A stretch of 64,000 bases of DNA, taken from Natrinema pellirubrum DSM 15624. Its GTDB lineage: Archaea > Halobacteriota > Halobacteria > Halobacteriales > Natrialbaceae. Numbering within the stretch: the first letter of the stretch is position 1; each line of letters starts with the position of its first letter. Shown here piece after piece: positions 1 to 64,000 of this stretch. The stretch lies in assembly GCF_000230735.2 (NCBI RefSeq), contig NC_019962.1, positions 434,001 through 498,000 on the forward strand. Direction: 5' to 3'. The position numbers and the translations under genes are program-made. Below the pieces are notes generated by a model. It did no database searches. It had not been told where the DNA came from and saw only the letters and a list, made by a program, of their open reading frames with translations.

Positions 1-72
1 AAAGACGAAGTCCCACTGTTCAAGAAGGAGGTCACGGTCGAGGACGAGTTCTGGGTCCACGAGCGATCGTGA
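1..72 (+). CDS. moaE: Molybdopterin synthase catalytic subunit MoaE, C-terminal end (partial)
   Basis: Only the last 23 codons are in the window; the gene starts upstream. The tail reads VPLFKKEVTVEDEFWVHER followed by TGA. It matches the conserved C-terminus of the large molybdopterin synthase subunit, where a P-[LF]-[WF]-K-[RK]-E block precedes a W-V-E/H-x-R end. In that enzyme MoaE uses the thiocarboxylated C-terminus of MoaD to put sulfur into precursor Z. In haloarchaea the gene is often fused to mobB, which cannot be judged here. Two moeA genes at about 10.4 and 13.8 kb fit a molybdenum cofactor neighbourhood. The identification rests on a short stretch, so it is good but not certain. 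Confidence 0.7.
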   Translation, partial: KDEVPLFKKEVTVEDEFWVHERS

Positions 73-179
73 TCGTTCCCGTCGTTCACCGGCCGGGCTG
101 AACGGGCGAAACGGTCGGGAAAGACGACATTGAACTCCCCATGCCTATCGAGCCGAAGATAATATGTTAGAAGCGGTTT

Positions 180-251
180 TAAAACGTCTAACGGGATCTG
201 AGCGGTTCGATAATAGTTCTATTACCGAACATAAAACGTCTATTACCCTCC
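180..251. promoter_or_regulatory. Repeated boxes and near-palindrome upstream of the DUF7123-type gene
   Basis: An 11-bp box, TAAAACGTCTA, occurs at 180-190 and again at 232-242. Between the copies lies a near-palindrome at 205-230, GTTCGATAATAG facing CTATTACCGAAC, in which 11 of 13 pairs match. The motif CTATTACC occurs at 219-226 and 240-247. This lies roughly 40-110 bp upstream of the TATA-like TTTATA at 293-298. The spacing suits a repressor or activator site, but the regulator is unknown. Confidence 0.5.
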
Positions 252-328
252 GGATAGCTGAACACAATCGAAACGGGGCTAACCAACCCTTCTTTATAAC
301 GGGTCGCCGCCACAAGGGAGAATCGTCG

Positions 329-568
329 ATGAGTACGACAGCCCAACCCTCCACGGAAAGCAAGGAACGCCGCCTGAAACGCTACCTGCGCGAACGTGCC
401 GAAGACGGCGAGCTGTACTTCAAAGGCAAGTTCATCGCGGACGACGTCGGGATGTCCCCCAAAGAGATCGGCGCGTTGATGGTCAAGCTCTCCGACTCGG
501 TCAGCGACCTCGAGATCGAGAAGTGGTCGTACACGAGCGCGACGACGTGGCGTGTCGCTCCCGCGTAA
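329..568 (+). CDS. DUF7123-type small haloarchaeal protein
   Basis: A 79-residue protein. The ATG at 329 was chosen because the conserved part begins there, a GGGA ribosome-binding-like stretch sits just upstream, and a TATA-like TTTATA lies at 293-298; an ORF extension upstream of 329 runs through the promoter region. The chain has a basic first helix (KERRLKRYLRE), then a segment resembling a winged-helix core (FIADDVGMSPKEIGALMVKL), and ends in a Trp-containing strand (SATTWRVAPA). Short proteins of this type are very widespread in haloarchaea and carry the DUF7123 label. No function is established. A DNA-binding role is inference from the helix pattern. Confidence 0.8.
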   Translation: MSTTAQPSTESKERRLKRYLRERAEDGELYFKGKFIADDVGMSPKEIGALMVKLSDSVSDLEIEKWSYTSATTWRVAPA

Positions 569-784
569 CGCCGTACCGACGCTCGATCGGTCCGCCCGTC
601 CCCGCATCCGCTCCCGCGTGCCGCCGCGTCACTAACGCTATCCGGCACGACGTTCCGAACACGTTGACGCGTTCACCGACGACGCGGTTCGTACTCGTTT
701 TCCCGCCGACAGCCATATTGCTATCCGCTCGCCGATAGCCGCGGCCAGCCCACGAGAAACGGATTCGGCTGCCGGCGACAGTCG

Positions 785-791
785 TTTTATA
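785..791 (+). promoter_or_regulatory. TATA box of the site-2 protease gene
   Basis: TTTTATA is centred 28 nt before the ATG at 816, the spacing expected for a leaderless haloarchaeal transcript. Confidence 0.6.
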
Positions 792-815
792 CGGCCCCGA
801 GCCGAATCACGGGTG

Positions 816-1979
816 ATGGACGACGGCGACCGGTCCGGCTTCGACGGCACGGAACGTGACGGCCGTTCCCCCGCGGACGGACCGCCGATCGATCGGATCG
901 AGTCGGTGTTTGCAGTCTACGAAGTCCGACGCGAGGACGATCAGATAGTGTACTACGGCGACCCGCTGACCCACCCCGAGCGGGTCATGCGCGACCTCTG
1001 GCCGGCGTTCAACGACCGGGGCTACGACCTCGAGTTCGAACGCCGCCACGGCGAGTACGTCCTCGTCGCCGAGCCGGCGACCCGCGGGATCGACGGGATC
1101 CCCTGGACGAACGTCGTGCTGTTGCTGGCGACGATCGCGTCGACGCTGTTCGTCGGCTCGTGGTGGTGGTATCCGGCGCTCGACCCGTTCGCGAACCCGA
1201 CCGATCTCCTCCACGCGTGGCCGTTCTCGCTGGCGATCCTCGGCGTTCTCATGGTTCACGAGATGGGCCATTACGTCATGAGTCGGTACCACCGGGTCGA
1301 GGCCTCGCTGCCCTACTTCATTCCGATTCCGACGCTCATCGGGACGATGGGCGCGGTCATCAGGATGAAAGGCCGGATGCCTGACCGGAAGGCGTTGTTC
1401 GATATCGGCGTCGCCGGGCCGCTCGCGGGGCTGGTCGCGACGGTCGTCGTGAGCGTGATCGGGCTCCACCTGCCACCCGTGACCGTCGATCCGGCGCTGC
1501 TCCAGAACCCCGACGCGGTCCGGATCGAACTGGGCTATCCGCCGCTGCTCGAGTTGCTCGCAGCGGCGTTCGACCAGCCGCTGTATCGTGACGACCCGAC
1601 GACGGGCGTGAACCCGGTCGTCATCGGCGCGTGGGTCGGGATGTTCGTCACGTTTCTGAACCTGATCCCGGTCGGCCAGCTCGACGGCGGCCACATTTTG
1701 CGGGCGATGACCGGCGAGTTCCACGACACCGTGGCCGCGCTCGTCCCTGGCGCGCTGTTCGTTCTTGCTGGCTATCTCTACTACGTCCAGGAGTACACGG
1801 TGAACGCGGTCTCGGTCTGGATCATCTGGGGGCTGCTGACGACGGTGTTCGCGTCGGCGGGGGCAGCGACGCCGATTCGGGACGACCGCCTCGGTACCGG
1901 CCGGACCGTCCTCGGCGTCGTCACGTTCGGGCTCGGCTTGCTCTGTTTCATGCCGGTTCCGGTGATGGTCATCGGCTGA
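816..1979 (+). CDS. Site-2 protease family (M50) intramembrane metalloprotease
   Basis: A 387-residue multi-pass membrane protein. A soluble N-terminal region of about 95 residues precedes the membrane part. The zinc motif HEMGH is at residues 148-152, inside a hydrophobic segment. The second M50 signature, N-x-x-P-x-x-x-LDG (NLIPVGQLDGGHI), lies near residue 290. Both metal-ligand sets are therefore present and the enzyme should be active. Family members cut transmembrane substrates such as anti-sigma or regulator precursors; the substrate here is unknown. A GTG at 813 directly precedes the ATG at 816. The ATG was preferred because of the TATA box at 785-791. The downstream gene is convergent. 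Confidence 0.92.
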   Translation: MDDGDRSGFDGTERDGRSPADGPPIDRIESVFAVYEVRREDDQIVYYGDPLTHPERVMRDLWPAFNDRGYDLEFERRHGEYVLVAEPATRGIDGIPWTNVVLLLATIASTLFVGSWWWYPALDPFANPTDLLHAWPFSLAILGVLMVHEMGHYVMSRYHRVEASLPYFIPIPTLIGTMGAVIRMKGRMPDRKALFDIGVAGPLAGLVATVVVSVIGLHLPPVTVDPALLQNPDAVRIELGYPPLLELLAAAFDQPLYRDDPTTGVNPVVIGAWVGMFVTFLNLIPVGQLDGGHILRAMTGEFHDTVAALVPGALFVLAGYLYYVQEYTVNAVSVWIIWGLLTTVFASAGAATPIRDDRLGTGRTVLGVVTFGLGLLCFMPVPVMVIG

Positions 1980-2003
1980 GCCGTCACCGTCAGTCACCGG
2001 CGC

Positions 2004-2882
2004 CTACCCGTGCGTGTAACCCCGGTCCGCTAGCTGTTCGCCGTCCATACTGATCCCGTGGTCGCGCTCCCGAACCGTTCCGAGGACCGACAGCGGGACG
2101 TCGGTCGCCGACCGGACCGCCGACAGCGAGTCCTCGGGCACGGTCGCGACGAGTTCGAAGTCCTCGCCGAAGGTCGTCGCGCGCTCGAGCGCGTCGGCGT
2201 CACCGTCTGTGACCTCGCGGACGGCGTCGTCGATCGGGACCGCCGCCGACTCGATCGCGAAGCCGCAATCGCTCGCTTCGGCCAGTTGATGCAGCGAGCG
2301 GGCCAGCCCGTCGCTCGAGTCCATCATCGCGCTCGCGTGCGGGGCGAGGGCTCGGCCGGCCGCGATCCGTGGGCGAAACCGAAACAGTTCGTTCGCCCGC
2401 TCGGTGTGGCCCCGATCGAACAACTTGAGCGCGGCCGCGCTGCGGCCGAGGGTGCCGGTGACGCAGACGTGGTCGCCGGGGCGGGCCCCCGACCGGCGGA
2501 CGGGATCGTCGGCGCGGCCGATCGCGGTCGTCGCCGTCGTGAACTCGTCGTGGCCGTCGAGGTCGCCGCCGACGTATTCGGCGTCGACGTGGTCGCAGAT
2601 TTCGCTCGCGCCACGAACGAAGGCGAGCAGTTCGTCCCGTTCGAAGGTCGGTGCGGCGTAGGCTGCGACCGCGGCCGTCGCCTCGGCACCCATCGCGGCG
2701 ACGTCCGACAGCGACGCGCCGATGGCGCGCCAGCCGGCGGTATACCGGGTCGTCCCGTCCGGAAAGTCGGTTCGATCGTGCAGCATGTCCGTCGTCACGA
2801 CCAGTCCGTCGACGACGGCCGCGTCGTCGCCGGCCGCCGCGAGTTCCCCCTCGAGCAGTCGGAGGGCGGCGCGTTCGTCCAT
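2004..2882 (-). CDS. thiL: Thiamine-monophosphate kinase
   Basis: A 292-residue protein of the AIR-synthase/ThiL fold, full length for the family. It makes thiamine pyrophosphate from thiamine monophosphate and ATP, the last cofactor step. The GDDAAVV motif (residues about 18-24), the TTDMLHDRTDFP segment and the later MMDSSDGLARSL block are the usual ThiL Mg-ATP and substrate signatures. It is convergent with the site-2 protease and divergent from rps19e, with which it shares a roughly 100-bp promoter region. Confidence 0.95.
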   Translation of the reverse strand: MDERAALRLLEGELAAAGDDAAVVDGLVVTTDMLHDRTDFPDGTTRYTAGWRAIGASLSDVAAMGAEATAAVAAYAAPTFERDELLAFVRGASEICDHVDAEYVGGDLDGHDEFTTATTAIGRADDPVRRSGARPGDHVCVTGTLGRSAAALKLFDRGHTERANELFRFRPRIAAGRALAPHASAMMDSSDGLARSLHQLAEASDCGFAIESAAVPIDDAVREVTDGDADALERATTFGEDFELVATVPEDSLSAVRSATDVPLSVLGTVRERDHGISMDGEQLADRGYTHG

Positions 2883-2946
2883 ACCCCCCGTTTCGACTCG
2901 AGGGCGAAAAGCGGTCCGGGCCGGCCGGATCGGCTCGATACGATGG

Positions 2947-2954
2947 TCTTAAAT
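2947..2954 (+). promoter_or_regulatory. TATA box of rps19e
   Basis: TCTTAAAT is centred 28 nt upstream of the ATG at 2979, consistent with a leaderless ribosomal protein transcript. Confidence 0.55.
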
Positions 2955-2978
2955 GCCGCGGACGGAAATCACACGCCA

Positions 2979-3434
2979 ATGGCTACGATGTACGACGTTC
3001 CGGCGGACGACCTCATCGAGGCGCTCGCCGACGATCTCGCGGACCGACTCGAGGAACCGGACTGGGGCAAATTCGCCAAGAGCGGCGTCGCCAACGAACT
3101 GCCGCCCGAGCAGGACGACTTCTGGGCCACCCGCGCGGCCAGCCTCCTGCGCAAGGTCGCCGACCGCGGCCCGATCGGCGTCGAGCGACTCTCGACGGAG
3201 TACGGCGGCGCGAAGGGCGGCTCGAACCGCTATCAGGTCGCGCCCGCGAAGCGAACCGACGGCTCGAAGAACCTCATCCGGACCATCCTCCAGCAGCTCG
3301 AGGAGGAAGACCTCGTCGAGACCGCCGAGGGCGAGGGTCGCCGCATCACCGCCGACGGCCGGAGTCTGCTCGACGAGACCGCCGACGAGGTCCTCGAGGA
3401 ACTCGACCGCCCGGAACTCGAGCGCTACGCGTAA
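2979..3434 (+). CDS. rps19e: Small ribosomal subunit protein S19e
   Basis: A 151-residue protein that aligns along its length with archaeal/eukaryotic S19e. Diagnostic blocks are the YDVPADDLIEALADDL start, the DDFWATRAASLLRKVA helix, and YGGAKGGSNRYQVAPAK, which carries the RNA-binding basic loop. The ATG at 2979 fits both the alignment and the TATA box, although an open frame extends back to about 2058. It heads a probable cluster with the PDCD5-type gene 103 bp downstream, an arrangement common in archaea. Confidence 0.97.
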   Translation: MATMYDVPADDLIEALADDLADRLEEPDWGKFAKSGVANELPPEQDDFWATRAASLLRKVADRGPIGVERLSTEYGGAKGGSNRYQVAPAKRTDGSKNLIRTILQQLEEEDLVETAEGEGRRITADGRSLLDETADEVLEELDRPELERYA

Positions 3435-3537
3435 CGCCGTTCACGTCGCACCGTTCTCGCATCGATTTCGCCGCCCAGAGCGACGCTTCCGTCGTCCGTA
3501 ATCATTTTCCCGCCCGCCGGACAAGTACGTAACAACC

Positions 3538-3888
3538 ATGAGTGGCTCACCGGACGAGGAGAAACTCGAGGAGCTCCGACAGAAGAAAATGGAGCAGCTA
3601 CAGGACCGGGCCGAGGCCCAACAGGGCGAGGGCGGCCAGGAGGCGGCCCAGCAGCAGGCCGAAGCCCAGAAGAAGGCCGTGTTGCGCCAGCACCTGACCG
3701 ACGACGCCCGCAAGCGGCTCAACACCGTCAAGATGAGCAAGCCCCAGTTCGGCGAACAGGTCGAGCGCCAGGTCATCAGCCTCGCCCGTAGCGGCCGCAT
3801 TCAGGGGAAGATCGACGACGACAAGATGAAACAGCTCCTCAAGGAGCTGAAACCCGACTCCCAGAGCTTCGACATCCAGCGCCGGTGA
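3538..3888 (+). CDS. DNA-binding protein of the PDCD5 family
   Basis: A 116-residue protein, typical for archaeal PDCD5 homologues. It has a charged N-terminal helix ([16 protein letters not shown]), a Gln/Ala-rich linker, and the conserved C-terminal three-helix region ([19 protein letters not shown], then [18 protein letters not shown]). Homologues bind DNA in vitro; the cellular role is not settled. The stop codon overlaps the next start (TGATG), so it is probably cotranslated with the PP-loop gene. Confidence 0.95.
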
Positions 3889-4478
3889 TGGAGCTCGGAC
3901 TGCTCTACAGCGGCGGCAAGGACTCGACGCTGGCCGCACTCTTGCTCGAGGAGTTCTACGACGTGACGCTACTGACGGCCCACTTCGGGATCAGCGACGA
4001 CTGGCAACACGCCCGCGAAACGGCCGAGTCCGCGGGCTTTGCCTTCGAACGCCTCGAGTGTGATCCCGACGTCGCCCGCGAAGCCGTCGATCGCATCCGC
4101 GAGGACGGGTTCCCGCGAAACGGCATCCAGCACGTCCACCAGCATGCCTTGGAGCGACTGGCGACACGGGAGTTCGACGCCATCGCCGACGGCACCCGCC
4201 GGGACGACCGTGTGCCGACCGTCTCGCGGGCACAGGCTCAGAGCCTCGAGGACCGCCACGACATCGATTACATCGCCCCGCTGTCGGGCTTCGGTCGCTC
4301 GGCCGTCGACCGGCTCGTCGACGACCGACTGGACGTGACGGTCGGTCCGAGCGAGGAGATCGATCGGGCCGACTACGAGGCGGAACTCCGGGCGCTCATC
4401 GCCGAGGAGGAGGGGCGGGCGGCAATCGCGGACTACTTCCCCGATCACGATCAGACGTACGTGACGAACGTCCGCTGA
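3888..4478 (+). CDS. PP-loop (adenine nucleotide alpha-hydrolase) superfamily ATPase
   Basis: A 196-residue protein with the PP-loop SGGKDS at residues 8-13, which binds the pyrophosphate of ATP in enzymes that adenylate their substrate. Haloarchaeal relatives are annotated only as asparagine-synthase or alpha-hydrolase-like (DUF7411). The DGTRRDDRVPTVS segment resembles the substrate-side loop of such ligases. The ATG at 3888 overlaps the PDCD5 stop, and the position between rps19e-PDCD5 and hisS hints at a translation-linked role such as tRNA modification. That is inference; the substrate cannot be read from the sequence. Confidence 0.85.
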   Translation: MELGLLYSGGKDSTLAALLLEEFYDVTLLTAHFGISDDWQHARETAESAGFAFERLECDPDVAREAVDRIREDGFPRNGIQHVHQHALERLATREFDAIADGTRRDDRVPTVSRAQAQSLEDRHDIDYIAPLSGFGRSAVDRLVDDRLDVTVGPSEEIDRADYEAELRALIAEEEGRAAIADYFPDHDQTYVTNVR

Positions 4479-4487
4479 CGACGGTGT

Positions 4488-4630
4488 CGCTCCGGTCCAT
4501 ACCCGCCGCGCGCGAACTCGAACCGGGCCCCGCCGGCCTCGCTTTCGGTAATCGTCACCTGCCAGTCGTGGGCGTCGGCGACGCGTTGCACAGTCGGTGT
4601 CGGGTACAGGTCGACATCGATCGACGGGCT
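4488..4630 (-). pseudogene. Relic of a histidine kinase ATPase domain
   Basis: Read on the minus strand, this piece gives LYPTPTVQRVADAHDWQVTI followed by TESEAGGARFEFA. Haloarchaeal sensor kinases end their HATPase domain with a similar run (G-x-G-L-Y-I-V-R-x-V-A-D-A-H-G-W and then T-E-S-x-x-G-G-A-R-F-E-F). No open upstream kinase body exists on this strand, because hisS occupies it. The Gly-box before LY is gone and GW has become DW. The piece therefore looks like the decayed end of a deleted kinase gene. This rests on motif recognition only. Confidence 0.55.
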
Positions 4631-4750
4631 GGGCTCGGAACGGGACTGGTGGAACGAAGGGAAGCAGCGCCGACGCAAACGGGTGGCGACCGCGAGCGCC
4701 GCGGGAGCGGAACGAAAGGATAGAAGTTCGGCGTCCCCGAACGGATATCC

Positions 4751-6049
4751 ATGTACGACCGGATCAAGGGCTTTCGTGACTTCTACCCCGGCGAGATGGC
4801 CGCCAGACGGGAGGCCATCGACGTGCTGGAGGACACTGCCCGCGAGTACGGCTTTCGCGAGATCGGGACGCCGGCGCTCGAGCGCGCCGAGATGTGGACC
4901 GACAAGAGCGGCGACGACATCGTCGACGAACTCTACGCCTTCGAGGACCAGAGCGGTCGCCACGTCACGCTGACGCCGGAGCTGACGCCGACCGTTGCCC
5001 GGATGGTCGTCGCGAAACAGCAGGAACTGTCGAAGCCGATCAAGTGGGTCTCCACGCGGCCGTTCTGGCGCTACGAACAGGTCCAGCAGGGCCGCTACCG
5101 CGAGTTCTATCAGACCAACGTCGACATCTTCGGCTCGTCGGAGCCGACGGCCGACGCCGAAATCCTCGCGTGGGCCGCCGACGCCCTGACCGGACTGGGA
5201 CTGACCGGCGACCACTTCGAGTTCCGAATTTCTCACCGGGACATCCTCGGGGGCGTCCTCGAGAGCTACGAGGCCGACGTCGACACCGAGGCGGCGATCC
5301 GTGCGGTCGACAAATCGGACAAGCTCTCGCGGGCCGAGTACCACGACCTGCTGATCGAGGCCGGCCTCTCGGCTGATCAGGCCGCCGAGTTCGGCGACCT
5401 TATCGCGGCCGGCGATCTCGAGGAAGTCGAGGCGTTCGCGGGGACCGAGCGTGTGACCGCAGCGGTCGAGAACCTACAGAACGTACTGGACGCGGCCGCG
5501 GACTTCGGTGCCCGGGAGTACTGTACGATCTCGCTCGAGACGGCCCGCGGACTGGATTACTACACGGGCGTCGTCTTCGAGTGTTTCGACTCGGCGGGCG
5601 AGGTATCACGGTCGATCTTCGGGGGCGGACGCTACGACGACCTCATCGAGAGTTTCGGCGGCCAGCCGACGCCGGCGGTCGGCGTCGCGCCGGGCCACGC
5701 GACGCTCGCGTTGCTCTGCCAGCGGGCCGGCGTCTGGCCCGAAGAAGACGTGACGACCGACTACTACGTCCTCCAGATCGGAGACACGCGCACCGAAGCG
5801 GCCCGAATCGTCGGCGAACTGCGTGACCGGGGCCACGTCGTCGAGACGGACATCGCAGGCCGGTCGTTCGGCGCGCAACTGGACTACGCCGACTCGATAA
5901 ATGCCGAGACGGTCGTTATCGTCGGCGAACAGGACCTCGCGAACGACGAGGTGACGATCAAGGATATGGAATCGGGTGACCAGACGCAAGTCCCCGTCGA
6001 CGAGTTCCCCGGCGACCGCGAGCGACCGACGTTCGAGGACCTCGCCTGA
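4751..6049 (+). CDS. hisS: Histidine--tRNA ligase
   Basis: A 432-residue class II aminoacyl-tRNA synthetase charging tRNA-His. Motif 1 lies around TPALERAEMWT, motif 2 is in RPFWRYEQVQQGRYREFYQ, and the histidine-binding RGLDYYTGVVFE and motif 3-type GGGRYDDL follow in the expected order. A C-terminal anticodon-binding domain runs from about residue 335. The ATG at 4751 begins the canonical MYDRIKGFRDFYP start. It is convergent with the small zinc protein gene, one base separating the two stops. Confidence 0.97.
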   Translation: MYDRIKGFRDFYPGEMAARREAIDVLEDTAREYGFREIGTPALERAEMWTDKSGDDIVDELYAFEDQSGRHVTLTPELTPTVARMVVAKQQELSKPIKWVSTRPFWRYEQVQQGRYREFYQTNVDIFGSSEPTADAEILAWAADALTGLGLTGDHFEFRISHRDILGGVLESYEADVDTEAAIRAVDKSDKLSRAEYHDLLIEAGLSADQAAEFGDLIAAGDLEEVEAFAGTERVTAAVENLQNVLDAAADFGAREYCTISLETARGLDYYTGVVFECFDSAGEVSRSIFGGGRYDDLIESFGGQPTPAVGVAPGHATLALLCQRAGVWPEEDVTTDYYVLQIGDTRTEAARIVGELRDRGHVVETDIAGRSFGAQLDYADSINAETVVIVGEQDLANDEVTIKDMESGDQTQVPVDEFPGDRERPTFEDLA

Positions 6050-6050
6050 C

Positions 6051-6281
6051 TCACTCGCGGTTTGGCCGCTGTGCTTCCGTTCCCGACTCCGGCCGCCCTG
6101 CCGACTGTGCTTTGGCTCCCCGACTATCACCGTCGTTTTCGGGGCGACTGTCCGCGTCGCGGCGCTCGACCGGCGAGTGGCCGGTCTCGACGAAGTGGTC
6201 GATCATCGCCCGGCTGAGTTCCCCGGTTTCCCCGTCGGTCCGATACTCCCACCCACATTCGTCGCAGTACGCGCTCGGCAC
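6051..6281 (-). CDS. Small zinc-finger-like haloarchaeal protein
   Basis: A 76-residue protein. The N-terminal 40 residues carry C6-x-x-C9 and a downstream H-x(5)-H (HFVETGH), a plausible single zinc site of C2H2 type. The C-terminal half is a charged, low-complexity tail rich in Arg, Glu and Gly. Similar haloarchaeal proteins share only the AYCDECGWEY start. No function is known. It runs towards hisS with almost no gap. Confidence 0.7.
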   Translation of the reverse strand: MPSAYCDECGWEYRTDGETGELSRAMIDHFVETGHSPVERRDADSRPENDGDSRGAKAQSAGRPESGTEAQRPNRE

Positions 6282-6424
6282 GTGCGGCCCCTCGAAGGGC
6301 GGCCCAATGAACGGTGGGGTTCACGCGGTTGCGTCTTATACGGCAGTCGCGCTCGAGCCGCCGAGAGCCGCCGAGAGCCGCCGCAGGTCCCACCATTAAC
6401 TGCGACCGGGGTGTACGACGGTCG

Positions 6425-7900
6425 ATGGCCGACTCCGACTCCCGCCCGAACGTCCTGTTCGTCCTCACCGATCAGGAGCGATACGACGCCAGCGCGCCTG
6501 ACGGGCCGCCGGTCGAAACCGAGGCGATCGACTCGCTCTCGAGCGAGGGGGTCCGCTTCCAGCAGGCGGTCACCCCGATCAGTATCTGCTCGAGCGCTCG
6601 TGCGTCGCTGCTGACGGGGCAGTTCCCCCACGGTCACGGGATGTTGAACAACTGCCACGAGCCCGACGCAATCCGGGAGGATCTCCCCGACGAGTTGCCG
6701 ACGTTCTCGGAGGAACTCGTCGCGGCCGGCTACGACCTGACTTACACGGGCAAGTGGCACGCCGGTCGCGAGCGGACGCCGGCCGACTTCGGCTTCTCGT
6801 ATCTCGGCGGGAGCGACACGCACCACGACGACATCGACGAGGCGTTTCGCGAGTACCGCAGGGAGCGTGGCACGCCCGTCGGCGAGGTCGCACTCGAGGG
6901 GACGATCTACACCGGCGAGGATCCAAGAGACGGCGAAAACGGGACGTTCGTCGCCGCGAAGTCCCCCATCGACGTCGAGGAGACGCGCGCGTACTTCCTC
7001 GCCGAACGGACGATCGACGCGATCGAGTCCCACGCCGACGGCGACCGGGACGGCCCCTTCTTCCACCGAACGGATTTCTACGGGCCCCACCATCCCTACG
7101 TCGTCCCGGAACCCTACGCCTCGATGTACGATCCGGATGACATCGAGCCACCCGACAGCTACGCGGAGACCTACGACGGGAAACCGCGCGTCCACGAGAA
7201 CTACCTCGCCTACCGCGGCGTTGCGGACTTCGACTGGGAGTTGTGGGCCGAGGCGCTCGCGAAGTACTGGGGGTTTCTCACGATGATCGATCACCAACTC
7301 GAGCGGATCCTCGGGGCCCTCGACGACCACGGGCTGGCCGACGAGACGGTCGTCGTCCACGCCTCCGATCACGGGGACTTCGCCGGGAGCCACCGCCAGT
7401 TCAACAAGGGGCCGTTGATGTACGACGATACCTATCGGATCCCGCTGCAGATCCGCTGGCCCGGCGTCACCGACGGCGCGACCTGCGAGACGCCGGTCCA
7501 CCTCCACGACCTCGCGGCGACGTTCCTCGAGATCGCCGAGGTCCCCGTTCCGGAGAGCTTCGACTCGCGGAGCCTGGTCCCGCTGCTCGAGAACGGGGGC
7601 GAGCCGCCCGCCGACCTCGAGTGGCGCGACTCGACGTTCGCCCAGTACCACGGCGACGAGTTCGGCCTCTACAGTCAGCGGATGGTCCGGACGGCGGCGT
7701 ACAAATACGTCTACAACGGCCCCGATATGGATGAACTATACGACCTCGAGGCCGATCCCGCCGAGTTGCGAAACCTGATCGACCATCCCGAGTACGAGAC
7801 CGTCCGCACAAACATGCGCGAGCGGCTGACCGAGTGGATGGATGAGACGGACGACCCGAACCGGGTCTGGGTGAGCGGTGTGCTGGAAAATGCGTCGTAG
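6425..7900 (+). CDS. Sulfatase-family hydrolase with an intact formylglycine signature
   Basis: A 491-residue alkaline phosphatase superfamily enzyme, probably cytoplasmic since no signal peptide is seen. It begins with the metal-binding NVLFVLTDQERYD segment. The signature C55-S-S-A-R59-A-S-L-L-T-G matches C-x-A-x-R, in which the Cys is oxidised to formylglycine in type I sulfatases and phosphonate monoester hydrolases. Further metal or substrate residues lie in GKWHAG and ASDHGDFAGSHRQFNKG. The ATG at 6425 starts the conserved part; the upstream open frame is unlikely to be translated. Substrate unknown. Compare the Cys-less relative at 51566. Confidence 0.9.
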   Translation: MADSDSRPNVLFVLTDQERYDASAPDGPPVETEAIDSLSSEGVRFQQAVTPISICSSARASLLTGQFPHGHGMLNNCHEPDAIREDLPDELPTFSEELVAAGYDLTYTGKWHAGRERTPADFGFSYLGGSDTHHDDIDEAFREYRRERGTPVGEVALEGTIYTGEDPRDGENGTFVAAKSPIDVEETRAYFLAERTIDAIESHADGDRDGPFFHRTDFYGPHHPYVVPEPYASMYDPDDIEPPDSYAETYDGKPRVHENYLAYRGVADFDWELWAEALAKYWGFLTMIDHQLERILGALDDHGLADETVVVHASDHGDFAGSHRQFNKGPLMYDDTYRIPLQIRWPGVTDGATCETPVHLHDLAATFLEIAEVPVPESFDSRSLVPLLENGGEPPADLEWRDSTFAQYHGDEFGLYSQRMVRTAAYKYVYNGPDMDELYDLEADPAELRNLIDHPEYETVRTNMRERLTEWMDETDDPNRVWVSGVLENAS

Positions 7901-7921
7901 CTTTCAGTTGGTTTGGAAGGC

Positions 7922-8057
7922 GCGGTGGCGCGCGCTGTCGGCCGACCGAGTGCCAACGAGGGCGGCCGATGACACTGTGCGAGGGATGAGCGAACGCCGG
8001 AGGCGTGAGCGAATCGGTTGGGGAGGGTGTGGCCACTCCGTGTTGCCACGATAGCAG
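7922..8057 (+). repeat. Structured intergenic repeat, copy A
   Basis: It starts GCGGTGGCGCGCGCTG and ends TTGCCACGATAGCAG. Stem 1 is TCGGCCG/CGGCCGA around 7936-7970. The central conserved block is GCGAGGGATGAGCGAA, and a small stem ACGCC/GGCGT follows. The late block GAATCGGTTGGGGAGGG leads to the 3' end. GTGGC near the 5' end can pair with GCCAC near the 3' end. It lies 21 bp after the sulfatase stop and is closest in sequence to copy B, which faces it 2.1 kb away. Confidence 0.85.
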
Positions 8058-8233
8058 GGCGCTCCCTGTTGTCGTCCGTAACGATGGCAGCGCGTTCGGT
8101 GACGTTCTCGTTTGAAGAGACGACTCCGAAGACGACTCCACCATACAATGTCGAAACGGAAGCGTACGTTTACGGTGCCGAAGCCGATACCATCGTCTAT
8201 GATCGCCGCCACCGACGAGACGGGGGGACAGCG

Positions 8234-8665
8234 ATGACGCGCGACGACACCGACGACTCGCCCGCCGACCTCCGCGAGCGGGCCGCCCGCGACGAGGAGA
8301 TCGCCGACGCACTCGAGGACCTCCTCGAAGAGTTGCGCGACGAGGACATCAAAGGGTCGCGTCTCGAGGGCCTGTTCGACGAGGTCAGCTCGAGCAATCC
8401 GAACATCTGGAACATCGTCTCGGCCTTTATCGACGTCGAGGACGGCGAGGCGATCGTCACCGACGAGTCGAAACTGGCACAGGGCAGCTGGGCCCCCGAG
8501 ATCGTCGAGGGCTGTGACACGATGATCACCCTCGAGATCGAGTACGGAATGATGCCCGACGAGTTCGCCTACACCGCGGGCAAGAAGCTGACCCAGCGGA
8601 TCGAAGAGTTCCGCGAGCGGGCGGCCGAGGCCCGCGAGCGGGCCGACGAACTCGAGGACGACTGA
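8234..8665 (+). CDS. Conserved haloarchaeal protein of unknown function
   Basis: A 143-residue, very acidic protein. The ATG at 8234 was chosen because the upstream part of the open frame encodes repeat-derived sequence. It opens with a charged helical region (LEDLLEELRDEDIKGSRLE), has a central block SSSNPNIWNIVSAFIDVEDG, and ends in a long predicted coiled coil (LTQRIEEFRERAAEARERAD). I do not recognise the family. It is convergent with the JAMM gene, 18 bp apart, and lies inside the block bracketed by repeats A and B. Confidence 0.75.
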   Translation: MTRDDTDDSPADLRERAARDEEIADALEDLLEELRDEDIKGSRLEGLFDEVSSSNPNIWNIVSAFIDVEDGEAIVTDESKLAQGSWAPEIVEGCDTMITLEIEYGMMPDEFAYTAGKKLTQRIEEFRERAAEARERADELEDD

Positions 8666-8683
8666 CCCCGCAGACGGACCGGG

Positions 8684-9118
8684 TCACTCGACGACGACTT
8701 GCTCTCGCTCGAACCGATCGCCGGGAGCGTCGGCTCCGTCGCTCCCCGTCCGCCAGCGCCACGACCCGATCTCGAGGGGCTCGAGCGAGACGATCACGTA
8801 CGACCGATCGGGCCAGGTCGCGTTCGCGGCGTCGGTCGCGCTCGGCCGCGCTGGCCCGCGGGGATGGGAGTGATAGAAGCCGACGATCGCCTCGCCGCTG
8901 TCCTCGAGCCGGTCGAAAAGCCGCAGCTGTTGCTCCGGATCGATCTCGTATCTGGTCCGCGGGTCGTCGGCGACGTTCCTGGCCGGGTACTGCGACGCCA
9001 CGCGGCTCCGCCCGTCGGGGTCGTACTCGCCGCCGAGGACGCCACAGATCTCCGCAGGCGTTCCGTCGCGGGCACGCTCGAGGATCGTCTCCCGGATCCC
9101 GGTCGGTAGGACGATCAC
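8684..9118 (-). CDS. JAMM/MPN+ metalloprotease, desampylase-like
   Basis: A 144-residue single-domain JAB1/MPN protein with the full catalytic set: E23, then H83-S-H85, seven residues, S93 and D96 (HSHPRGPARPSATD). This size and motif match haloarchaeal JAMM proteases that remove ubiquitin-like SAMP proteins from targets, as shown for HvJAMM1 in Haloferax volcanii. The start is a GTG at 9118, overlapping the TGA of the upstream gene (GTGA), so translation is probably coupled. SAMP1 is a MoaD homologue, so the nearby moaE and moeA genes make a link to molybdenum cofactor biology plausible but unproven. Confidence 0.85.
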   Translation of the reverse strand: MIVLPTGIRETILERARDGTPAEICGVLGGEYDPDGRSRVASQYPARNVADDPRTRYEIDPEQQLRLFDRLEDSGEAIVGFYHSHPRGPARPSATDAANATWPDRSYVIVSLEPLEIGSWRWRTGSDGADAPGDRFEREQVVVE

Positions 9119-10101
9119 GGTCCCGAGTCGACCTCGGCTCGAGGGTCTCCCTGGACGGACTCGCTGCCCGGGACGTCCGCCTCGAGATCGTCGAACGGCA
9201 CCGCGACCGCGGGGTCGGGGCCGTCGAATCGCTCGGGGTGGACGATCGGGGCCAGCGCCTCGAGGGTGTCGACCAGCCGCGGCCCGGGCCGGTTGAGGTA
9301 GTGGTCGCCGTCCATCGCCCAGACCCGTCCCTCCCGGACCGCCGTCAGCTCCGCCCAGCCGTCGCGCTCGGTCAGATCCGTCGCATTTTGTGCGATCTGC
9401 TCGAGGCCGAACCCACAGGGCGCAACGATCAGCACCTCGGGGTCGTACGCCCGGATCTCCTCCCACTCGCGGGGGCGCGAGCGCTCGCCGGCGTCGGCCA
9501 GTCCGTACTCGCCGCCGGCCCAGTCGACGAGTTCGGCCGTCCAGTGGCCCGCGACCATGGCGGGGTCGGTCCAGTCGAGGATCGCCACGCGCGGGCGGTC
9601 TTCGGGCGGAATGTCCGCCGTCCTCTCCCGGATCGCCTCGAGCCGGGCCTCGAGATCGGCCCGCAACTCGCTGGCCTGCTGCTGGCGGTCGATCGCCGCG
9701 CCGATCCGTTCGATGTCGTCCAGCACGTCGCCGACGCTGTGGGGGTCGGTCGGGACGATCTCGGGACTCGCATCGATCCGGGCGACGGCGTCTTCGATCA
9801 CCGCCACGTCGACCGCACAGACGTCACACATCCCCTGCGTGACGATGGCGTCGGGCTCGAGGGCGTCGAGCGTTTCGACGTCGATGTCGTAGACGCCGGC
9901 CTCGGTGTCGGCCGTCTCGAGGACCTGTTGATCGATCTCGCCGCTCGAGGCCGACTCGTCGACCTCGAGCCGGGAGCGAGTGATCGCGGGGGCGTCCGCG
10001 GCCGCCGGCGGGTAGTCGCACTCGTGGGAGACGCCGACCGGCTCGCGGCCGAGTGCGGCGACGATTTCGGTGGCCGAGGGCAGCGTCGTGACGGTTCGCA
10101 T
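9115..10101 (-). CDS. Cobalamin/iron-chelate-binding-like protein (BtuF/TroA fold), apparently cytoplasmic
   Basis: A 328-residue protein with the two-lobe periplasmic binding fold of BtuF-type proteins. Seen blocks are TLPSATEIVAALG at the start, the DAIVTQGMCDVCAV strand-loop, the long connecting helix (residues about 150-185), and ALREGRVWAMDG-like sequence near the end (AVREGRVWAMDGDHYLNRPG). No signal peptide or lipobox is present from the ATG at 10101, unlike true transporter partners, so it may act inside the cell. The Cys-x-x-Cys in MCDVC is notable. It forms a two-gene unit with the JAMM protease. Ligand unknown. Confidence 0.8.
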   Translation of the reverse strand: MRTVTTLPSATEIVAALGREPVGVSHECDYPPAAADAPAITRSRLEVDESASSGEIDQQVLETADTEAGVYDIDVETLDALEPDAIVTQGMCDVCAVDVAVIEDAVARIDASPEIVPTDPHSVGDVLDDIERIGAAIDRQQQASELRADLEARLEAIRERTADIPPEDRPRVAILDWTDPAMVAGHWTAELVDWAGGEYGLADAGERSRPREWEEIRAYDPEVLIVAPCGFGLEQIAQNATDLTERDGWAELTAVREGRVWAMDGDHYLNRPGPRLVDTLEALAPIVHPERFDGPDPAVAVPFDDLEADVPGSESVQGDPRAEVDSGP

Positions 10102-10192
10102 GGTCGTCCGTAGGGAGCGAGCGGTCAAAAACGGCGGGCTCGAGGAATGATGATATACAACCCACTTGACGACAGTGTGAATGAATCATGTC

Positions 10193-10328
10193 CTGCTATC
10201 GTGGCACCACGGAGCGGCCACGCCCTCCCCAACCGATTCGCTCACGCCTCCGGCGTTCGCTCATCCCTCGCGCAGTGTCATCGGCCGACCGAGTGCTAAC
10301 GAGGGCGGCCGCCAGCGCGCGCCACCGC
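10193..10328 (-). repeat. Structured intergenic repeat, copy B (minus orientation)
   Basis: This is the inverse partner of copy A, and the two are the only copies sharing the GAACGCCGGAGGCGTGAGC variable stem. The stem 1 segment is in the opposite orientation to that of copy A: the 28-nt hairpin is almost exactly the reverse complement. It lies between the cobalamin-binding-like gene and the moeA-PBP gene, both on the minus strand. Confidence 0.85.
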
Positions 10329-10422
10329 GCACCGGGTGACTGGTTTAGGGCAGTCCATTCCTCACTCCGACGGAACGCCGATAGCTCTCGAGCGGCCGAG
10401 AACTGGTCGAAAGGACTCGCTG

Positions 10423-12282
10423 CTATCGCTGCGCCGACGATACGTCCGAAAGCGCTGCCTCGAGTTCCCGAACTCCCTCCTTCTCGGTTCGATCGGGGTT
10501 CGCCAGCACGCACACCGGCTGCTCGCCGAGCGGGACGAACCCGAGATCGAGTCGGTCGGCGGTCTCGCGCAGGCCCAGTCCGGCGTCGGCGTCGCCGGCG
10601 ATGACCTTCCGGGCGGGGCTCTCGTGGGCGCGCAGCCCCAAGTCGAAGCCGTCGATGGCGTCGACGATGTCGTGGCGGTCGACGCCCCGCTCGTCGGCGA
10701 GATCGGCCACCGCAGCGCCGAGGCTCGAGCGCAGGCCGGAGTCGGTCGTCCGATTGATAAAGCGCAGGTCGCGATCGACCAGATCCGCAAGCCCCTCGAG
10801 TTCGGCGGGGTTGCCCGCGGGGACGACCAGCCCCCACTCGCGCTCCCAGCGGCCGAGTTCGATCGCTTCGAACTCGGGTTCGACGGGGCCGGCGACGACG
10901 GCCGCGTCGGGGACCCCCTCCCGGAGCCGCCGCAGGCCAGGGCGGCTGCCCACCGAGAGATAGCGGGGGTTCTCGAGGCCGTCGAGCAGCCGCGAGAACG
11001 TCGGGTCATCTTCGCCGACGGCAAAGAGCGTCGGCGGCCGGACGTCCGGCGAAAAGAGGGTGACGGTGGCGGGTTCGCCCGCCTCGAGGTAGTCGGTCTC
11101 GGGCCCGACCTCGACGACGCCGTCGGCATCCGCGAGGCTGGTGGTCGCGCCGCTGCCCTTGTCGACGGGGTAGACGAGTACCTCGCCGTCGCCGTCGGTC
11201 ACGAGGCCGACCGGCATGAGTCGATGGCGGCCCTCCTCGTAGCGTTCCTGCCGCGCCAGCCGCCCCGAAACGGTTGCCGATGCGGGCTCTGGCTTCCCGG
11301 CGGCCTCGCGGATCGCCGGCGCGACGAAGGTTCGAAAGACCATCATCGCGGAGACGGGATAGCCCGGAAGGCCGACATACGCGGAGTCGTCCAACCGCCC
11401 GATCAGCATCGGCTTCCCGGGTTTGATGCTCACGCCGTGGAGCAACAACTCGCCCTGCTCCTCGATGACCCGGTAGATGACGTCGACTGCACTCGCGCTG
11501 GTCGATCCCGACGAGAGGACGAGATCGCACTCGTCGGCCGCGGTCCGCAGGATCTCCTCCATCTCCGATTGCTCGTCGCCGGCGTGGGGATACAGCACCG
11601 CCTCGCCGCCCGCGTCCTCGACCCCCGCGGCGATCGTGTAGCTGTTGACGTCATAGATCTCGCCCCGATCGCTCTCGAGTTCGTCGCCCGGCCGTACCAG
11701 TTCGTCGCCGGTCGAGACGATACCGACCGTCGGTTTCGCCCGAACCGGCACTTCGTCGATGCCCAGCGCCGATAGCAAACCGATGTCCCGGGGCGTGATC
11801 GTCGTCCCCGGACCGAGCGCGCGCTCGCCGGCGGCGACGTCCGCGCCGGCGAACATGACGTTGTCGCCGGGGGCGACCGAAGTACGGACCAGGACCTCGT
11901 CGCCGTCAGTATCGGTACGCTCGACCGGCACCATCGCATCGGCCCCGTCGGGCATCACCGCACCGGTCGAGATCTCGGCCGCTTGACCCTCCTCGAGTGC
12001 CACGTCTGGCTTCGCGCCGGCGTGGACCTCGCCGACGATCTCGAGGTGGGCTGGATCGGCCTCGTCCGCGCCGAACGTATCGCGGGCTCGGAGCGCGTAG
12101 CCGTCGAGGCTCGCCCGGTCGAAGCCGGGCACGTCGAGTTCGGCATCGAGTCGCGCGACGAGGACACGGCCGCGGGCGTCTTCGAGCGGAACGCGTTCGA
12201 TCCCGCCCTCGAGGGACAGCGAGTCGATCGCCTCGCGGGCCTCGTCGGGTGAGGCCAGATCGCGGAACTCCTTGCGGTTCAT
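10423..12282 (-). CDS. moeA: Molybdopterin molybdenumtransferase MoeA with C-terminal substrate-binding domain
   Basis: A 619-residue fusion. Residues 1 to about 400 are MoeA: the N-terminal domain with FDRASLDGYALRA, the central SIVSTGDELVRPG-type MPT-binding part (GIVSTGDELVRPG), LSSGSTSASAVD, and LPGYPVSAMMVF near the end. It inserts molybdate or tungstate into adenylylated molybdopterin. From about residue 420 a periplasmic-binding-like domain follows (COG1910 type, PTLFAVGEDDPTFSRLL). Such a domain could sense molybdate or a ligand; this is inference. The ATG at 12282 begins the conserved N-terminus; the open frame continues upstream without homology. It is a paralogue of the gene at 13824. 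Confidence 0.92.
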   Translation of the reverse strand: MNRKEFRDLASPDEAREAIDSLSLEGGIERVPLEDARGRVLVARLDAELDVPGFDRASLDGYALRARDTFGADEADPAHLEIVGEVHAGAKPDVALEEGQAAEISTGAVMPDGADAMVPVERTDTDGDEVLVRTSVAPGDNVMFAGADVAAGERALGPGTTITPRDIGLLSALGIDEVPVRAKPTVGIVSTGDELVRPGDELESDRGEIYDVNSYTIAAGVEDAGGEAVLYPHAGDEQSEMEEILRTAADECDLVLSSGSTSASAVDVIYRVIEEQGELLLHGVSIKPGKPMLIGRLDDSAYVGLPGYPVSAMMVFRTFVAPAIREAAGKPEPASATVSGRLARQERYEEGRHRLMPVGLVTDGDGEVLVYPVDKGSGATTSLADADGVVEVGPETDYLEAGEPATVTLFSPDVRPPTLFAVGEDDPTFSRLLDGLENPRYLSVGSRPGLRRLREGVPDAAVVAGPVEPEFEAIELGRWEREWGLVVPAGNPAELEGLADLVDRDLRFINRTTDSGLRSSLGAAVADLADERGVDRHDIVDAIDGFDLGLRAHESPARKVIAGDADAGLGLRETADRLDLGFVPLGEQPVCVLANPDRTEKEGVRELEAALSDVSSAQR

Positions 12283-12368
12283 ACCCGCTCTTGGAGCGCC
12301 GCGGCTAAAAACGTCGGTCGACTCGCCGTCAGGTGCTACGCTCCTGTGATATGTTCTCGTACAACAAC

Positions 12369-12376
12369 GATTAAGC
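12369..12376 (+). promoter_or_regulatory. TATA box of the serine hydrolase gene
   Basis: GATTAAGC is centred 27 nt upstream of the ATG at 12400. Confidence 0.5.
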
Positions 12377-12399
12377 ATCCGCCCGAAGAGGTGCGATCC

Positions 12400-13527
12400 A
12401 TGTCACGCATTTCCGAGCGGGACCGCGAGCGCATCGCCGATCTCTTCGACCGCCATCTCGAGGCCGGCCTCCACCACGGGGCCCAACTCGCCGTCTACGT
12501 CGACGGCGAACCGGTGATCGATCTCGCCGGCGGGGTCGAAGCGCCCGACGGCCCCGAGGAGACCCGCGAGACACGGCATATCCTCTTCTCGAGTACGAAG
12601 CCCTACGCGGCGGTGACGCTGCACTCGCTGGTCGAGGAGGGCGAACTCGCCTACGACGACCGGGTCGTCGACCACTGGCCCGAGTTCGCCGACGAGGGAA
12701 CCGAAAAGGCCGAGATCACCGTCCGACAGGTCCTCAGCCACACGTCGGGGCTCAACCGCGGCGAGATCGACGACCGGCCCGACCTTTGGGGCGACTGGGA
12801 CGCCGTCGTCGAGAAACTCGAGGAAATGGAACCGAACTTCACGCCCGGCGAAACGCCGGCCTATCACGCGCTGACGTTCGGCTGGCTGGTCGGCGAACTC
12901 GTCCGCCGGGTATCGGGAACGCCGATCGAGGCGGCCGCTCGAGAGCGGGTCTTCGACCCGCTCGGACTGGCCGACACCGGGATCGGCCTGCGCGAGGACG
13001 AGGACGACGACGTCGCGACGCTGGTCGGCTTCGAGCCGTTCGACCGCTGTCGCGATCCCGACGAGGGGCTCGGAAAGAACGCCGAGGTCGCAGCACCGTT
13101 CAATTCCGAGGAGGTCCACCGCGCGGTGATCCCGGCTGCCAACGGGATCGGCACCGCCAGCGATATGGCTCGCTTTTACGCCTGTCTGGCCAACGGCGGC
13201 GAACTCGAGGGGACGCAGTTGCTCGAGTCCGAGACGGTCAAGCGGATGACGCAGGTCCAGGCCGAGACCGAGGCCGACGGCACGATCGGCCGCGAGGGCC
13301 GGTTCGCGCTTGGCTTCTGGAAGGGCGGGACGACGGTCGCGCCCTACGGCACGCTCTCGCCGAAACACGTCTTCGGCCACGCCGGGCTGGGCAGCAGCGT
13401 CGGCTGGGCCGACCCCGAGGAAAACGTCGGCTTTTCGTACGTGACCAACGGGGTCCGGGACGGCTCCTACGAACACGTCGCCCGCGTCAACGCCCTGGGG
13501 GACGCGGTCCGGCACGCGATCCGGTGA
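12400..13527 (+). CDS. Serine hydrolase, class C beta-lactamase/esterase family
   Basis: A 375-residue penicillin-binding-fold enzyme without signal peptide. The nucleophile motif S64-S-T-K67 matches S-x-x-K, Y155 lies in the second motif (AYHAL), and HAGLGSS near residue 328 replaces the third K-T-G motif, as in esterases of this group. Substrate is probably an ester or amide rather than a beta-lactam; that is inference. The ATG at 12400 fits the TATA box. It is divergent from moeA-PBP, sharing a 117-bp gap. Confidence 0.9.
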   Translation: MSRISERDRERIADLFDRHLEAGLHHGAQLAVYVDGEPVIDLAGGVEAPDGPEETRETRHILFSSTKPYAAVTLHSLVEEGELAYDDRVVDHWPEFADEGTEKAEITVRQVLSHTSGLNRGEIDDRPDLWGDWDAVVEKLEEMEPNFTPGETPAYHALTFGWLVGELVRRVSGTPIEAAARERVFDPLGLADTGIGLREDEDDDVATLVGFEPFDRCRDPDEGLGKNAEVAAPFNSEEVHRAVIPAANGIGTASDMARFYACLANGGELEGTQLLESETVKRMTQVQAETEADGTIGREGRFALGFWKGGTTVAPYGTLSPKHVFGHAGLGSSVGWADPEENVGFSYVTNGVRDGSYEHVARVNALGDAVRHAIR

Positions 13528-13591
13528 GCCGACGACCCGCCGTCGTGAGAACTCGCCGAGATGTTATGTAAACCGAGATATAAGCAAGGGT

Positions 13592-13747
13592 ATGCCCCAC
13601 GATCAGGACGTCGAAGGCGAGAACGATCCGGTGTCCGCGTCGACCTACGAGTGTCTCGAGTGCGGCGACATCGTCGAATCGACTACGCATCCCGGCATCT
13701 GCGACTGCGGCGGCGAGTACCAGAACCGGGCGAAGTCCCTCGAGTAG
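13592..13747 (+). CDS. Rubrerythrin-like zinc-ribbon miniprotein (DUF7129-like)
   Basis: A 51-residue protein. The first 18 residues are disordered and acidic. Then come YECLECGDIVES and, after 12 residues, GICDCGG, giving C-x-x-C and C-x-C, the metal-binding knuckles of the short rubredoxin-like domain found in haloarchaeal rubrerythrin-like proteins. It probably binds one zinc or iron. The ATG at 13592 is preceded by an AT-rich promoter-like stretch (ATGTTATGTAAACC). Function unknown; a redox or structural role is inferred. Confidence 0.75.
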   Translation: MPHDQDVEGENDPVSASTYECLECGDIVESTTHPGICDCGGEYQNRAKSLE

Positions 13748-13823
13748 GTCCGACGCGGTTTCGGCGGCAGTTCCGTGGCGCGTGTGCGGACAGTGGCCCC
13801 GGTCGTGGAGCCACGGTGTCGTC

Positions 13824-15128
13824 TCACGGATTCACTTCCCAGTCCTCGACAGCGACCGTCTCACCGGCCGGAATCCCCTCGCGGTCGTCGTCGACGACCA
13901 CCCAGCCGTCGGCCAGCGCGACGCTCGAGAGGACGCCCGACCCGCTCGCTCGCGTCGGGACCGCCTCGTAGCGGGGCTCGTCGGGGCCGCGGTCGGGCGC
14001 GTCGCGTTCCTCGAGTCGCACCCGCGCGAACGTCCGCGTGCCGGGCTCGCTGGGAATCTTGCGCTCGAGGCGGGCCCGCGTCGTCGGGTGGGGGTCGGGC
14101 TCGGTACCCTCGAGCCACCGCAGGACCGGCCGGAGGAACTGGACGGCGTTGACGATGCAGGCGACGGGATACCCCGGCAGCGCGAGGACGGGGGTGTCCT
14201 GTACGATCCCCAGACAGACCGGGTGGCCGGGCTTGAGCCCGACGCCGTGGGCCAGTACCTCGCCCAAGTCGTCGATCACCTCCGGCAACAGGTCCCGTTC
14301 GCCGACGCTCGAGCCGCCGGTGGTGACGACGACGTCTTTCGTCAGATCGCGCTGGATTGCCACGCGCAGCGACTCGGGGTCGTCGGTGACCACGTCGCGG
14401 TAGGTCGCTTTCGCGCCCCAGCGCTGGGCCAGCCGCGAGACGGTCAGCCCGTTGGTCTCGATCACCTCGCCGGGGCCGGGATCGCCCGCGACGAGTTCCT
14501 CGCCCGTCGGAACGACGCCGACCGTCGGCTGTTGGGCCACCGCGACGCTGCCGTAGCCCGCCGAACGAAGGAGGCCGAGGTCCGACGGTCGGAGCCGGTG
14601 GCCCGCGTCGTAGAGGTGCTGGCCCTCCTCGACGTCCTCGCCGACCGGCGCGACGTTTTCCCCCTCCGCGAGGGCGTCCTCGACCTCGAGTTCGCCGACC
14701 GACTCGCGCTCGGTGACCCGTTCGATCATGACGACGGCGTCGGCCCCCTCGGGAAGCGCGCTGCCGGTGTGGACCCGCGCGGCCGTGCCCGGCTCGATCC
14801 GGTCGGCGGTGGCGTGGTCGCCCTCGCCGTCCGGGGCTGCGATCCGCAGCACTTCCGGCGAGCGCTCGCTGGCCCCGAAGGTGTCGCCAGCCCGGACGGC
14901 ATAGCCGTCCATCGCCGCCCGTTCGTAGTGGGGGACGTTGCGGGCCGATTCGACGGGTGCGGCGAGGACGCGGCCGTCCGCGCGATCGACGTCGACCGTC
15001 TCGGTCCCGCAGGGAACGTCTCCCTCCTCGCCCCCCACGACCGCCTCCTGCAGCATCCGGCGCGCCTCGTCGACCGGCGTTCGAACCTTGAACCCGGCCT
15101 CCGTGCGCTCGCGGTCGGCTCCTTCCAT
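13824..15128 (-). CDS. moeA: Molybdopterin molybdenumtransferase MoeA (single-domain paralogue)
   Basis: A 434-residue standard MoeA. It shows YERAAMDGYAVRAGDTF, GSALPEGADAVVM, VVPTGEELVAGDPG, TTGGSSVGERDLLP, HGVGLKPGHPVCLG and LPGYPVACIV in family order, and ends with the C-terminal beta domain. The ATG at 15128 was chosen because upstream codons lie in repeat sequence. Having two moeA copies within 5 kb is usual for haloarchaea; the paralogues may favour molybdenum versus tungsten or different MPT forms, which cannot be read here. Confidence 0.95.
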   Translation of the reverse strand: MEGADRERTEAGFKVRTPVDEARRMLQEAVVGGEEGDVPCGTETVDVDRADGRVLAAPVESARNVPHYERAAMDGYAVRAGDTFGASERSPEVLRIAAPDGEGDHATADRIEPGTAARVHTGSALPEGADAVVMIERVTERESVGELEVEDALAEGENVAPVGEDVEEGQHLYDAGHRLRPSDLGLLRSAGYGSVAVAQQPTVGVVPTGEELVAGDPGPGEVIETNGLTVSRLAQRWGAKATYRDVVTDDPESLRVAIQRDLTKDVVVTTGGSSVGERDLLPEVIDDLGEVLAHGVGLKPGHPVCLGIVQDTPVLALPGYPVACIVNAVQFLRPVLRWLEGTEPDPHPTTRARLERKIPSEPGTRTFARVRLEERDAPDRGPDEPRYEAVPTRASGSGVLSSVALADGWVVVDDDREGIPAGETVAVEDWEVNP

Positions 15129-15206
15129 ACCCTGAATCGGGTCGCCGGAGGCCAAAAGCGTGGGGGAACCCGCCGTCCGATACCGCCGTTCGTGGATCGT
15201 TCGACG

Positions 15207-15343
15207 TGGGTGGCGCGCGCTGTCGGCCGACCGAGCGCTAGCGAGGACGGCCGAGAACATTGCGCGAGGGATGAGTGAGCGACTGAACGGAGCGAACGAA
15301 TCGGCTGGGGAGGGCGAGGAAATCCCTGTTGCCACGATAGCAG
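15207..15343 (+). repeat. Structured intergenic repeat, copy C (left arm of an inverted pair)
   Basis: It carries all conserved blocks: GGTGGCGCGCGCTGTCGG, GCGCGAGGGATGAG, GAATCGGCTGGGGAGGG and TTGCCACGATAGCAG. Stem 1 is TCGGCCG/CGGCCGA. It faces copy D across a 95-bp spacer, and the arms share GAGAACATTG after stem 1. The GACGC just outside copy C is mirrored by GCGTC beside copy D. Confidence 0.85.
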
Positions 15344-15438
15344 GACGCTTCTCTCTCCAGTCGACTATCTATTCAGGTCGACCATCTAGTCGTCTCGAGC
15401 AGAGCGTGGTTTTTGCCGTGAACAGCAGCTAACGCGTC

Positions 15439-15566
15439 CTGCTATCTGGCAACAATGAGGGCCACACCCACCCCAGCCGATTCACTCACTTCGTTCGTTC
15501 ATCCCTCGCGCAATGTTCTCGCCCGCCTTCGTAAGTACTCAGGCGGCCGACAGCGCGCGCCACCGC
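15439..15566 (-). repeat. Structured intergenic repeat, copy D (right arm)
   Basis: Minus-orientation copy. Stem 1 pairs TCGGCCGCCT with AGGCGGGCGA (9 of 10). One base of the terminal CTATCGTGGC block is missing (CTATCTGGC), the only such lesion among nine copies. It lies 134 bp upstream of the hsp20 gene. Confidence 0.8.
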
Positions 15567-15699
15567 ACATCGATTGCCCGCCGTCGCCCGACTCGAGGGG
15601 GCCCGTTGGCGGACGGTCTCTCTCCCCGCGGGACGCTCGAGCGATCGACGGATCGCCGCGACCGCGGCCTTTTTCGTATCGGCGTTCGAACCGGTATCT

Positions 15700-16071
15700 A
15701 TGTCAGCGCTCCGCGACGCGTTGCGGGATCTCTCCGACGACGTCTTCTTCGATCTGCTCGAGAGCGAGGAGGCCTATCTCCTCGTCCTCGACGTCCCGGG
15801 CGTCTCCGCCGAGTCGCTCGAGGTCGCGATCGAGGACGGCCGGATCTCCATCGACGCCCAACGGGAGAAAGACCCCGCCGGCGACTACCGCTATCTCGAG
15901 GAGAACCGGTCGCTGTTTCTCGAGGTGGACCTCCCGCTGCCCGACGACGCCTCCGACGCCGGCGGCGAAGCGACGGTCGACCGGGGCGTCCTCGAGTTGA
16001 CGCTGCCGAAACGCGGGACCGGCGAGGAGACGACGATCGACGTCGTCGACGAAGACGCCCAAACGGGGTGA
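15700..16071 (+). CDS. Small heat-shock protein, Hsp20/alpha-crystallin family
   Basis: A 123-residue chaperone. The alpha-crystallin domain spans roughly residues 25-110: LLVLDVPGVSAESLEVAIED, then the loop with YRYLEENRSLFLEVDLP and the closing GVLELTLPK strand, the usual G-V-L-x-[IV]-x-[LV]-P-K. It probably binds unfolding proteins as an oligomer. The C-terminal I-x-I tail motif is not obvious (TTIDVVDED). The same reading frame continues past the TGA into the ABC1 kinase (see findings). Confidence 0.9.
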   Translation: MSALRDALRDLSDDVFFDLLESEEAYLLVLDVPGVSAESLEVAIEDGRISIDAQREKDPAGDYRYLEENRSLFLEVDLPLPDDASDAGGEATVDRGVLELTLPKRGTGEETTIDVVDEDAQTG

Positions 16072-16137
16072 CAGAGGCTGGCTTCCCTCCGTGCATACAA
16101 GCGGTTCGTCATCGTCGCTTGGCAGTTCCTCCCGCTG

Positions 16138-17784
16138 TTGCTGGCCTACGCTCGTGACCGGCGGCGCTTCCTGCTGTTCGGTCGCCGGCGGCAAGTCGAT
16201 CCCGAGACCCATCGCCACCGGGCCGAGGTATTGCTCGAGTCGCTGTTGACGCTCGGGCCGACCTTCATCAAGCTGGGGCAGTTGCTCTCGACCCGGCCCG
16301 ACATCCTCCCACCGGCGTACGTCGACGTCCTCGCGTCGCTGCAAGACGACGTGCCGCCGGCCGACTGGGAGGAGGCGAAAACCGTCCTCGAGGACGAACT
16401 CGGCCCCGTCGACGAGCGCTTCGCCGAGTTCGACACCGAACCGATCAGCGGCGCGAGTCTGGGACAGGTCTACCGCGCGCGCCTCGACGCCGAGAGCGAG
16501 CGCGAACGAGAGAGCAGTGACGGTACCGACCACCGCGACGTGGCAGTGAAGATCCGGCGACCGAACATCGAGTCGCTCGTGCAGGCGGACCTGCGGGTGA
16601 TCAAGTGGTCCCTGCCGATCCTGCTGTACTTCGTCGACGACGCCCGGTCGTTCTCGCTCGAGAACTTGGCCGAGGAGTTCTCGAAGACGATCCGCGAGGA
16701 GATGGACTACGAGCGCGAGGCGGAGATGCTCACCGAGATCCGCGGCAACTTCGCGGACGACGACCGCTTTCTCATCCCCGACGTGATCGGGAGCCACTCC
16801 GGGTCCCGCGTGCTGACCATGGAGTACGTCGAGGGGACGAAGATCAACGACGTCGCGGAACTCGAACGACGAGGGATCGACCGAACACAGGTCGCGGAGA
16901 ACCTGGAACGGTCCTACCTGCAGATGATCATGGACGATGGGGTCTTTCACGCCGATCCCCACCCCGGAAATCTCGCGGTGACCGACGACGGGCTGATCGT
17001 CTTCTACGACTTCGGGATGTCGGGTCGGGTCGATCCGTTCGTTCAGGAGAAGATCGTCGACTTCTATATCGCCGTCGCCAACCAGGACATCGACGGCATC
17101 CTCGACGCCTTGGTCGAGATCGGGACGCTCTCGCCGGAGGCAGATCGAGGCGTGATGGCCGAGGTCATGGAGATCGCCATCCAGGACGCCCGCGGCGAGG
17201 ACGTCGAGCAGTACCGGGTCAATCAGATCGTCGGGCAGGTCGAGGACTCGATCTACGAGTTCCCGCTCCGGCTCCCGAAGAACCTCGCGCTCGTTCTTCG
17301 GGTCGCGACCGTCGTCGAGGGCGTCTGCGTGACCTTAGACGAGGACTTCGATTTCATCTCCGTCGCGACCGACTACCTGACCGAACAGGGCTACCGCGAG
17401 GAGTCCATCCGACAGTACATCGACGAGACGGGCGACCAACTCCGGCGGACCGGCCAATCCCTGACCCGGATCACCCCCAAGGCCGAGCGGGCCCTCGACC
17501 GGCTCGATCGCGACGACCTCTACGTCCGGATCGGCGTCGAGGACGAGTCGAACGTCTTCGAGAACCTCGCCAAGCGGCTCGTCTACGGCATGCTCCTGAC
17601 GATGTCGCTGTTCTCGATGGGCGTCTTATACGCCCTCGAGGCCCCGCGGGCCTCGGTCGTCGCGGCGGTCTTCTCGATTATCGTGCTGATCCAGCTCTAC
17701 CGGTCGTTCCGCTCGGCCAAGGGAATCGGTGCCCGACCGCAGTTCACTCGCCAGAACCTCCGCCAGCGCCGCGGCAACGAGTAG
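16138..17784 (+). CDS. ABC1/UbiB (AarF) family protein kinase-like protein
   Basis: A 548-residue atypical kinase. Visible are LGPTFIKLGQLLSTRPDILP (the KxGQ signature), the Ala-rich SGASLGQVYRA nucleotide loop, VAVKIRRP with the lysine, FHADPHPGN as the catalytic loop, and YDFGMSG as metal site. A two-helix hydrophobic hairpin ends the protein (residues about 490-525). Bacterial and mitochondrial members support quinone biosynthesis. Start is uncertain: TTG at 16138 is the first allowed start in frame, but homology-like sequence (SLRAYKRFVIVAWQFLPLL) runs upstream in frame to the hsp20 stop at 16069-16071. Confidence 0.88.
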   Translation: MLAYARDRRRFLLFGRRRQVDPETHRHRAEVLLESLLTLGPTFIKLGQLLSTRPDILPPAYVDVLASLQDDVPPADWEEAKTVLEDELGPVDERFAEFDTEPISGASLGQVYRARLDAESERERESSDGTDHRDVAVKIRRPNIESLVQADLRVIKWSLPILLYFVDDARSFSLENLAEEFSKTIREEMDYEREAEMLTEIRGNFADDDRFLIPDVIGSHSGSRVLTMEYVEGTKINDVAELERRGIDRTQVAENLERSYLQMIMDDGVFHADPHPGNLAVTDDGLIVFYDFGMSGRVDPFVQEKIVDFYIAVANQDIDGILDALVEIGTLSPEADRGVMAEVMEIAIQDARGEDVEQYRVNQIVGQVEDSIYEFPLRLPKNLALVLRVATVVEGVCVTLDEDFDFISVATDYLTEQGYREESIRQYIDETGDQLRRTGQSLTRITPKAERALDRLDRDDLYVRIGVEDESNVFENLAKRLVYGMLLTMSLFSMGVLYALEAPRASVVAAVFSIIVLIQLYRSFRSAKGIGARPQFTRQNLRQRRGNE

Positions 17785-17827
17785 CGGGACCGCCAACGCT
17801 CTTGGGGCTCGCTGTCGTCGGGGCAGT

Positions 17828-18916
17828 ATGGAGTACGATCGGATCGCCGACCTCTCATTGTCGATCGACGACGTTTCGACGGCCCGCCTCGAGCGCGAGA
17901 CCACGAGCGATTTCACCCGGGTAACGACGGTGATCTCGCTGTCGGGGCCCACGCCGGATGGGGACGGGACGGTCACGGGACGCGGCGAGGACGTCACCTA
18001 CGAGACCGCCGATCACGACCGGCTGGCCGAGACCGGGCTGCCGGATCTCACCGGCGAGTACACGTTCGACGCCTTTGCCGACCGGCTCGACGGCCTCGAC
18101 CTGTTCCCGGGCGGTGCGCCCGATCGGGAGGTTTTCCGGAACTACCGGCGCTGGGGACTCGAGAGCGCTGCACTGGACCTCGCACTTCGGCAGGCAGAGA
18201 CCGACCTCGGGAGCGTTCTCGATCGTAGCCTCGATCCCGTCCGGTTCGTCGCCAGCACCCGACTGGGCGATCCGCCGACGGCCGACCGGCTCGCGGGACT
18301 GCGCGATCGGATCCCGGACCTCGAGTTCAAGCTCGATCCGACCCCCGAGTGGGATGCGGGCCTCGTCGACGCGATCGACGAGGCGGTCGGGACCGACGCC
18401 GTCCGCATCCTCGACCTGAAAGGCCACTACGAGGGGACCGACGTCGACGTGCCGGCCGACCCCGACCTGTACGAACGCGTCCTCGAGTCGTTCCCCGAGG
18501 CCGTCATCGAGGACCCCGACCTGACCGACGAGACGAGACCGCTGTTCGACGATCCCGAGGTCCGAGCGCGGGTCTCGTGGGACGCGCCGATCCACGGCGT
18601 CGCCGACGTCGAGGCGCTGCCCTGGAAGCCCGACTGGCTCAACATCAAACCCTCGCGCTTCGGCTCGCTCGAGTCGCTGTGCGAGACGCTGCGCTACTGC
18701 GACGACCACGACATCCGGTGCTACGGCGGCGGGCAGTTCGAACTCGGGGTCGGTCGCGCCCAGCTCCAGACGCTGGCCGCGATCGGCTATCCCGACGGCC
18801 CCAACGACGTCGCGCCGCGGGCGTACAACGATCCCGGGGTCGCGGACGGACTGCCGGCGAGCCCGCTCGAGCCCGTGACCGATGCCGTCGGGTTCGGCTC
18901 AGCGTTCGACGGCTGA
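17828..18916 (+). CDS. Enolase-superfamily protein (mandelate racemase/muconate lactonizing-like)
   Basis: A 362-residue protein with an N-terminal capping region and a C-terminal barrel. Barrel strands end in metal-ligand-like acids: FKLDPTPEW, VRILDLKGHYEG, AVIEDPDL and VSWDAPI, and LNIKPSRFGSLES is the usual last-strand region before YGGGQFELGVGRAQ. The canonical K-x-K base pair is not clearly seen, so the reaction is not assigned. The ATG at 17828 begins the conserved region 43 bp after the ABC1 kinase gene. Confidence 0.82.
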   Translation: MEYDRIADLSLSIDDVSTARLERETTSDFTRVTTVISLSGPTPDGDGTVTGRGEDVTYETADHDRLAETGLPDLTGEYTFDAFADRLDGLDLFPGGAPDREVFRNYRRWGLESAALDLALRQAETDLGSVLDRSLDPVRFVASTRLGDPPTADRLAGLRDRIPDLEFKLDPTPEWDAGLVDAIDEAVGTDAVRILDLKGHYEGTDVDVPADPDLYERVLESFPEAVIEDPDLTDETRPLFDDPEVRARVSWDAPIHGVADVEALPWKPDWLNIKPSRFGSLESLCETLRYCDDHDIRCYGGGQFELGVGRAQLQTLAAIGYPDGPNDVAPRAYNDPGVADGLPASPLEPVTDAVGFGSAFDG

Positions 18917-18995
18917 GCGGGCGCTGGATCGATCGACGTTCGGGTCCCCAACTGGTCGGCCAGCAACACTTTACTCGTGTGACCGCAATCGAAGA

Positions 18996-19062
18996 TGTCC
19001 GGGTTGGACTGGATGGATGTGAGCGTGCGGTCCAGCCTGGATGTGAGTTTTTTACCCGGACA
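18996..19062 (+). other. Hairpin-forming segment in the gap before aIF5A
   Basis: The 384-bp gap 18917-19300 has no convincing ORF. Within it, TGTCCGGGT at 18996-19004 is perfectly complementary to ACCCGGACA at 19054-19062. An inner helix TGGAC/GTCCA (19005-19009 with 19030-19034) fits inside. GGATGTGAG occurs twice, and a run of six T precedes the closing strand. This could be a small RNA, a terminator or an operator. The rest of the gap, apart from the aIF5A TATA box, shows nothing I can name. Confidence 0.4.
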
Positions 19063-19270
19063 CTCGTTCGGTTTCTGATCCTCCTCAAAAATAGATGCGG
19101 TTCCGGCAGCCAACGAGATACCGCCCGGGCCGCGATACGGCTCGGCGGTTCCGCGCCGATACTGGCCGTCGGCTCCCGACCGACCGACCGTCGGGCGGAA
19201 CGGCCGTCCGCGACGAACCCGACCGGCCCTGTGAGTACATCGAACGCACGCCAGCGGCCATTCCAAACGG

Positions 19271-19277
19271 TTTATGC
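19271..19277 (+). promoter_or_regulatory. TATA box of aIF5A
   Basis: TTTATGC is centred 27 nt upstream of the ATG at 19301. Confidence 0.5.
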
Positions 19278-19300
19278 ACGTCGATTGATTACGCCGGGAC

Positions 19301-19675
19301 ATGGCGAAACAGCAGACCGAAGTTCGCGATCTCCAGGAAGGCAGCTACGTCATGATCGAGGACACACCGTGTAAGATCAACGCCTACTCGACGGCCAAGC
19401 CGGGCAAACACGGCAGCGCCAAGGCCCGCGTCGAGGCTGAGGGCGTCTTCGACGGTAAGAAACGCTCGCTCTCCCAGCCCGTCGACGCGAAGATCTGGGT
19501 CCCGATTATCGAGCGCAAAAACGGGCAGGTCGTCTCCGTCGACGGCTCGGACATGCAGGTCATGGACCTCGAAACGTACGAGACGATCACGATGCGGGTC
19601 CCCGAGGACATCGATGTCTCCCCCGACGAGAACATCGAGTACCTCGAGATGGAAGACCAGCGAAAGATCGTCTGA
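19301..19675 (+). CDS. eif5a: Translation initiation factor aIF5A
   Basis: A 124-residue protein, full length for archaea. The N-terminal SH3-like domain carries the hypusination loop [13 protein letters not shown], with K36 as the residue modified to hypusine or deoxyhypusine. The C-terminal OB domain follows from about residue 70. It helps ribosomes through difficult peptide bonds. Its stop overlaps the start of the agmatinase-type gene (TGATG), which joins the factor to a polyamine enzyme likely to supply its modification. Confidence 0.97.
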
Positions 19676-20523
19676 TGTTTCCCGGGGCGGCCGACGACGG
19701 CGAGGTGACCGACGCGGCGGACGCTGCCGACCGTGGAGTCACGAACTTCGTGGTCGTCGGTGCGCCCCTGGACGCCACGACGACCTTTCAGCCGGGGACC
19801 AGATTCGGTCCCGACCGGATCCGTTCGTTTGCCGAACCGTTCGATGATTACGATCACCGGACGGACCAGCACTTCTCCGACCTGGGCGTCGTCGATCGCG
19901 GCGACGTCCGTGCGTGGAACGACGTCGAAGCCTATCTCGAGTACCTCACGAGTACGCTCCGCGAGGCCGTTTGGGACGACGCCGTCCCGCTGACGCTGGG
20001 TGGCGAACACACCGTCTCGCTCGCGGGCGCACGCGCAGTCGAACCCGAGGTGGTCGTCTGTTGTGACGCCCACCTCGATCTGTACGACGCCTACGACGGC
20101 GAGCGGTTCTCACACGCCGCCGTCACCCGGCGGATCCTCGAGGACGTCGACTCGGTCGAGGAGGTCATCCTGCTCGGCGTCCGCACGGGCAGCGAGGGCG
20201 AGTGGGACCGAGCGGCCGACGACGACGTGACCGTCGTCCCGCCCGAGGACGTGGGCGACTGGACGCCCGACGGCCGGCTCGCGGACCGCGAGGTCTACCT
20301 GAGCGTCGACATCGACGCCGCCGACCCCGGCTACGCGCCGGGAACGGGCACGAAAGAACCGTTCGGGCTCGAGCCCCGCGAACTCCGCGACGTGGTGCGG
20401 GACGTGGCACCGCAGGCCGGCGGGTTCGACGTGGTCGAGGTCAACGACCGCGACGACGGGCAGGCGGCCGCGCTGGCCGCGAAACTGGTTCGGGAGTTCG
20501 TCTTTTCGCACGCCGACGGGTGA
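19675..20523 (+). CDS. speB: Agmatinase/ureohydrolase family protein
   Basis: A 282-residue arginase-fold enzyme with every manganese-ligand block: GGEHT, CDAHLDLYD and SVDIDAADPGYAPGTG. Agmatinases release urea from agmatine or an aminopropyl derivative. In Haloferax volcanii an agmatinase-like gene was reported as part of the deoxyhypusine pathway, and the translational overlap with aIF5A here supports the same role. The exact substrate remains inference. Confidence 0.93.
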   Translation: MFPGAADDGEVTDAADAADRGVTNFVVVGAPLDATTTFQPGTRFGPDRIRSFAEPFDDYDHRTDQHFSDLGVVDRGDVRAWNDVEAYLEYLTSTLREAVWDDAVPLTLGGEHTVSLAGARAVEPEVVVCCDAHLDLYDAYDGERFSHAAVTRRILEDVDSVEEVILLGVRTGSEGEWDRAADDDVTVVPPEDVGDWTPDGRLADREVYLSVDIDAADPGYAPGTGTKEPFGLEPRELRDVVRDVAPQAGGFDVVEVNDRDDGQAAALAAKLVREFVFSHADG

Positions 20524-20549
20524 CCATCGGTTCGCTCTCCGTCGGTGTA

Positions 20550-20747
20550 CTGCGGTGGCGCGTGCTGAGCGACGGCGAGCCATGCGAGCCGTCGCTTGAC
20601 TTCACGCGAGGGATGAGCGAGTGACCGAAGGGAACGAGCGTTAGCGCGGGACCGGAGGTCCCGCGAACCATGCGAACGGGTGCTACGCACCCGTGAGCAG
20701 AAATCGGTTGGGGAGGGCGTGGCGATCCCCTGTTGCCACGATAGCAG
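20550..20747 (+). repeat. Structured intergenic repeat, copy E (expanded)
   Basis: The longest copy at 198 bp. Stem 1 is AGCGACGGC/GCCGTCGCT, nine perfect pairs unlike any other copy. The variable central part holds two extra perfect hairpins, GCGGGACC/GGTCCCGC and ACGGGTGC/GCACCCGT. The flanking blocks GCGAGGGATGAGCGA, ATCGGTTGGGGAGGGCG and TTGCCACGATAGCAG are conserved. It fills most of the speB-NUDIX gap, starting 27 bp after the speB stop. Confidence 0.85.
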
Positions 20748-20839
20748 CACAGCCCTTCCGGACTCCCCTCTCCTCACGAACTCGAGCCGGTATCAAAGCG
20801 AGCGTACACCCTTTTCACGCTCCGAGCGAATCCCCGCGT

Positions 20840-21340
20840 ATGATCGAGGCGACGCTGTGTTTTCCGCTCCGCGAGGGTGGCGACGCCGACGAGGAAGTCC
20901 TCCTCATCGAGAAACGCCGCGGCCTAGGCGAGGGCTGGTACAACGGCCCCGGTGGCAAGTGCGAACCCGGCGAGACCCCTCGCGAGTGCGCAGTCCGCGA
21001 AACCGAGGAAGAGGTCGGCCTCGAGGTCACGGATCTCGAGAAAGCCGGTGAACTCACCTTTCTGCTCGACGGTGAGGCCCACACCTTCTGTCACGTCTAC
21101 CGCTCCCGATCGTTCGAGGGCGAACCCACGTCGTCCGAGGAGGCCTATCCGGAATGGGTCCCCGTCGACGACGTGCCCTACGACCGGATGTGGGACGACG
21201 ACCACCTCTGGCTGCCCGGCGTCCTCGAGGGGAACACCGTGGCCGGTGAGTTCCGGTTCGAGGGCGGCGAGCCCCTTGACGAGGCCGCGTTCGTCGATCA
21301 CGATCTCGAGTGGGGAGTGTCCCTCGAGAGTCGCGAATAA
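20840..21340 (+). CDS. NUDIX hydrolase, MTH1-like
   Basis: A 166-residue protein. The Nudix box is complete: G39-x5-E45-x7-R53-E54-T-E-E57-E58-x-G60. Tight relatives are 8-oxo-dGTP and oxidised-purine diphosphatases; the WYNGPGGKCEPGET context and the later WVPVDDVPYDRMW segment agree with that group. It probably cleans the nucleotide pool. The ATG at 20840 follows repeat E by 92 bp. Confidence 0.9.
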   Translation: MIEATLCFPLREGGDADEEVLLIEKRRGLGEGWYNGPGGKCEPGETPRECAVRETEEEVGLEVTDLEKAGELTFLLDGEAHTFCHVYRSRSFEGEPTSSEEAYPEWVPVDDVPYDRMWDDDHLWLPGVLEGNTVAGEFRFEGGEPLDEAAFVDHDLEWGVSLESRE

Positions 21341-21534
21341 CGGAGCATCGGTTGTCCGTGGACGAGGGGGCGGTTCGCGGGAAGACACTGGAGACGGGCT
21401 GACGAATACCCAAGCGAAACAGTTGCGATCCACCGTGGGAAATGACTGAACACGAAACAAGACATAGAAGCAAACGAGAGAGGTAACGCAGACGACATCC
21501 GAATCCAGTACACTAGCTACGAGACTCTCGGTCA

Positions 21535-22197
21535 ATGAAGAGCCTTCCATACTACACGTCGATCGAAGTTGACGATACCAGCGGGGTGAGTAGAGCTGTC
21601 TGTACGGCGGTTGGACTGGCAGTTGAGAGGATCCCGACCGAGCAACCCACCGCAAACCCGGACTCATCCGTATTGCTCGTCTCCGGGGACGAATGGGACT
21701 TCGAGATTCGGCTCGAATCAGACGCCGACAGTTCAGCACCAGCACCAGAAATCGTCATCGCGGGGACACCCTGGTTCGACAACCCGTGGGAAAGAGGCGT
21801 CGAAGACGACGAGTATCAGCGGCGTGTCGACCGGCTGTTCGAAGTCATCTGCCGGCTTACGATGGCGCTCGAGGTCGACTATGCTCCGATGTTGGGGTTT
21901 GTCGACCCGTTGCAAGTCTGGCCAACCGATCGGCCGCTCGCTGAGAACATCGCAGAACTCCCGATCTTTGGGATCTATTCCGAGTCGATACTCGAGGATT
22001 TCGGTGGCCGTTCGGAGATGTTTGACGGGTCGTTGTGGTACGTAGCGGAACTACCGAGCGGTCACACGGTCGTCGTTCAGGCGGACTTCCCGTGGAATAG
22101 GAAGGACTGGACGCCGCCCAGGGATGCCGACTTTCTCGAGACGACGTCGGTCCACGAACCGACTGCGACCCGCAGTTCCGCCGAGGACACTCACTAG
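21535..22197 (+). pseudogene. N-terminal piece of an interrupted paralogue of the gene at 22854
   Basis: Open for 220 codons, ending in TAG at 22195-22197. The segment PIFGIYSESILEDFGGRSEM aligns with PWLGVYSEPVIEQLGGREYV of the intact downstream gene, and both continue with an ELxxG block. After the TAG the same frame continues with GIDGPFVALETGEMG, matching DPFATLDRGEIG of the paralogue. So a single stop codon splits an ancestral gene. The family is not recognised. GC content and codon bias are visibly weaker than in neighbours. Confidence 0.75.
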
Positions 22198-22691
22198 AGC
22201 GACAATGGGATCGACGGTCCGTTTGTAGCCCTCGAGACGGGCGAGATGGGCACCGATCTCTGTGTTCTTCGCGAGAAAACCGCGCCCGAGTTCCGCACCG
22301 ATGATCTCGAACTCGTTCGTGTCTACGTTGACGACCAGCGGAACCTTCGACGTATCGATACTGACGTATTCGGCCAGAATATCGTCGATGACGACCCCGG
22401 CGACGACGCTGCGTCCATGATGGCGATGCTCGCCGATGTTCCAGCTGACGCGGCCGAAGACGATCTTCTGGTGTCGGCGGTACTCCGAGAGGCCATCCCG
22501 CCGGCATTCGTTCGGCCCGCCAATTCGTCCGATGCGACCGTCGTCTCGAGGCTCGTGGCTCTCGACAGCGATATCAACAAGGTGGAGTTACTCGTCAGCC
22601 ACGGGCGCGTCGCTCGCGAAGCGGGTTCGATGCCAATGCTGTCTGAGAGATGGAACAGGTTCTCGAGTCGCTTGAGGTTCTTCGAGACTAA
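22198..22691 (+). pseudogene. C-terminal piece of the interrupted gene, with a further frameshift
   Basis: It reads on in the same frame as 21535-22197. It is clearly related to the C-terminal half of the next gene, for example LVSAVLREAIPPAFVR against MVSALLHESIPPSFVR and LLVSHGRVA against LLVSLGRVA. Near 22645-22653, GAGAGATGG appears to contain an extra AG. Removing it gives LSEMEQVLESLEVLRD and a TAA at 22689-22691, like the paralogue's end. Without that correction the frame stays open to 22833 with unrelated residues. An ATG at 22246 could start a 195-residue product. Confidence 0.7.
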
Positions 22692-22853
22692 CGAAACCGC
22701 AGATGGTTTCCTAACAAGGGTCGATGGCCCAGTGAAAGATGTCGATAACCCGGCCCAATCTGCAAATATAATCGAAGACGACTTCCATGATATTACAATG
22801 GAGTTCAAAGGCTTCGAGGAAGTCGGTGAATAATAGTGAGTGAGCGACTGCGA

Positions 22854-24059
22854 ATGGACGGGAGTGTCTTCGTCTCGTTCCACAGTACGGAACGGCCGCA
22901 GTACGACGAGTTGGTCAGCCCGACGCTGTCGGCCTGTGCGGAGGTGGGGCTCGTTACCGAATCAGCGGCACCTCCGGATACCGACACGGTCACGCTCAGC
23001 GATAGAAATAGAACGGCCGTATACGATGGCAATAGAGCGGTGCAGCTAAATTTCAGGATCGACGGCTGGGACGGTCCGATAGATTCGGTGCTGAATATCA
23101 CGACGACCGCTAATACGCTCGTCTCGGTGGATGCTGATCCCGACGACGAATATACCGGATTCGCGCGCGACTTAGTTGCTCTCATACGCTCGCTCGGCGT
23201 CGAGTTAGATCCCATCTACGTCTCGACGTTCAACACGCATGTCGAACCGACCACTCCCTCGCCAGAGACCGTTCTCCCATTCGAGTTCCCACTCGATATC
23301 GAGCGGATCCCATGGTTGGGCGTCTACTCCGAGCCGGTGATCGAGCAACTCGGTGGTAGAGAATACGTCCTCGAGACTCCGGCCTGGAAAGTCGAGGAAC
23401 TCGAGAACGGGAACATCCTCATCATCACGACACGAACGCCGTGGGAGGGATATCACAGCAAACTGCCGGCCGACGAGCATCTCTTGGGAGAGGCCGATGC
23501 TGAGCGAGCAACGGCTGACGATGAGTCTGACGGACTGTCCGATCCGTTCGCTACGCTGGATCGCGGTGAGATCGGTGCCGACGTCTGCGTCTACCGCGAC
23601 GATATTAGCGAGCAATTTCGCAACGAAGACCTCCACCTCGTCCGCGTGCGCGTCGACGAACGGGGTGATCTCCGGCGACTCGAGGACGGCAGCTTCGTCC
23701 GGAACGTCGTCGAAGACGATTCCGGAGGCAAGGCCGACGTGATCGGCCGAATGCTCGATGACAGTCCGGATGACACGACACGCGACGAGCAAATGGTCTC
23801 GGCGTTGCTCCACGAGTCTATCCCACCGTCGTTCGTTCGTCTCGAGGAGCCAGATAGCCAGAACGTCGTCACGAAGGTAATGGATCTCGATGTCAAGACG
23901 GACAAGCACGACTTGCTCGTCTCGCTCGGTCGTGTCGCCCACCTCGAGACGTTCGACGAAGACGAGGATCTCGAAATGATGTGCAATGCTCTCGATAAGA
24001 TTGCTGATCTCGAGGATATCGACGGTATCGAGCGGACGCTTGAAGAGTGGCTGGGCTGA
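22854..24059 (+). CDS. Unrecognised two-part acidic protein, intact member of a tandem pair
   Basis: A 401-residue acidic protein, no signal peptide or membrane segment. It has an N-terminal half of about 215 residues and a C-terminal half of about 180, joined by an acidic linker (residues about 205-225). The C-terminal half starts at ATLDRGEIGADVCVYRDD and contains VRVRVDERGDLRRLEDG and SALLHESIPPSFVRLEEP. I know no family with this layout. ATG 22854 is preferred; a GTG at 22836 would add six residues. Its upstream neighbour is a degraded paralogue. The island 21535-24059 has lower GC than its surroundings, suggesting acquired DNA. Confidence 0.75.
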   Translation: MDGSVFVSFHSTERPQYDELVSPTLSACAEVGLVTESAAPPDTDTVTLSDRNRTAVYDGNRAVQLNFRIDGWDGPIDSVLNITTTANTLVSVDADPDDEYTGFARDLVALIRSLGVELDPIYVSTFNTHVEPTTPSPETVLPFEFPLDIERIPWLGVYSEPVIEQLGGREYVLETPAWKVEELENGNILIITTRTPWEGYHSKLPADEHLLGEADAERATADDESDGLSDPFATLDRGEIGADVCVYRDDISEQFRNEDLHLVRVRVDERGDLRRLEDGSFVRNVVEDDSGGKADVIGRMLDDSPDDTTRDEQMVSALLHESIPPSFVRLEEPDSQNVVTKVMDLDVKTDKHDLLVSLGRVAHLETFDEDEDLEMMCNALDKIADLEDIDGIERTLEEWLG

Positions 24060-24214
24060 GACTGCGTCGCGGCTGCTGGCGTGGTCCGTCTCACTTGAAC
24101 TTCGATCGGTCGCCCAGTCTCGGGTGCGCTTTATCGTCGGCTGAGATCACGGAGGAATTCGAAATCGGCTCCTTCCGTTGAGATCCGACTCGGGGGCCGG
24201 ATTGAAAGCCGTTT

Positions 24215-25189
24215 TCAGGGCTTCAGCACGATCTTCCCGGAACTCTTCCGGTCCTCGATGTACTGGTGGGCCTCGGCGGCGTCCTCGAGCGCGAAGGATT
24301 CGCCCAGAATAACCTCGAGGTCGCCGCTCGCGAACCCGTCGGTGAGTTCGGGGATCGCTTTCATGACCCGGTCCGGGTCGTGCATGGTGGCCTGCCCGAG
24401 GTGGAATCCCTTGACCGTCTTGTTCTCGAAGAGCAGCCGCTGGTTGCTGACCTCGGCGGGAACGCCGCTGGCCACGCCGTAGGTTACCATGCGTCCGAAG
24501 TGGCTCATCGCGTCGAGGCTGCGATCGAAGACGTCGTCGCCGACGCTTTCTAAGACGAGGTCGACGCCCTCGCCGTCGGTCTCGGCCTCGACGACTTCGC
24601 GGAAGTCCGTCTCGGTGTAGTTAATCGGGTGATCACAGCCCAGCTCGGCCGCGAGGTCGAGTTTCTCCTGTGTACTCGCGGTGCCGAAGACCTCCGCGCC
24701 GTAGTTCGACGCCAGCTGGACGGCGGCCGTGCCGACCCCGCCCGCGGCGGCCTGAATCAGGACGGATTCGTCCGGCTCGAGACCGCCCCACTCGAACAGA
24801 CTCGCGTGAGCGGTGAGGAACTGGACGGGGAAGCCGGCGGCCTCGTCGAAGCTCATCGCCTCGGGGACCGGAAAGAGCATGGCCGCCGGGGCGGTGACGT
24901 ACTCGGCGTAGCCACCGGTATCGAGCATGCCGACGACGCGGTCGCCGACCGAGAGATCGTCGACGCCCTCGCCGACCGCGTCGACCGTTCCCGCGGCCTC
25001 CATGCCGGGAACGTAGGGGGCTTCGGGTCCGTCCGGGTAGTGGCCCCGTCGCTGCATGATGTCCGCGAAGTTGATGCCCGCGGCCTTGATTTCGATTCGT
25101 ACCTCGCCCGCGCCGGGCTCGGGCGTCGGGACGTCGACGACCGATAGTTCGTCACTGTCGCCATAAGAGTCGACCTCGATTGCTTTCAT
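24215..25189 (-). CDS. Zinc-independent quinone oxidoreductase, MDR family
   Basis: A 324-residue medium-chain reductase. The N-terminal GroES-like domain contains AAGINFADIMQRRGHYP. The Rossmann part has AAAGGVGTAAVQLA, where A-A-x-G-G-V-G binds NADPH. Structural-zinc cysteines are absent, as expected for quinone reductase-like members. It probably reduces a quinone or an enone with NADPH. The minus-strand start at 25189 gives the canonical MKAIEV beginning. Confidence 0.9.
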   Translation of the reverse strand: MKAIEVDSYGDSDELSVVDVPTPEPGAGEVRIEIKAAGINFADIMQRRGHYPDGPEAPYVPGMEAAGTVDAVGEGVDDLSVGDRVVGMLDTGGYAEYVTAPAAMLFPVPEAMSFDEAAGFPVQFLTAHASLFEWGGLEPDESVLIQAAAGGVGTAAVQLASNYGAEVFGTASTQEKLDLAAELGCDHPINYTETDFREVVEAETDGEGVDLVLESVGDDVFDRSLDAMSHFGRMVTYGVASGVPAEVSNQRLLFENKTVKGFHLGQATMHDPDRVMKAIPELTDGFASGDLEVILGESFALEDAAEAHQYIEDRKSSGKIVLKP

Positions 25190-25567
25190 GTCGATCCCCT
25201 ATAAGACGGTCGCGTCCATAAACCTGTGAGAACCGGATGAAACGAAGCAAGGGTTTCCGAGTGTTTCGCTCCGATTGCTGTCGGCGGACGTGACTGCTCG
25301 AGTCGCCCGTGGTCCCGTCGGTACCGGTTCGGTGGTGGATGCAGGGACGATAGCTGGCGCTCGAGAGTGTTAGAGAGACGGTGTAGGTCGGACAGCGGAA
25401 CCGCCACGGAAACCGCGACGGCTGAAAGGGGCCGGCCGACCGTGCCGCCTACTCCCACCAACTGGCTATCGGTACAAAACACCTCCGGTACGCGGACCCG
25501 AACGGCGGCCGCGAGCGGGCGTTGCTCTTCGCATGGTTTAAGCCCGCGCTGACTGCATGTCGTACTA
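25190..25567. other. Intergenic region before proS
   Basis: This 378-bp gap between divergent genes shows no ORF, repeat or strong hairpin that I can support. The one clear signal is GGTTTAAG at 25535-25542, a TATA element centred 29 nt before the proS start codon. Confidence 0.4.
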
Positions 25568-27049
25568 ATGAGCGACGAGAGTCAGGAACTCGGCATCACC
25601 GAGTCGAAATCGCACAAGCCCGGCGAGTGGTACGCCGAGGTCGTCCAGAAGGCCGACCTCGCGGACTACGCACCGATGGGCGGCTTTATCGTCACCAAGC
25701 CCCGCGGCTACGCCCTCTGGGAGGCGATTCAGGACTCGCTCGACGGCTGGTTCAAGGAGACCGGTGTCGACAACGTCTACTTCCCGATGTTCATCCCCGA
25801 GAGCTTCCTCGAGCGGGAGAAAGACATCGTCGAAGGGTTCGACCCCGAGGTCGCGTGGGTGACCCAGGGCGGCCACGACGAACTCGAGGAACGCCTCGCC
25901 GTACGACCGACGAGCGAATCGATCATCGCGCCGTTTATGGCCGACTGGACGCGCAGCCACCGCGACCTCCCGATGCGGCTCAACCAGTGGTGTTCGGTCG
26001 TCCGGTGGGAGGCGACGGAGACGAAGCCGTTCTTCCGCACGAAGGAGTTCATGTGGCAGGAGGGCCACACCGCCCACGCCAGCAACGAGGGCGCGTGGGA
26101 GGAGGTCTGGACCCGACTCGGCCAGTACGAGCGCGTCTACGAGGACGTGCTGGCGATCCCGGTCCTGCGGGGCAAGAAGCCCGAACACGACAAGTTCCCC
26201 GGTGCGGACACCACGACGACCGTCGAGGCGCTGATGCCCGACGGCAAGTCCGTCCAAGGCGCGACCAGCCACAACCTCGGCCAGAGTTTCGCCGAAGCCT
26301 TCGACATCTCCTTCGTCGACGAGGACGAGGAGGAACAGACGGCCTACACCACCTCGTGGGGGCTCTCCTGGCGCGCGCTCGGGGCGCTCATCATGACCCA
26401 CTCCGACGATCAGGGGCTAGTGCTGCCGCCGACGGTCGCGCCCACGCAGGTCGTCATCGTCCCGATCTGGCAGGAAGACACCAAGGAAGAGGTCCTCGAG
26501 TACTCCGAGGGGATCGCCGACGACCTCGAGGACGCCGGCTTCCGCGTCGAACTCGACGACCGAGACGAGCGCAATCCCGGATTCAAGTTCAACGAACACG
26601 AACTCAACGGGGTGCCGCTGCGGCTCGAGATCGGTCCCTACGAGGTCGAGGACGAGGAAGCCACGCTGGTCCACCGGCCGGACAACGAGGAGACCGTCGA
26701 GGACCGCGACGGGATCGTCGACGCCGTCGACGAGCATCTCGAGGAGATCTACGACAAACTCTACGAGGCCGCCGAGGAAACCCTCGAGGACAACGTCCGT
26801 GAGGCCCACAGCCCCGAGGAGATCCTCGGGACGATCGGGAAACACGGCGGCTACGTGAAGACGCCGTGGTGTGGCGACGAGGCCTGCGAGGAGGTTATCA
26901 AGGAGAAGATCGCCGCCGAGATCGTCATGCAACCCCTCGAGGACGAGGGCGGGTCGTCGGGCGGTGAAGTACCCGAACCCGACCACGACGAGTGTGGTGT
27001 CTGTGGCGATCCCGCCGACGAGATCGCCTACTTCGCGAAGTCGTACTGA
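25568..27049 (+). CDS. proS: Proline--tRNA ligase (archaeal type)
   Basis: A 493-residue class II synthetase of the archaeal/eukaryotic form. It has the N-terminal KPGEWYAEVVQKADLADYAP start, motif 2 around QWCSVVRWEATETKPFFRTKEF, and a long C-terminal anticodon-binding domain. The last part carries C-x(4)-C (CGDEAC) and CGVCGDPA, a zinc-binding set typical of this form, and ends with Tyr (FAKSY). It charges tRNA-Pro. Confidence 0.97.
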   Translation: MSDESQELGITESKSHKPGEWYAEVVQKADLADYAPMGGFIVTKPRGYALWEAIQDSLDGWFKETGVDNVYFPMFIPESFLEREKDIVEGFDPEVAWVTQGGHDELEERLAVRPTSESIIAPFMADWTRSHRDLPMRLNQWCSVVRWEATETKPFFRTKEFMWQEGHTAHASNEGAWEEVWTRLGQYERVYEDVLAIPVLRGKKPEHDKFPGADTTTTVEALMPDGKSVQGATSHNLGQSFAEAFDISFVDEDEEEQTAYTTSWGLSWRALGALIMTHSDDQGLVLPPTVAPTQVVIVPIWQEDTKEEVLEYSEGIADDLEDAGFRVELDDRDERNPGFKFNEHELNGVPLRLEIGPYEVEDEEATLVHRPDNEETVEDRDGIVDAVDEHLEEIYDKLYEAAEETLEDNVREAHSPEEILGTIGKHGGYVKTPWCGDEACEEVIKEKIAAEIVMQPLEDEGGSSGGEVPEPDHDECGVCGDPADEIAYFAKSY

Positions 27050-27464
27050 CCGTTCCCGGCCGATCTCCGTTTTTCACCGCTGTACGGACTCGACGTCTGC
27101 TCGAGATCGGGCGCAGTTTCGTGGGGACGTTGAACGGACCGTTTACACGGGTGACTGTTTCACGCACACCTAATTCTTTAGCCCAAGATTGCTTAGGGGA
27201 GGATACCGTTCCAATGGATGTGGTGTTCACTCTGGTGGGTGAACACTACGTGCCTCTGACATTTCGTCCCGCCACCGGGAACTCGCGTTTCCGGGTCGGG
27301 ATTTCGTTCGTCGCTCCGACGACTGCGTGTTTTCCCGTCCGATAGTCGGCACCGATAGTCGAAACTAAGGTGTTTACATATACCTTATATTGGTCTATAT
27401 GTGTTTATAATACACTTAGCCATAATGGATTAGCCTCTTATATCTGTTCCCGCTACGGGGGTGT
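27050..27464 (+). promoter_or_regulatory. Long regulatory region of glutamate synthase
   Basis: A 415-bp gap with no credible ORF and a sharply AT-rich end. GTGTTCAC at 27223-27230 and GTGAACAC at 27239-27246 form a perfect 8-bp inverted repeat with an 8-bp gap, operator-like. CGATAGTCG occurs twice near 27340-27360. At about 27375-27405 ACATATA and TATATGT face each other. CTTATATC at 27437-27444 is the likely TATA box, 25 nt before the ATG. Nitrogen control is plausible; the protein that binds is unknown. Confidence 0.55.
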
Positions 27465-30400
27465 ATGTCACAGCCACATATGGAGTCATCCACCGAGCGT
27501 TCACAGGGGCTCGCCGACCCCGCGGACGCGCGGTCGAACTGCGGCGTCGGTGTCGTCATGGATCTCGATGGGGACGGGGGCCACGACATCGTCGCCGACG
27601 GACTCGAACTGCTCGAAAACCTCGAACACCGCGGGACGACCGGCGCGGAGAAAGACACCGGCGACGGAGCCGGCATCATGCTCCAGACGCCCGATTCGTT
27701 CTTCGAGAGCGTTCTCGAGACCGATCTCCCCGAGACCTACGCCGTCGGCTCGCTCTTTCTGCCACAGGACGACCAAGCGCGCGAGCAACTCCGCGATCTC
27801 GCTGCCGACACCTTCGACACCTACGATCTCGAGGTGCTGGAGTGGCGCGACGTGCCGACGAACAACGACGATCTCGGCCGGACGGCCGTCGACTCGGAAC
27901 CCGACGTTTTCCAGGTCGTCGTCGCACCCGAGGACGATCTCTCCGAGGACGACTTCGACCGCCGGCTCTACGTCGCTCGACGCGCGCTGGAAAACGCCGT
28001 CGAGGACGCCGACATCGAGAACAAAGAGCGGTTCTACGTCGTTTCGCTGGATGCTGATACCGTCGTCTACAAGGGGCTGCTCAAGGGCGTCCAGGTCCCC
28101 GCCTACTACCCCGATCTCACCGACGAGCGGATGGAATCGACGTTCGTGATGGTCCACGAGCGGTTCTCGACGAACACGCTCGGCGCGTGGCACCTCGCAC
28201 ATCCGTACCGCAACATCATCCACAACGGCGAGTTCAACACCATTCAGGGTAACATCAACTGGATGCGGGCCCGCGAGACCGACATCGAGAGCGACGTCCT
28301 CTCCGATCTCGAGGCGGTCAAGCCGATCATCGACGATCCCGACCAGTCCGACACCGCAAGCGTCGACAACGCCCTCGAACTGCTGATGCAGGACGGCCGC
28401 GACCTCGCACACGCCCTGCGAATGCTCGTTCCCGAGGCCTGGCGGGGCGACGACGCGATGGATCCCGATCGGAAGGACTGGTACGACTTCCACGCGTCGC
28501 TGGTCGAACCGTGGGACGGCCCCGCGCTCGTGGCGGCGACCGACGGCGAACGCGTCGGCGCAGTCCTCGACCGTAACGGACTGCGCCCGTGCCGGTACGA
28601 CGTCACGATCGACAACCAGCTCATCATGGCCAGCGAGGCCGGCGCGCTCGAGACTGAGCCCGGGAAAATCGAAGAACGTGGCCGTCTCAAGCCCGGCCAG
28701 CTCTTCCTCGCCGACCCCGAGGAGGGGCGGGTCATCCCCGACGAGGAAGTCTTCGACGACCTCACCGACGACCGATACGGCGAGTGGGTCGACCAGGAAC
28801 AGGTCCATCTGGACGACATTCGGACCACGAACGACCGTTCGCCACAGACGGAAATCTCGGCACTGCGCGACCAACAGGCCGCGTTCGGCTACACGCACGA
28901 CGAACTCGAGAACCTGATCGAGCCGATGACCCAGAAGGGGAAAGACCCCGTCGGCTCGATGGGCGACGACACGCCGCTGTCGGTGCTGACCGAGTTCAAC
29001 CGACCGCTGTTTTCCTACTTCAAACAGCTGTTCGCACAGGTTACGAACCCGCCGCTCGATTATATCCGCGAGGAACTCGTCACCTCGATGGAGTCGCGGC
29101 TGGGCTTCCAGCGCAACCTGTTAGACGAATCGCCCGAACACGCCCGCCAGCTCGTGCTGGATTCGCCGATCCTGACCGACGCCGAACTCGAGTCGGTCCG
29201 TGACTGTTCGGCAAACGGGATCACGTCCGCGACGATCGATATCACCTACGAGCCCGAGAGCGACGACCTCGGCGCGGACCTCGAGGCCGCGGTCGAGCGC
29301 GTCCGCGAGGACGTCGTCGACGCGATCGAGAACGGTGGCCACGACGTCATCGTCCTCTCGGACCGCAACGTCGACGAGGACCGGATCGCGATCCCGAGCC
29401 TGCTGGCGACCGGCGGCGTCCACCACCACCTGGTGCGCAACGGCCTGCGCAATCACGTCGGCCTCGTCGTCGAATCGGCCGATCCGCGGACCGTCCATCA
29501 CTTCGCGACGCTGGTCGGCTACGGTGCCGGCGCGGTTAACCCGTACCTCGCCTACCAGACGATCGAGGACATCACCGCCGGTCCCGACGGCGCCGACACC
29601 GAGGTCGCCATTGACGCCTACGTCAACGCCGTCGAGGACGGCCTCCTGAAGATCATGGCCAAGATGGGGATCTCGACCGTCGAGAGCTACCAGGGCGCCC
29701 AGATCTTCGAGGCCGTCGGCCTCGATTCCGACCTCGTCGAGGAGTACTTCGAGGGCACCGAGAACCGTACCGAGGGGATCGGCCTCGCCGAGATCGAGGA
29801 GGACCTCCGCGAGCGCCACGCGACCGCCTTCGGCGACGACGGCGAGGAGTCCGACCTCGACCGCCACGGCGAGTTCGAACACCGCTCGGGCGGCATCCAC
29901 CACCAGTGGAACCCCGACACCGTCGGCGCGCTCCAGCAGGCCGTCCGCTCGAACGACTACGAGCGCTACCAGGAGTTCGCCGCAAAGATAAACGACCAAC
30001 AGACGAACCTCCAGACCCTGCGTGGCCTCCTCGAGTTCGACTCCGACCGTGATCCGATCCCGGTCGAGGAGGTCGAGCCGATCAAGGACATCGTCCAGCG
30101 ATTCTCGACCGCCGCGATGTCGCTTGGCTCGCTCTCGCCGGAGGCCCACGAGAACAACTCGATCGCGATGAACCGGCTCGGCGCCAAGAGCAACTCGGGC
30201 GAGGGCGGCGAGCCGCCCGAACGGTTCAACACCGAACGCGAGTGTAACGTCAAACAGGTCGCCTCCGGCCGGTTCGGCGTTACGTCGACGTATCTCTCGA
30301 ACGCCGACGAGCTACAGATCAAGATGGCCCAAGGCTCCAAGCCCGGCGAGGGCGGCCATCTCCCCGGCTCGAAGGTCAACGAGATGATCGCCCACGTCCG

Positions 30401-32024
30401 CAAGTCCACGCCCGGCGTGGGGCTGATCTCGCCGCCGCCGCTGCACGACATCTACTCGATCGAGGACCTCAAACAGCTGATATTCGATCTCAAGGCCGCC
30501 AACGAGACGGCCGACATCAACGTCAAACTCGTCTCCGAGGCCGGCATCGGGACGGTCGCGGCGGGCGTCGCGAAGGCAAACGCCGACGTGGTCCACATCT
30601 CCGGTCACGACGGCGGGACCGGTGCCTCGCCCAAGACGTCGATCAAGAGCGCCGGCCTCCCGTGGGAACTCGGCCTCGCGGAGGCCAACCAGATGCTCTG
30701 TCGGACCGGCCTCCGGGACCGCATCCGCGTCTCCGCCGACGGCGGGATGAAGACCGGGCGCGACGTCGCCGTCGCCGCTCTGCTGGGCGCCGAGGAGTAC
30801 ATCTTCGGCACCGCCTCGCTGGTCACCGGCGGCTGTGTCATGGCCCGGCAGTGTCACAAGAACACCTGTCCGGTCGGCGTCGCTACCCAGCGCGAGGACC
30901 TGCGCAAGCGGTTCCCCGGCGAGCCCGAACACGTCATCAACTACATGACCTTCATCGCGCAGGAACTGCGTGAGATCATGGCCGAACTCGGCTACGAGAC
31001 GATCGACGAGATGATCGGCCAGGTCGACGCCTTGGAGCAGCGCGACGACGTCGACCACCCGAAGGCCCGCAACGTCGACCTCTCGGAGGTGCTTGCCGAC
31101 CCCGGCAGCGAGGTCCGACGCAAGATCCGCGAGCAGGACCACGAACTCGAGGACCAGCTCGACCGCGATCTCATCGCCGCCGCGGCCGACGCCATCGAGG
31201 ACCAGGAGCCGGTCAGCCTCGAGACCGAGGTTACCAACGTCGACCGCACCGTCGGCGCGATGCTCTCGAACCGGATCACCGACCGCTACGGCGAGCCCGG
31301 CCTCCCCGAGGACACCATCACCGTCGACGCGGAAGGGACCGCCGGCCAGAGCTTCGGCGCGTTCCTGGCAAGCGGCGTCTCGATGCACTTAGACGGCAGC
31401 GCCAACGACTACGTCGGCAAGGGCCTGTCCGGTGGCAAGCTCACGATTCGAACGCCCGAGACCGCCGCCTACGACCCGACCGAGAACGTCTCGATCGGCA
31501 ACGTCGCGCTCTACGGCGCGACCGACGGCCAGCTGTACGTCAACGGCGTCGCCGGCGAGCGCTTCGCCGTCCGTAACTCCGGCGCCAAGGCCGTCGTCGA
31601 AGGCGTCGGCGACCACGGCTGTGAGTACATGACCGGCGGCGTCGTCGCCGTGCTGGGGGAGACGGGCAAGAACTTCGCCGCGGGGATGAGTGGGGGCGTC
31701 GCCTACGTCTACGACCCCGACGACGAGTTCGAAGCCAAGGCCAACACTGGCATGGTCTCGCTCCATGACGACCTCGAGGAGAAAGACGAGCGGATGCTCC
31801 GTCGACTCGTCGAGAACCACGTCGCCTACACCGGCTCCGAGCGGGGTAAACTCCTGCTCGAGAACTGGGAGCGCGCGCTCGAGGCCTTCGTGAAGGTCAT
31901 GCCCGAGGCCTACTACGAGGCGATCACCGAACAGGGCAGCGACGACGTGCGCAACGAACTGCCCGGCGAACCCGAGGCCGCGGCCGCGGCCGAATCGGCC
32001 AGCTTCGCGGCGAGCGACGACTGA
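27465..32024 (+). CDS. gltB: Glutamate synthase, large subunit
   Basis: A 1519-residue enzyme making two glutamates from glutamine and 2-oxoglutarate. N-terminal class II amidotransferase: the nucleophile is C26 in SNCGVGVV, exposed after removal of a 25-residue propeptide. The FMN barrel has GSKPGEGGHLPGSKV and the conserved HISGHDGGTGASP segment. The 3Fe-4S cysteines are C1124, C1130 and C1135 (C-x5-C-x4-C). The C-terminal glucosamine-synthase-like beta-helix (GxxG repeats, from about residue 1260) is present. No small subunit gene is adjacent, so it may use ferredoxin or a distant partner; that is inference. Confidence 0.97.
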   Translation: MSQPHMESSTERSQGLADPADARSNCGVGVVMDLDGDGGHDIVADGLELLENLEHRGTTGAEKDTGDGAGIMLQTPDSFFESVLETDLPETYAVGSLFLPQDDQAREQLRDLAADTFDTYDLEVLEWRDVPTNNDDLGRTAVDSEPDVFQVVVAPEDDLSEDDFDRRLYVARRALENAVEDADIENKERFYVVSLDADTVVYKGLLKGVQVPAYYPDLTDERMESTFVMVHERFSTNTLGAWHLAHPYRNIIHNGEFNTIQGNINWMRARETDIESDVLSDLEAVKPIIDDPDQSDTASVDNALELLMQDGRDLAHALRMLVPEAWRGDDAMDPDRKDWYDFHASLVEPWDGPALVAATDGERVGAVLDRNGLRPCRYDVTIDNQLIMASEAGALETEPGKIEERGRLKPGQLFLADPEEGRVIPDEEVFDDLTDDRYGEWVDQEQVHLDDIRTTNDRSPQTEISALRDQQAAFGYTHDELENLIEPMTQKGKDPVGSMGDDTPLSVLTEFNRPLFSYFKQLFAQVTNPPLDYIREELVTSMESRLGFQRNLLDESPEHARQLVLDSPILTDAELESVRDCSANGITSATIDITYEPESDDLGADLEAAVERVREDVVDAIENGGHDVIVLSDRNVDEDRIAIPSLLATGGVHHHLVRNGLRNHVGLVVESADPRTVHHFATLVGYGAGAVNPYLAYQTIEDITAGPDGADTEVAIDAYVNAVEDGLLKIMAKMGISTVESYQGAQIFEAVGLDSDLVEEYFEGTENRTEGIGLAEIEEDLRERHATAFGDDGEESDLDRHGEFEHRSGGIHHQWNPDTVGALQQAVRSNDYERYQEFAAKINDQQTNLQTLRGLLEFDSDRDPIPVEEVEPIKDIVQRFSTAAMSLGSLSPEAHENNSIAMNRLGAKSNSGEGGEPPERFNTERECNVKQVASGRFGVTSTYLSNADELQIKMAQGSKPGEGGHLPGSKVNEMIAHVRKSTPGVGLISPPPLHDIYSIEDLKQLIFDLKAANETADINVKLVSEAGIGTVAAGVAKANADVVHISGHDGGTGASPKTSIKSAGLPWELGLAEANQMLCRTGLRDRIRVSADGGMKTGRDVAVAALLGAEEYIFGTASLVTGGCVMARQCHKNTCPVGVATQREDLRKRFPGEPEHVINYMTFIAQELREIMAELGYETIDEMIGQVDALEQRDDVDHPKARNVDLSEVLADPGSEVRRKIREQDHELEDQLDRDLIAAAADAIEDQEPVSLETEVTNVDRTVGAMLSNRITDRYGEPGLPEDTITVDAEGTAGQSFGAFLASGVSMHLDGSANDYVGKGLSGGKLTIRTPETAAYDPTENVSIGNVALYGATDGQLYVNGVAGERFAVRNSGAKAVVEGVGDHGCEYMTGGVVAVLGETGKNFAAGMSGGVAYVYDPDDEFEAKANTGMVSLHDDLEEKDERMLRRLVENHVAYTGSERGKLLLENWERALEAFVKVMPEAYYEAITEQGSDDVRNELPGEPEAAAAAESASFAASDD

Positions 32025-32165
32025 TCTAGGCTGCTGTCACTGGTTTCCGGAGCGATCGCAGGACGGCTCGCGGTCGCGCCGGAACTGACTGCCAGTGGTC
32101 CGTATGACGCGTTCGGTGGCGTTTCGCCCGCGTTACTGTGTTCCGTCCCGTTCTTCGACGGTCGA

Positions 32166-32816
32166 TCACTCCGCCAGCCGCGCGTGGAAATACGGGAACC
32201 GAGCGTCCTCCTCGTCGGCGAGCGCGTCAGTGAACTCCCCCGTCGTGACCAGTTCGAACCCGGCCGATTCGAGCTGCTCACGTGTCGCTTTCGCCCCGGC
32301 CATGTGCCACTGCATCTCGGTCCCGCTCTCGAGCCAGTTCGGGTTCGAACCGGTCCATTCGGTCCACCCTTCCGTGAGGAGGAGCCGTCCGCCGGGTTTG
32401 AGAACGCGTTCGAACGCCTCGATCGCCGTCTGATGGTCGTCGATCGGGACGTGAATCAGCGAATACAGTGCCGTGACGGTGTCAAACGTGTCCGCAGCGA
32501 ACGGCAGCTGACTCATCTCTCCCTGACACAACGCCGCGTCGGGAACGAGCCGCATCGCCGTCTCGAGTTGTCCCCGCGAGAGGTCGAGCCCGACGGCTAG
32601 CTCCGGGTCGCACTCGTTCGAGGGGTCGAGGGCGTACTCGAGCGCCGGGGTTCCTTGTCCGCAGCCGGCATCGAGGAGGCGACACCCGTCCGGCACCGAA
32701 TCGAACAGCGCCTCGAGCGCTGCCGACTCGGACTCGTCGTACGTCGCGACTCGCTCGCTCGTGTACGTCGTCGTGATTTCGTCGTACGCACAGCGGACGT
32801 CTTCCCTGTCGACCAT
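32166..32816 (-). CDS. Class I SAM-dependent methyltransferase
   Basis: A 216-residue methyltransferase. Motif I is LLDAGCGQGTPALEYA (residues about 45-60), the acidic second strand end is VGLDLSRGQLE, and motif post-II is ALCQGEMSQLPFAADTFDTV. LKPGGRLLLTEGW is the conserved strand after the switch. It resembles UbiE/MenG-like small-molecule methyltransferases. Substrate unknown. Confidence 0.88.
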   Translation of the reverse strand: MVDREDVRCAYDEITTTYTSERVATYDESESAALEALFDSVPDGCRLLDAGCGQGTPALEYALDPSNECDPELAVGLDLSRGQLETAMRLVPDAALCQGEMSQLPFAADTFDTVTALYSLIHVPIDDHQTAIEAFERVLKPGGRLLLTEGWTEWTGSNPNWLESGTEMQWHMAGAKATREQLESAGFELVTTGEFTDALADEEDARFPYFHARLAE

Positions 32817-32864
32817 GGCTGCCCGTCTCCCGTGAGCGACAAGTGCCTTTGGTCGCTGTGTGAT

Positions 32865-32933
32865 TTACTCCCGCCCGAGCGTATGGAACTCGTCGTTGGG
32901 GCGCATCTCGGCGAACGTCGCCATGCGATTGCT
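32865..32933 (-). pseudogene. Detached C-terminus of the AhpD-like gene
   Basis: On the minus strand these 22 codons plus stop read SNRMATFAEMRPNDEFHTLG, then RE and TAA. Removing the 151-bp element and one copy of the 8-bp duplication joins them in frame after Y-Y-N-M of the gene at 33075-33638, giving a 204-residue protein. This is the original end of that gene. Confidence 0.75.
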
Positions 32934-32941
32934 CATGTTGT

Positions 32942-33092
32942 TAGCGTGTCATAGAATACGTCTCATACCCTCAACTTGGCGATTATACAGCTTCCAATTC
33001 GCGTGTAATCCTATGAATTTCGTCAGTCATGGGTTTTGCTCAAGGGCGAAACCGTGAACAACGCCTCCTGAGAACTATTCTATGACACGCTC
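32942..33092. mobile_element. MITE with 16-bp perfect terminal inverted repeats and 8-bp target duplication
   Basis: The left end carries AGCGTGTCATAGAATA (32943-32958) and the right end TATTCTATGACACGCT (33076-33091). Five further pairs match after two mismatches. CATGTTGT flanks it on both sides (32934-32941 and 33093-33100). The 151-bp element has no ORF and is AT-richer than its surroundings, so it is non-autonomous. The parent insertion sequence is not in the window. Eight-bp duplications are known for IS6, IS66 and IS1595 families; which applies is not decided here. Confidence 0.85.
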
Positions 33093-33638
33093 CATGTTGT
33101 AGTAGGCCGTGACGGCTCCGATGTCCCAGATCGCCTCCTCGCTGAAGCCGGCCTCCCGTAACGCCTCGAGGTCGGCGGGCCCGACTTCGGTCGGCCGCTC
33201 GGTCAGCTTCACGGCGACGTCGAGCATCGTTCGGTGGGCGTCGTTGATGTCCGCGGTCCGGTAGTTCGCGACCAGCTGATCCGCGAGGTGCGGGTCCTCG
33301 GCGTAGATCCGTACAAGCGCGCCGTGGGCGACGTTACAGTAGTAGCAGTGATTGACGCCGGAGACGGCGACGACGATCATTTCGATCTCCTCGCGCTCTA
33401 AGGCGGTGTCCTCGACGAGCGCGTCGTGGAACGCGAAAAAGGCCCGGAAGTGCGAGGGCTTGTACGCGAACGCCGAGAACACGTTGGGCGTGAACCCGGC
33501 TTCCTCGGTCTCCTCGGCGATTCGCTCCCGCAGGTCCGCAGGGAGGTCGTCGAACGCGGGAACCGGGAACTGAGCCATCGCGTCATCATCGAGTTCCGTT
33601 GTCGGTTCGGCCGTCGAGTCAGTGTCGGAATTGGCCAT
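33075..33638 (-). CDS. AhpD-like/carboxymuconolactone decarboxylase-family peroxidase-related protein, C-terminally truncated
   Basis: As it stands the gene encodes 187 residues. The redox motif HC98-Y-Y-C101-NVAH105 fits the AhpD family, in which a Cys pair and a His reduce peroxides through lipoyl or other thiol partners. The last five residues, ERVIE, come from the inserted MITE, whose terminal repeat supplies the TAG. The lost 22 codons lie beyond the element. The catalytic domain remains, so some activity is possible. ATG 33638 was chosen over a longer frame that overlaps the GIY-YIG gene. Confidence 0.85.
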   Translation of the reverse strand: MANSDTDSTAEPTTELDDDAMAQFPVPAFDDLPADLRERIAEETEEAGFTPNVFSAFAYKPSHFRAFFAFHDALVEDTALEREEIEMIVVAVSGVNHCYYCNVAHGALVRIYAEDPHLADQLVANYRTADINDAHRTMLDVAVKLTERPTEVGPADLEALREAGFSEEAIWDIGAVTAYYNMERVIE

Positions 33639-33687
33639 AGCTACCGTTTTACAAGGAGGCGTAAGAACGCACCGGCGAACGTGGGCG

Positions 33688-34098
33688 TTACTGGTCGGCG
33701 ACGCCGCCTGCGTCGACTGCGGCGGTTCGAACCGTCGCCGCGTCGGGAACCGCGAGGAGGTGTGCCTTGCAGTCACAGTCCGACGCGCCGAACCCGTCGA
33801 CCGGCTCCCCCGGCAACCCGGCCGCCAGTTCGCACTCCCGATCGGCATCGGGGAACGTGATCACGGTCTCGAGTCGCGTCGCGGGATGGCCGAGCAGGTA
33901 ATCGACGTGCCAGTGGCGCGTCTCGCGGTCGCCGGCGGCCAGTTCGCGGTGGCGATCGACCCGGCTGAAGCCGCCGGGGCCGAACGCCGACCCGATGTAC
34001 GCATACGCGCCCGCGGCAAATTCCCGCTCGCCCAGCGCCCCGACCTCGATGGTCGCCGCTCGCGTCGCCTCGATTACGAGAACGTACGTGCCGCCCAT
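33688..34098 (-). CDS. DUF123 / GIY-YIG nuclease family protein
   Basis: A 136-residue protein beginning GGTYVLVIEA and followed by GAYAYIGSAFGPGGFSRVDRH, the G-[IT]-Y and Y-[IV]-G halves of the fold with the basic residues after it. The HWHVDYLL segment and the later cysteines (DCDCKAH) are usual in this archaeal subgroup (COG1833). Whether it cuts DNA is not established. ATG 34098 starts the conserved part. Confidence 0.85.
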   Translation of the reverse strand: MGGTYVLVIEATRAATIEVGALGEREFAAGAYAYIGSAFGPGGFSRVDRHRELAAGDRETRHWHVDYLLGHPATRLETVITFPDADRECELAAGLPGEPVDGFGASDCDCKAHLLAVPDAATVRTAAVDAGGVADQ

Positions 34099-34174
34099 AT
34101 CGCACCCTCGGAACGGGGCCGACAAAAACGAGGGTGATGTCGCTCGGCGGGAGTTGGCGTCTGTTGGCCGCGTC

Positions 34175-35251
34175 TCAGCGCGACCGGTCCTCGGGGGTCG
34201 GATCGCGCTCGTGAACGTGCCGTCGGTTGCTCATGTCGTCGTCCTGGAACTGGCGGTTCTCCTCGCCGCTCGAGCCCCGCGACTCGCGGGACTCGGTCCA
34301 GTCGCCCTGCTCGGAGCGTCGTCCCTGCTGGCGGTACTCGAGGCCGCCGCCGGACTGTTGCTCGCGGTTCATGCGCCCGCCGGTGGTATCGCGGTCCTCG
34401 CCGCGGTCGAACTGCTGGGTGTCGCCGTAGTCCCGTTGCGAACGGCCCGTTCCCTGCACACTTCGGTCCCGCTGCCGTCCGGGTTCGTGGCCCGCGCTCC
34501 GCTGGTGGCGACGGGACTCCGGCTGGCCCCGTTGGTACTGGCTCCCGTGTTGCTGCCCGCGGTGCTGTCGGTCCTGCTCGCTCGTCGTCGCGCCCGGCTG
34601 GGCATCGCGGTTCTCGTGCCAGCGCTGCTGGGCTCTCTGTCGGTCGTCTTCGCGTCGCGTCTCCTCTCGATGCTGTTGGGACTGGCCCCCCGTCCGCTGT
34701 CCCTGCTCCGTGGGGCCGCGCTGGCCGCGTTGGTCCCGCTCGGCGGGTTGTCGGCGCTGCTGGCCTTGTTCGTGCTGTCTCCCCGTCTCTCCCCGCTGCT
34801 GGCCCTGTCCGCGTCGGCCCTGCATGCCGCGCTGCCCGCCGCGGTGTTTCTCGTGGCGGGCCTCGCCGCCGTACTCGAGGTTGGCCTCCTGCATCGCGTT
34901 CGTTTCGAAGCCGCTGTCCCTTCTGCGGCCGCCCTGCTGTCCGGTCCCGCCTCGTCGTCGGCCGGACTGCTGGCCGCGCTGGCGGTCTGCCCCCTGACTC
35001 CGCTCACGACGCTGGTCCGACCCCTGCTGCTGGCGGTCGGGCTGGCGACCGTCGGCCCGGCGCTGTTCCTGCCCGCGTTCAGGGCCCTGTGTCCCTCGAT
35101 CCTTGCTCTCGCCACGGCTGAAGAGGCCGTGGAGCCAGCCGCGGTCGCTGTCCTCGCGGTTCCGGTCGCCGCCGTGGTCTCGCGTGCCGCGTCCGCGGTC
35201 GGTCGATCGCTCGGTACGCCGTCGATCTCGGTCCCGGTTTCGATCGGTCAT
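34175..35251 (-). CDS. Arg/Gln/Gly-rich, strongly basic low-complexity protein
   Basis: A 358-residue protein of very biased composition: 28 of the first 100 residues are Arg, with Gln, Gly, Asp and Glu most of the rest. There are almost no hydrophobic stretches except GWLHGLFSRGE (residues about 38-48), and two short ordered-looking patches, AMQEANLEYGGEA and GGLEYRQQG. It should be intrinsically disordered and, unusually for a haloarchaeon, basic. The minus frame is preferred over the leucine-rich plus-strand frame because its third codon positions are almost all G or C. No family recognised; an RNA- or DNA-binding or condensate role is speculation. Confidence 0.6.
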   Translation of the reverse strand: MTDRNRDRDRRRTERSTDRGRGTRDHGGDRNREDSDRGWLHGLFSRGESKDRGTQGPERGQEQRRADGRQPDRQQQGSDQRRERSQGADRQRGQQSGRRRGGTGQQGGRRRDSGFETNAMQEANLEYGGEARHEKHRGGQRGMQGRRGQGQQRGETGRQHEQGQQRRQPAERDQRGQRGPTEQGQRTGGQSQQHREETRREDDRQRAQQRWHENRDAQPGATTSEQDRQHRGQQHGSQYQRGQPESRRHQRSAGHEPGRQRDRSVQGTGRSQRDYGDTQQFDRGEDRDTTGGRMNREQQSGGGLEYRQQGRRSEQGDWTESRESRGSSGEENRQFQDDDMSNRRHVHERDPTPEDRSR

Positions 35252-35408
35252 GGTGTGGCTGTGGATCGTCTCTCACTGACGCTCGAACGACGCGCCCGCC
35301 GCTGGTCGGTGTGTGACTGCGGTCGGTCCTATACCGAACGCCGGGATAAAGCCTGAGCGTGCGTTCGCGTGCAGTCGGCGTCGGAACTGACCCTCCACTC
35401 CCCGGCCG

Positions 35409-36413
35409 CTACCGGCGCTGGGCCGATTGGGTGGACCCGTTCCCGAGGTCGCGGGCCTGTCGAGTGTCCGTGTTCGGGCCGGACGCGAACAGCCCGCGGG
35501 CGGGCTCGTAGTCGTACGTTACCCACTGGGGGAGAAACGCCGCCCCGGTCAGTTTCCGGACCGCGAGCTGTTTGTGCCGGGTCTCCGCCGCGCCCCCATC
35601 GCGCAGCCGCAGGTCGACGATCCCGTCGAAGACCCGCTCGGTTTCGGGATACGCCGCCTGCCCCGCCGTCGTGGCTGCGGCGACGATCGGGACGAACCGG
35701 GCCATACAGACCGTCGCTCGAACGTCTTTCACGAAGTCGTGGACGAGCCCGGAACCCGAAAGCGACTCGAGTTCGTCCAGCGAGTCGATCGTCACCAGCC
35801 CCGTCTCGGTCATCTCGAGGTCGTCGAGCGCCCGGTGAAGCCCGTTTGCCACCTCGCGGCGGTCGCTCGGAGCCTCGACCTCGACGACCGCGTCGGCGGC
35901 GGCCTCGCCGAGAAAGGTCGCCCACTCGTTTCGCCCGGCGCGAAACTCGTCGCGGTCGTCGAGCCGATGGGTGAAACAGTCGACGATCCGCAGGCGGTCG
36001 CGCTCCAGCGCCGGCAGGACGTTCCAGCCGTTCTCGTAGAAGCGCTCGAGCGTCGCCGTCGGCGGGTTCGCGACAGAACAGACGACCGCGGGTTCGCCCC
36101 GCTCGAGGGCGCGCCAGACGAGTTCGGTCCCGAGTTCGGCCCGGCGGGTGCCCTCATCGCCCGACAGGAGGAGCAACGAGTCGGCCGGGATCCCGTCCGG
36201 AACCAGCGAGTCCAGCGGTTCGACCCCTGTCATCACCCGCTTGTAGGCATCGGGGTCTGGCATCGTCGCGCCGTCGCCAGCGGCCTCGCGGCAGGCGGCC
36301 GAACAGTAGCGGCCGTCCTCGTCCGCTTCGGGCTCGCCGGGGATCGGATAGTGGCAGTGATCGCACTCGAGGGGGTACTCCCGGGCGCGATCGGTCCAGA
36401 GCTGGTCGGACAT
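35409..36413 (-). CDS. RecA/KaiC-like ATPase-fold protein with N-terminal zinc finger
   Basis: A 334-residue protein. Residues 17-41 hold C17-x-x-C20 and C37-x3-C41, a probable zinc site. From about residue 60 the RecA-like fold begins (YKRVMTGVEPLDSLVPDGIP). The Walker A region is degenerate (LSGDEGTRRAELG, no G-K-T/S), while a Walker B-like GLVTIDSLDEL is kept. It resembles haloarchaeal HTR-like/KaiC-related regulators. Loss of the P-loop lysine suggests weak or no ATP hydrolysis. ATG 36413 begins the zinc-finger region. Confidence 0.8.
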   Translation of the reverse strand: MSDQLWTDRAREYPLECDHCHYPIPGEPEADEDGRYCSAACREAAGDGATMPDPDAYKRVMTGVEPLDSLVPDGIPADSLLLLSGDEGTRRAELGTELVWRALERGEPAVVCSVANPPTATLERFYENGWNVLPALERDRLRIVDCFTHRLDDRDEFRAGRNEWATFLGEAAADAVVEVEAPSDRREVANGLHRALDDLEMTETGLVTIDSLDELESLSGSGLVHDFVKDVRATVCMARFVPIVAAATTAGQAAYPETERVFDGIVDLRLRDGGAAETRHKQLAVRKLTGAAFLPQWVTYDYEPARGLFASGPNTDTRQARDLGNGSTQSAQRR

Positions 36414-36607
36414 ATCGACCCGCCCTACCACCGACGGCGGCAAAGAACCCGTCCCTGCAGGCGACCGTACCGACGGGTCTCGAACGGCGCTCGAGTGGGC
36501 ATCGGTCGATCGACAGCGACGCGTCAGTCCAACGGCGAGCGATCGCGACGGTGTTTCGACGAGACCGCGAGTTCGGTCAGCGACACCCTCTGGCCCGCTC
36601 AGTCGAC

Positions 36608-36750
36608 CTGCGGTGGCGCGCGCTGTCGACTGCTCGAGCGACGGCGAGAGCAGTCGATGACACTGCGCGAGGGATGAGTGAGTGACCAGCGGGAACGAAC
36701 GAATCGGCTGGGGAGGACGTGGTTATCCCTCCTAGTAGCCACGATAGCAG
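36608..36750 (+). repeat. Structured intergenic repeat, copy F (left arm of an inverted pair)
   Basis: It opens CTGCGGTGGCGCGCGCTG. Stem 1 is TCGACTGCTC/GAGCAGTCGA, ten perfect pairs and different in sequence from other copies. Stem 3 pairs GGAGGA with TCCCTCC. The last 12 bases of F plus AACGCTC just beyond are mirrored exactly at copy G, forming a 19-bp perfect inverted repeat around a 59-bp AT-rich spacer. Confidence 0.85.
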
Positions 36751-36809
36751 AACGCTCGTTGTTACGCAACCTCAAGCGATCTATTAAATATAGCCTTGAA
36801 AAGAGCGTT

Positions 36810-36940
36810 CTGCTATCGTGGCAATACGGAGGTGCCTCGCCCTCCCCAGCCGATTCGCTCACTTCGTTCGCTCATCCCTCGCGCAGTGTCGTCGATCGTC
36901 CTCACTGCCGTTCGGCCGATCGACAGCGCGCGCCACGGCA
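36810..36940 (-). repeat. Structured intergenic repeat, copy G (right arm)
   Basis: Minus-orientation partner of F. Stem 1 is GTCGATCG/CGATCGAC and stem 3 is GGAGG/CCTCC. The pair F-G occupies the divergent gap between the KaiC-like gene and the epimerase gene. Nothing else was recognised in the remainder of the 657-bp gap (36414-37070). Confidence 0.85.
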
Positions 36941-37070
36941 TGGGTCGGTTGTTTCGGCAGACACGGGAGACGCGTGATCGGTGTCGGATTCCATCGCGGG
37001 ACGCAAGCGGACCAAATCCCCTCGACCGCTCGTCCGCCATCGTTTTCCCCGACAGCGGTGACGGGTCGGT

Positions 37071-38060
37071 ATGGACGACGCCTTAGTCATCGGCGGCACG
37101 CGCTTTATCGGCCGCCACCTCGTCGCGGAACTACTCGATCACGACTACGACGTGACCCTGTTCACGCGGGGTACCCGCGAGAACCCCTTCGCGGACGACG
37201 ACCGCGTCGCCCACGTCGAGGGCGACCGGACGAACGACACGGCCCTCGAGGCGGCCGCAACGACCGTCGACCCTGACGCCGTCTTCGACTGCGTGGCCTA
37301 CCACCCGAAGGACGTCCGGGCCGCCACCCGGATCTTCGCGGACTGTGAGGCCTACGTTTACGTCTCGAGCGGCGCGGCCTACGGCCGCGAGGAGATCCCC
37401 AAGCGGGAGGGCGAGACGCCGTTACACGAGTGTACGCCCGACCAAGCGACTGACGATAGCTTCAAGACCTACGGGAATCGAAAGGCCGAGGGCGACCGGG
37501 CGGCGTTCGCGGCGGCCGACGACGGCGTGCCTGCGATGGTCGTCCGGCCGCCGATCGTTTACGGCCCCCACGACTACACCGAACGACTGAACTGGTGGGT
37601 CGATCGCGTGAACCACTTCGACCGCGTCGTCGTCCCCGGCGACGGAACGAACCTCCGCCATCTCGTCTACGTCGAGGACGTGGCCGCCGCGCTGCGGATC
37701 GTCGCCGAACGCGGCGAGCCCGGCGAGGCCTACAACGTCGGCGACCGGCGGCTCGTCCCGCTCGAGGAACTGGTCGAGCGACTTGCCGACGCGCTCGAGA
37801 CCGACGTCGAGATCGTCCACGCCGGGCCGCGCGAACTCGCAGCCGGCGAGATCTCCCTCGAGGACTACCCGCTCTATCGGTCCTATCCGCACGTCCTCTC
37901 GACGGCGAAACTCGCCGGGCTGGGCTGGGAATCGACGCCGCTCGAGGACTCGCTGGCCCGGACGGTCGACGATCACCTCGAGAGCGATCGGGACGGCGAC
38001 GACAACGGACCGGACCGCGAGGCCGAGGAGCGGGTGCTGGCGATCCTCGAGACGCTTTAG
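37071..38060 (+). CDS. NAD-dependent epimerase/dehydratase (extended SDR)
   Basis: A 329-residue Rossmann protein. The nucleotide loop is G8-G-T-R-F-I-G14, a form common in atypical extended SDRs. The catalytic Tyr-Lys pair is Y-G-N-R-K near residue 137, preceded by YVSSGAAYG. RPPIVYGPHDYTERL and FDR-containing segments resemble nucleotide-sugar epimerases. Sugar substrate unknown. The stop overlaps that of the convergent M48-like gene. Confidence 0.9.
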   Translation: MDDALVIGGTRFIGRHLVAELLDHDYDVTLFTRGTRENPFADDDRVAHVEGDRTNDTALEAAATTVDPDAVFDCVAYHPKDVRAATRIFADCEAYVYVSSGAAYGREEIPKREGETPLHECTPDQATDDSFKTYGNRKAEGDRAAFAAADDGVPAMVVRPPIVYGPHDYTERLNWWVDRVNHFDRVVVPGDGTNLRHLVYVEDVAAALRIVAERGEPGEAYNVGDRRLVPLEELVERLADALETDVEIVHAGPRELAAGEISLEDYPLYRSYPHVLSTAKLAGLGWESTPLEDSLARTVDDHLESDRDGDDNGPDREAEERVLAILETL

Positions 38061-39133
38061 GCGTCGCGGAGCCGCTCGAGCCGTCGGCTCGTCGACGGCC
38101 GCGCGGCGAGCCGTTCATGGAGGCGGTTCCGGTTGTCGGCCAGGTCGGTCCCGGCCTCGAGCGCGCGCTCGAGGGCATCTGCGCCGACTGCCCGTGCCGC
38201 GTCCCGATCCGCAGCGAACTCGGCGCGCTGGAGCGCTCGGGCGAGCAACGGCCCGGTGACCGCGAGCGCGACGAGCGCGATGGCCATCGATAGCCAGACG
38301 GCCAGCGTCAGGAACAGTCCGAAGAGGACCGCGACGACCAGCGCCCGTCGCTCGAGGAGCCATCGTTCGTCCGCGGCGCTGGCCCGCGCACACAGTGCTG
38401 TCAGCTCCTCGTCGTCGAGGACCCCGAACGCGTAGTCCGTGGCGTACGTGCGTCGGTTCCAGAACGGCCCGTCGAGGTAGATGCCGGCGACCTCGGTTTC
38501 GCGACCCGGGATCACGCCGGCGATCGTCGCGGCCAGTTCGGCCCGGTCGGCCGCGGCCTCGAGCCGTCGGCGTTGGTCGGGCGTCGGCGCGGTGATCGTC
38601 TGCGAGAGCCGAACGCTGTACTGGAGCCAGGCGTAGCACCCGACGGCGAGGACGGCAAACAGGAGCGGAATCCACAGCGGACTGGGGTCGGAGGCGGCGA
38701 CCAGTGCCGTAAACGGCGCGAGCGCGACCACCACGAAGAGCGTAATCGCCCCGAGGTACTTTGCGAGGCGGCCGACTGCCGTTCCGGCACTGATCTCGAG
38801 GTCGCGCCGTTCGCGGGCGAACGGAAAGATGCCGAGGTACGCGACCAGGACGGCGGCGATCGTTCCGCCCGCCGTCGGGAGCCAGGAAAGCGGCGCGGCG
38901 ACCCCGCCCGCCAGCGCCGGATGGACGGCCGCGAGCGCGCGTTCGGTCGCGTCGACGAGGCCGCCGAACGCGAGGACAAGCAGGGCTACGAGACCGACGA
39001 CGGCGAGGAGTCGATACGTCCCGCGGGAGCGGTCCTCCGCATCGGTGCGTCGGAGCGAATACTTGCCGTAGTACCGGCCCCCGACGTAGCCGCCGGCGAG
39101 CAGTCCGAACCAGAGCGCGAGTAGGCCGAGCAT
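38057..39133 (-). CDS. M48-like membrane protein lacking the zinc-binding motif
   Basis: A 358-residue multi-pass protein with about four hydrophobic segments in the first 175 residues and another around 265-290, the HtpX/M48 layout. At the place of D-x-E-L-x-A-[VL]-[LV]-A-H-E-x-x-H the sequence is DDEELTALCARASAADERW, so both zinc histidines and the catalytic Glu are gone. The later RAEFAADRDAARAVG block, with its third-ligand acid, is retained. It is therefore probably a peptidase-dead homologue. An ATTATAAG TATA element lies 27 nt upstream of ATG 39133. Confidence 0.8.
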   Translation of the reverse strand: MLGLLALWFGLLAGGYVGGRYYGKYSLRRTDAEDRSRGTYRLLAVVGLVALLVLAFGGLVDATERALAAVHPALAGGVAAPLSWLPTAGGTIAAVLVAYLGIFPFARERRDLEISAGTAVGRLAKYLGAITLFVVVALAPFTALVAASDPSPLWIPLLFAVLAVGCYAWLQYSVRLSQTITAPTPDQRRRLEAAADRAELAATIAGVIPGRETEVAGIYLDGPFWNRRTYATDYAFGVLDDEELTALCARASAADERWLLERRALVVAVLFGLFLTLAVWLSMAIALVALAVTGPLLARALQRAEFAADRDAARAVGADALERALEAGTDLADNRNRLHERLAARPSTSRRLERLRDA

Positions 39134-39156
39134 ATGCGGCCATTGAAGTTGGAAAT

Positions 39157-39164
39157 CTTATAAT
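39157..39164 (-). promoter_or_regulatory. TATA box of the M48-like gene
   Basis: ATTATAAG on the minus strand, 27 nt before the start codon at 39133. Confidence 0.55.
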
Positions 39165-39330
39165 ATTGCCGATCGTGTCGACGGATCGTTTCGCCGCCGG
39201 TGATCGCTCGCTCGAGCGGGCCGTCGGCGCCGATCGCGACGTCATCACCGTCGTCCCGGACCGCGTCGGGGATCGTCCTGGCCGGGGCGCTGAGGAAAAG
39301 CACATGTCCCGGGGGTGTGTGGGATCCGGT

Positions 39331-40392
39331 ATGTTCGAGAAGTCGACGTGGATCCGCCTCCCGCGAAACGTCGTGGTCGGCCACGGCGTTCGCAGCGAGG
39401 TCGTCGACGTGGTCGACGACCTCCACCTGCAAGGGCGGCCGCTGTTCGTCACGAGTCCGACACCCCGCGAGGTCGCCGCCGATCCCATCGCGGCCGACTT
39501 CGAGGCCGCCGGGATCGAGCCCGCGATCGTCACGATCGAGAAAGCGACCTTCGACGCCGTCGAGCGGGTGATCGAGGTCGCCGAGGCCGAAGGAGTATCC
39601 TACCTGGTCGGCATCGGCGGCGGGAAGGCCATCGACATCGCGAAGTTGGCCAGCCACCACCTCGAGATGGGCTTTCTCTCCGTTCCAACGGCGGCGAGCC
39701 ACGACGGGATCGTCAGTAATCGCGGCTCGGTACCGGACGGCGACTCCAGACACAGCGTCGCCGCCGAACCGCCGCTGGCGGTCGTCGCCGATACGGGAAT
39801 CCTCGCCGAGGCTCCGTGGGAACTGACGACCGCCGGCTGTGCCGACATCATCTCCAACTACACCGCCGTCATGGACTGGCGGCTCGCCCAGCGACTCCAG
39901 GACGTCGAGTACTCCGAGTACGCCGCTGCGCTCTCGGAGATGACCGCCGAGATCTTAGTCGACAACGCCGACCTCATCCGGCCGGGCCTGGAGGAGTCTG
40001 CCTGGGTCGTCACCAAGGCGCTGATGTCCTCCGGCGTCGCGATGAGCATCGCCGGCTCCTCGCGGCCGGCCAGCGGGGCTGAACACCTCTTTTCGCACCA
40101 ACTCGACCGACTGGCACCCGGTGCGGCCTTACACGGCCATCAGGTCGGCGTCGGCTCGATCATGACCGCCTACCTCCACCAGGGAGCGGACGGGATCTGG
40201 CGGGCCATCCGTGACGCGCTGGCGAGCATCGACGCGCCGACGACCGCGGCGGAACTGGGAATCGACGACGAGACCGTCATCGAGGCGTTGACGACCTGCC
40301 ACGAGATCCGCGACCGCTACACGATTCTGGGCAGCGGGATGAACGAACGGGCGGCTCGAGACGTGGCGACGAAAACTGGCGTCATCGACTGA
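39331..40392 (+). CDS. egsA: sn-Glycerol-1-phosphate dehydrogenase
   Basis: A 353-residue enzyme making sn-glycerol-1-phosphate, the archaeal lipid backbone. The NAD(P) loop GIGGGKAIDIAK, the FLSVPTAASHDGIVSNRGSV segment, and zinc-ligand histidines in HLFSHQLD and LHGHQVGVG are all present. ATG 39331 gives the usual MFEKSTWIRLPRNVVVGHG start; the open frame continues upstream without homology. This is a marker of archaeal membrane synthesis. Confidence 0.96.
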   Translation: MFEKSTWIRLPRNVVVGHGVRSEVVDVVDDLHLQGRPLFVTSPTPREVAADPIAADFEAAGIEPAIVTIEKATFDAVERVIEVAEAEGVSYLVGIGGGKAIDIAKLASHHLEMGFLSVPTAASHDGIVSNRGSVPDGDSRHSVAAEPPLAVVADTGILAEAPWELTTAGCADIISNYTAVMDWRLAQRLQDVEYSEYAAALSEMTAEILVDNADLIRPGLEESAWVVTKALMSSGVAMSIAGSSRPASGAEHLFSHQLDRLAPGAALHGHQVGVGSIMTAYLHQGADGIWRAIRDALASIDAPTTAAELGIDDETVIEALTTCHEIRDRYTILGSGMNERAARDVATKTGVID

Positions 40393-40431
40393 CGCGACGA
40401 AGCGGTTCGCAGTCGGCAGTGTGAACCGTTC

Positions 40432-41271
40432 TTAGCTGAGGTCCGTTCGACGGAACTGCCATGCGCCCAGCAACAGCGGGACGACGATCCAGCCGGCGAG
40501 GATCACGAGCATGAACCAGCCTTGGATGTAGAACGGATTGGTCCCAGCCGTCGTGGCCTGTAGGGCGGTGAAATCGTCCGGAAAGACGAGTTTCATCCCG
40601 TTGAGGTAGGCCCCAGTCGGGCTGAGGCTGAAGATAAGGTCCAGCAGCGAGTCGCTGTAGTCGACACCGAGTTCTTCGAAGACGAACTCGGCCATCTGGA
40701 CGGGACTAACCGGCAGGAAGTTCCACGCGAGGTTAAACACGAAGAAGAAGCCGATCGCGCCGGTCATCGCCCGCGAGCGACTCGCGGTGGCCGCCGAGAT
40801 CGCGACGGCGACGGCGACGTATGCCAGGGCGTACAGCAGGGTCAGCGCGACGAAGGCGGCGTAGCCGTCGTACTCGAGGGTCATGTCGGGGACGAGTATC
40901 TGTGCGGCGATGATCCCGATGGCGAACGCGATCAGCAGCGACGCCACGACGACGCCGGTACGGGCGAGCAGTTTGCCGACGACCACGTCCGACCGCGAGA
41001 CCGGGAGACTCAGCTGATAGCGAATACTGCCGGACCCACGCTCGCCGGCGATCGAGAGATACGCCGCGACGATCGCGACGAGCGGGATGACCAGCGCCCC
41101 GCCGACGCCTGCCAGACTCCACAGGACCATGTAGAAGTCCGGTTCCGGACGACTGCTCTGGCCCCAGTAGAAGACGAGCATGAACAGGGCATACAGCAGG
41201 GCAGGGATCCAGACGAGCTTGGCCCGCCGAACGTTCAGGAAGTCCCGCTTGGCAACGGAGAGTGCGCTCAT
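40432..41271 (-). CDS. ABC-2 type transporter permease
   Basis: A 279-residue integral membrane protein with six predicted membrane segments (near residues 20, 60, 105, 145, 175 and 255). GSGSIRYQLSLPVSRSDVVVGK is the conserved cytoplasmic coupling motif of ABC-2 permeases. Its ATG overlaps the ATPase stop (ATGA), so the two genes form one exporter. Cargo unknown. Confidence 0.9.
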   Translation of the reverse strand: MSALSVAKRDFLNVRRAKLVWIPALLYALFMLVFYWGQSSRPEPDFYMVLWSLAGVGGALVIPLVAIVAAYLSIAGERGSGSIRYQLSLPVSRSDVVVGKLLARTGVVVASLLIAFAIGIIAAQILVPDMTLEYDGYAAFVALTLLYALAYVAVAVAISAATASRSRAMTGAIGFFFVFNLAWNFLPVSPVQMAEFVFEELGVDYSDSLLDLIFSLSPTGAYLNGMKLVFPDDFTALQATTAGTNPFYIQGWFMLVILAGWIVVPLLLGAWQFRRTDLS

Positions 41272-42236
41272 GCGGACACCTCCTGTTCTCGCTGCTCCGC
41301 TTCCGGCGCGACCGATCCCTCGCCCGCGCTCTCGGCCCCGGTGTATTGGTTGAACAGTTCCTCGAGCGAGGTGTCAGTCGAGAGGATATCGGTCACGATC
41401 GCCCGCTCGTCGACGTGGCGGACGACATCGACCTTGACTGCGGGCTCGTCACAGACCGCAGTGACGGTATCTCCGTCCGCGGAGACCCGCTGTACCCCCT
41501 CGATCGAGCCGACATCGAGCGCGTCGGGATCGACCGCCTCGGCGAGTTCGACGTCGATCGTCGCCGCGCCGGTCGACTCGTCCCGGAGGTTCTCGATGCT
41601 GTCTAAGGCGACGAGCCGGCCCTCGTTCATGATGCCGACGCGGTCACAGACCGCCTCGACCTCCGAGAGGATGTGACTCGAGAAGAAGACGGTCGTCCCC
41701 GAGTCGGCCTCCGCTCGCAGCAGTTCCCGCATGTCCTGAATCCCCGTCGGGTCGAGCCCGGAGGAGGGCTCGTCGAGGAGCAGTAGTTCGGGGTCGCCGA
41801 CCAGCGCCATCCCGAGGCCGAGCCGCTGGCGCATCCCCTTCGAGAAGCCGCCGGCGGCCCGGTCGGCGTCCTCAAGGATCCCGACGCGCTCTAACAGCGC
41901 GTCGACGTCGGTATCGACACCTTTGGTGTCGGCGACCCACTCGACGTGTTCGCGGGCGGTCAGGCGCTCGTAGAGGGTCGCGCCTTCCGGGAGGACGCCG
42001 ATCCGCTCGCGGATCTCTCCGGTTTCGTCCTGTGCGTCGTACCCCAGCACCGTTGCGCTCCCGTCGGTGGGACGGACGAAGTCCAGTAACATGTTGATCG
42101 TCGTCGACTTCCCGGCCCCGTTCGGACCGAGGAAGCCGAAGATCTCTCCCTCCTCGACGGTCAGGTCGAGATCGTCGACGGCGAGGACCGAGTCGCCGTA
42201 CCGCTTGGTCAACGAAGTCGTTTCGATGGCGGCCAT
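41268..42236 (-). CDS. ABC transporter ATP-binding protein
   Basis: A 322-residue ATPase: Walker A GPNGAGKST, signature-like GGFSKGMRQRLGLG, Walker B LLLLDEPSSGLDP, and the switch His in SSHILSE. The C-terminal 100 residues form the accessory domain common in ABC-2 exporters. It energises the permease encoded next. Confidence 0.95.
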   Translation of the reverse strand: MAAIETTSLTKRYGDSVLAVDDLDLTVEEGEIFGFLGPNGAGKSTTINMLLDFVRPTDGSATVLGYDAQDETGEIRERIGVLPEGATLYERLTAREHVEWVADTKGVDTDVDALLERVGILEDADRAAGGFSKGMRQRLGLGMALVGDPELLLLDEPSSGLDPTGIQDMRELLRAEADSGTTVFFSSHILSEVEAVCDRVGIMNEGRLVALDSIENLRDESTGAATIDVELAEAVDPDALDVGSIEGVQRVSADGDTVTAVCDEPAVKVDVVRHVDERAIVTDILSTDTSLEELFNQYTGAESAGEGSVAPEAEQREQEVSA

Positions 42237-42261
42237 ACTCGTCAGTCCACGATCACGTCAT

Positions 42262-42269
42262 GTATAGTT
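42262..42269 (-). promoter_or_regulatory. TATA box of the ABC exporter operon
   Basis: AACTATAC on the minus strand, centred about 29 nt upstream of the ATPase start at 42236. Confidence 0.5.
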
Positions 42270-42311
42270 TTTGTAATAATTCCGCGAACCGATTCGGCCT
42301 CCCGTGGGGGA

Positions 42312-44129
42312 TCAGACGTGTTCGTCGAGGAAGGCCGCGATCTCGCTGTAGGCCTCGAGACGGTTCTCGAGTTTCGAGAAGCCGTGGCCTTCGTCCTCGA
42401 AGATGAGCTTTCGAACGGGAACGCCCTGCTCGGCGGCCCGCTCGGCGATCTGTTCGGCCTCTCCGACCGGGACGCGAGGATCGTTTTCGCCGTGGAGGAC
42501 GAACAGCGGGGCCGCGATGTTCTCGACGTTGTTGATCGGCGAGATCTCTTCCAAGAACTCGCGGTCCTCGGCGAGGCTCCCGTACTCGGCTTCCCGCAAC
42601 TCGCGCCGCCAGTCGCCCGTGTTCTCGAGGAAGGTGACGAAGTTGGCGATCCCGACCACGTCGATGCCGGCGGCCCAGAGGTCGGGGTACTCGGTTAGCG
42701 CGGCCAGTACCATGAAGCCGCCGTAGGAGCCGCCCTTGGCGGCGATCCGATCCGGGTCGATCGCGGGATGGCCCTGTAGCCACTCGACACAGGCCTCGAT
42801 GTCCGCGACCGAGTCCATCCGGTTCTCGACGTCGTCCAGCGCCGCGTAGTCCGCGCCGTAGCCGGACGACCCCCGGACGTTGGGTTCGAAGTAGGCGTAG
42901 CCCCGATCGAGGAAGTACTGCTTGACCGAAGAGAAGGAGGGGCGGCGCTGGCTCTCGGGGCCGCCGTGGATGTCGACGATGACGGGTGTCTCGCCCTTGG
43001 TGTACTCGTCCGGAAGGGTGAGAAAGCCGGGAACGTCCAGCCCGTCGAAACTCTCGATGTCGACGAGGTCGGAGCCGTCGAACGACTCCCGGGGGATGCC
43101 GGCGGTCGGCGCGTCGGTCCAGCGCTCGGCCTCGCCGGTCTCGATATCGACCACGAAGACGTTCGTGTTGACGGTGTCGCCGCTCGTCGAGAGGGCGAAC
43201 CGTTCGGCGTCGGGGTCGAAGCTTACGCCGCCGGCCACCCCGCCCGGCAGGTCGGGGTCGGGGAAGGTCTCGAACGCGGTCGGGTCGTCGGGATCGAACT
43301 CGCCGACGGTCAACTCGGTGTAGCCCTCGACGTTGCGCGAACAGACGAACCGGCCCGTCTCGTCGTCCAGCGCGATGCCGTCGACGTTCCAGCCGTCCCC
43401 ATCAATGACCGTCTCGAGGTCGTTCGTCGCCAGGTCCAAATATGCCAGATAGAGCGTCTCAGCCTCGCCCTCGTCGGTCACGAGGTAGATCCCCTCGCCG
43501 TCCGGTGCCCAGCTCGCGCTCTGGTAGCGGACGTCACCGTCGTGGGGCGTGAGATGATCGAGGTCGGGCTCGTCGGCCTCGAGGTCGAGGACGGAGAGGT
43601 CCTGATCGAAGTTGGAGTAGGCCTGCGAGACCAGCAGCCGGGAGTCGTCGGGGCTCCAGCCGGACAGCGAGAGCCAGCCGTCGCCCTCGTAGACCAGTTC
43701 CGCTTCGTCGCCGGTCGCGTCCCGGTCCTGTACGTAGACATCGAAGACGGACTCGTCGCGGCGGTTCGAGGTGAAGGCGAACCGGTCGCCGTCGTGGCTC
43801 CAGCCGCCCCAGCGGTGTTTGGCATCCGGCATCGCGGTCAGGTTCTCGATTTCGCCGGTCTCGGCGTCGAGTCTGAACAGTTGGGCGCGTTCGTTGCCGC
43901 CCTCGTCCATCCCGAAGATCAGTTCCGGTCGCTCGGGCGACCACGAGGCGAAGGTCACCCGCTCGTCGTAGAAGGTCCGCTGCTCGGGCCACTCCCGTGG
44001 TCCCTCGAGGGTCCAGACCTGCGACGTGCCGGTCGTATCCATCAGAAAGGAGAGTCGGTCCCCCTCGGGACCGAACGAAGCACCGTAGGCACTGCGAATG
44101 TTGAGGTAGCGCTCGATGTCGTAACCCAT
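42312..44129 (-). CDS. S9-family prolyl oligopeptidase
   Basis: A 605-residue serine peptidase or acylaminoacyl-peptidase. Residues 1 to about 370 form a beta-propeller with TolB-like repeats (WSPERPELIFG, WSHDGDRFAFTS, WSPDDSRLLVS, WAPDGEGIYLV). The alpha/beta-hydrolase domain carries the nucleophile in GGSYGGFM, the acid in HGENDPRVP and the His in DEGHGFSK. Cytoplasmic, probably trimming short peptides. ATG 44129 begins MGYDIERYLNIRSA; the longer frame lacks homology. Confidence 0.93.
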   Translation of the reverse strand: MGYDIERYLNIRSAYGASFGPEGDRLSFLMDTTGTSQVWTLEGPREWPEQRTFYDERVTFASWSPERPELIFGMDEGGNERAQLFRLDAETGEIENLTAMPDAKHRWGGWSHDGDRFAFTSNRRDESVFDVYVQDRDATGDEAELVYEGDGWLSLSGWSPDDSRLLVSQAYSNFDQDLSVLDLEADEPDLDHLTPHDGDVRYQSASWAPDGEGIYLVTDEGEAETLYLAYLDLATNDLETVIDGDGWNVDGIALDDETGRFVCSRNVEGYTELTVGEFDPDDPTAFETFPDPDLPGGVAGGVSFDPDAERFALSTSGDTVNTNVFVVDIETGEAERWTDAPTAGIPRESFDGSDLVDIESFDGLDVPGFLTLPDEYTKGETPVIVDIHGGPESQRRPSFSSVKQYFLDRGYAYFEPNVRGSSGYGADYAALDDVENRMDSVADIEACVEWLQGHPAIDPDRIAAKGGSYGGFMVLAALTEYPDLWAAGIDVVGIANFVTFLENTGDWRRELREAEYGSLAEDREFLEEISPINNVENIAAPLFVLHGENDPRVPVGEAEQIAERAAEQGVPVRKLIFEDEGHGFSKLENRLEAYSEIAAFLDEHV

Positions 44130-44322
44130 GCCAGGGCCGTACGGACGCGGGGGAGTAATCGTTTCGGTCACCGGACTCGCTCGCGGAGCCACGGCCCCAG
44201 TAGGGACCGATTTCTCGCAGTCGGCCCGTGGACGCTCGCTCGAGCGCCGTGGCCGGATCCGTTCGTCCCCGTCGCGGAATTGCATCGGTTAACAAAGCCG
44301 TCCGAGGGAGTGGCGTCACTCG

Positions 44323-44925
44323 ATGGCAACCGAAACCGACGCCTCGTCGGTCGGCGTCGTCCTCGTGACGACCGTTCTCATCCTCGCGGCCTTCGGGCTC
44401 ACCGTCGCGGCCGTCGGGTCGGAACTGTTCGTGGGGGATCCGGTCGGGGACTCGACGACCGACGGCGGAGTCGAGCAGCCGGAGTTCGACGTGGAAAGCA
44501 ACGATTCCGACAGCGACGACGGTGACGATGGCGCTTCGAGTGACGACGGTGGGGACGAGAACGGCGATGAGGCGTCCGGGGATGGAGATCCGGATGACGA
44601 GAACGACTCGGACGGCGACGGAAGTGACGAGTTGGATGACGCGGACGATTCCGTTGGCGACGATGACGACGACAGCGACGAGACGATCGGAAGCGATGAT
44701 GACAACGATAGTGACGAGACAATCGGAAGCGATGATGACGACGATAGTGACGAGACGGACGGTGGGAACGACGGAGCAGACTCGGCGGAAAGCGATACCG
44801 GGGACGAGGACGGCAGTGACGGTGAGACGGAGACCGACACCGAAAGCGACGACGACGGCTTTTTCGAGGGTATCGACTCGTTTTTCGGCGATGACGACGA
44901 CTCCGCCAACGCCAGCGGTGACTGA
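44323..44925 (+). CDS. Membrane-anchored, Asp/Ser-repeat acidic protein
   Basis: A 200-residue protein. Residues about 10-35 form one hydrophobic segment (SVGVVLVTTVLILAAFGLTV), probably an N-terminal membrane anchor. The rest is almost wholly Asp, Glu, Ser, Gly and Thr. A 12-residue unit, SDETIGSDDDND, is repeated in tandem between about 44670 and 44760, followed by a degenerate third copy. A final short hydrophobic patch, FFEGIDSFFG, is near the end. It may be a surface spacer or cation-binding polymer; function unknown. Confidence 0.7.
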   Translation: MATETDASSVGVVLVTTVLILAAFGLTVAAVGSELFVGDPVGDSTTDGGVEQPEFDVESNDSDSDDGDDGASSDDGGDENGDEASGDGDPDDENDSDGDGSDELDDADDSVGDDDDDSDETIGSDDDNDSDETIGSDDDDDSDETDGGNDGADSAESDTGDEDGSDGETETDTESDDDGFFEGIDSFFGDDDDSANASGD

Positions 44926-45116
44926 CTCCTTCCACAACTGACGTCGTGGGTTCGTGTCGGTCACGGACCAAGCGCCCGACACGGACGGGGATCGCCACGG
45001 CGGAGTTTCGTGGTCGACTGCCACGGTTCGGGCCGTGCCAGTCCGGCCCCGACAGGGACCGGCGGCCGCCCGCTTACGCGGACCCGCGGGCCGACGAATC
45101 GAGTGAAAAAAGTGAC

Positions 45117-45122
45117 TTTATA
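45117..45122 (+). promoter_or_regulatory. TATA box of the glycosyltransferase gene
   Basis: TTTATA is centred 28 nt before ATG 45148. Confidence 0.6.
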
Positions 45123-45147
45123 GCCCGGGGCTCCGTTGCCGCCGAGT

Positions 45148-46209
45148 ATGCGAATCGCGTTCGTCTCGTTCGAAACGGCTCACCACCGCGATACCGAGAC
45201 GAACCAGCGGTTCCGAACCGTCTGTGAGATCCTCGCCGAGAACGGCCACGACGTCCACTGCTACTGTGCGGGCTTTTGGGCCGGCGAGGACGCGACGTTC
45301 GAGCGAAACGGGATCACCTATCACGCGGTCTCGAGCGGCCTCGAGGCCAGGAGTTCCTTTCTGCTTCGTCTTCCGTTCGTCCTCGCCGCCGCGCGCCCGG
45401 ACGTGATTCACGCCAGCGCCGAGCCGGCGAGTCAGGTCGTCGCCGCCAAGTGGGGCGCGCGGCTCGCGCGGGCCCCGCTCGTCCTCGAGTGGTACGGCGA
45501 CGGCGGCGTCACGGAGACGCGCTGGACGCGGGCCGCCGCCCGGCGGCCGGATCGGATCGTCACCCCGTCGTCGCTCGTCACGACGTGGGTCCGCGAACTC
45601 GGCGCGGACGGCGACCTCGTCGAGCCCGTCCCGAACCCGATCGACTGCGACCGAATCCAGGCGGTAGAGCCGGCCGAGCAGGTCGACGTGATCTACGCCC
45701 GCCGGCTCGACGAGGGGGCCAACCTCGAGAGCCTGCTGTTGGCCCTCGCGGAACTGCGAGGGCGGGACTGGCAGGCGACAGTCGTCGGCGACGGGCCGGA
45801 ACGCGATACGTACGAACGGCTCGCGAGCGACCTCCGGATCGAAGACCGCGTGACCTTCGCCGGCGATCTCGACCTCGAGGAGCGGATCGCGGCCTACCGT
45901 GGCGCACACGTCTTCGCCCAGACGGCCGACCACTGCGTGTTCCCGACGGAGATGCTGTGGGCGCTCGCGGCCGGCTGTGTCGGGCTCGTGGAGTATCACG
46001 TCGACTCGAGCGCACACGAACTCGTCGAGGGCTGGGACCGAGGATTCCGGACCACCAGCGAGACCGAACTCGTCGAGGCGATCCTCGCGGCGCGCGATCT
46101 CGAGCATCGCGAGTACGACGATCGGTTCGCCGACTACGACCGATCGGTGGTGGCCGAACGGTACCGCGACCTGTACCGAACGGTTCGGGACGAGTACGGC
46201 GTGCTGTGA
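45148..46209 (+). CDS. Family 4-type glycosyltransferase (GT-B fold)
   Basis: A 353-residue glycosyltransferase. The N-terminal lobe starts MRIAFVSFETAHHRDTETN and includes PDVIHASAEPAS. The C-terminal lobe has VIYARRLDEGANLESLLLAL, VVGDGPERDTYE and the donor-site region CVFPTEMLWALAAG, a variant of the E-x7-E motif. It probably adds a sugar to a glycolipid or to an S-layer or other surface glycan. No other glycosylation genes lie nearby. Confidence 0.88.
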   Translation: MRIAFVSFETAHHRDTETNQRFRTVCEILAENGHDVHCYCAGFWAGEDATFERNGITYHAVSSGLEARSSFLLRLPFVLAAARPDVIHASAEPASQVVAAKWGARLARAPLVLEWYGDGGVTETRWTRAAARRPDRIVTPSSLVTTWVRELGADGDLVEPVPNPIDCDRIQAVEPAEQVDVIYARRLDEGANLESLLLALAELRGRDWQATVVGDGPERDTYERLASDLRIEDRVTFAGDLDLEERIAAYRGAHVFAQTADHCVFPTEMLWALAAGCVGLVEYHVDSSAHELVEGWDRGFRTTSETELVEAILAARDLEHREYDDRFADYDRSVVAERYRDLYRTVRDEYGVL

Positions 46210-46260
46210 TCGCGACGCGGCCGGAGATAGCTATTTGTTAATTCGTGAGAACATTCGGCT

Positions 46261-46671
46261 ATGCACGACGACTGTGAGTTCTGCCGGACCGTCGCCGGCG
46301 AGCAGGCGGCACACGTCCTCCACGAGGACGAACGGACGCTTGCCTTCCTCGACGAGAACCCTGCTACACCGGGACACACACTCATCGTTCCACGCGCCCA
46401 CGCGGAGGAGGTAGTGACCGCCGACGAGCCGACAGCAGCCGCCGTCTTCGAGACGGTCCGTACCGTCGCGACCGCGCTCAAGTCCGTCCTCGAGCCCGAC
46501 GGGTTCAGCGTCTTCCACACCAGCGGCCCGCTGGTCGGCAGCGTCGACCACGCACACGTCCATCTGGTCCCCCGCCGAACGGACGACGACGTGCGACTGT
46601 CGCTGTCACGGACGCCGCTCGAGCCCGACGCGGCAGCCGACCTGACGGGCCGTGTCCGGTCGGTCCTATAG
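46261..46671 (+). CDS. HIT-family nucleotide hydrolase/transferase
   Basis: A 136-residue histidine-triad protein. The triad is H97-A-H99-V-H101-L-V, with a CEFC (C5-x-x-C8) knuckle at the N-terminus and a typical FLDENPATPGHTLIVPR substrate-side segment. Members hydrolyse AMP-linked substrates. Its stop codon abuts that of the convergent trpB. Confidence 0.92.
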   Translation: MHDDCEFCRTVAGEQAAHVLHEDERTLAFLDENPATPGHTLIVPRAHAEEVVTADEPTAAAVFETVRTVATALKSVLEPDGFSVFHTSGPLVGSVDHAHVHLVPRRTDDDVRLSLSRTPLEPDAAADLTGRVRSVL

Positions 46672-47817
46672 CTCGAATTTCGCGGCCGCCGTCTCCATAT
46701 CCTTGTCGCCGCGACCCGAGAGGTTCACGAGGATCGTGTCGTGATCGCCCGCCTCAGCGAGTTCGATCGCGCGAGCGATCCCGTGGCTCGACTCGAGCGC
46801 CGGGATGATCCCCTCGGTCTCGCTGAGTTCGCGGAAGGCCGTAAGCGCCTCGTCGTCGGTGACGCCGGTGTACTCACAGCGTCCCACTTCGCGGAACATG
46901 GCGTGTTCGGGGCCGACGCCGGGGTAGTCAAGCCCCGCCGAGACGGAGTGAACCTCGACGTCGTCCTCGATGACTCTGGTCTTCATCCCGTGGATCGTGT
47001 CGTCTTTCCCTTCCGCCAGCGGAGCGGCGTGACGGCTCGAACCGGCCCCCTCCCCGCCACCCTCGGCACCGTAGAAGTCGACGTCGTCGTCGCGGAAGGC
47101 ATGGAAGAGCCCGATGGCGTTGGAGCCGCCGCCGACGCAGGCGACGGCAGCGTCGGGCAGGTCCCCGGTCCGCTCTCGGATCTGTTCGCGGGCTTCCTCG
47201 CCGATCACCGACTGGAAGTCCCGGACCATCCGCGGGAACGGGTCCGGGCCGACGACGCTGCCGACCAGGTAGTGGGTGTCGTCGACGTTCTCGGCGAAGT
47301 CCTCGAGCGCGGCGTCGACGGCGTCGGCCAGCCCCTCGTCGCCGCGGGTGACTTCGTTGACCTCGGCACCCATCAGCCGCATCCGGAAGACGTTCATCTC
47401 CTGGCGTTCGACGTCTTTGGCCCCCATGTAGATCTCCGTCTCGAGGCCGAGCAGTGCGCCGACCATCGCGGTCGCGGTGCCGTGTTGGCCGGCGCCGGTC
47501 TCGGCGATGAGCCGGTCGCGACCGGCCTGCTTCGCCAGCAGGGCCTGCCCGAGACAGTTGTTGATCTTGTGTGCGCCGCCGTGGAGCAGGTCCTCCCGCT
47601 TGAGATAGATGTCGGCCCCGTAGCGATCGCTCAAGTTCCGCGCGTAGTACAGCGGCGTCGGTCGGCCCGCGAACGTCTCGAGCAGGTCGCGTAGCTCCGA
47701 CTGGAACTCGTCGGTGGCCGCGATGTCGTCGTACGCGGTGGCCAACTGCTCGAGCGGTTCCTGTAGGGGTTCGGGGACGTGTCTGCCACCGTACCCTTCG
47801 AATGCTCCGTTGGACAT
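46666..47817 (-). CDS. trpB: Tryptophan synthase beta chain
   Basis: A 383-residue PLP enzyme of the TrpB1 type. The PLP lysine is K84 in HGGAHKINN. The phosphate loop GGGSNAIG, the ETGAGQHGTATA region and the late VNLSGRGDKDM segment are all in place. It joins indole and serine to tryptophan. No trpA or trpC is adjacent, so here it stands alone; whether another trp locus exists cannot be told from this window. Confidence 0.93.
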   Translation of the reverse strand: MSNGAFEGYGGRHVPEPLQEPLEQLATAYDDIAATDEFQSELRDLLETFAGRPTPLYYARNLSDRYGADIYLKREDLLHGGAHKINNCLGQALLAKQAGRDRLIAETGAGQHGTATAMVGALLGLETEIYMGAKDVERQEMNVFRMRLMGAEVNEVTRGDEGLADAVDAALEDFAENVDDTHYLVGSVVGPDPFPRMVRDFQSVIGEEAREQIRERTGDLPDAAVACVGGGSNAIGLFHAFRDDDVDFYGAEGGGEGAGSSRHAAPLAEGKDDTIHGMKTRVIEDDVEVHSVSAGLDYPGVGPEHAMFREVGRCEYTGVTDDEALTAFRELSETEGIIPALESSHGIARAIELAEAGDHDTILVNLSGRGDKDMETAAAKFEL

Positions 47818-48218
47818 ACGTCTGTGACTGACATGCTGGCGGCAAATAGCTTCTGTGCTGTCCGGCCGCGACGGGCGCCATTGACGGGACTTGGCGTCTC
47901 GTGCGGCCGGACGTTGTGGCCGTAGCCGCGGCTTCGGAACGGAGCTAGGCGGCCGAGACCGCTTTGGACATCGCCGAGCCGGCGGCGGATCTCCGGAGCC
48001 GGCTCGTCGGTGCCGTGGATCGGCTGGTCGCTGCGGTAACCAGACAGCTATCTGAAATGACGCGGTATCGGCCGGCCGTTTCGTGATCCTGCTCCGTCAG
48101 CCCCACATGGCTGTCCAAGCGAGCGGTTCCGGCTATCCCAGCGTCGATCGGATGGTGCGTATTTTGCCGGCTTCTCGAACACGACTACGGCCGCGGTATT
48201 GGGTCCGGGTCGCTCCGC
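47818..48218. other. Intergenic region with no recognised element
   Basis: This 401-bp gap lies between the start of trpB and the end of the YeiH-type gene. It contains no ORF with sensible composition, no copy of the local repeat family and no long inverted repeat that I can see. Confidence 0.35.
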
Positions 48219-49202
48219 TCAGAACAGCAGGACCAGTGCCGCGAGCGAGAGGGCGCTACTGGCAAGCAGTGCGATCAGCACGACGACGGCGGGCGTCCAC
48301 CCAGTGGTACGGAGATCGGCGAGTCGGATCTCGGTGCCGAGGCCGGCGAACGCGACCACGAACAACCAGTTGTAGGCGTTCTCGATCGATGCCAACTGGG
48401 CCGAGGAGAGGACGCCGGCGCTCGCGACGACGGCGAGTGCGAGAAATCCCAGCACGAACTTCGGGAACTCGTCCCAGAGTGTCAGAACGGAGGGACGACT
48501 GTCGCCGGCCGCGCGTGCATAGTAGCTCGCGTATGCGAGAACGACGACGCCGATCAGGGCGTTTCGCGAGAGCTTCGTCATCGTCGCCCACTGTCCGGCG
48601 GCCTCGGAGTGGGCGAAGCCGACGGCCACGACGGGACCGGTCGAGAACATGCTGACGCCGGCCCACGTCCCGAATACCATCCCCGAGAGACCCAACAGAT
48701 CGCCGACGATCGGGTAGACGACGATCGTGACCGCGTCGAACAGCAGGACCGTCGCGGCCGCGTATGCGATCTGCTCCTCGCGGGCCCGAATCGAGCCGGC
48801 CACCGCGACGACCGCCGAGACGCCACAGATGCTGGCACCGGCCGCCAGCAGCGACCCCATTCGGTCGGCCAGCCCGAACACGTTGCGTGCGAGGAGTTCC
48901 ACGACCAGCAGCGTCGTCGCGGTCACGCCGACGACGAGTAGCAGGACGACTCCACCGACTTCGAGGACGGTCTCGAGCGAGATCGACGCGCCCATGAGTA
49001 CGATCCCCGTGCCCAGCCAGAGCTTGTGCGTCTCGATACCGGGCTCGAGGCAATCGGGAATCCCGACGGCGTTCGCCGCGACGAATCCGAGCGCGATCGC
49101 CAGCAGGAGATGATTGACGCCGAGCGCGCCGGCGAGCGTTCGGGCGAGGAGCGCACCCAGACAGAGAGCCAGCAGGCCCGGCAGTAGTCGACGCCCGTTC
49201 AT
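48219..49202 (-). CDS. YeiH-family (UPF0324) membrane transporter
   Basis: A 327-residue membrane protein with about ten hydrophobic segments. Family marks are GIVLMGASISLETVL, LLAAGASICGVSAVVAVAG and the GTWAGVSMFSTGPVVAVGFA region. It is annotated in databases as a putative sulfate exporter, but transport is not proven. A 46-residue membrane protein gene ends four bases before its start, so the two are likely cotranscribed. Confidence 0.9.
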   Translation of the reverse strand: MNGRRLLPGLLALCLGALLARTLAGALGVNHLLLAIALGFVAANAVGIPDCLEPGIETHKLWLGTGIVLMGASISLETVLEVGGVVLLLVVGVTATTLLVVELLARNVFGLADRMGSLLAAGASICGVSAVVAVAGSIRAREEQIAYAAATVLLFDAVTIVVYPIVGDLLGLSGMVFGTWAGVSMFSTGPVVAVGFAHSEAAGQWATMTKLSRNALIGVVVLAYASYYARAAGDSRPSVLTLWDEFPKFVLGFLALAVVASAGVLSSAQLASIENAYNWLFVVAFAGLGTEIRLADLRTTGWTPAVVVLIALLASSALSLAALVLLF

Positions 49203-49206
49203 CGCC

Positions 49207-49347
49207 TCACCACGGAATCCGCAACTCGAGGAGGACGACGAGTGCGACGATCGCCGCGCCGATCAGCACGCTCTGCCAGTCGCGCTCGAGGACCGTCCAG
49301 CGATCCGTCACGGCGTCGCCGATCGGCAGCCAGCCATCGGTCGACAT
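49207..49347 (-). CDS. 46-residue single-span membrane protein upstream of yeiH-type gene
   Basis: Starts at ATG 49347 and reads MSTDGWLPIGDAVTDRW, an acidic/aromatic head, then a hydrophobic helix (VLIGAAIVALVVLLEL) and a short tail ending RIPW. Its TGA is four bases before the transporter ATG, a spacing typical of a translationally linked pair. It could be an accessory subunit of the transporter; that is inference from position only. Confidence 0.65.
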   Translation of the reverse strand: MSTDGWLPIGDAVTDRWTVLERDWQSVLIGAAIVALVVLLELRIPW

Positions 49348-49565
49348 GTGTCCGTGTTCGAGAGACGGCCGTAGTTAACTGTTGTCGATTCCGTCGTAGA
49401 TCCCGGCGCATGTTTCCGGTATATTCGGCAGATCGATTCGATCGACGGACTGTCGGTTCGCTTCGACGACTCGCTCGAGGCCTCGAGCATCTCGGGCGGC
49501 ACCGGGTGGGCGTTGAAATACGGGCTGTGGATCGCGAATCGGGCCGGCCGCGCTCGTCGGAATCG

Positions 49566-49573
49566 CTTATGTA
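49566..49573 (+). promoter_or_regulatory. TATA box of the PAP2 phosphatase gene
   Basis: CTTATGTA is centred about 28 nt before ATG 49597. Confidence 0.5.
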
Positions 49574-49596
49574 TCCCGTCGCCCGTAGCGTGGGGT

Positions 49597-50532
49597 ATGT
49601 CTCGAGGGTTCGAGTGGTTCGACGCGTTCCGCGAGGTCGCCCCCGAGTGGGCCGTCGTCCTGCTCGGGCTCGTGACCCAACTGGGAGACGTTTGGTTCCT
49701 CGGGCTGATCGTGGGGGTCGCCTACTGGGGGGCGACGGCCCGCCGGGACGAGGCCGCCGCCGTACTCGGCGCGATGGTAGCCGGCCTGTCGCTGATCACG
49801 GGCCTGAAGCACGTCTTCGCCCTCCCCCGGCCCGAGCGGGTACTCGTGGAGGCGGGTGCGCTGCCGGCGGCGGTTCAGCCGCTCCACCGTGCGACGGCGA
49901 CCGCGACTGGCTACGGCTTTCCGAGCGGTCACGCCCTGATGACGACGGTCGTCTACGTCAGCCTTGCCGAGTACCTCTCGGTCGGCACGCGACGGCAGCG
50001 GTATCTCACCGCCGCCGCGCTCGTGACGGCCGTCTGCCTCTCTCGGGTCGGGCTCGGCGTCCACTACCTCGTTGACGTCGTCGCCGGCGTCGGCGTCGGG
50101 CTGGCGTTTCTGGTCCTCCTCTGGCGGCTGCTGGATCGGTATCCAACCCGCCGCGGCACGCTCGGACTCGGGCTCGCGGTCGGGTTCGCCGCCATCGCCG
50201 TCGCCACGAGCGACGCCGACCCCGACGCCGTCCTCCTGTTGGGCACGTCGATCGGCGCGTTCGCCGGCTGGCAGCTCCCGGCCCTCGCTCGAGGGCTCGA
50301 GGCCGGACACGGTCCGATACGAACGAGCCGACCGCTCGCGGCGCGAGCCGTCGCCGTCCTCCTCGCGGCCGCGTCGCTGGCCGTGCTTACCAGTATTTAC
50401 TGGCCCGAACCGCTGCTCGCCGCGAGCGGGGTTCTCGGCGTCGCCGCCGCTGCGTTCGTCGCGGCGCCCGTTCTCTACCACTCGGACCTCGAGAACTGCC
50501 TTCGGCGTCAGTCGCCCTCGCGATCGCAGTAA
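49597..50532 (+). CDS. PAP2-family membrane phosphatase
   Basis: A 311-residue multi-pass protein with the three phosphatase motifs: K-x6-R-P (KHVFALPRP), P-S-G-H (GFPSGHALM) and S-R-x5-H (SRVGLGVHYLVD). It probably dephosphorylates a lipid pyrophosphate or phosphatidate at the membrane. The C-terminal 140 residues add further hydrophobic segments. ATG 49597 fits the TATA box; the longer frame does not add homology. Confidence 0.9.
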   Translation: MSRGFEWFDAFREVAPEWAVVLLGLVTQLGDVWFLGLIVGVAYWGATARRDEAAAVLGAMVAGLSLITGLKHVFALPRPERVLVEAGALPAAVQPLHRATATATGYGFPSGHALMTTVVYVSLAEYLSVGTRRQRYLTAAALVTAVCLSRVGLGVHYLVDVVAGVGVGLAFLVLLWRLLDRYPTRRGTLGLGLAVGFAAIAVATSDADPDAVLLLGTSIGAFAGWQLPALARGLEAGHGPIRTSRPLAARAVAVLLAAASLAVLTSIYWPEPLLAASGVLGVAAAAFVAAPVLYHSDLENCLRRQSPSRSQ

Positions 50533-50556
50533 GTCCGTCGGGGGCGAGGACCGCGT

Positions 50557-51351
50557 TTATTTCTCGTCCTCGTCCGCCTCGTCGTCCGTCGCTTCCGCGT
50601 TGTCCGTTGCCGCCTCGTCGTCCGTCTCCGACTCGGATTCGTCGTCATCGGGCGGCTCGACTTTCATCTCGGAGGCGTCCTCAGCGGGGCTGGCCTCCGG
50701 TTCCGTCTCCGCCGTCTGGGTCGGCTGGGCCTGAGTCGGGTCCGGCCCGGTCGCCTCGCTGGTCTCGTCGGCCATCGCGGTGTTGGAGACGTCTACTTCC
50801 ACCTCGTCCGTCCCGGTCTCGCGTCGGGGCTCTCCCTCGTCGGCTCCGAGATCTGGCCGGGACCGCGAGGGGTCCTCGTCCGGCTCGTCGGTGAACTCGA
50901 TCCGCGAGCCCGAGTCCGCGGGGTCGTCGATCCCCCGGTCGGCCGTGATCTCGCCGTCGCCCTCGATCTCGGACTCCCGGCCGGAGTCGACCCGTTCGGC
51001 GGCCGCACTGGCCGCGTCCGAGACGTCTTTCCCGTCGGTGCCGCCCTCGACAGCCGGCACGCCATCGCTCTCGGCGCTCGAACGACGTCTGCGAAGCCCG
51101 TACCCGGCGAGCGCGCCCCCGGCGACGGCAAGCGGGATCGCCCGCCGGCGGTTCGCGGCCAGCGAGCGGACGGCGGCCGCGAGCAGGAGGCCGCCGCCGA
51201 GAACCGGGAGCGCCCCGCCCCCGAGCGCGTCGGATGCCGCTGTGAGTCCGCTCTCCGGGTCGACCAGTTCCTCGCGGTCCGTGAGGTCCTCGATTCCGGG
51301 TCGGTCATCGATCGATTCGTCGGTCGTCGCGTCGTCGTGGGGTGCAGTCAT
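50557..51351 (-). CDS. Membrane protein with long acidic C-terminal tail
   Basis: A 264-residue protein. Two short hydrophobic segments lie between about residues 40 and 90 (GALPVLGGGLLLAAAVRSL and IPLAVAGGALAGYGL), ending in a basic RRRR stop-transfer. The remaining 165 residues are acidic, disordered and rich in Glu, Asp, Ser and Thr. No family recognised. ATG 51351 was chosen; the open frame upstream of it has basic, non-haloarchaeal composition. Confidence 0.7.
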   Translation of the reverse strand: MTAPHDDATTDESIDDRPGIEDLTDREELVDPESGLTAASDALGGGALPVLGGGLLLAAAVRSLAANRRRAIPLAVAGGALAGYGLRRRRSSAESDGVPAVEGGTDGKDVSDAASAAAERVDSGRESEIEGDGEITADRGIDDPADSGSRIEFTDEPDEDPSRSRPDLGADEGEPRRETGTDEVEVDVSNTAMADETSEATGPDPTQAQPTQTAETEPEASPAEDASEMKVEPPDDDESESETDDEAATDNAEATDDEADEDEK

Positions 51352-51565
51352 CCGTTCATCGCTGGTACGCCGTCCGGCCGGATGAAGATTCGACCGGCAA
51401 CTGACTACCCGGCCGGGACCGTCCCGGTCATCGCCCGCCTCGAGCGATATCGGATATTGCGGTTCTGGAGCGCTTCCGACGACAAATCGGGCGATAGAAC
51501 TGATTACGGCCCTGCATACTCCGGGCTGGTGACCTTCCCTCCACCGCGTGGAGATACCCCCATCC

Positions 51566-53149
51566 ATGTCGGACTCGAACGGACGTGACGACGAGTCACA
51601 TCGTACTGTGCGGAACGTGGTTCTCGTCGTTCTCGACACGGCGCGGTCGAAAAGCGTCGGCCTGCAAGGGCTTTCGGAGGGGACCGCGGCGGGTCCCGAT
51701 CACGTCGGCTCGAAATCGCGTCCGGGTGATCGGGCCGCGAACGGCGACGGCACGGGCGCGCGCCCGACGCCCACGGTGGCGCGACTCGCCGCCGAGGGTG
51801 TCGCCTTCGAGAACGCCTTCGCGACCGCGCCGTGGACGCTGCCCTCCCACGCGTCGCTGTTTACCGGCACCTATCCTTCCGAACACGGCACCCACGGCGG
51901 CCACACCTATCTCGAGGGCGACCTGCGGACGCTACCGGAAGCCTTCGCTGACGCGGGGTACGAGACGGTCGGCGTCTCGAACAACACCTGGATCACCGAG
52001 GAGTTCGGCTTCGACCGCGGCTTCGACCGACTGCGCAAGGGGTGGCAGTACATTCAGGCAGACGCCGACATGGGCGCGGTCGTCCGCGGCGAGGACTTCC
52101 GGGAGAAACTCGACGCAACCCGCGAGCGGCTCTTCGACGGCAACCCCGTCGTCAATGCCGCCAACATCCTCTACAGCGAACTGCTCCAACCGGCCGGCGA
52201 CGACGGCTCCGCCCGCGCGGTCGACTGGACCGCCGACTGGCTCGAGAGCCGAAGTGACGACCGTCCCTTCTTCCTGTTCTGTAACTTCATCGAGCCCCAC
52301 GTCGAGTACGACCCGCCCCGCGAGTACGCCGAGCGGTTCCTCCCCGAGGGAGCCAGCTACGAGGATGCGACGGCGATCAGACAGGACCCCCGAGCCTACG
52401 ACTGCGAGGACTACGAGATCTCCGACCGGGAGTTCGCCATGCTTCGGGGCCTCTACCGCGCGGAACTGACCTACGTCGACCACCAGGTCGGCCGGCTCCG
52501 GGCTGCACTCTCCGACGCCGGCGAGTGGGAGGACACCCTCTTCGTCGTCTGTGGCGACCACGGCGAACACGTCGGCGAACACGGCTTCTTCGGCCACCAG
52601 TACAACCTCTACGACACCCTGCTGAACGTCCCCCTCGTCGCCCACGGCGGGCCCTTCATCGGCGGCGACGCCCGCCACGACCTCGTGAGCCTGCTCGATC
52701 TCCCTGCCACCCTGCTCGAGACGGCTGGTATCGACGACCCCGCGCTCCGCGAGGGGTGGTCGAGCCGGTCGCTCCATCCCGACTCGGACGACGACCCCCG
52801 TGAGGCCGTCTTCGCCGAGTACGTCGCCCCGCAGCCCTCGATCGAGCGCCTCGAGGCCCGCTTCGGCGCGATCCCCGACCGCGTCCGCGCGTTCGACCGG
52901 CGGCTGCGGGCGGTCCGGACGGCCGACTACAAGTACGTCCGCGGCGACGACGGCTTCGAACGCCTCCATCACGTTCGATCGGACCCGCTCGAGGGAACCG
53001 ATATCAGCGACGCGGAACCCGATCGGGTCCGGGCGCTCCGGCGGCGACTCGAGGCGCGGTTCGACCCGCTCGAGGCGGCCGGAGAGTCGGGCGAGGTCGA
53101 GATGCGCGAGGGGACCAAAGATCGACTTGCGGATCTGGGCTATCTGTGA
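51566..53149 (+). CDS. Sulfatase-like hydrolase lacking the formylglycine cysteine
   Basis: A 527-residue alkaline phosphatase-superfamily protein. It begins NVVLVVLDTARS with metal-binding Asp, and has WTLPSHASLFTGTYPSEHGTH where sulfatases carry C/S-x-P-x-R. No Cys or Arg is present there, so formylglycine chemistry is unlikely and Thr or Ser may be the nucleophile. VCGDHGEHVGEHGFFGH and RTADYKYVRG complete the fold. Many archaeal surface-glycan loci carry such enzymes, but the substrate is unknown. ATG 51566 preferred over GTG 51548. Confidence 0.88.
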   Translation: MSDSNGRDDESHRTVRNVVLVVLDTARSKSVGLQGLSEGTAAGPDHVGSKSRPGDRAANGDGTGARPTPTVARLAAEGVAFENAFATAPWTLPSHASLFTGTYPSEHGTHGGHTYLEGDLRTLPEAFADAGYETVGVSNNTWITEEFGFDRGFDRLRKGWQYIQADADMGAVVRGEDFREKLDATRERLFDGNPVVNAANILYSELLQPAGDDGSARAVDWTADWLESRSDDRPFFLFCNFIEPHVEYDPPREYAERFLPEGASYEDATAIRQDPRAYDCEDYEISDREFAMLRGLYRAELTYVDHQVGRLRAALSDAGEWEDTLFVVCGDHGEHVGEHGFFGHQYNLYDTLLNVPLVAHGGPFIGGDARHDLVSLLDLPATLLETAGIDDPALREGWSSRSLHPDSDDDPREAVFAEYVAPQPSIERLEARFGAIPDRVRAFDRRLRAVRTADYKYVRGDDGFERLHHVRSDPLEGTDISDAEPDRVRALRRRLEARFDPLEAAGESGEVEMREGTKDRLADLGYL

Positions 53150-53181
53150 CGGCGTGATTGGCCGGTGACCGCTCACACCCC

Positions 53182-53313
53182 GTGCGGTGGCGCGCGCTGG
53201 CGGCTCCCCGAACGTCAGTGAGGGGAGGCGACGACGCTGCGCGAGGGATGAGCGAGCGCAGTGAGCGAATCGGCTGGGGAGGGCGAGGCCCCTCCGTGTT
53301 GCCACGATAGCAG
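53182..53313 (+). repeat. Structured intergenic repeat, copy H (left arm of an inverted pair)
   Basis: All conserved blocks are present. Stem 1 is CTCCCC/GGGGAG, yet another sequence, and stem 3 pairs GGAGGG with CCCCTCC. With AACG beyond its end it makes a 16-bp perfect inverted repeat with copy I across a 60-bp AT-rich spacer. It begins 33 bp after the sulfatase-like stop. Confidence 0.85.
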
Positions 53314-53373
53314 AACGCTCTTTTGAACCGATTTCTCAATAGATCGGTCGAGATCGATATCACAACGACCGTT

Positions 53374-53513
53374 CTGCTATCGTGGCTACTAGGGATTACC
53401 ACGTCCTCCCCAGCCGATTCGTTCGGTCACTTCGTTCCGTCTCTCATCCCTCGCGCAGTGTCATCGGCCGCCCTCACTATCGTTCGGGCGACCGACAGCG
53501 CGCGCCACCGCAC
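53374..53513 (-). repeat. Structured intergenic repeat, copy I (right arm)
   Basis: Stem 1 is TCGGTCGCCC/GGGCGGCCGA, ten pairs with one G-T. Loop sequence GAACGATAGTGA resembles GAACGTCAGTGA of copy H, so the arms of this pair are related beyond the core blocks. Confidence 0.85.
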
Positions 53514-53599
53514 GTTGTTCCGAAGGCCGTGGTGCAACGGTATCAAGCGCGCAACTGTACACGCCGGACGGTTTCCCACCGCCGTCGGAACGTGGAGCC

Positions 53600-53929
53600 A
53601 TGTCCGCCAACGGCTCCGCCGAACCGGCGTCGTTCCCGTTCCCCACGCAGGTCGTCTACGAGGCGTCGGCCGAGCGACTCCGCGCCGCCGTCGACGTCGC
53701 CCCCGCAGCGATGGACGACGTGACCGTCGAGGTCGGCTCGCGTCGCCTCCGATTCGCGGTCGACCGCGCCGGAACCGACGGCCACCTCGGCGACGAGACC
53801 ACCACGACTGACGACCAAACCCTCGAACGCACCGTCACGCCGCTCCCGCCCGGCCTCGAGTTCGGAGCCGATCGCCACGCGTTCTACAACAACGGCGTCC
53901 TCACCGTCTCGCTCGAGACGGAATCGTGA
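53600..53929 (+). CDS. Small protein with alpha-crystallin-like C-terminus
   Basis: A 109-residue acidic protein. The C-terminal third, RTVTPLPPGLEFG then HAFYNNGVLTVSLE, resembles the last strands of the Hsp20 domain, where Y-x-N-G-V-L-x-[IV]-x-[LV] is usual. The N-terminal half is less clear. It may be a divergent small heat-shock protein; the evidence is one motif. Confidence 0.6.
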   Translation: MSANGSAEPASFPFPTQVVYEASAERLRAAVDVAPAAMDDVTVEVGSRRLRFAVDRAGTDGHLGDETTTTDDQTLERTVTPLPPGLEFGADRHAFYNNGVLTVSLETES

Positions 53930-54043
53930 GTCTCTGTCGCCCACCCCGACGGGCTCTCATTTCCGGTCGATGGGACCGAGGGGACTGCCTGCAGCACGTT
54001 TTTGCTCCCCAGTCCGGTAGGCAAGACGACAGTCACGGAACTG

Positions 54044-55372
54044 ATGGCCACCCACGACGAACGCTCGAGCGACGGCTTCCTCCCGTTCTTTCGCGAGTAC
54101 ACGAAGACCTGGATCCACGCGGTCGCGGCAGCCGGACTGACGGCGTTCGGGACGCTGTCGGTCTATCACCGCGCGTTCATCGCCCTCGCGTTGGCGTCCT
54201 ATGTCGTCCCGCCGATCGCCCTGTACCTGTGGCGGCCGTCCGCGGGACGGGATGCCGCGACCGACCGGGCGAGCGAACCGTCGGCCGCTCGAGACCGCGC
54301 GGCGACGACCGCCGATCGAGCGGCGACCGGTGACACGGCGCTCGAGCGCCCGGATGTGGCGGCCGAATCCGCGGACCGCGACGGACACGACGGCGTCGCT
54401 CTCGGCTCGGACGACGACCGTCCCGATGTCGATACCAGCGGCGGAGCATCCGGGACCGACGCCGCCAGCGAGACCAGGCGGCCCCACGTCCGGGAGTGGC
54501 GGCCCGTCGACGTTCCCACCGAGGCGACGCTGCGGGACGTCTGCGTGACCGACGGCGGCGCGGCCCACGCGGTCGGCGAGGACGGGGTCGTCCTCTCGGC
54601 CACCGGCGGCGACACCGAGTGGTCGGTCGCGCTCGCGGACGGGCCGGCCGCGCAGGGCGAGGAGTTACAGGGGGTCGACGCGACGGCCGACGGCGCGGCG
54701 GTCTGGATCGCCGGTGACAGCGGCGCGGTGGGCCGACTCGAGCCCGAGACGGGACTGCACACCGATTACACGGCCCCGCTCGAGATCACGAACAACTGGC
54801 TGGGAGTCGCCGTCGCCGGCCGAAGCGGCGACGAGACGGTTCTGCTGATCGATGGCTCCGGAGCCGTCCTCCGCGGACGATACCGCGACGGGACGATCGG
54901 GTGGGACGAGCCCGTCACCCCCGGCAGCGGCTCGAGCCTGAGCGGGGTGGCGCTGGCCGACTCCGCGGTCGGCTACTGCTGTGATACGAACGACGCGGTC
55001 TTCGAGACGGCCGACGGCGGGGCGTCGTTCGACCGCGTCGGCCCCGTCGGCGCCGGCGGCACGCTCGAGGCCGTCGCGACACTCGGCCGCGGCGACTGTC
55101 TGGTGAGCGCGGACGACGGCGTCGTCCACCGCTACGGCGGGTCGACGTGGACGCCGGAACGGGTCAGCGAGGAAGCGATCTGTGGGCTGGCCCGTCGGGA
55201 GGGGGAGGCGATCGCCTGCGACGCTGACGGCATCATCTACGAGCGCGGCGGGGCCGACTGGGACGCGGTCGATACGGGCCCGCTCGAGTCGCTGATCGCC
55301 GTCGCGGTCGCGCCCGACGGACGGCGGGCGGTCGCGGTCGGCGACGAGGGGACCGTCGTCGAGCGGCGATGA
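54044..55372 (+). CDS. Membrane-anchored beta-propeller protein
   Basis: A 442-residue protein. Two hydrophobic helices at about residues 25-62 anchor it; a disordered Asp/Ala/Arg-rich linker follows to about residue 150. The rest holds repeated blades with Gly-rich turns (VGEDGVVLSATGG, IAGDSGAVGRLEP, CCDTNDAVFETADGG, VSADDGVVHRYGG, VAVGDEGTVVERR), like photosystem-assembly or YCF48-type propellers. Function unknown. ATG 54044 preferred over an upstream TTG. Confidence 0.75.
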   Translation: MATHDERSSDGFLPFFREYTKTWIHAVAAAGLTAFGTLSVYHRAFIALALASYVVPPIALYLWRPSAGRDAATDRASEPSAARDRAATTADRAATGDTALERPDVAAESADRDGHDGVALGSDDDRPDVDTSGGASGTDAASETRRPHVREWRPVDVPTEATLRDVCVTDGGAAHAVGEDGVVLSATGGDTEWSVALADGPAAQGEELQGVDATADGAAVWIAGDSGAVGRLEPETGLHTDYTAPLEITNNWLGVAVAGRSGDETVLLIDGSGAVLRGRYRDGTIGWDEPVTPGSGSSLSGVALADSAVGYCCDTNDAVFETADGGASFDRVGPVGAGGTLEAVATLGRGDCLVSADDGVVHRYGGSTWTPERVSEEAICGLARREGEAIACDADGIIYERGGADWDAVDTGPLESLIAVAVAPDGRRAVAVGDEGTVVERR

Positions 55373-55423
55373 GCGACGGTCGGATCGGCCACTGTTATTG
55401 CCGTCGAACCCACATCGCCTAGC

Positions 55424-57925
55424 GTGAGCGATCGAGACGCGACTGGCGACGGAACCGACCGCTGTCGGCTCTGCGGCACGCCGCTCTCGGGGGCCGGTGA
55501 GCGGGCCGCCGACGACTTCTGCTCGAGCGGCTGTCGCGATATCGCCGCCGAGTACGGAACCGGCGACGACGGCCCCCGTTCGACGGACCGGCCGGCCGAC
55601 TCGAGCCCGGACACGACGGCGGAGACCGACGGGACCGTCCGGACCTTCTTCCGGGTCGACGGCATGCATTCGGCCAGTTGCGAGGCCTACCTCGAGTCCG
55701 TCGCCGAGGGCCGCGACGGCGTCCGCGATGCCGAGGCGAGCTACGTCACCGAGACAGTCCGGGTCGATCACGACCCTGATCGGATCGGCGCGGACGCCCT
55801 CGAGGACGCGCTGAGTACGCTTGGCTACACCGCCTACCGGCGCGAGGACGCAAGCGCTGACGAGGATACCGGTGGCACCCGCCGCTCCCGGGAGATGGAC
55901 GGGCTCCGGAAGCGCCGCGCCGACGATATGCTCGAAATGCGGTACGTCGTCGGCGTCGTCTTCGGTTCCTTCCTGCTGTTGCCGTTCGTGGCGGTCTTCT
56001 ATCCGATGTACCTGACCGCGTTTACCGACTGGGGCGCGATCGCCCACTTCGAGGGGTCGTTCACCGGCTTTAGCGGCTCCCTCTATCTCCCGCTCTTTGT
56101 CGTCCTGACCGGCGCGATCGTCTACCTGACCGGCGGGCCCGTCCTCCGGGGCGCGTACGTCAGTCTGAAGCTTCGGCGGCCGACGACGGACCTGCTCGCG
56201 GCGCTGACGATTCTGGCCGCGTACACGTACGCCTCGACCACCGCCGCCCTCGGTCGGACCGACGTCTACTTCGATCTGACCATCGTCGTCGCTTCGCTCG
56301 TAATGGGCGCGACCTACTACGAGTCGACCGTCAAGCGCCGTGCGACCGACCGGCTGACCGACCTTACCGTCTCGCAGGTCGACACTGCCCGGCTGTACGC
56401 CGAAGACGGCTCCACGACCGAAATCCCGGTCGCCGACCTTGAGTCCGGCGACCGCCTGCTCGTCCGTGAGGGCGAGCGGATCCCGGTCGACGGCCGGCTG
56501 GCCGAAGGCGAGTGTACCGTCGACGAGGCCGTCGTCACCGGCGAGTCGCTCCCGGTCCCGAAGGAAGCCGGCGACGAGGTGGTCGGTGGCTCGGTCGTCA
56601 CGACCGACGCGGCGGTCGTCGACGTCGGCGAGCGGACCACCAGTAGCATCGAGCGACTCACCCGGGTCGTCTGGAACGTCCAGAGCGCCGACCACGGCGT
56701 CACCCGGCAGGCCGACGAACTCGCCGCCCGACTCGTCCCCGCCGTCCTCGCGGTCGCCGCCCTCGTCGGCGTCGGGGCCGCTCTCACCGGTGCCGGCACG
56801 ACCGCGACCGCGCTCGCGGCGCTCATGACGCTCATGGTCGCCTGCCCGTGGGCGCTCGGCTTCGCGACACCCTACTCCGTCGCGACGAGTCTGGAAGCGG
56901 CCCTCGAGCGCGGCATCGTCGTCTTCGACGAGACGGTCTTCGAGCGTCTGCGTGCGATCGACGTCGTTGTCTTCGACAAGACCGGGACGCTGACGACCGG
57001 CGAGATGTCCGTCCGCGAAGCCGACGCCCCCGACGACCTGCTCGCGGCCGCCGCCGCCCTCGAGCGGCGGGCGGCCCACCCGGCCGCGGCGGCGATCGCG
57101 GCGGCCTTCGGCGACGGGAGCGAGACAACTGGCGAGGCCGACGGCGCGGCCCGGGCCGACGGGGGCTCGGCCGCCGCGAGCGACCTCGAGGTCCGGGACT
57201 TTCACACCCACGCGACCGGCGTCGAGGGGACCGTCGACGGCCGGCGGATACTGGTCGGCCACCCGGACCTGTTCCGGGAGCGAGGCTGGACGCTCGAGGA
57301 CGGGCTCGAGAAGCGGATCGAACGAGCGCGGGAAGCGGGACGGCTCCCGGTCGTCGTCGGCCGGGACGGGGATGCAGAGGGGCTCGTGATCGTCGGCGAC
57401 GAACCGCGTGAGGGGTGGGAGGAGACGGTGACGGCGCTCTCCGAGTCCGGCGTCGAGGTCGTGGTCCTGACCGGCGACGACGGGACGGCCGCCGACGCCT
57501 TCGCGGCGCATCCGGGCGTCGATCACGTCTTCGCCGGCGTTTCGCCCGACGGGAAGACGGCGGCGATCGATCGGCTCCGGGCCGACGGCCGCGTGGCGAT
57601 GGTCGGCGACGGAACCAACGACGCGCCCGCGCTGGCCGCGGCCGATCTGGGTATCTCGCTGGGCAGCGGGACGGCGCTGGCCGCCGACGCGGCCGACGTC
57701 GCCATCGCCGACGACGACCTCGCGGCGGTCGAGCGCGCCTTCGCGCTGGCCCGGGCCGCCCGCGATCGGATCAGGCAGAACCTCGGGCTCGCGTTCGTCT
57801 ATAACGCTCTCGCGATCCCACCGGCGGTTCTCGGGCTCGTGAACCCGCTGGTGACGACCGTCGCGGTCGTGATCGGCACCCTGCTGATCGTCGGCAACGC
57901 CGAGCGCTCGCTGCTCGCGGACTGA
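55424..57925 (+). CDS. P1B-type heavy-metal ATPase with atypical metal sites
   Basis: An 833-residue P-type ATPase. An N-terminal zinc-like cluster (C14-x-x-C17, C33-x3-C37) precedes a heavy-metal-associated domain whose usual G-M-x-C-x-x-C is G80-M-H-S-A-S-C86, with one Cys replaced. Six or more membrane segments follow. The membrane metal motif is C474-P475-W476 rather than C-P-C. The phosphorylation site D518 lies in DKTGTLT, AAHP carries the HP dipeptide, and GDGTNDAPAL closes the P-domain. Cargo is probably copper or a related metal, but the altered sites leave that open. The start is GTG at 55424. Confidence 0.92.
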   Translation: MSDRDATGDGTDRCRLCGTPLSGAGERAADDFCSSGCRDIAAEYGTGDDGPRSTDRPADSSPDTTAETDGTVRTFFRVDGMHSASCEAYLESVAEGRDGVRDAEASYVTETVRVDHDPDRIGADALEDALSTLGYTAYRREDASADEDTGGTRRSREMDGLRKRRADDMLEMRYVVGVVFGSFLLLPFVAVFYPMYLTAFTDWGAIAHFEGSFTGFSGSLYLPLFVVLTGAIVYLTGGPVLRGAYVSLKLRRPTTDLLAALTILAAYTYASTTAALGRTDVYFDLTIVVASLVMGATYYESTVKRRATDRLTDLTVSQVDTARLYAEDGSTTEIPVADLESGDRLLVREGERIPVDGRLAEGECTVDEAVVTGESLPVPKEAGDEVVGGSVVTTDAAVVDVGERTTSSIERLTRVVWNVQSADHGVTRQADELAARLVPAVLAVAALVGVGAALTGAGTTATALAALMTLMVACPWALGFATPYSVATSLEAALERGIVVFDETVFERLRAIDVVVFDKTGTLTTGEMSVREADAPDDLLAAAAALERRAAHPAAAAIAAAFGDGSETTGEADGAARADGGSAAASDLEVRDFHTHATGVEGTVDGRRILVGHPDLFRERGWTLEDGLEKRIERAREAGRLPVVVGRDGDAEGLVIVGDEPREGWEETVTALSESGVEVVVLTGDDGTAADAFAAHPGVDHVFAGVSPDGKTAAIDRLRADGRVAMVGDGTNDAPALAAADLGISLGSGTALAADAADVAIADDDLAAVERAFALARAARDRIRQNLGLAFVYNALAIPPAVLGLVNPLVTTVAVVIGTLLIVGNAERSLLAD

Positions 57926-57999
57926 GCCGGGGAGTCGATGCCGGGGAGACGTACCGGGAGGACAAACTACAGGGATCGCCGTAACCGATCCACGGCCGG

Positions 58000-59238
58000 A
58001 TGACTGGACGGATGGACCGTCGCCGCGCGTACGCGGCCGTCGTCGTCGGAACGCTGGGCTATACCTGTCTGATGTTCGTCTGGTTCTCGCTGCCGGCCTA
58101 TCTCTCGACGATCATCGACGATCTCGGGCTCTCAGGGACCCAGGCCGGCGCCGTCGCCGGGGCGGTCCCGTTGACCTACATCCCGATCGCGCTGTTTTCG
58201 GGCGTCGTCGTCGACCGGATCGGGCCGGGCCGGAGCCTCGCTGCGGGCGTGTTGATCTACGGGTTCGCACAGGTCGCTCGCAGCTTCGCGGCCGGCTTCC
58301 CCTCCCTGCTCGCCGCGACCCTCCTGATCGGTGTCGGCGCGACCGCGATCACCTTCGGGCTCCCGAAGCTCGTCTCGGTGCTGTTCCCGCCCGACGAAAC
58401 CGGCCTCCCGTCCTCGATCTATCTGGTCGGCGCGTCGACGGGGACCGCGAGCGTCTTCGCCGTCGGCCGGCCCGTTTTCGGCCCGCTGCTGGGTGGCTGG
58501 CGGCCCCTCTTCTTCTGGAGTGGCGTCGTCGCGATCGCGTACGGCCTGCTGTGGCTCGGCGTCGCGCACCGACTGGGGATCGACGCCCGCAATCGAGCGG
58601 CCAACGACGCCGACGACGCGGACTCCTCGCTCTCTCCTGCGGCGATCGCTCGCGACCTGAAACTCGTGCTGACCCACCGCGAACTGCAGCTGGTGGTCGT
58701 CGTCGGGACGATGTACCTGCTGATCGCCCACGGTACCCAGAGCTGGCTCCCGACGCTGCTCGAGGCCCGAGGTTACTCGGCCGATCGGGCCGGCCGGACG
58801 ACGAGCCTGCTGGTGGCCGCGAACGTCGTCGGCGTGGTGGCCGTCCCGGCGGTCGCCGACCGGCTCGGCGTCCGCCGTTCCGCCCTGATCGGCTGCGGGC
58901 TGATCGCCGCGCTCGGGATTTCGGGGATCCTCTCGAGCGGGCTCGGACTCGCCCTGCTCGGGAGCGTCCTCGTCACCGGGTTCGGCTTCGGCGGGCTCTC
59001 GCCGCTCATCCGGGCGATCCCGCCGGAACTCGAGGGGATCGGCGCGCGCCTGACCGGCACCGCGGTCGGGTTCATCTTCGCTGTCGGCGAGATCGGCGGC
59101 TTCCTCGGCCCGGTACTCGTCGGGACGCTGTACGACCGCACCGGCTCGTACGCGCCGGGGCTGGGGCTGTTGGCCACGGCGGGGCTCGTCGTGGCGGTCG
59201 CCGGCAGCGTGTTGCGGTTTCGGTACGGCGATTCCTGA
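58000..59238 (+). CDS. Major facilitator superfamily transporter
   Basis: A 412-residue protein with twelve hydrophobic segments and the A-loop-like VVVDRIGPGRSLAAG between helices 2 and 3; VADRLGVRRSALIG is its counterpart between helices 8 and 9. General layout resembles the CynX/NimT group. Substrate unknown. ATG 58000 at the usual distance from an N-terminal first helix. Confidence 0.9.
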   Translation: MTGRMDRRRAYAAVVVGTLGYTCLMFVWFSLPAYLSTIIDDLGLSGTQAGAVAGAVPLTYIPIALFSGVVVDRIGPGRSLAAGVLIYGFAQVARSFAAGFPSLLAATLLIGVGATAITFGLPKLVSVLFPPDETGLPSSIYLVGASTGTASVFAVGRPVFGPLLGGWRPLFFWSGVVAIAYGLLWLGVAHRLGIDARNRAANDADDADSSLSPAAIARDLKLVLTHRELQLVVVVGTMYLLIAHGTQSWLPTLLEARGYSADRAGRTTSLLVAANVVGVVAVPAVADRLGVRRSALIGCGLIAALGISGILSSGLGLALLGSVLVTGFGFGGLSPLIRAIPPELEGIGARLTGTAVGFIFAVGEIGGFLGPVLVGTLYDRTGSYAPGLGLLATAGLVVAVAGSVLRFRYGDS

Positions 59239-59295
59239 CGGTCGCTCTCGCTCGAGGCCGTACGGGGTCACGAGCCCCGGCCGGCGTGACTCGAG

Positions 59296-59682
59296 CTAGC
59301 CGTCGTCCGACTTCCGTCGCGCCGGTGGGGTCTTCGAGAGGTACCGTCCCCATCGGCCGCGGTTGTCGGCGACCCACCGGTAGGCGCGCTCCCGAAACCG
59401 TTCGTAGTCCTCGAACTGCCGGAGGAACCCAACGGCGTCGCCGGCGGGCTCGACCAGTTCCGTCCGCCTGAACGCCTCCTCGATCGAGGCCCCACAGGAG
59501 TAGACCCCCTCGTCGGTGACCATGTGCGAACATTCCTCATAGTCCTCGGGCAGCCGAGCCAGCAGGTCCTCTGAGAGATCACTGAAGCCGACGATCCGGA
59601 GATCCGCCCGGTCGTCGAAGAAGTCGGCCCACCACGTACAGAACCCGCAGTCGTCGTCGTAGACGAGCGTGGCCTCGCTCAT
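59296..59682 (-). CDS. DCC-family (DUF393) thiol-disulfide oxidoreductase-like protein
   Basis: A 128-residue protein starting LVYDDDCGFCTWWADFF: D-x-x-C-x-x-C with C12 and C15, the family mark. The later YSCGASIEEAF and FRERAYRWVADNR segments are also conserved in the family. Predicted redox role is inferred from the motif; the substrate is not known. Divergent from the HTH gene across a 225-bp gap. Confidence 0.88.
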   Translation of the reverse strand: MSEATLVYDDDCGFCTWWADFFDDRADLRIVGFSDLSEDLLARLPEDYEECSHMVTDEGVYSCGASIEEAFRRTELVEPAGDAVGFLRQFEDYERFRERAYRWVADNRGRWGRYLSKTPPARRKSDDG

Positions 59683-59780
59683 ACCCCATCTGGGGACCCG
59701 ACGCTACTAACGCTTGTTCCCGCCGGCTCGAGTGCGGGTCGGACTCGAGGCGCCACCGACGAGGTCGTCCTCGTCGGCAT

Positions 59781-59808
59781 CGCAATCGAACCTCGAGGTT
59801 CGGTTGCG
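59781..59808. promoter_or_regulatory. 28-bp near-perfect palindrome in the DCC/HTH divergent gap
   Basis: CGCAATCGAACCTC is followed directly by GAGGTTCGGTTGCG. Thirteen of fourteen pairs are complementary, with one T-G. A second hairpin, CGACGAGG/CCTCGTCG, lies just upstream at 59757-59776. Roughly 100 bp before the HTH start codon, this could be an operator for the HTH protein or a transcription signal. Confidence 0.5.
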
Positions 59809-59907
59809 GTCTCGGTCCGGGGAGTCGATGTCTCCGGCCGGTTCGGGCGACTTCCCGCCCCGAAACACCTATTACTCTTTTGCTGTAATTTGTAATCAGA
59901 TACTCGC

Positions 59908-60504
59908 ATGTCCCGTACTACCGATCACGGAACTGATGACGTCGTCGGTGCCTTCCTCTCGGTCGCCGATCTCCTCGAGGAACCTCGACTCGCCCGGCTC
60001 TACGCGGCGCTTTCGCGAACGGACGAGATGTCCGTCAGCGAACTCATGGACGCGCTCGACCTCCCGCAGGGGACGGCCTATGCAGACGTAAACCGCCTCG
60101 AAGAAGCCGGGTTGATCGAGCCGACGACGACCGATCAGCCCCACCGGTACGCGGCGGTCGATGTCGATCTCACGCTCACCAGTTCCGGGACCGAATACAC
60201 CATCACACCCGCATTGATCGATGCCGTCGGCCGTCGCGCGACCGACGACGACATCGACGCCTATATCGATCGCCACGGCGTCGGCGGGCTCGCGATCGCG
60301 CTCTCGTACGCCGTCGATCGAGAACGCGGTGACACGACCCATCGTCTGATGGCACGGGACCTCGATTGCTCACCGATCGAAGCCGAGGCCATCTTGCAGG
60401 CGCTCCGTCCGGTCGTACAGGATCACTTCGATCTCGACTCGTCCGGCGCGTCGCTCGCCGATGTCGCCGCGGACGACGCGACTGATTTCACCGACGACGC
60501 GTGA
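59908..60504 (+). CDS. Winged-helix transcriptional regulator of an HTH-PIN pair
   Basis: A 198-residue acidic protein. Residues about 30-85 form a winged helix: LARLYAALSRTDEMSVSELM followed by YADVNRLEEAGLIEPT, the recognition helix and wing. The C-terminal half is helical and may receive a signal or bind the partner protein. The stop overlaps the start of the PIN-like gene (GTGA), so the products are made together. The pair resembles an antitoxin-toxin or regulator-nuclease couple. Confidence 0.8.
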   Translation: MSRTTDHGTDDVVGAFLSVADLLEEPRLARLYAALSRTDEMSVSELMDALDLPQGTAYADVNRLEEAGLIEPTTTDQPHRYAAVDVDLTLTSSGTEYTITPALIDAVGRRATDDDIDAYIDRHGVGGLAIALSYAVDRERGDTTHRLMARDLDCSPIEAEAILQALRPVVQDHFDLDSSGASLADVAADDATDFTDDA

Positions 60505-61010
60505 CGACCGTTCATATCGCCGATACGGGATTCGTCGTCACGATCGGGTCGCCATCGAACGAGCGGTATCGGCGGGTCCGAACGTTCTTCAACGGCGCCG
60601 ACCGTCCGGTCGTCGTTCCCCAGCGGGTCTACGAGGAACTGACGGCGAGCGAAATACCCGACTCGAGCAAGCCGTTGCCGGTCGATACTGCGATCGACGA
60701 GGGGTGGCTACGTATCGCGCAGCCGCTCGACTATTCGATGCCGGTCGTCTCCCGAACGATGGACGGCGTCCAGCGGTACATCGCGAGCGCCGACGGCCGA
60801 CCCGAAGACGAGGTGGAGCGGGCGGATGCGGCGCTCGGCGGGCTCGCCGCGCAGGTACTCGGATCCGGGGCAGCGACACAGGTCTACGTGTATACGACGG
60901 ATATCGCTGCCGGCGAGGGAATCGAAACCGTCCTCGAGAGCGAGGGCTACGGCGACTCGGTCGCGTTCGTCGACGGCTTCCGATTCGTCGAAGACCTGCT
61001 CGATCGGTAA
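60501..61010 (+). CDS. PIN-like domain protein, putative nuclease partner of the HTH gene
   Basis: A 169-residue protein starting with GTG at 60501. VHIADTGFVVTIG carries D8, the first acid of PIN domains. VVVPQRVYEEL supplies the conserved Glu after strand 2, and VYVYTTDIAAGEGIE brings the later Asp, all in PIN order. The final acid could be in FVDGFRFVED. It probably cleaves RNA, as VapC toxins do, or is a regulatory PIN-like module. Its fused translation with an HTH protein supports toxin-antitoxin-like behaviour but does not prove it. Confidence 0.75.
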   Translation: MTTVHIADTGFVVTIGSPSNERYRRVRTFFNGADRPVVVPQRVYEELTASEIPDSSKPLPVDTAIDEGWLRIAQPLDYSMPVVSRTMDGVQRYIASADGRPEDEVERADAALGGLAAQVLGSGAATQVYVYTTDIAAGEGIETVLESEGYGDSVAFVDGFRFVEDLLDR

Positions 61011-61053
61011 CGGCCGCCGGAACCTTCTTGAAACCGCTGGGCAATCCTGAGCC

Positions 61054-62304
61054 ATGAGCAGTGCGGCCCGGCCGCTCTCGGAACCGCGGGTCCTCGCCCA
61101 CGCCAAACGGCGACTCTTTCCCGCCGACGACGAGTCGGCCGCCTACGCAGTCGCCGACACCCAGTTCGCCAGCGAGGAGTGGCTCCCTGGCCGCCCGGTC
61201 GCGCCCGCGATCCGCGAGCGGCTGGCCCCGTTCAACCACGTCCAACTCGGTAGCGGCTACCCCGATCTCGTGGGAGTGCGTACCCTCGAGCCCGAGCTGC
61301 TGGCGGTCGAGCGGGTCGGCGACGAGCCGCCCCTGATCGCCATCGAGGCGAAAGGCGAGACCAGCGGCGGCGTCGACACCGAGCGGGGGATCGTCCAGGC
61401 CTACGACCGGCTCGGCGAGGCGAACGCGGCGTATCTCGCCGCGCCGATCGACGCGATCGCCGAGACCGATCGCACGCTCGCGACCGAACTGAACGTCGGC
61501 GTCCTCGGCGTCGACAGCGCGGGCTCTGTCGAGCCCCTCGAGGTCCCCCGCGTCGTCGGCAACCGGACGACGACCGAGGCGACGGCCCTGCGGTTCCAGG
61601 CGAGTGTCCAGGGGGTCGCCGACGCCTCCTTCGGGCTGAACCATCCGAAGAACTACCTGGGGTATCCGCTGGCCCACTACGCGGCCGGTGAGACGGCGAC
61701 GCTGCTGTCGGAATACGACATCGTCGGGGCCGTCGATGACGCGCGACGCGGGGCCGCGTTCCTGGGCCTGATCGAGGACCGGCCGGGCCTCGAGGGCGAT
61801 TCCCTGACCCCGCTGGGCGAGGAAGTCGTCCGGTTCGCGAAGAGTCACAGCGGGTCGGTCGAGGCGGCGCTTTCGGAGTTCGCGGACTGGTACCGATCGC
61901 GGAAACGGTTCGTCGACCTCGCGCCGGCGTGGGGCCGGCTCGTCCGGCGGGTCCTCTTCGACTACGAGGCGACGGGCCTGCTCGTCCGGGAACTCCAGCA
62001 CATGTACGAGGACGGGATCGCCGACCCGTCGCTGGTCGACGTCGTCGAATATCTCCACGAACTCCACCCCTCCTTCACCGTCGAGCTGTTCGTCCGCGGC
62101 GACGACGGCGTCCGCGGCCGGGTCCTGACCGACGACGGCGACCTCCGGCGAGCGCCGCTCGAGGACGGGTCGATCTACCACTCGCCGACCGTCTTCCAAC
62201 TGAAGACGATGCTGTTCCACGCGGGGATTCTCGCCGAGCGCGGGACCGAGCCGCATCGGCTCGAACCGCTCGCGGATAGCTGGGCGCTTCGGGAGCCGGT
62301 GTGA
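61054..62304 (+). CDS. PD-(D/E)XK nuclease-like protein
   Basis: A 416-residue protein. The N-terminal domain has GYPDLVGV with D71, and PLIAIEAKGE with E98-A-K100, the D-x(n)-E-x-K active-site core of restriction-like nucleases. The remaining part (about 170-416) is helical, with LTPLGEEVVRFAKSH and YLHELHPSFTVELFV resembling winged-helix modules. No transporter or membrane features. It could be a defence or repair nuclease; family not recognised by name. It follows the PIN-like gene by 43 bp. Confidence 0.7.
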   Translation: MSSAARPLSEPRVLAHAKRRLFPADDESAAYAVADTQFASEEWLPGRPVAPAIRERLAPFNHVQLGSGYPDLVGVRTLEPELLAVERVGDEPPLIAIEAKGETSGGVDTERGIVQAYDRLGEANAAYLAAPIDAIAETDRTLATELNVGVLGVDSAGSVEPLEVPRVVGNRTTTEATALRFQASVQGVADASFGLNHPKNYLGYPLAHYAAGETATLLSEYDIVGAVDDARRGAAFLGLIEDRPGLEGDSLTPLGEEVVRFAKSHSGSVEAALSEFADWYRSRKRFVDLAPAWGRLVRRVLFDYEATGLLVRELQHMYEDGIADPSLVDVVEYLHELHPSFTVELFVRGDDGVRGRVLTDDGDLRRAPLEDGSIYHSPTVFQLKTMLFHAGILAERGTEPHRLEPLADSWALREPV

Positions 62305-62352
62305 TCGCTTCGAGCGGCCGCTCGGTGATCTCCTCAATCAGTACTCTTTCCG

Positions 62353-62372
62353 CGTTGGTTCCCGAACTAACG
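62353..62372. promoter_or_regulatory. Imperfect palindrome before the HVO_A0114-type regulator
   Basis: CGTTGGTTCCCGAACTAACG pairs at 8 of 10 positions. GATATAG follows immediately at 62372-62378, so it overlaps the likely promoter and could serve autoregulation. Confidence 0.4.
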
Positions 62373-62453
62373 ATATAGCGGACGGCTTCGACCGACGACG
62401 ATCTCGACACGGACTGCCGATCACACGTCTACGACCACGGCAGGTGACACATC

Positions 62454-62855
62454 ATGCCCACCACAAACGTACTCCTGGTCACGATCGGGGACGGCGACGG
62501 ACTGTACGAGGAGGGCCTCGAGGCGATTCGAACGCTGCGGGGCGGCGAGTCCGTCGACCGACCGGCGACGGTAACGTTCGCGAACGAGCGACAGCTAAGC
62601 GACGTGTTCAACGAGCGAACGTACACGCTGCTTCGCGTGATCCGCGACGAACACCCCGATAGCATCCGCGAGACGGCCCGGGTCGTCGGTCGCGACGTAA
62701 AGAACGTCCACGAGGAGTTGACGACCCTCGAGGCGCTGGGGATCATCCGGTTCGACGACGACGGCCAGTCGAAGCGGCCGGTCTTTCCCTACGACGACCT
62801 CATCATCAGTCCCTTCGCGCACGACGGCGGTGATTCCGCCCCCGCTACTCCCTAA
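62454..62855 (+). CDS. HVO_A0114-type HTH regulator
   Basis: A 133-residue protein. The core SIRETARVVGRDVKNVHEEL is a clear HTH, with the wing TLEALGIIRFDDDGQSKRP and a hydrophobic C-terminus PVFPYDDLIISPF. This matches the haloarchaeal HVO_A0114 family (COG4190), often found next to small unknown genes as putative antitoxin-like regulators. No partner toxin is obvious here. ATG 62454. Confidence 0.82.
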   Translation: MPTTNVLLVTIGDGDGLYEEGLEAIRTLRGGESVDRPATVTFANERQLSDVFNERTYTLLRVIRDEHPDSIRETARVVGRDVKNVHEELTTLEALGIIRFDDDGQSKRPVFPYDDLIISPFAHDGGDSAPATP

Positions 62856-62876
62856 CGACCGCAGTGAGCGCCGGAT

Positions 62877-63143
62877 CTATTCGCTATCGGATTCGAGATC
62901 GTCGGCATCGAGTTCCCCCTCGAGATACCGCACGCCGGGCGTAGCGATTTCGTAGTAGCCGCGCTCGACTCGAGTGACGAGTCCGTACTCGACGAGGACA
63001 GAGAGACGGCGATTGACCTGTTCGCGACTCTTGTCGATGTTCTTTCCTATGACAGCTGGCGAGAGGATGAGTCCTGACGAGTGGAGTACTTCGAGAACCC
63101 GCTCGTCAGTCGGTAACTGCATCCAATCACCGGGTTTTCGCAT
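62877..63143 (-). CDS. PhiH1-repressor-like winged-helix protein
   Basis: An 88-residue protein with MRKPGDWMQLPTDERVLEVL followed by AVIGKNIDKSREQVNRRLSV and a wing ending YGLVTRVERGYYEIA. It resembles the phage PhiH1 repressor and its many chromosomal relatives in haloarchaea. Probably binds an operator as a dimer. Phage origin is possible but no other phage gene is seen. Confidence 0.8.
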   Translation of the reverse strand: MRKPGDWMQLPTDERVLEVLHSSGLILSPAVIGKNIDKSREQVNRRLSVLVEYGLVTRVERGYYEIATPGVRYLEGELDADDLESDSE

Positions 63144-63312
63144 CGTCTAATTGTACCCGAATGGCTTCTTACGCCTATCGGTCGAACGGTATCAAATCAC
63201 TGATAAACAATCCAAGAGTCATCTATTAGTGGTTAGTTTTATGCAGCTCTAATAGAGACAGTATTTTACGGGAAACGCGCTCTGTCGCTAATCAGGTCGG
63301 CAGAACGTGGGA

Positions 63313-63336
63313 GGCCCGGTGTCAGGGCACCGGGCC
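63313..63336 (+). other. Strong hairpin upstream of the 63368 gene
   Basis: GGCCCGGTG (63313-63321) and CACCGGGCC (63328-63336) form nine perfect pairs with a 6-nt loop. GGGAG/CTCCC outside it (63309-63313 with 63344-63348) can add a partly competing stem. It ends 31 bp before ATG 63368, so if transcribed it would fold in the leader near the ribosome start. Confidence 0.5.
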
Positions 63337-63367
63337 GCGACAGCTCCCGTATCAAGCTACGGAAGCC

Positions 63368-63775
63368 ATGTCCGACGACAATTCACGGGACCATGAAGGT
63401 CCCGACCGATCCGACGTATCGACCCCATCCACGCCCGATGCCGAACTGACGGACGGCACCGTCCGCGAGCGCCTCGAGGCGATCGACCGACTCACGCGGT
63501 CGTTGCTCGGCGACATTCAAGCCGGAACGGAAACCACTCCGACTATGGATACCGACGCTCGGTCCGAGGCCTGCCGGCACGTTCGAGAGATCAGAGCCGA
63601 GGCCAGCCACGTCGGCCTCCTGCTGTTCGGCCCGGAGATGGCGATCCCCTACGACCCGGCGGCCCACGACGGCGATGCACCGAGGGTGTCTCGTAGTAGC
63701 TCGCTCACGACGGCGTTTCGAGGTCCGGTGCCCGGGGCGCTCGAGCAGAATCGGCAGCGGGACAGCGATGGATAG
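63368..63775 (+). CDS. Hypothetical acidic protein with a helical core
   Basis: A 135-residue protein. The first 28 residues are disordered. VRERLEAIDRLTRSLLGDIQ and CRHVREIRAEASHVGLLLFG form two helices. The C-terminus (from about residue 90) is again disordered. ATG 63368 is the first start after the leader hairpin. No family recognised. Confidence 0.6.
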   Translation: MSDDNSRDHEGPDRSDVSTPSTPDAELTDGTVRERLEAIDRLTRSLLGDIQAGTETTPTMDTDARSEACRHVREIRAEASHVGLLLFGPEMAIPYDPAAHDGDAPRVSRSSSLTTAFRGPVPGALEQNRQRDSDG

Positions 63776-64000
63776 GTAACGGATTTCGTTCGTCAGGGCT
63801 CGTATGAACGGATTCGGCTTATTTTCGATTTCGGGCCTCTGGGGTTCTATCCTGGTCTAATTTGAGGAACTAATCGCTTATCGAGGGATGCAGATAGACA
63901 AGAAACGACGGTACGACACCAGTAGCGCTGCTAAACCAGACAGCACTCGGGAAACACGATCATCACAGTGTATGAAGGGTTTATTATATTAACTTAATAA
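63776..64000. other. AT-rich window end, no gene recognised
   Basis: No ORF is supported. The last 35 bases (TTTATTATATT and TTAACTTAATAA) are much AT-richer than the rest and could be a promoter for a gene beyond the window. Confidence 0.35.

Follow-up and report, generated by a model that had tools for sequence, protein, structure and literature searches.

ISH2 is a haloarchaeal MITE that is mobilised by ISH8 (PMC10264941). A cassette made of ISH2 and a partial ISH8A has been described in Halobacterium, integrated as one with one common duplication (PMC10264941), and in Halobacterium the target duplications reported for ISH11 measure 6, 8 and 9 bp (PMC10264941). The HqIRS MITE families of Haloquadratum walsbyi have only their termini in common with a transposon (PMC3119063). 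Proteins of the AhpD-like type usually form oligomers, in most cases hexamers, and additional terminal helices distinguish 2PRR from PA0269 (PMC3141380).

We analysed a window of 64,000 nucleotides (C1:434001-498000) of the 4.35-Mb, three-contig genome of Natrinema pellirubrum DSM 15624. An AhpD-like open reading frame on the minus strand (33075..33638) encodes 187 residues and ends with YYNM-ERVIE-stop; the five final codons and the stop fall inside the right end of a 151-bp element. The element occupies positions 32942..33092 of the plus strand, has the 16-bp perfect terminal repeats (TIRs) AGCGTGTCATAGAATA at both ends, and is flanked by exact copies of the 8-bp target-site duplication CATGTTGT (left, 32934..32941; right, 33093..33100). 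These features agree with the initial annotation. When the flanks were joined without the element and one duplication (151+8 = 159 bp, 53 codons), YYNM was followed by SNRMATFAEMRPNDEFHTLGRE in a protein of 204 residues ending with YYNMSNRMATFAEMRPNDEFHTLGRE. The predicted length of 204 instead of 187 residues was thus correct, and the tail ends with HTLGRE rather than HTLG. The orphaned 3' end of the gene, which holds this conserved tail and the original TAA stop, was located by flank joining and orthologue comparison at 32865..32933 of the minus strand. The downstream class I SAM methyltransferase gene on the same strand (32166..32816, minus) is intact, and the same order is found in Natrinema thermotolerans.

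As judged from its sequence, the gene belongs in broken form to TIGR01926, a family of putative peroxidase-related, AhpD-like proteins. The profile score is 166.7 bits against an NCBIfam cut-off of 81.8, and the match ends at position 163 of 178. The CxxC active-site region (C98-YY-C101...H105, invariant residues in the alignment) is intact, and the complete C-terminal tail of the family (SNRMA..MRPN.EF) is absent, removed by the insertion. The conserved last 22 amino acids have been exchanged for 5 meaningless ones.

We compared the joined protein with 80 named loci and about 30 loci from whole genomes, some of them from the same species. The ~110 haloarchaeal orthologous loci carry the predicted tail, apart from substitutions and differences in the last residues, with the pattern ...YN(L/M)SNRxAxFAxMRPNxEFHxLGR, and none of them ends with ERVIE, the outcome that would have spoken against the proposal that the C-terminus had been replaced. 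In 28 diverse haloarchaeal sequences, conservation is 90% or more at S183, N184, R185, R193, P194, N195 and F198, and the tail is also conserved in the solved bacterial structure 2prr (LSNRMANTIGMRPNDEFFLMGR). The closest named match of the protein is that of N. thermotolerans (97%), with 12 nucleotide and 5 amino-acid differences over the 546 bp compared. N. thermotolerans DSM 11552 has the empty site: it contains one ACAACATG, its DNA is uninterrupted (ACTACAACATGAGCAATCGCATGG), identity is ~96% on either side of the junction, and the gene order is the same.

A genome search with the element gave 13 near-identical places (98-100%) on the three contigs. The 151-bp units are identical in 10 of the 13, and the other three have one shared substitution. 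With 13 such copies, the observation is far beyond chance. The element is short (within the 50-500 bp of MITEs), has a TIR in common with an autonomous element, carries a target-site duplication, exists in dispersed copies and contains no open reading frame that could encode a transposase. Its TIRs can be extended to 23 bp at 91% identity. Most of the single copies have duplications of 5-8 bp; that of one copy (L010) is doubtful, with a match of about 4 bp. The duplication is intact and the element copies are identical, in line with the initial view that the insertion is recent. No Rfam match was found in the region and no match to the MITE in the phage collection, and the literature searched contained no description of this MITE or, in Natrinema, of any MITE associated with ISH11.

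Relatives of ~150 bp, 75-83% identical, are present in Natrinema and in many other haloarchaeal genomes, and are best conserved in the left ~60 bp and the right ~24 bp. In relatives, short matches covering the first ~45 bp were considered as possible ISH11-type IS termini. A transposase was absent from the vicinity of most loci sampled, and close inspection of two showed them to be different ~150-bp MITEs whose interiors have diverged. Compared with window positions 33069-33092, the related MITEs elsewhere (L157-L172) mostly have ATACAAT or ATATAAT in the right TIR, read in the sense of the gene strand. The burst copies in this genome have ATAGAAT, which makes both TIRs identical to each other and equal to the ISH11-type TIR. 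Having a perfect right TIR may have helped these copies to multiply.

Full IS copies of about 1.07 kb carry the TIR pattern as well (AGCGTGTCATAGAA(T/A)), and the MITE and ISH11-type TIRs are equal over 15 bp or more. The IS copies with the MITE's TIR fall into two subtypes whose proteins are 78% identical to each other, and one subtype includes six copies that are identical from end to end. Their transposases contain the DDE_Tnp_1 domain (PF01609) and are 71% identical, over 97% of the query, to the annotated ISH11 of Halobacterium. Target duplications here, mostly 5-8 bp, vary like those of ISH11. The initial annotation had proposed a search for a transposase-bearing relative; between the MITE and the ISH11-type IS found here, only the ends match, and the interiors are unrelated. 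Among 119 genomes, the MITE family was found in 31, an ISH11-type transposase in 34 and both in 22, a co-occurrence of 22 against ~9 expected (Fisher P 7e-9, uncorrected for relatedness of the genomes). Some relatives with the MITE family had no ISH11-type transposase at the threshold used. Because termini and variable target duplications are common to both, the ISH11-type IS (IS5-like) is the likely mobiliser on sequence grounds.

Three loci contain an ISH11-like IS, 23 bp of host DNA and the MITE in a row, a composite unit of 1242 bp (1.24-kb) from TIR to TIR. At C1:3098448-3099690, which is donor-like, each element has a separate duplication, CACCAGCC for the IS and GTAACAAC for the MITE, and the 23-bp spacer reads CACCAGCC-AGTTATA-GTAACAAC. 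The units at C1:745308-746550 and C1:300350-301592 each have one outer duplication, ACTTATTA and ACGTCTGCT, respectively. In the simplest reading, the IS and the MITE met at C1:3098448-3099690 and the other two loci are transposed copies. The composite units pair one IS end with one MITE end, so that both ends were used together, and their recurrence at two sites with new outer duplications indicates that the IS transposase can use a MITE end. On balance, we favour a recent birth of a composite transposon, in which an IS and a MITE lying 23 bp apart became one unit that moved to two more sites.

Taken as a whole, the locus is explained, with high confidence, as follows. The non-autonomous 151-bp MITE has inserted into the AhpD-like gene directly after codon 182, and 8 bp were duplicated; an ISH11-type (IS5-like, DDE) transposase would have moved it in trans. 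Read on the gene strand, the right TIR of the MITE supplies E-R-V-I-E and a TAG stop, so that translation stops within the TIR and the 22-residue conserved tail is lost. The short form could instead be the normal protein of this lineage, with an accidental downstream likeness to the longer C-terminus, and its frame is indeed open, with a proper start and stop and an intact CxxC active-site region. However, the orthologues, including the 97% identical one of the close relative, have the exact tail that lies here beyond the element, and the ERVIE codons belong to a repeat that the genome also has at 12 other sites. This reading is refuted by the orthologue comparison together with the empty site, and we give it practically no chance.

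We also considered that the element is not a MITE and is the remnant of a full IS deleted in place, the joined ends of a decayed ISH11. Internal deletion can give rise to MITEs, and the TIRs equal those of the ISH11-like IS. But a local remnant does not fit a unit that stands at 13 places and has relatives in many haloarchaeal genomes, nor an interior that has no match to the IS; for this copy the idea is refuted by these findings and is very improbable. A transposase of the genome other than the ISH11-type could have moved this copy, given that some genomes with related MITEs have no strong ISH11 match. Against this stand the 15-16-bp TIR in common, the similarly variable target duplications and the composite units, in which an IS end is paired with a MITE end, and we regard this alternative as unlikely, albeit less so than the other two. 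We infer that an ISH11-type transposase was the mover of this particular copy.

Other copies of the MITE also lie, or appear to lie, in coding sequences. At C2:258368-261521, a copy with the duplication GATAAA splits a BREX PglX-like methyltransferase gene. One half matches positions 341-835 of PADLOC PDLC02518 and the other positions 832-1334; PglX of the C2 replicon is probably inactive. From joined frames checked by eye, copies appear to split open reading frames resembling a tyrosine integrase (C1:1970316), an Lrp/AsnC-type regulator (C1:1847061) and a parallel beta-helix protein (C3:102389). Two elements of 2473 bp that are bounded by ISH11-type ends and lie in opposite orientation (C3:109550-112090 and C3:142400-144950) hold a second open frame of ~450 codons beside a broken ISH11-type transposase. 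A separate 9-10-bp duplication flanks each of them, and the enlarged unit therefore seems to have moved as one.

AlphaFold2 modelled an intact orthologue with a mean pLDDT of 92.5, a last long helix at 167-189, a short helix at 196-200 and single bridge residues at 21 and 192. In the model of the truncated protein, built from 186 residues, the mean pLDDT was 86.0, the bridge was gone and confidence near residues 11-30 was lower. The two models point to packing of the tail against the N-terminal segment. The truncation takes away the conserved tail and the end of the last long helix and leaves the CxxC region in place. Because of this loss, the truncated protein is likely to be impaired in folding and stability or in oligomerisation and assembly, and we infer a loss of function. 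The core of the fold is predicted to be kept, and the truncated protein might still be working.

Both the features described at first and their reading as a MITE insertion hold. Recent insertion of a MITE into a conserved gene is an ordinary event, and the general mechanism is already well known. The documentation of this case, including the likely mobilising family, is unusually full. The locus shows cleanly, in a natural setting, how a haloarchaeal MITE truncates a conserved gene, with the probable donor IS family, duplications, an empty site and ~110 orthologues at hand. The composite unit is the most interesting by-product. It provides evidence from nature that a MITE end is accepted by an IS transposase, and illustrates how IS/MITE pairs can pick up host DNA.

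As to known systems, the truncated protein has the CxxC hairpin and overall helical fold in common with the TIGR01926 proteins 2prr and 3c1l, but lacks the conserved last 22 residues. The partner IS resembles ISH11 of Halobacterium salinarum (IS5-like) in its ~1.07 kb length, transposase and variable duplications, whereas the MITE lacks a transposase gene and its interior is unrelated. Like ISH2, the MITE is non-autonomous and has its TIR in common with a coexisting IS; unlike it, it is 151 bp rather than about 520 bp long, and ISH2 belongs to another IS family and has 10-bp duplications (PMC10264941). By description, it is similar to the HqIRS families in being short and mostly non-coding, with only the termini common to a transposon (PMC3119063). 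In contrast to the cassette of ISH2 and partial ISH8A, the composite unit here consists of a complete IS, 23 bp of host DNA and the MITE, and its donor-like locus is still recognisable.
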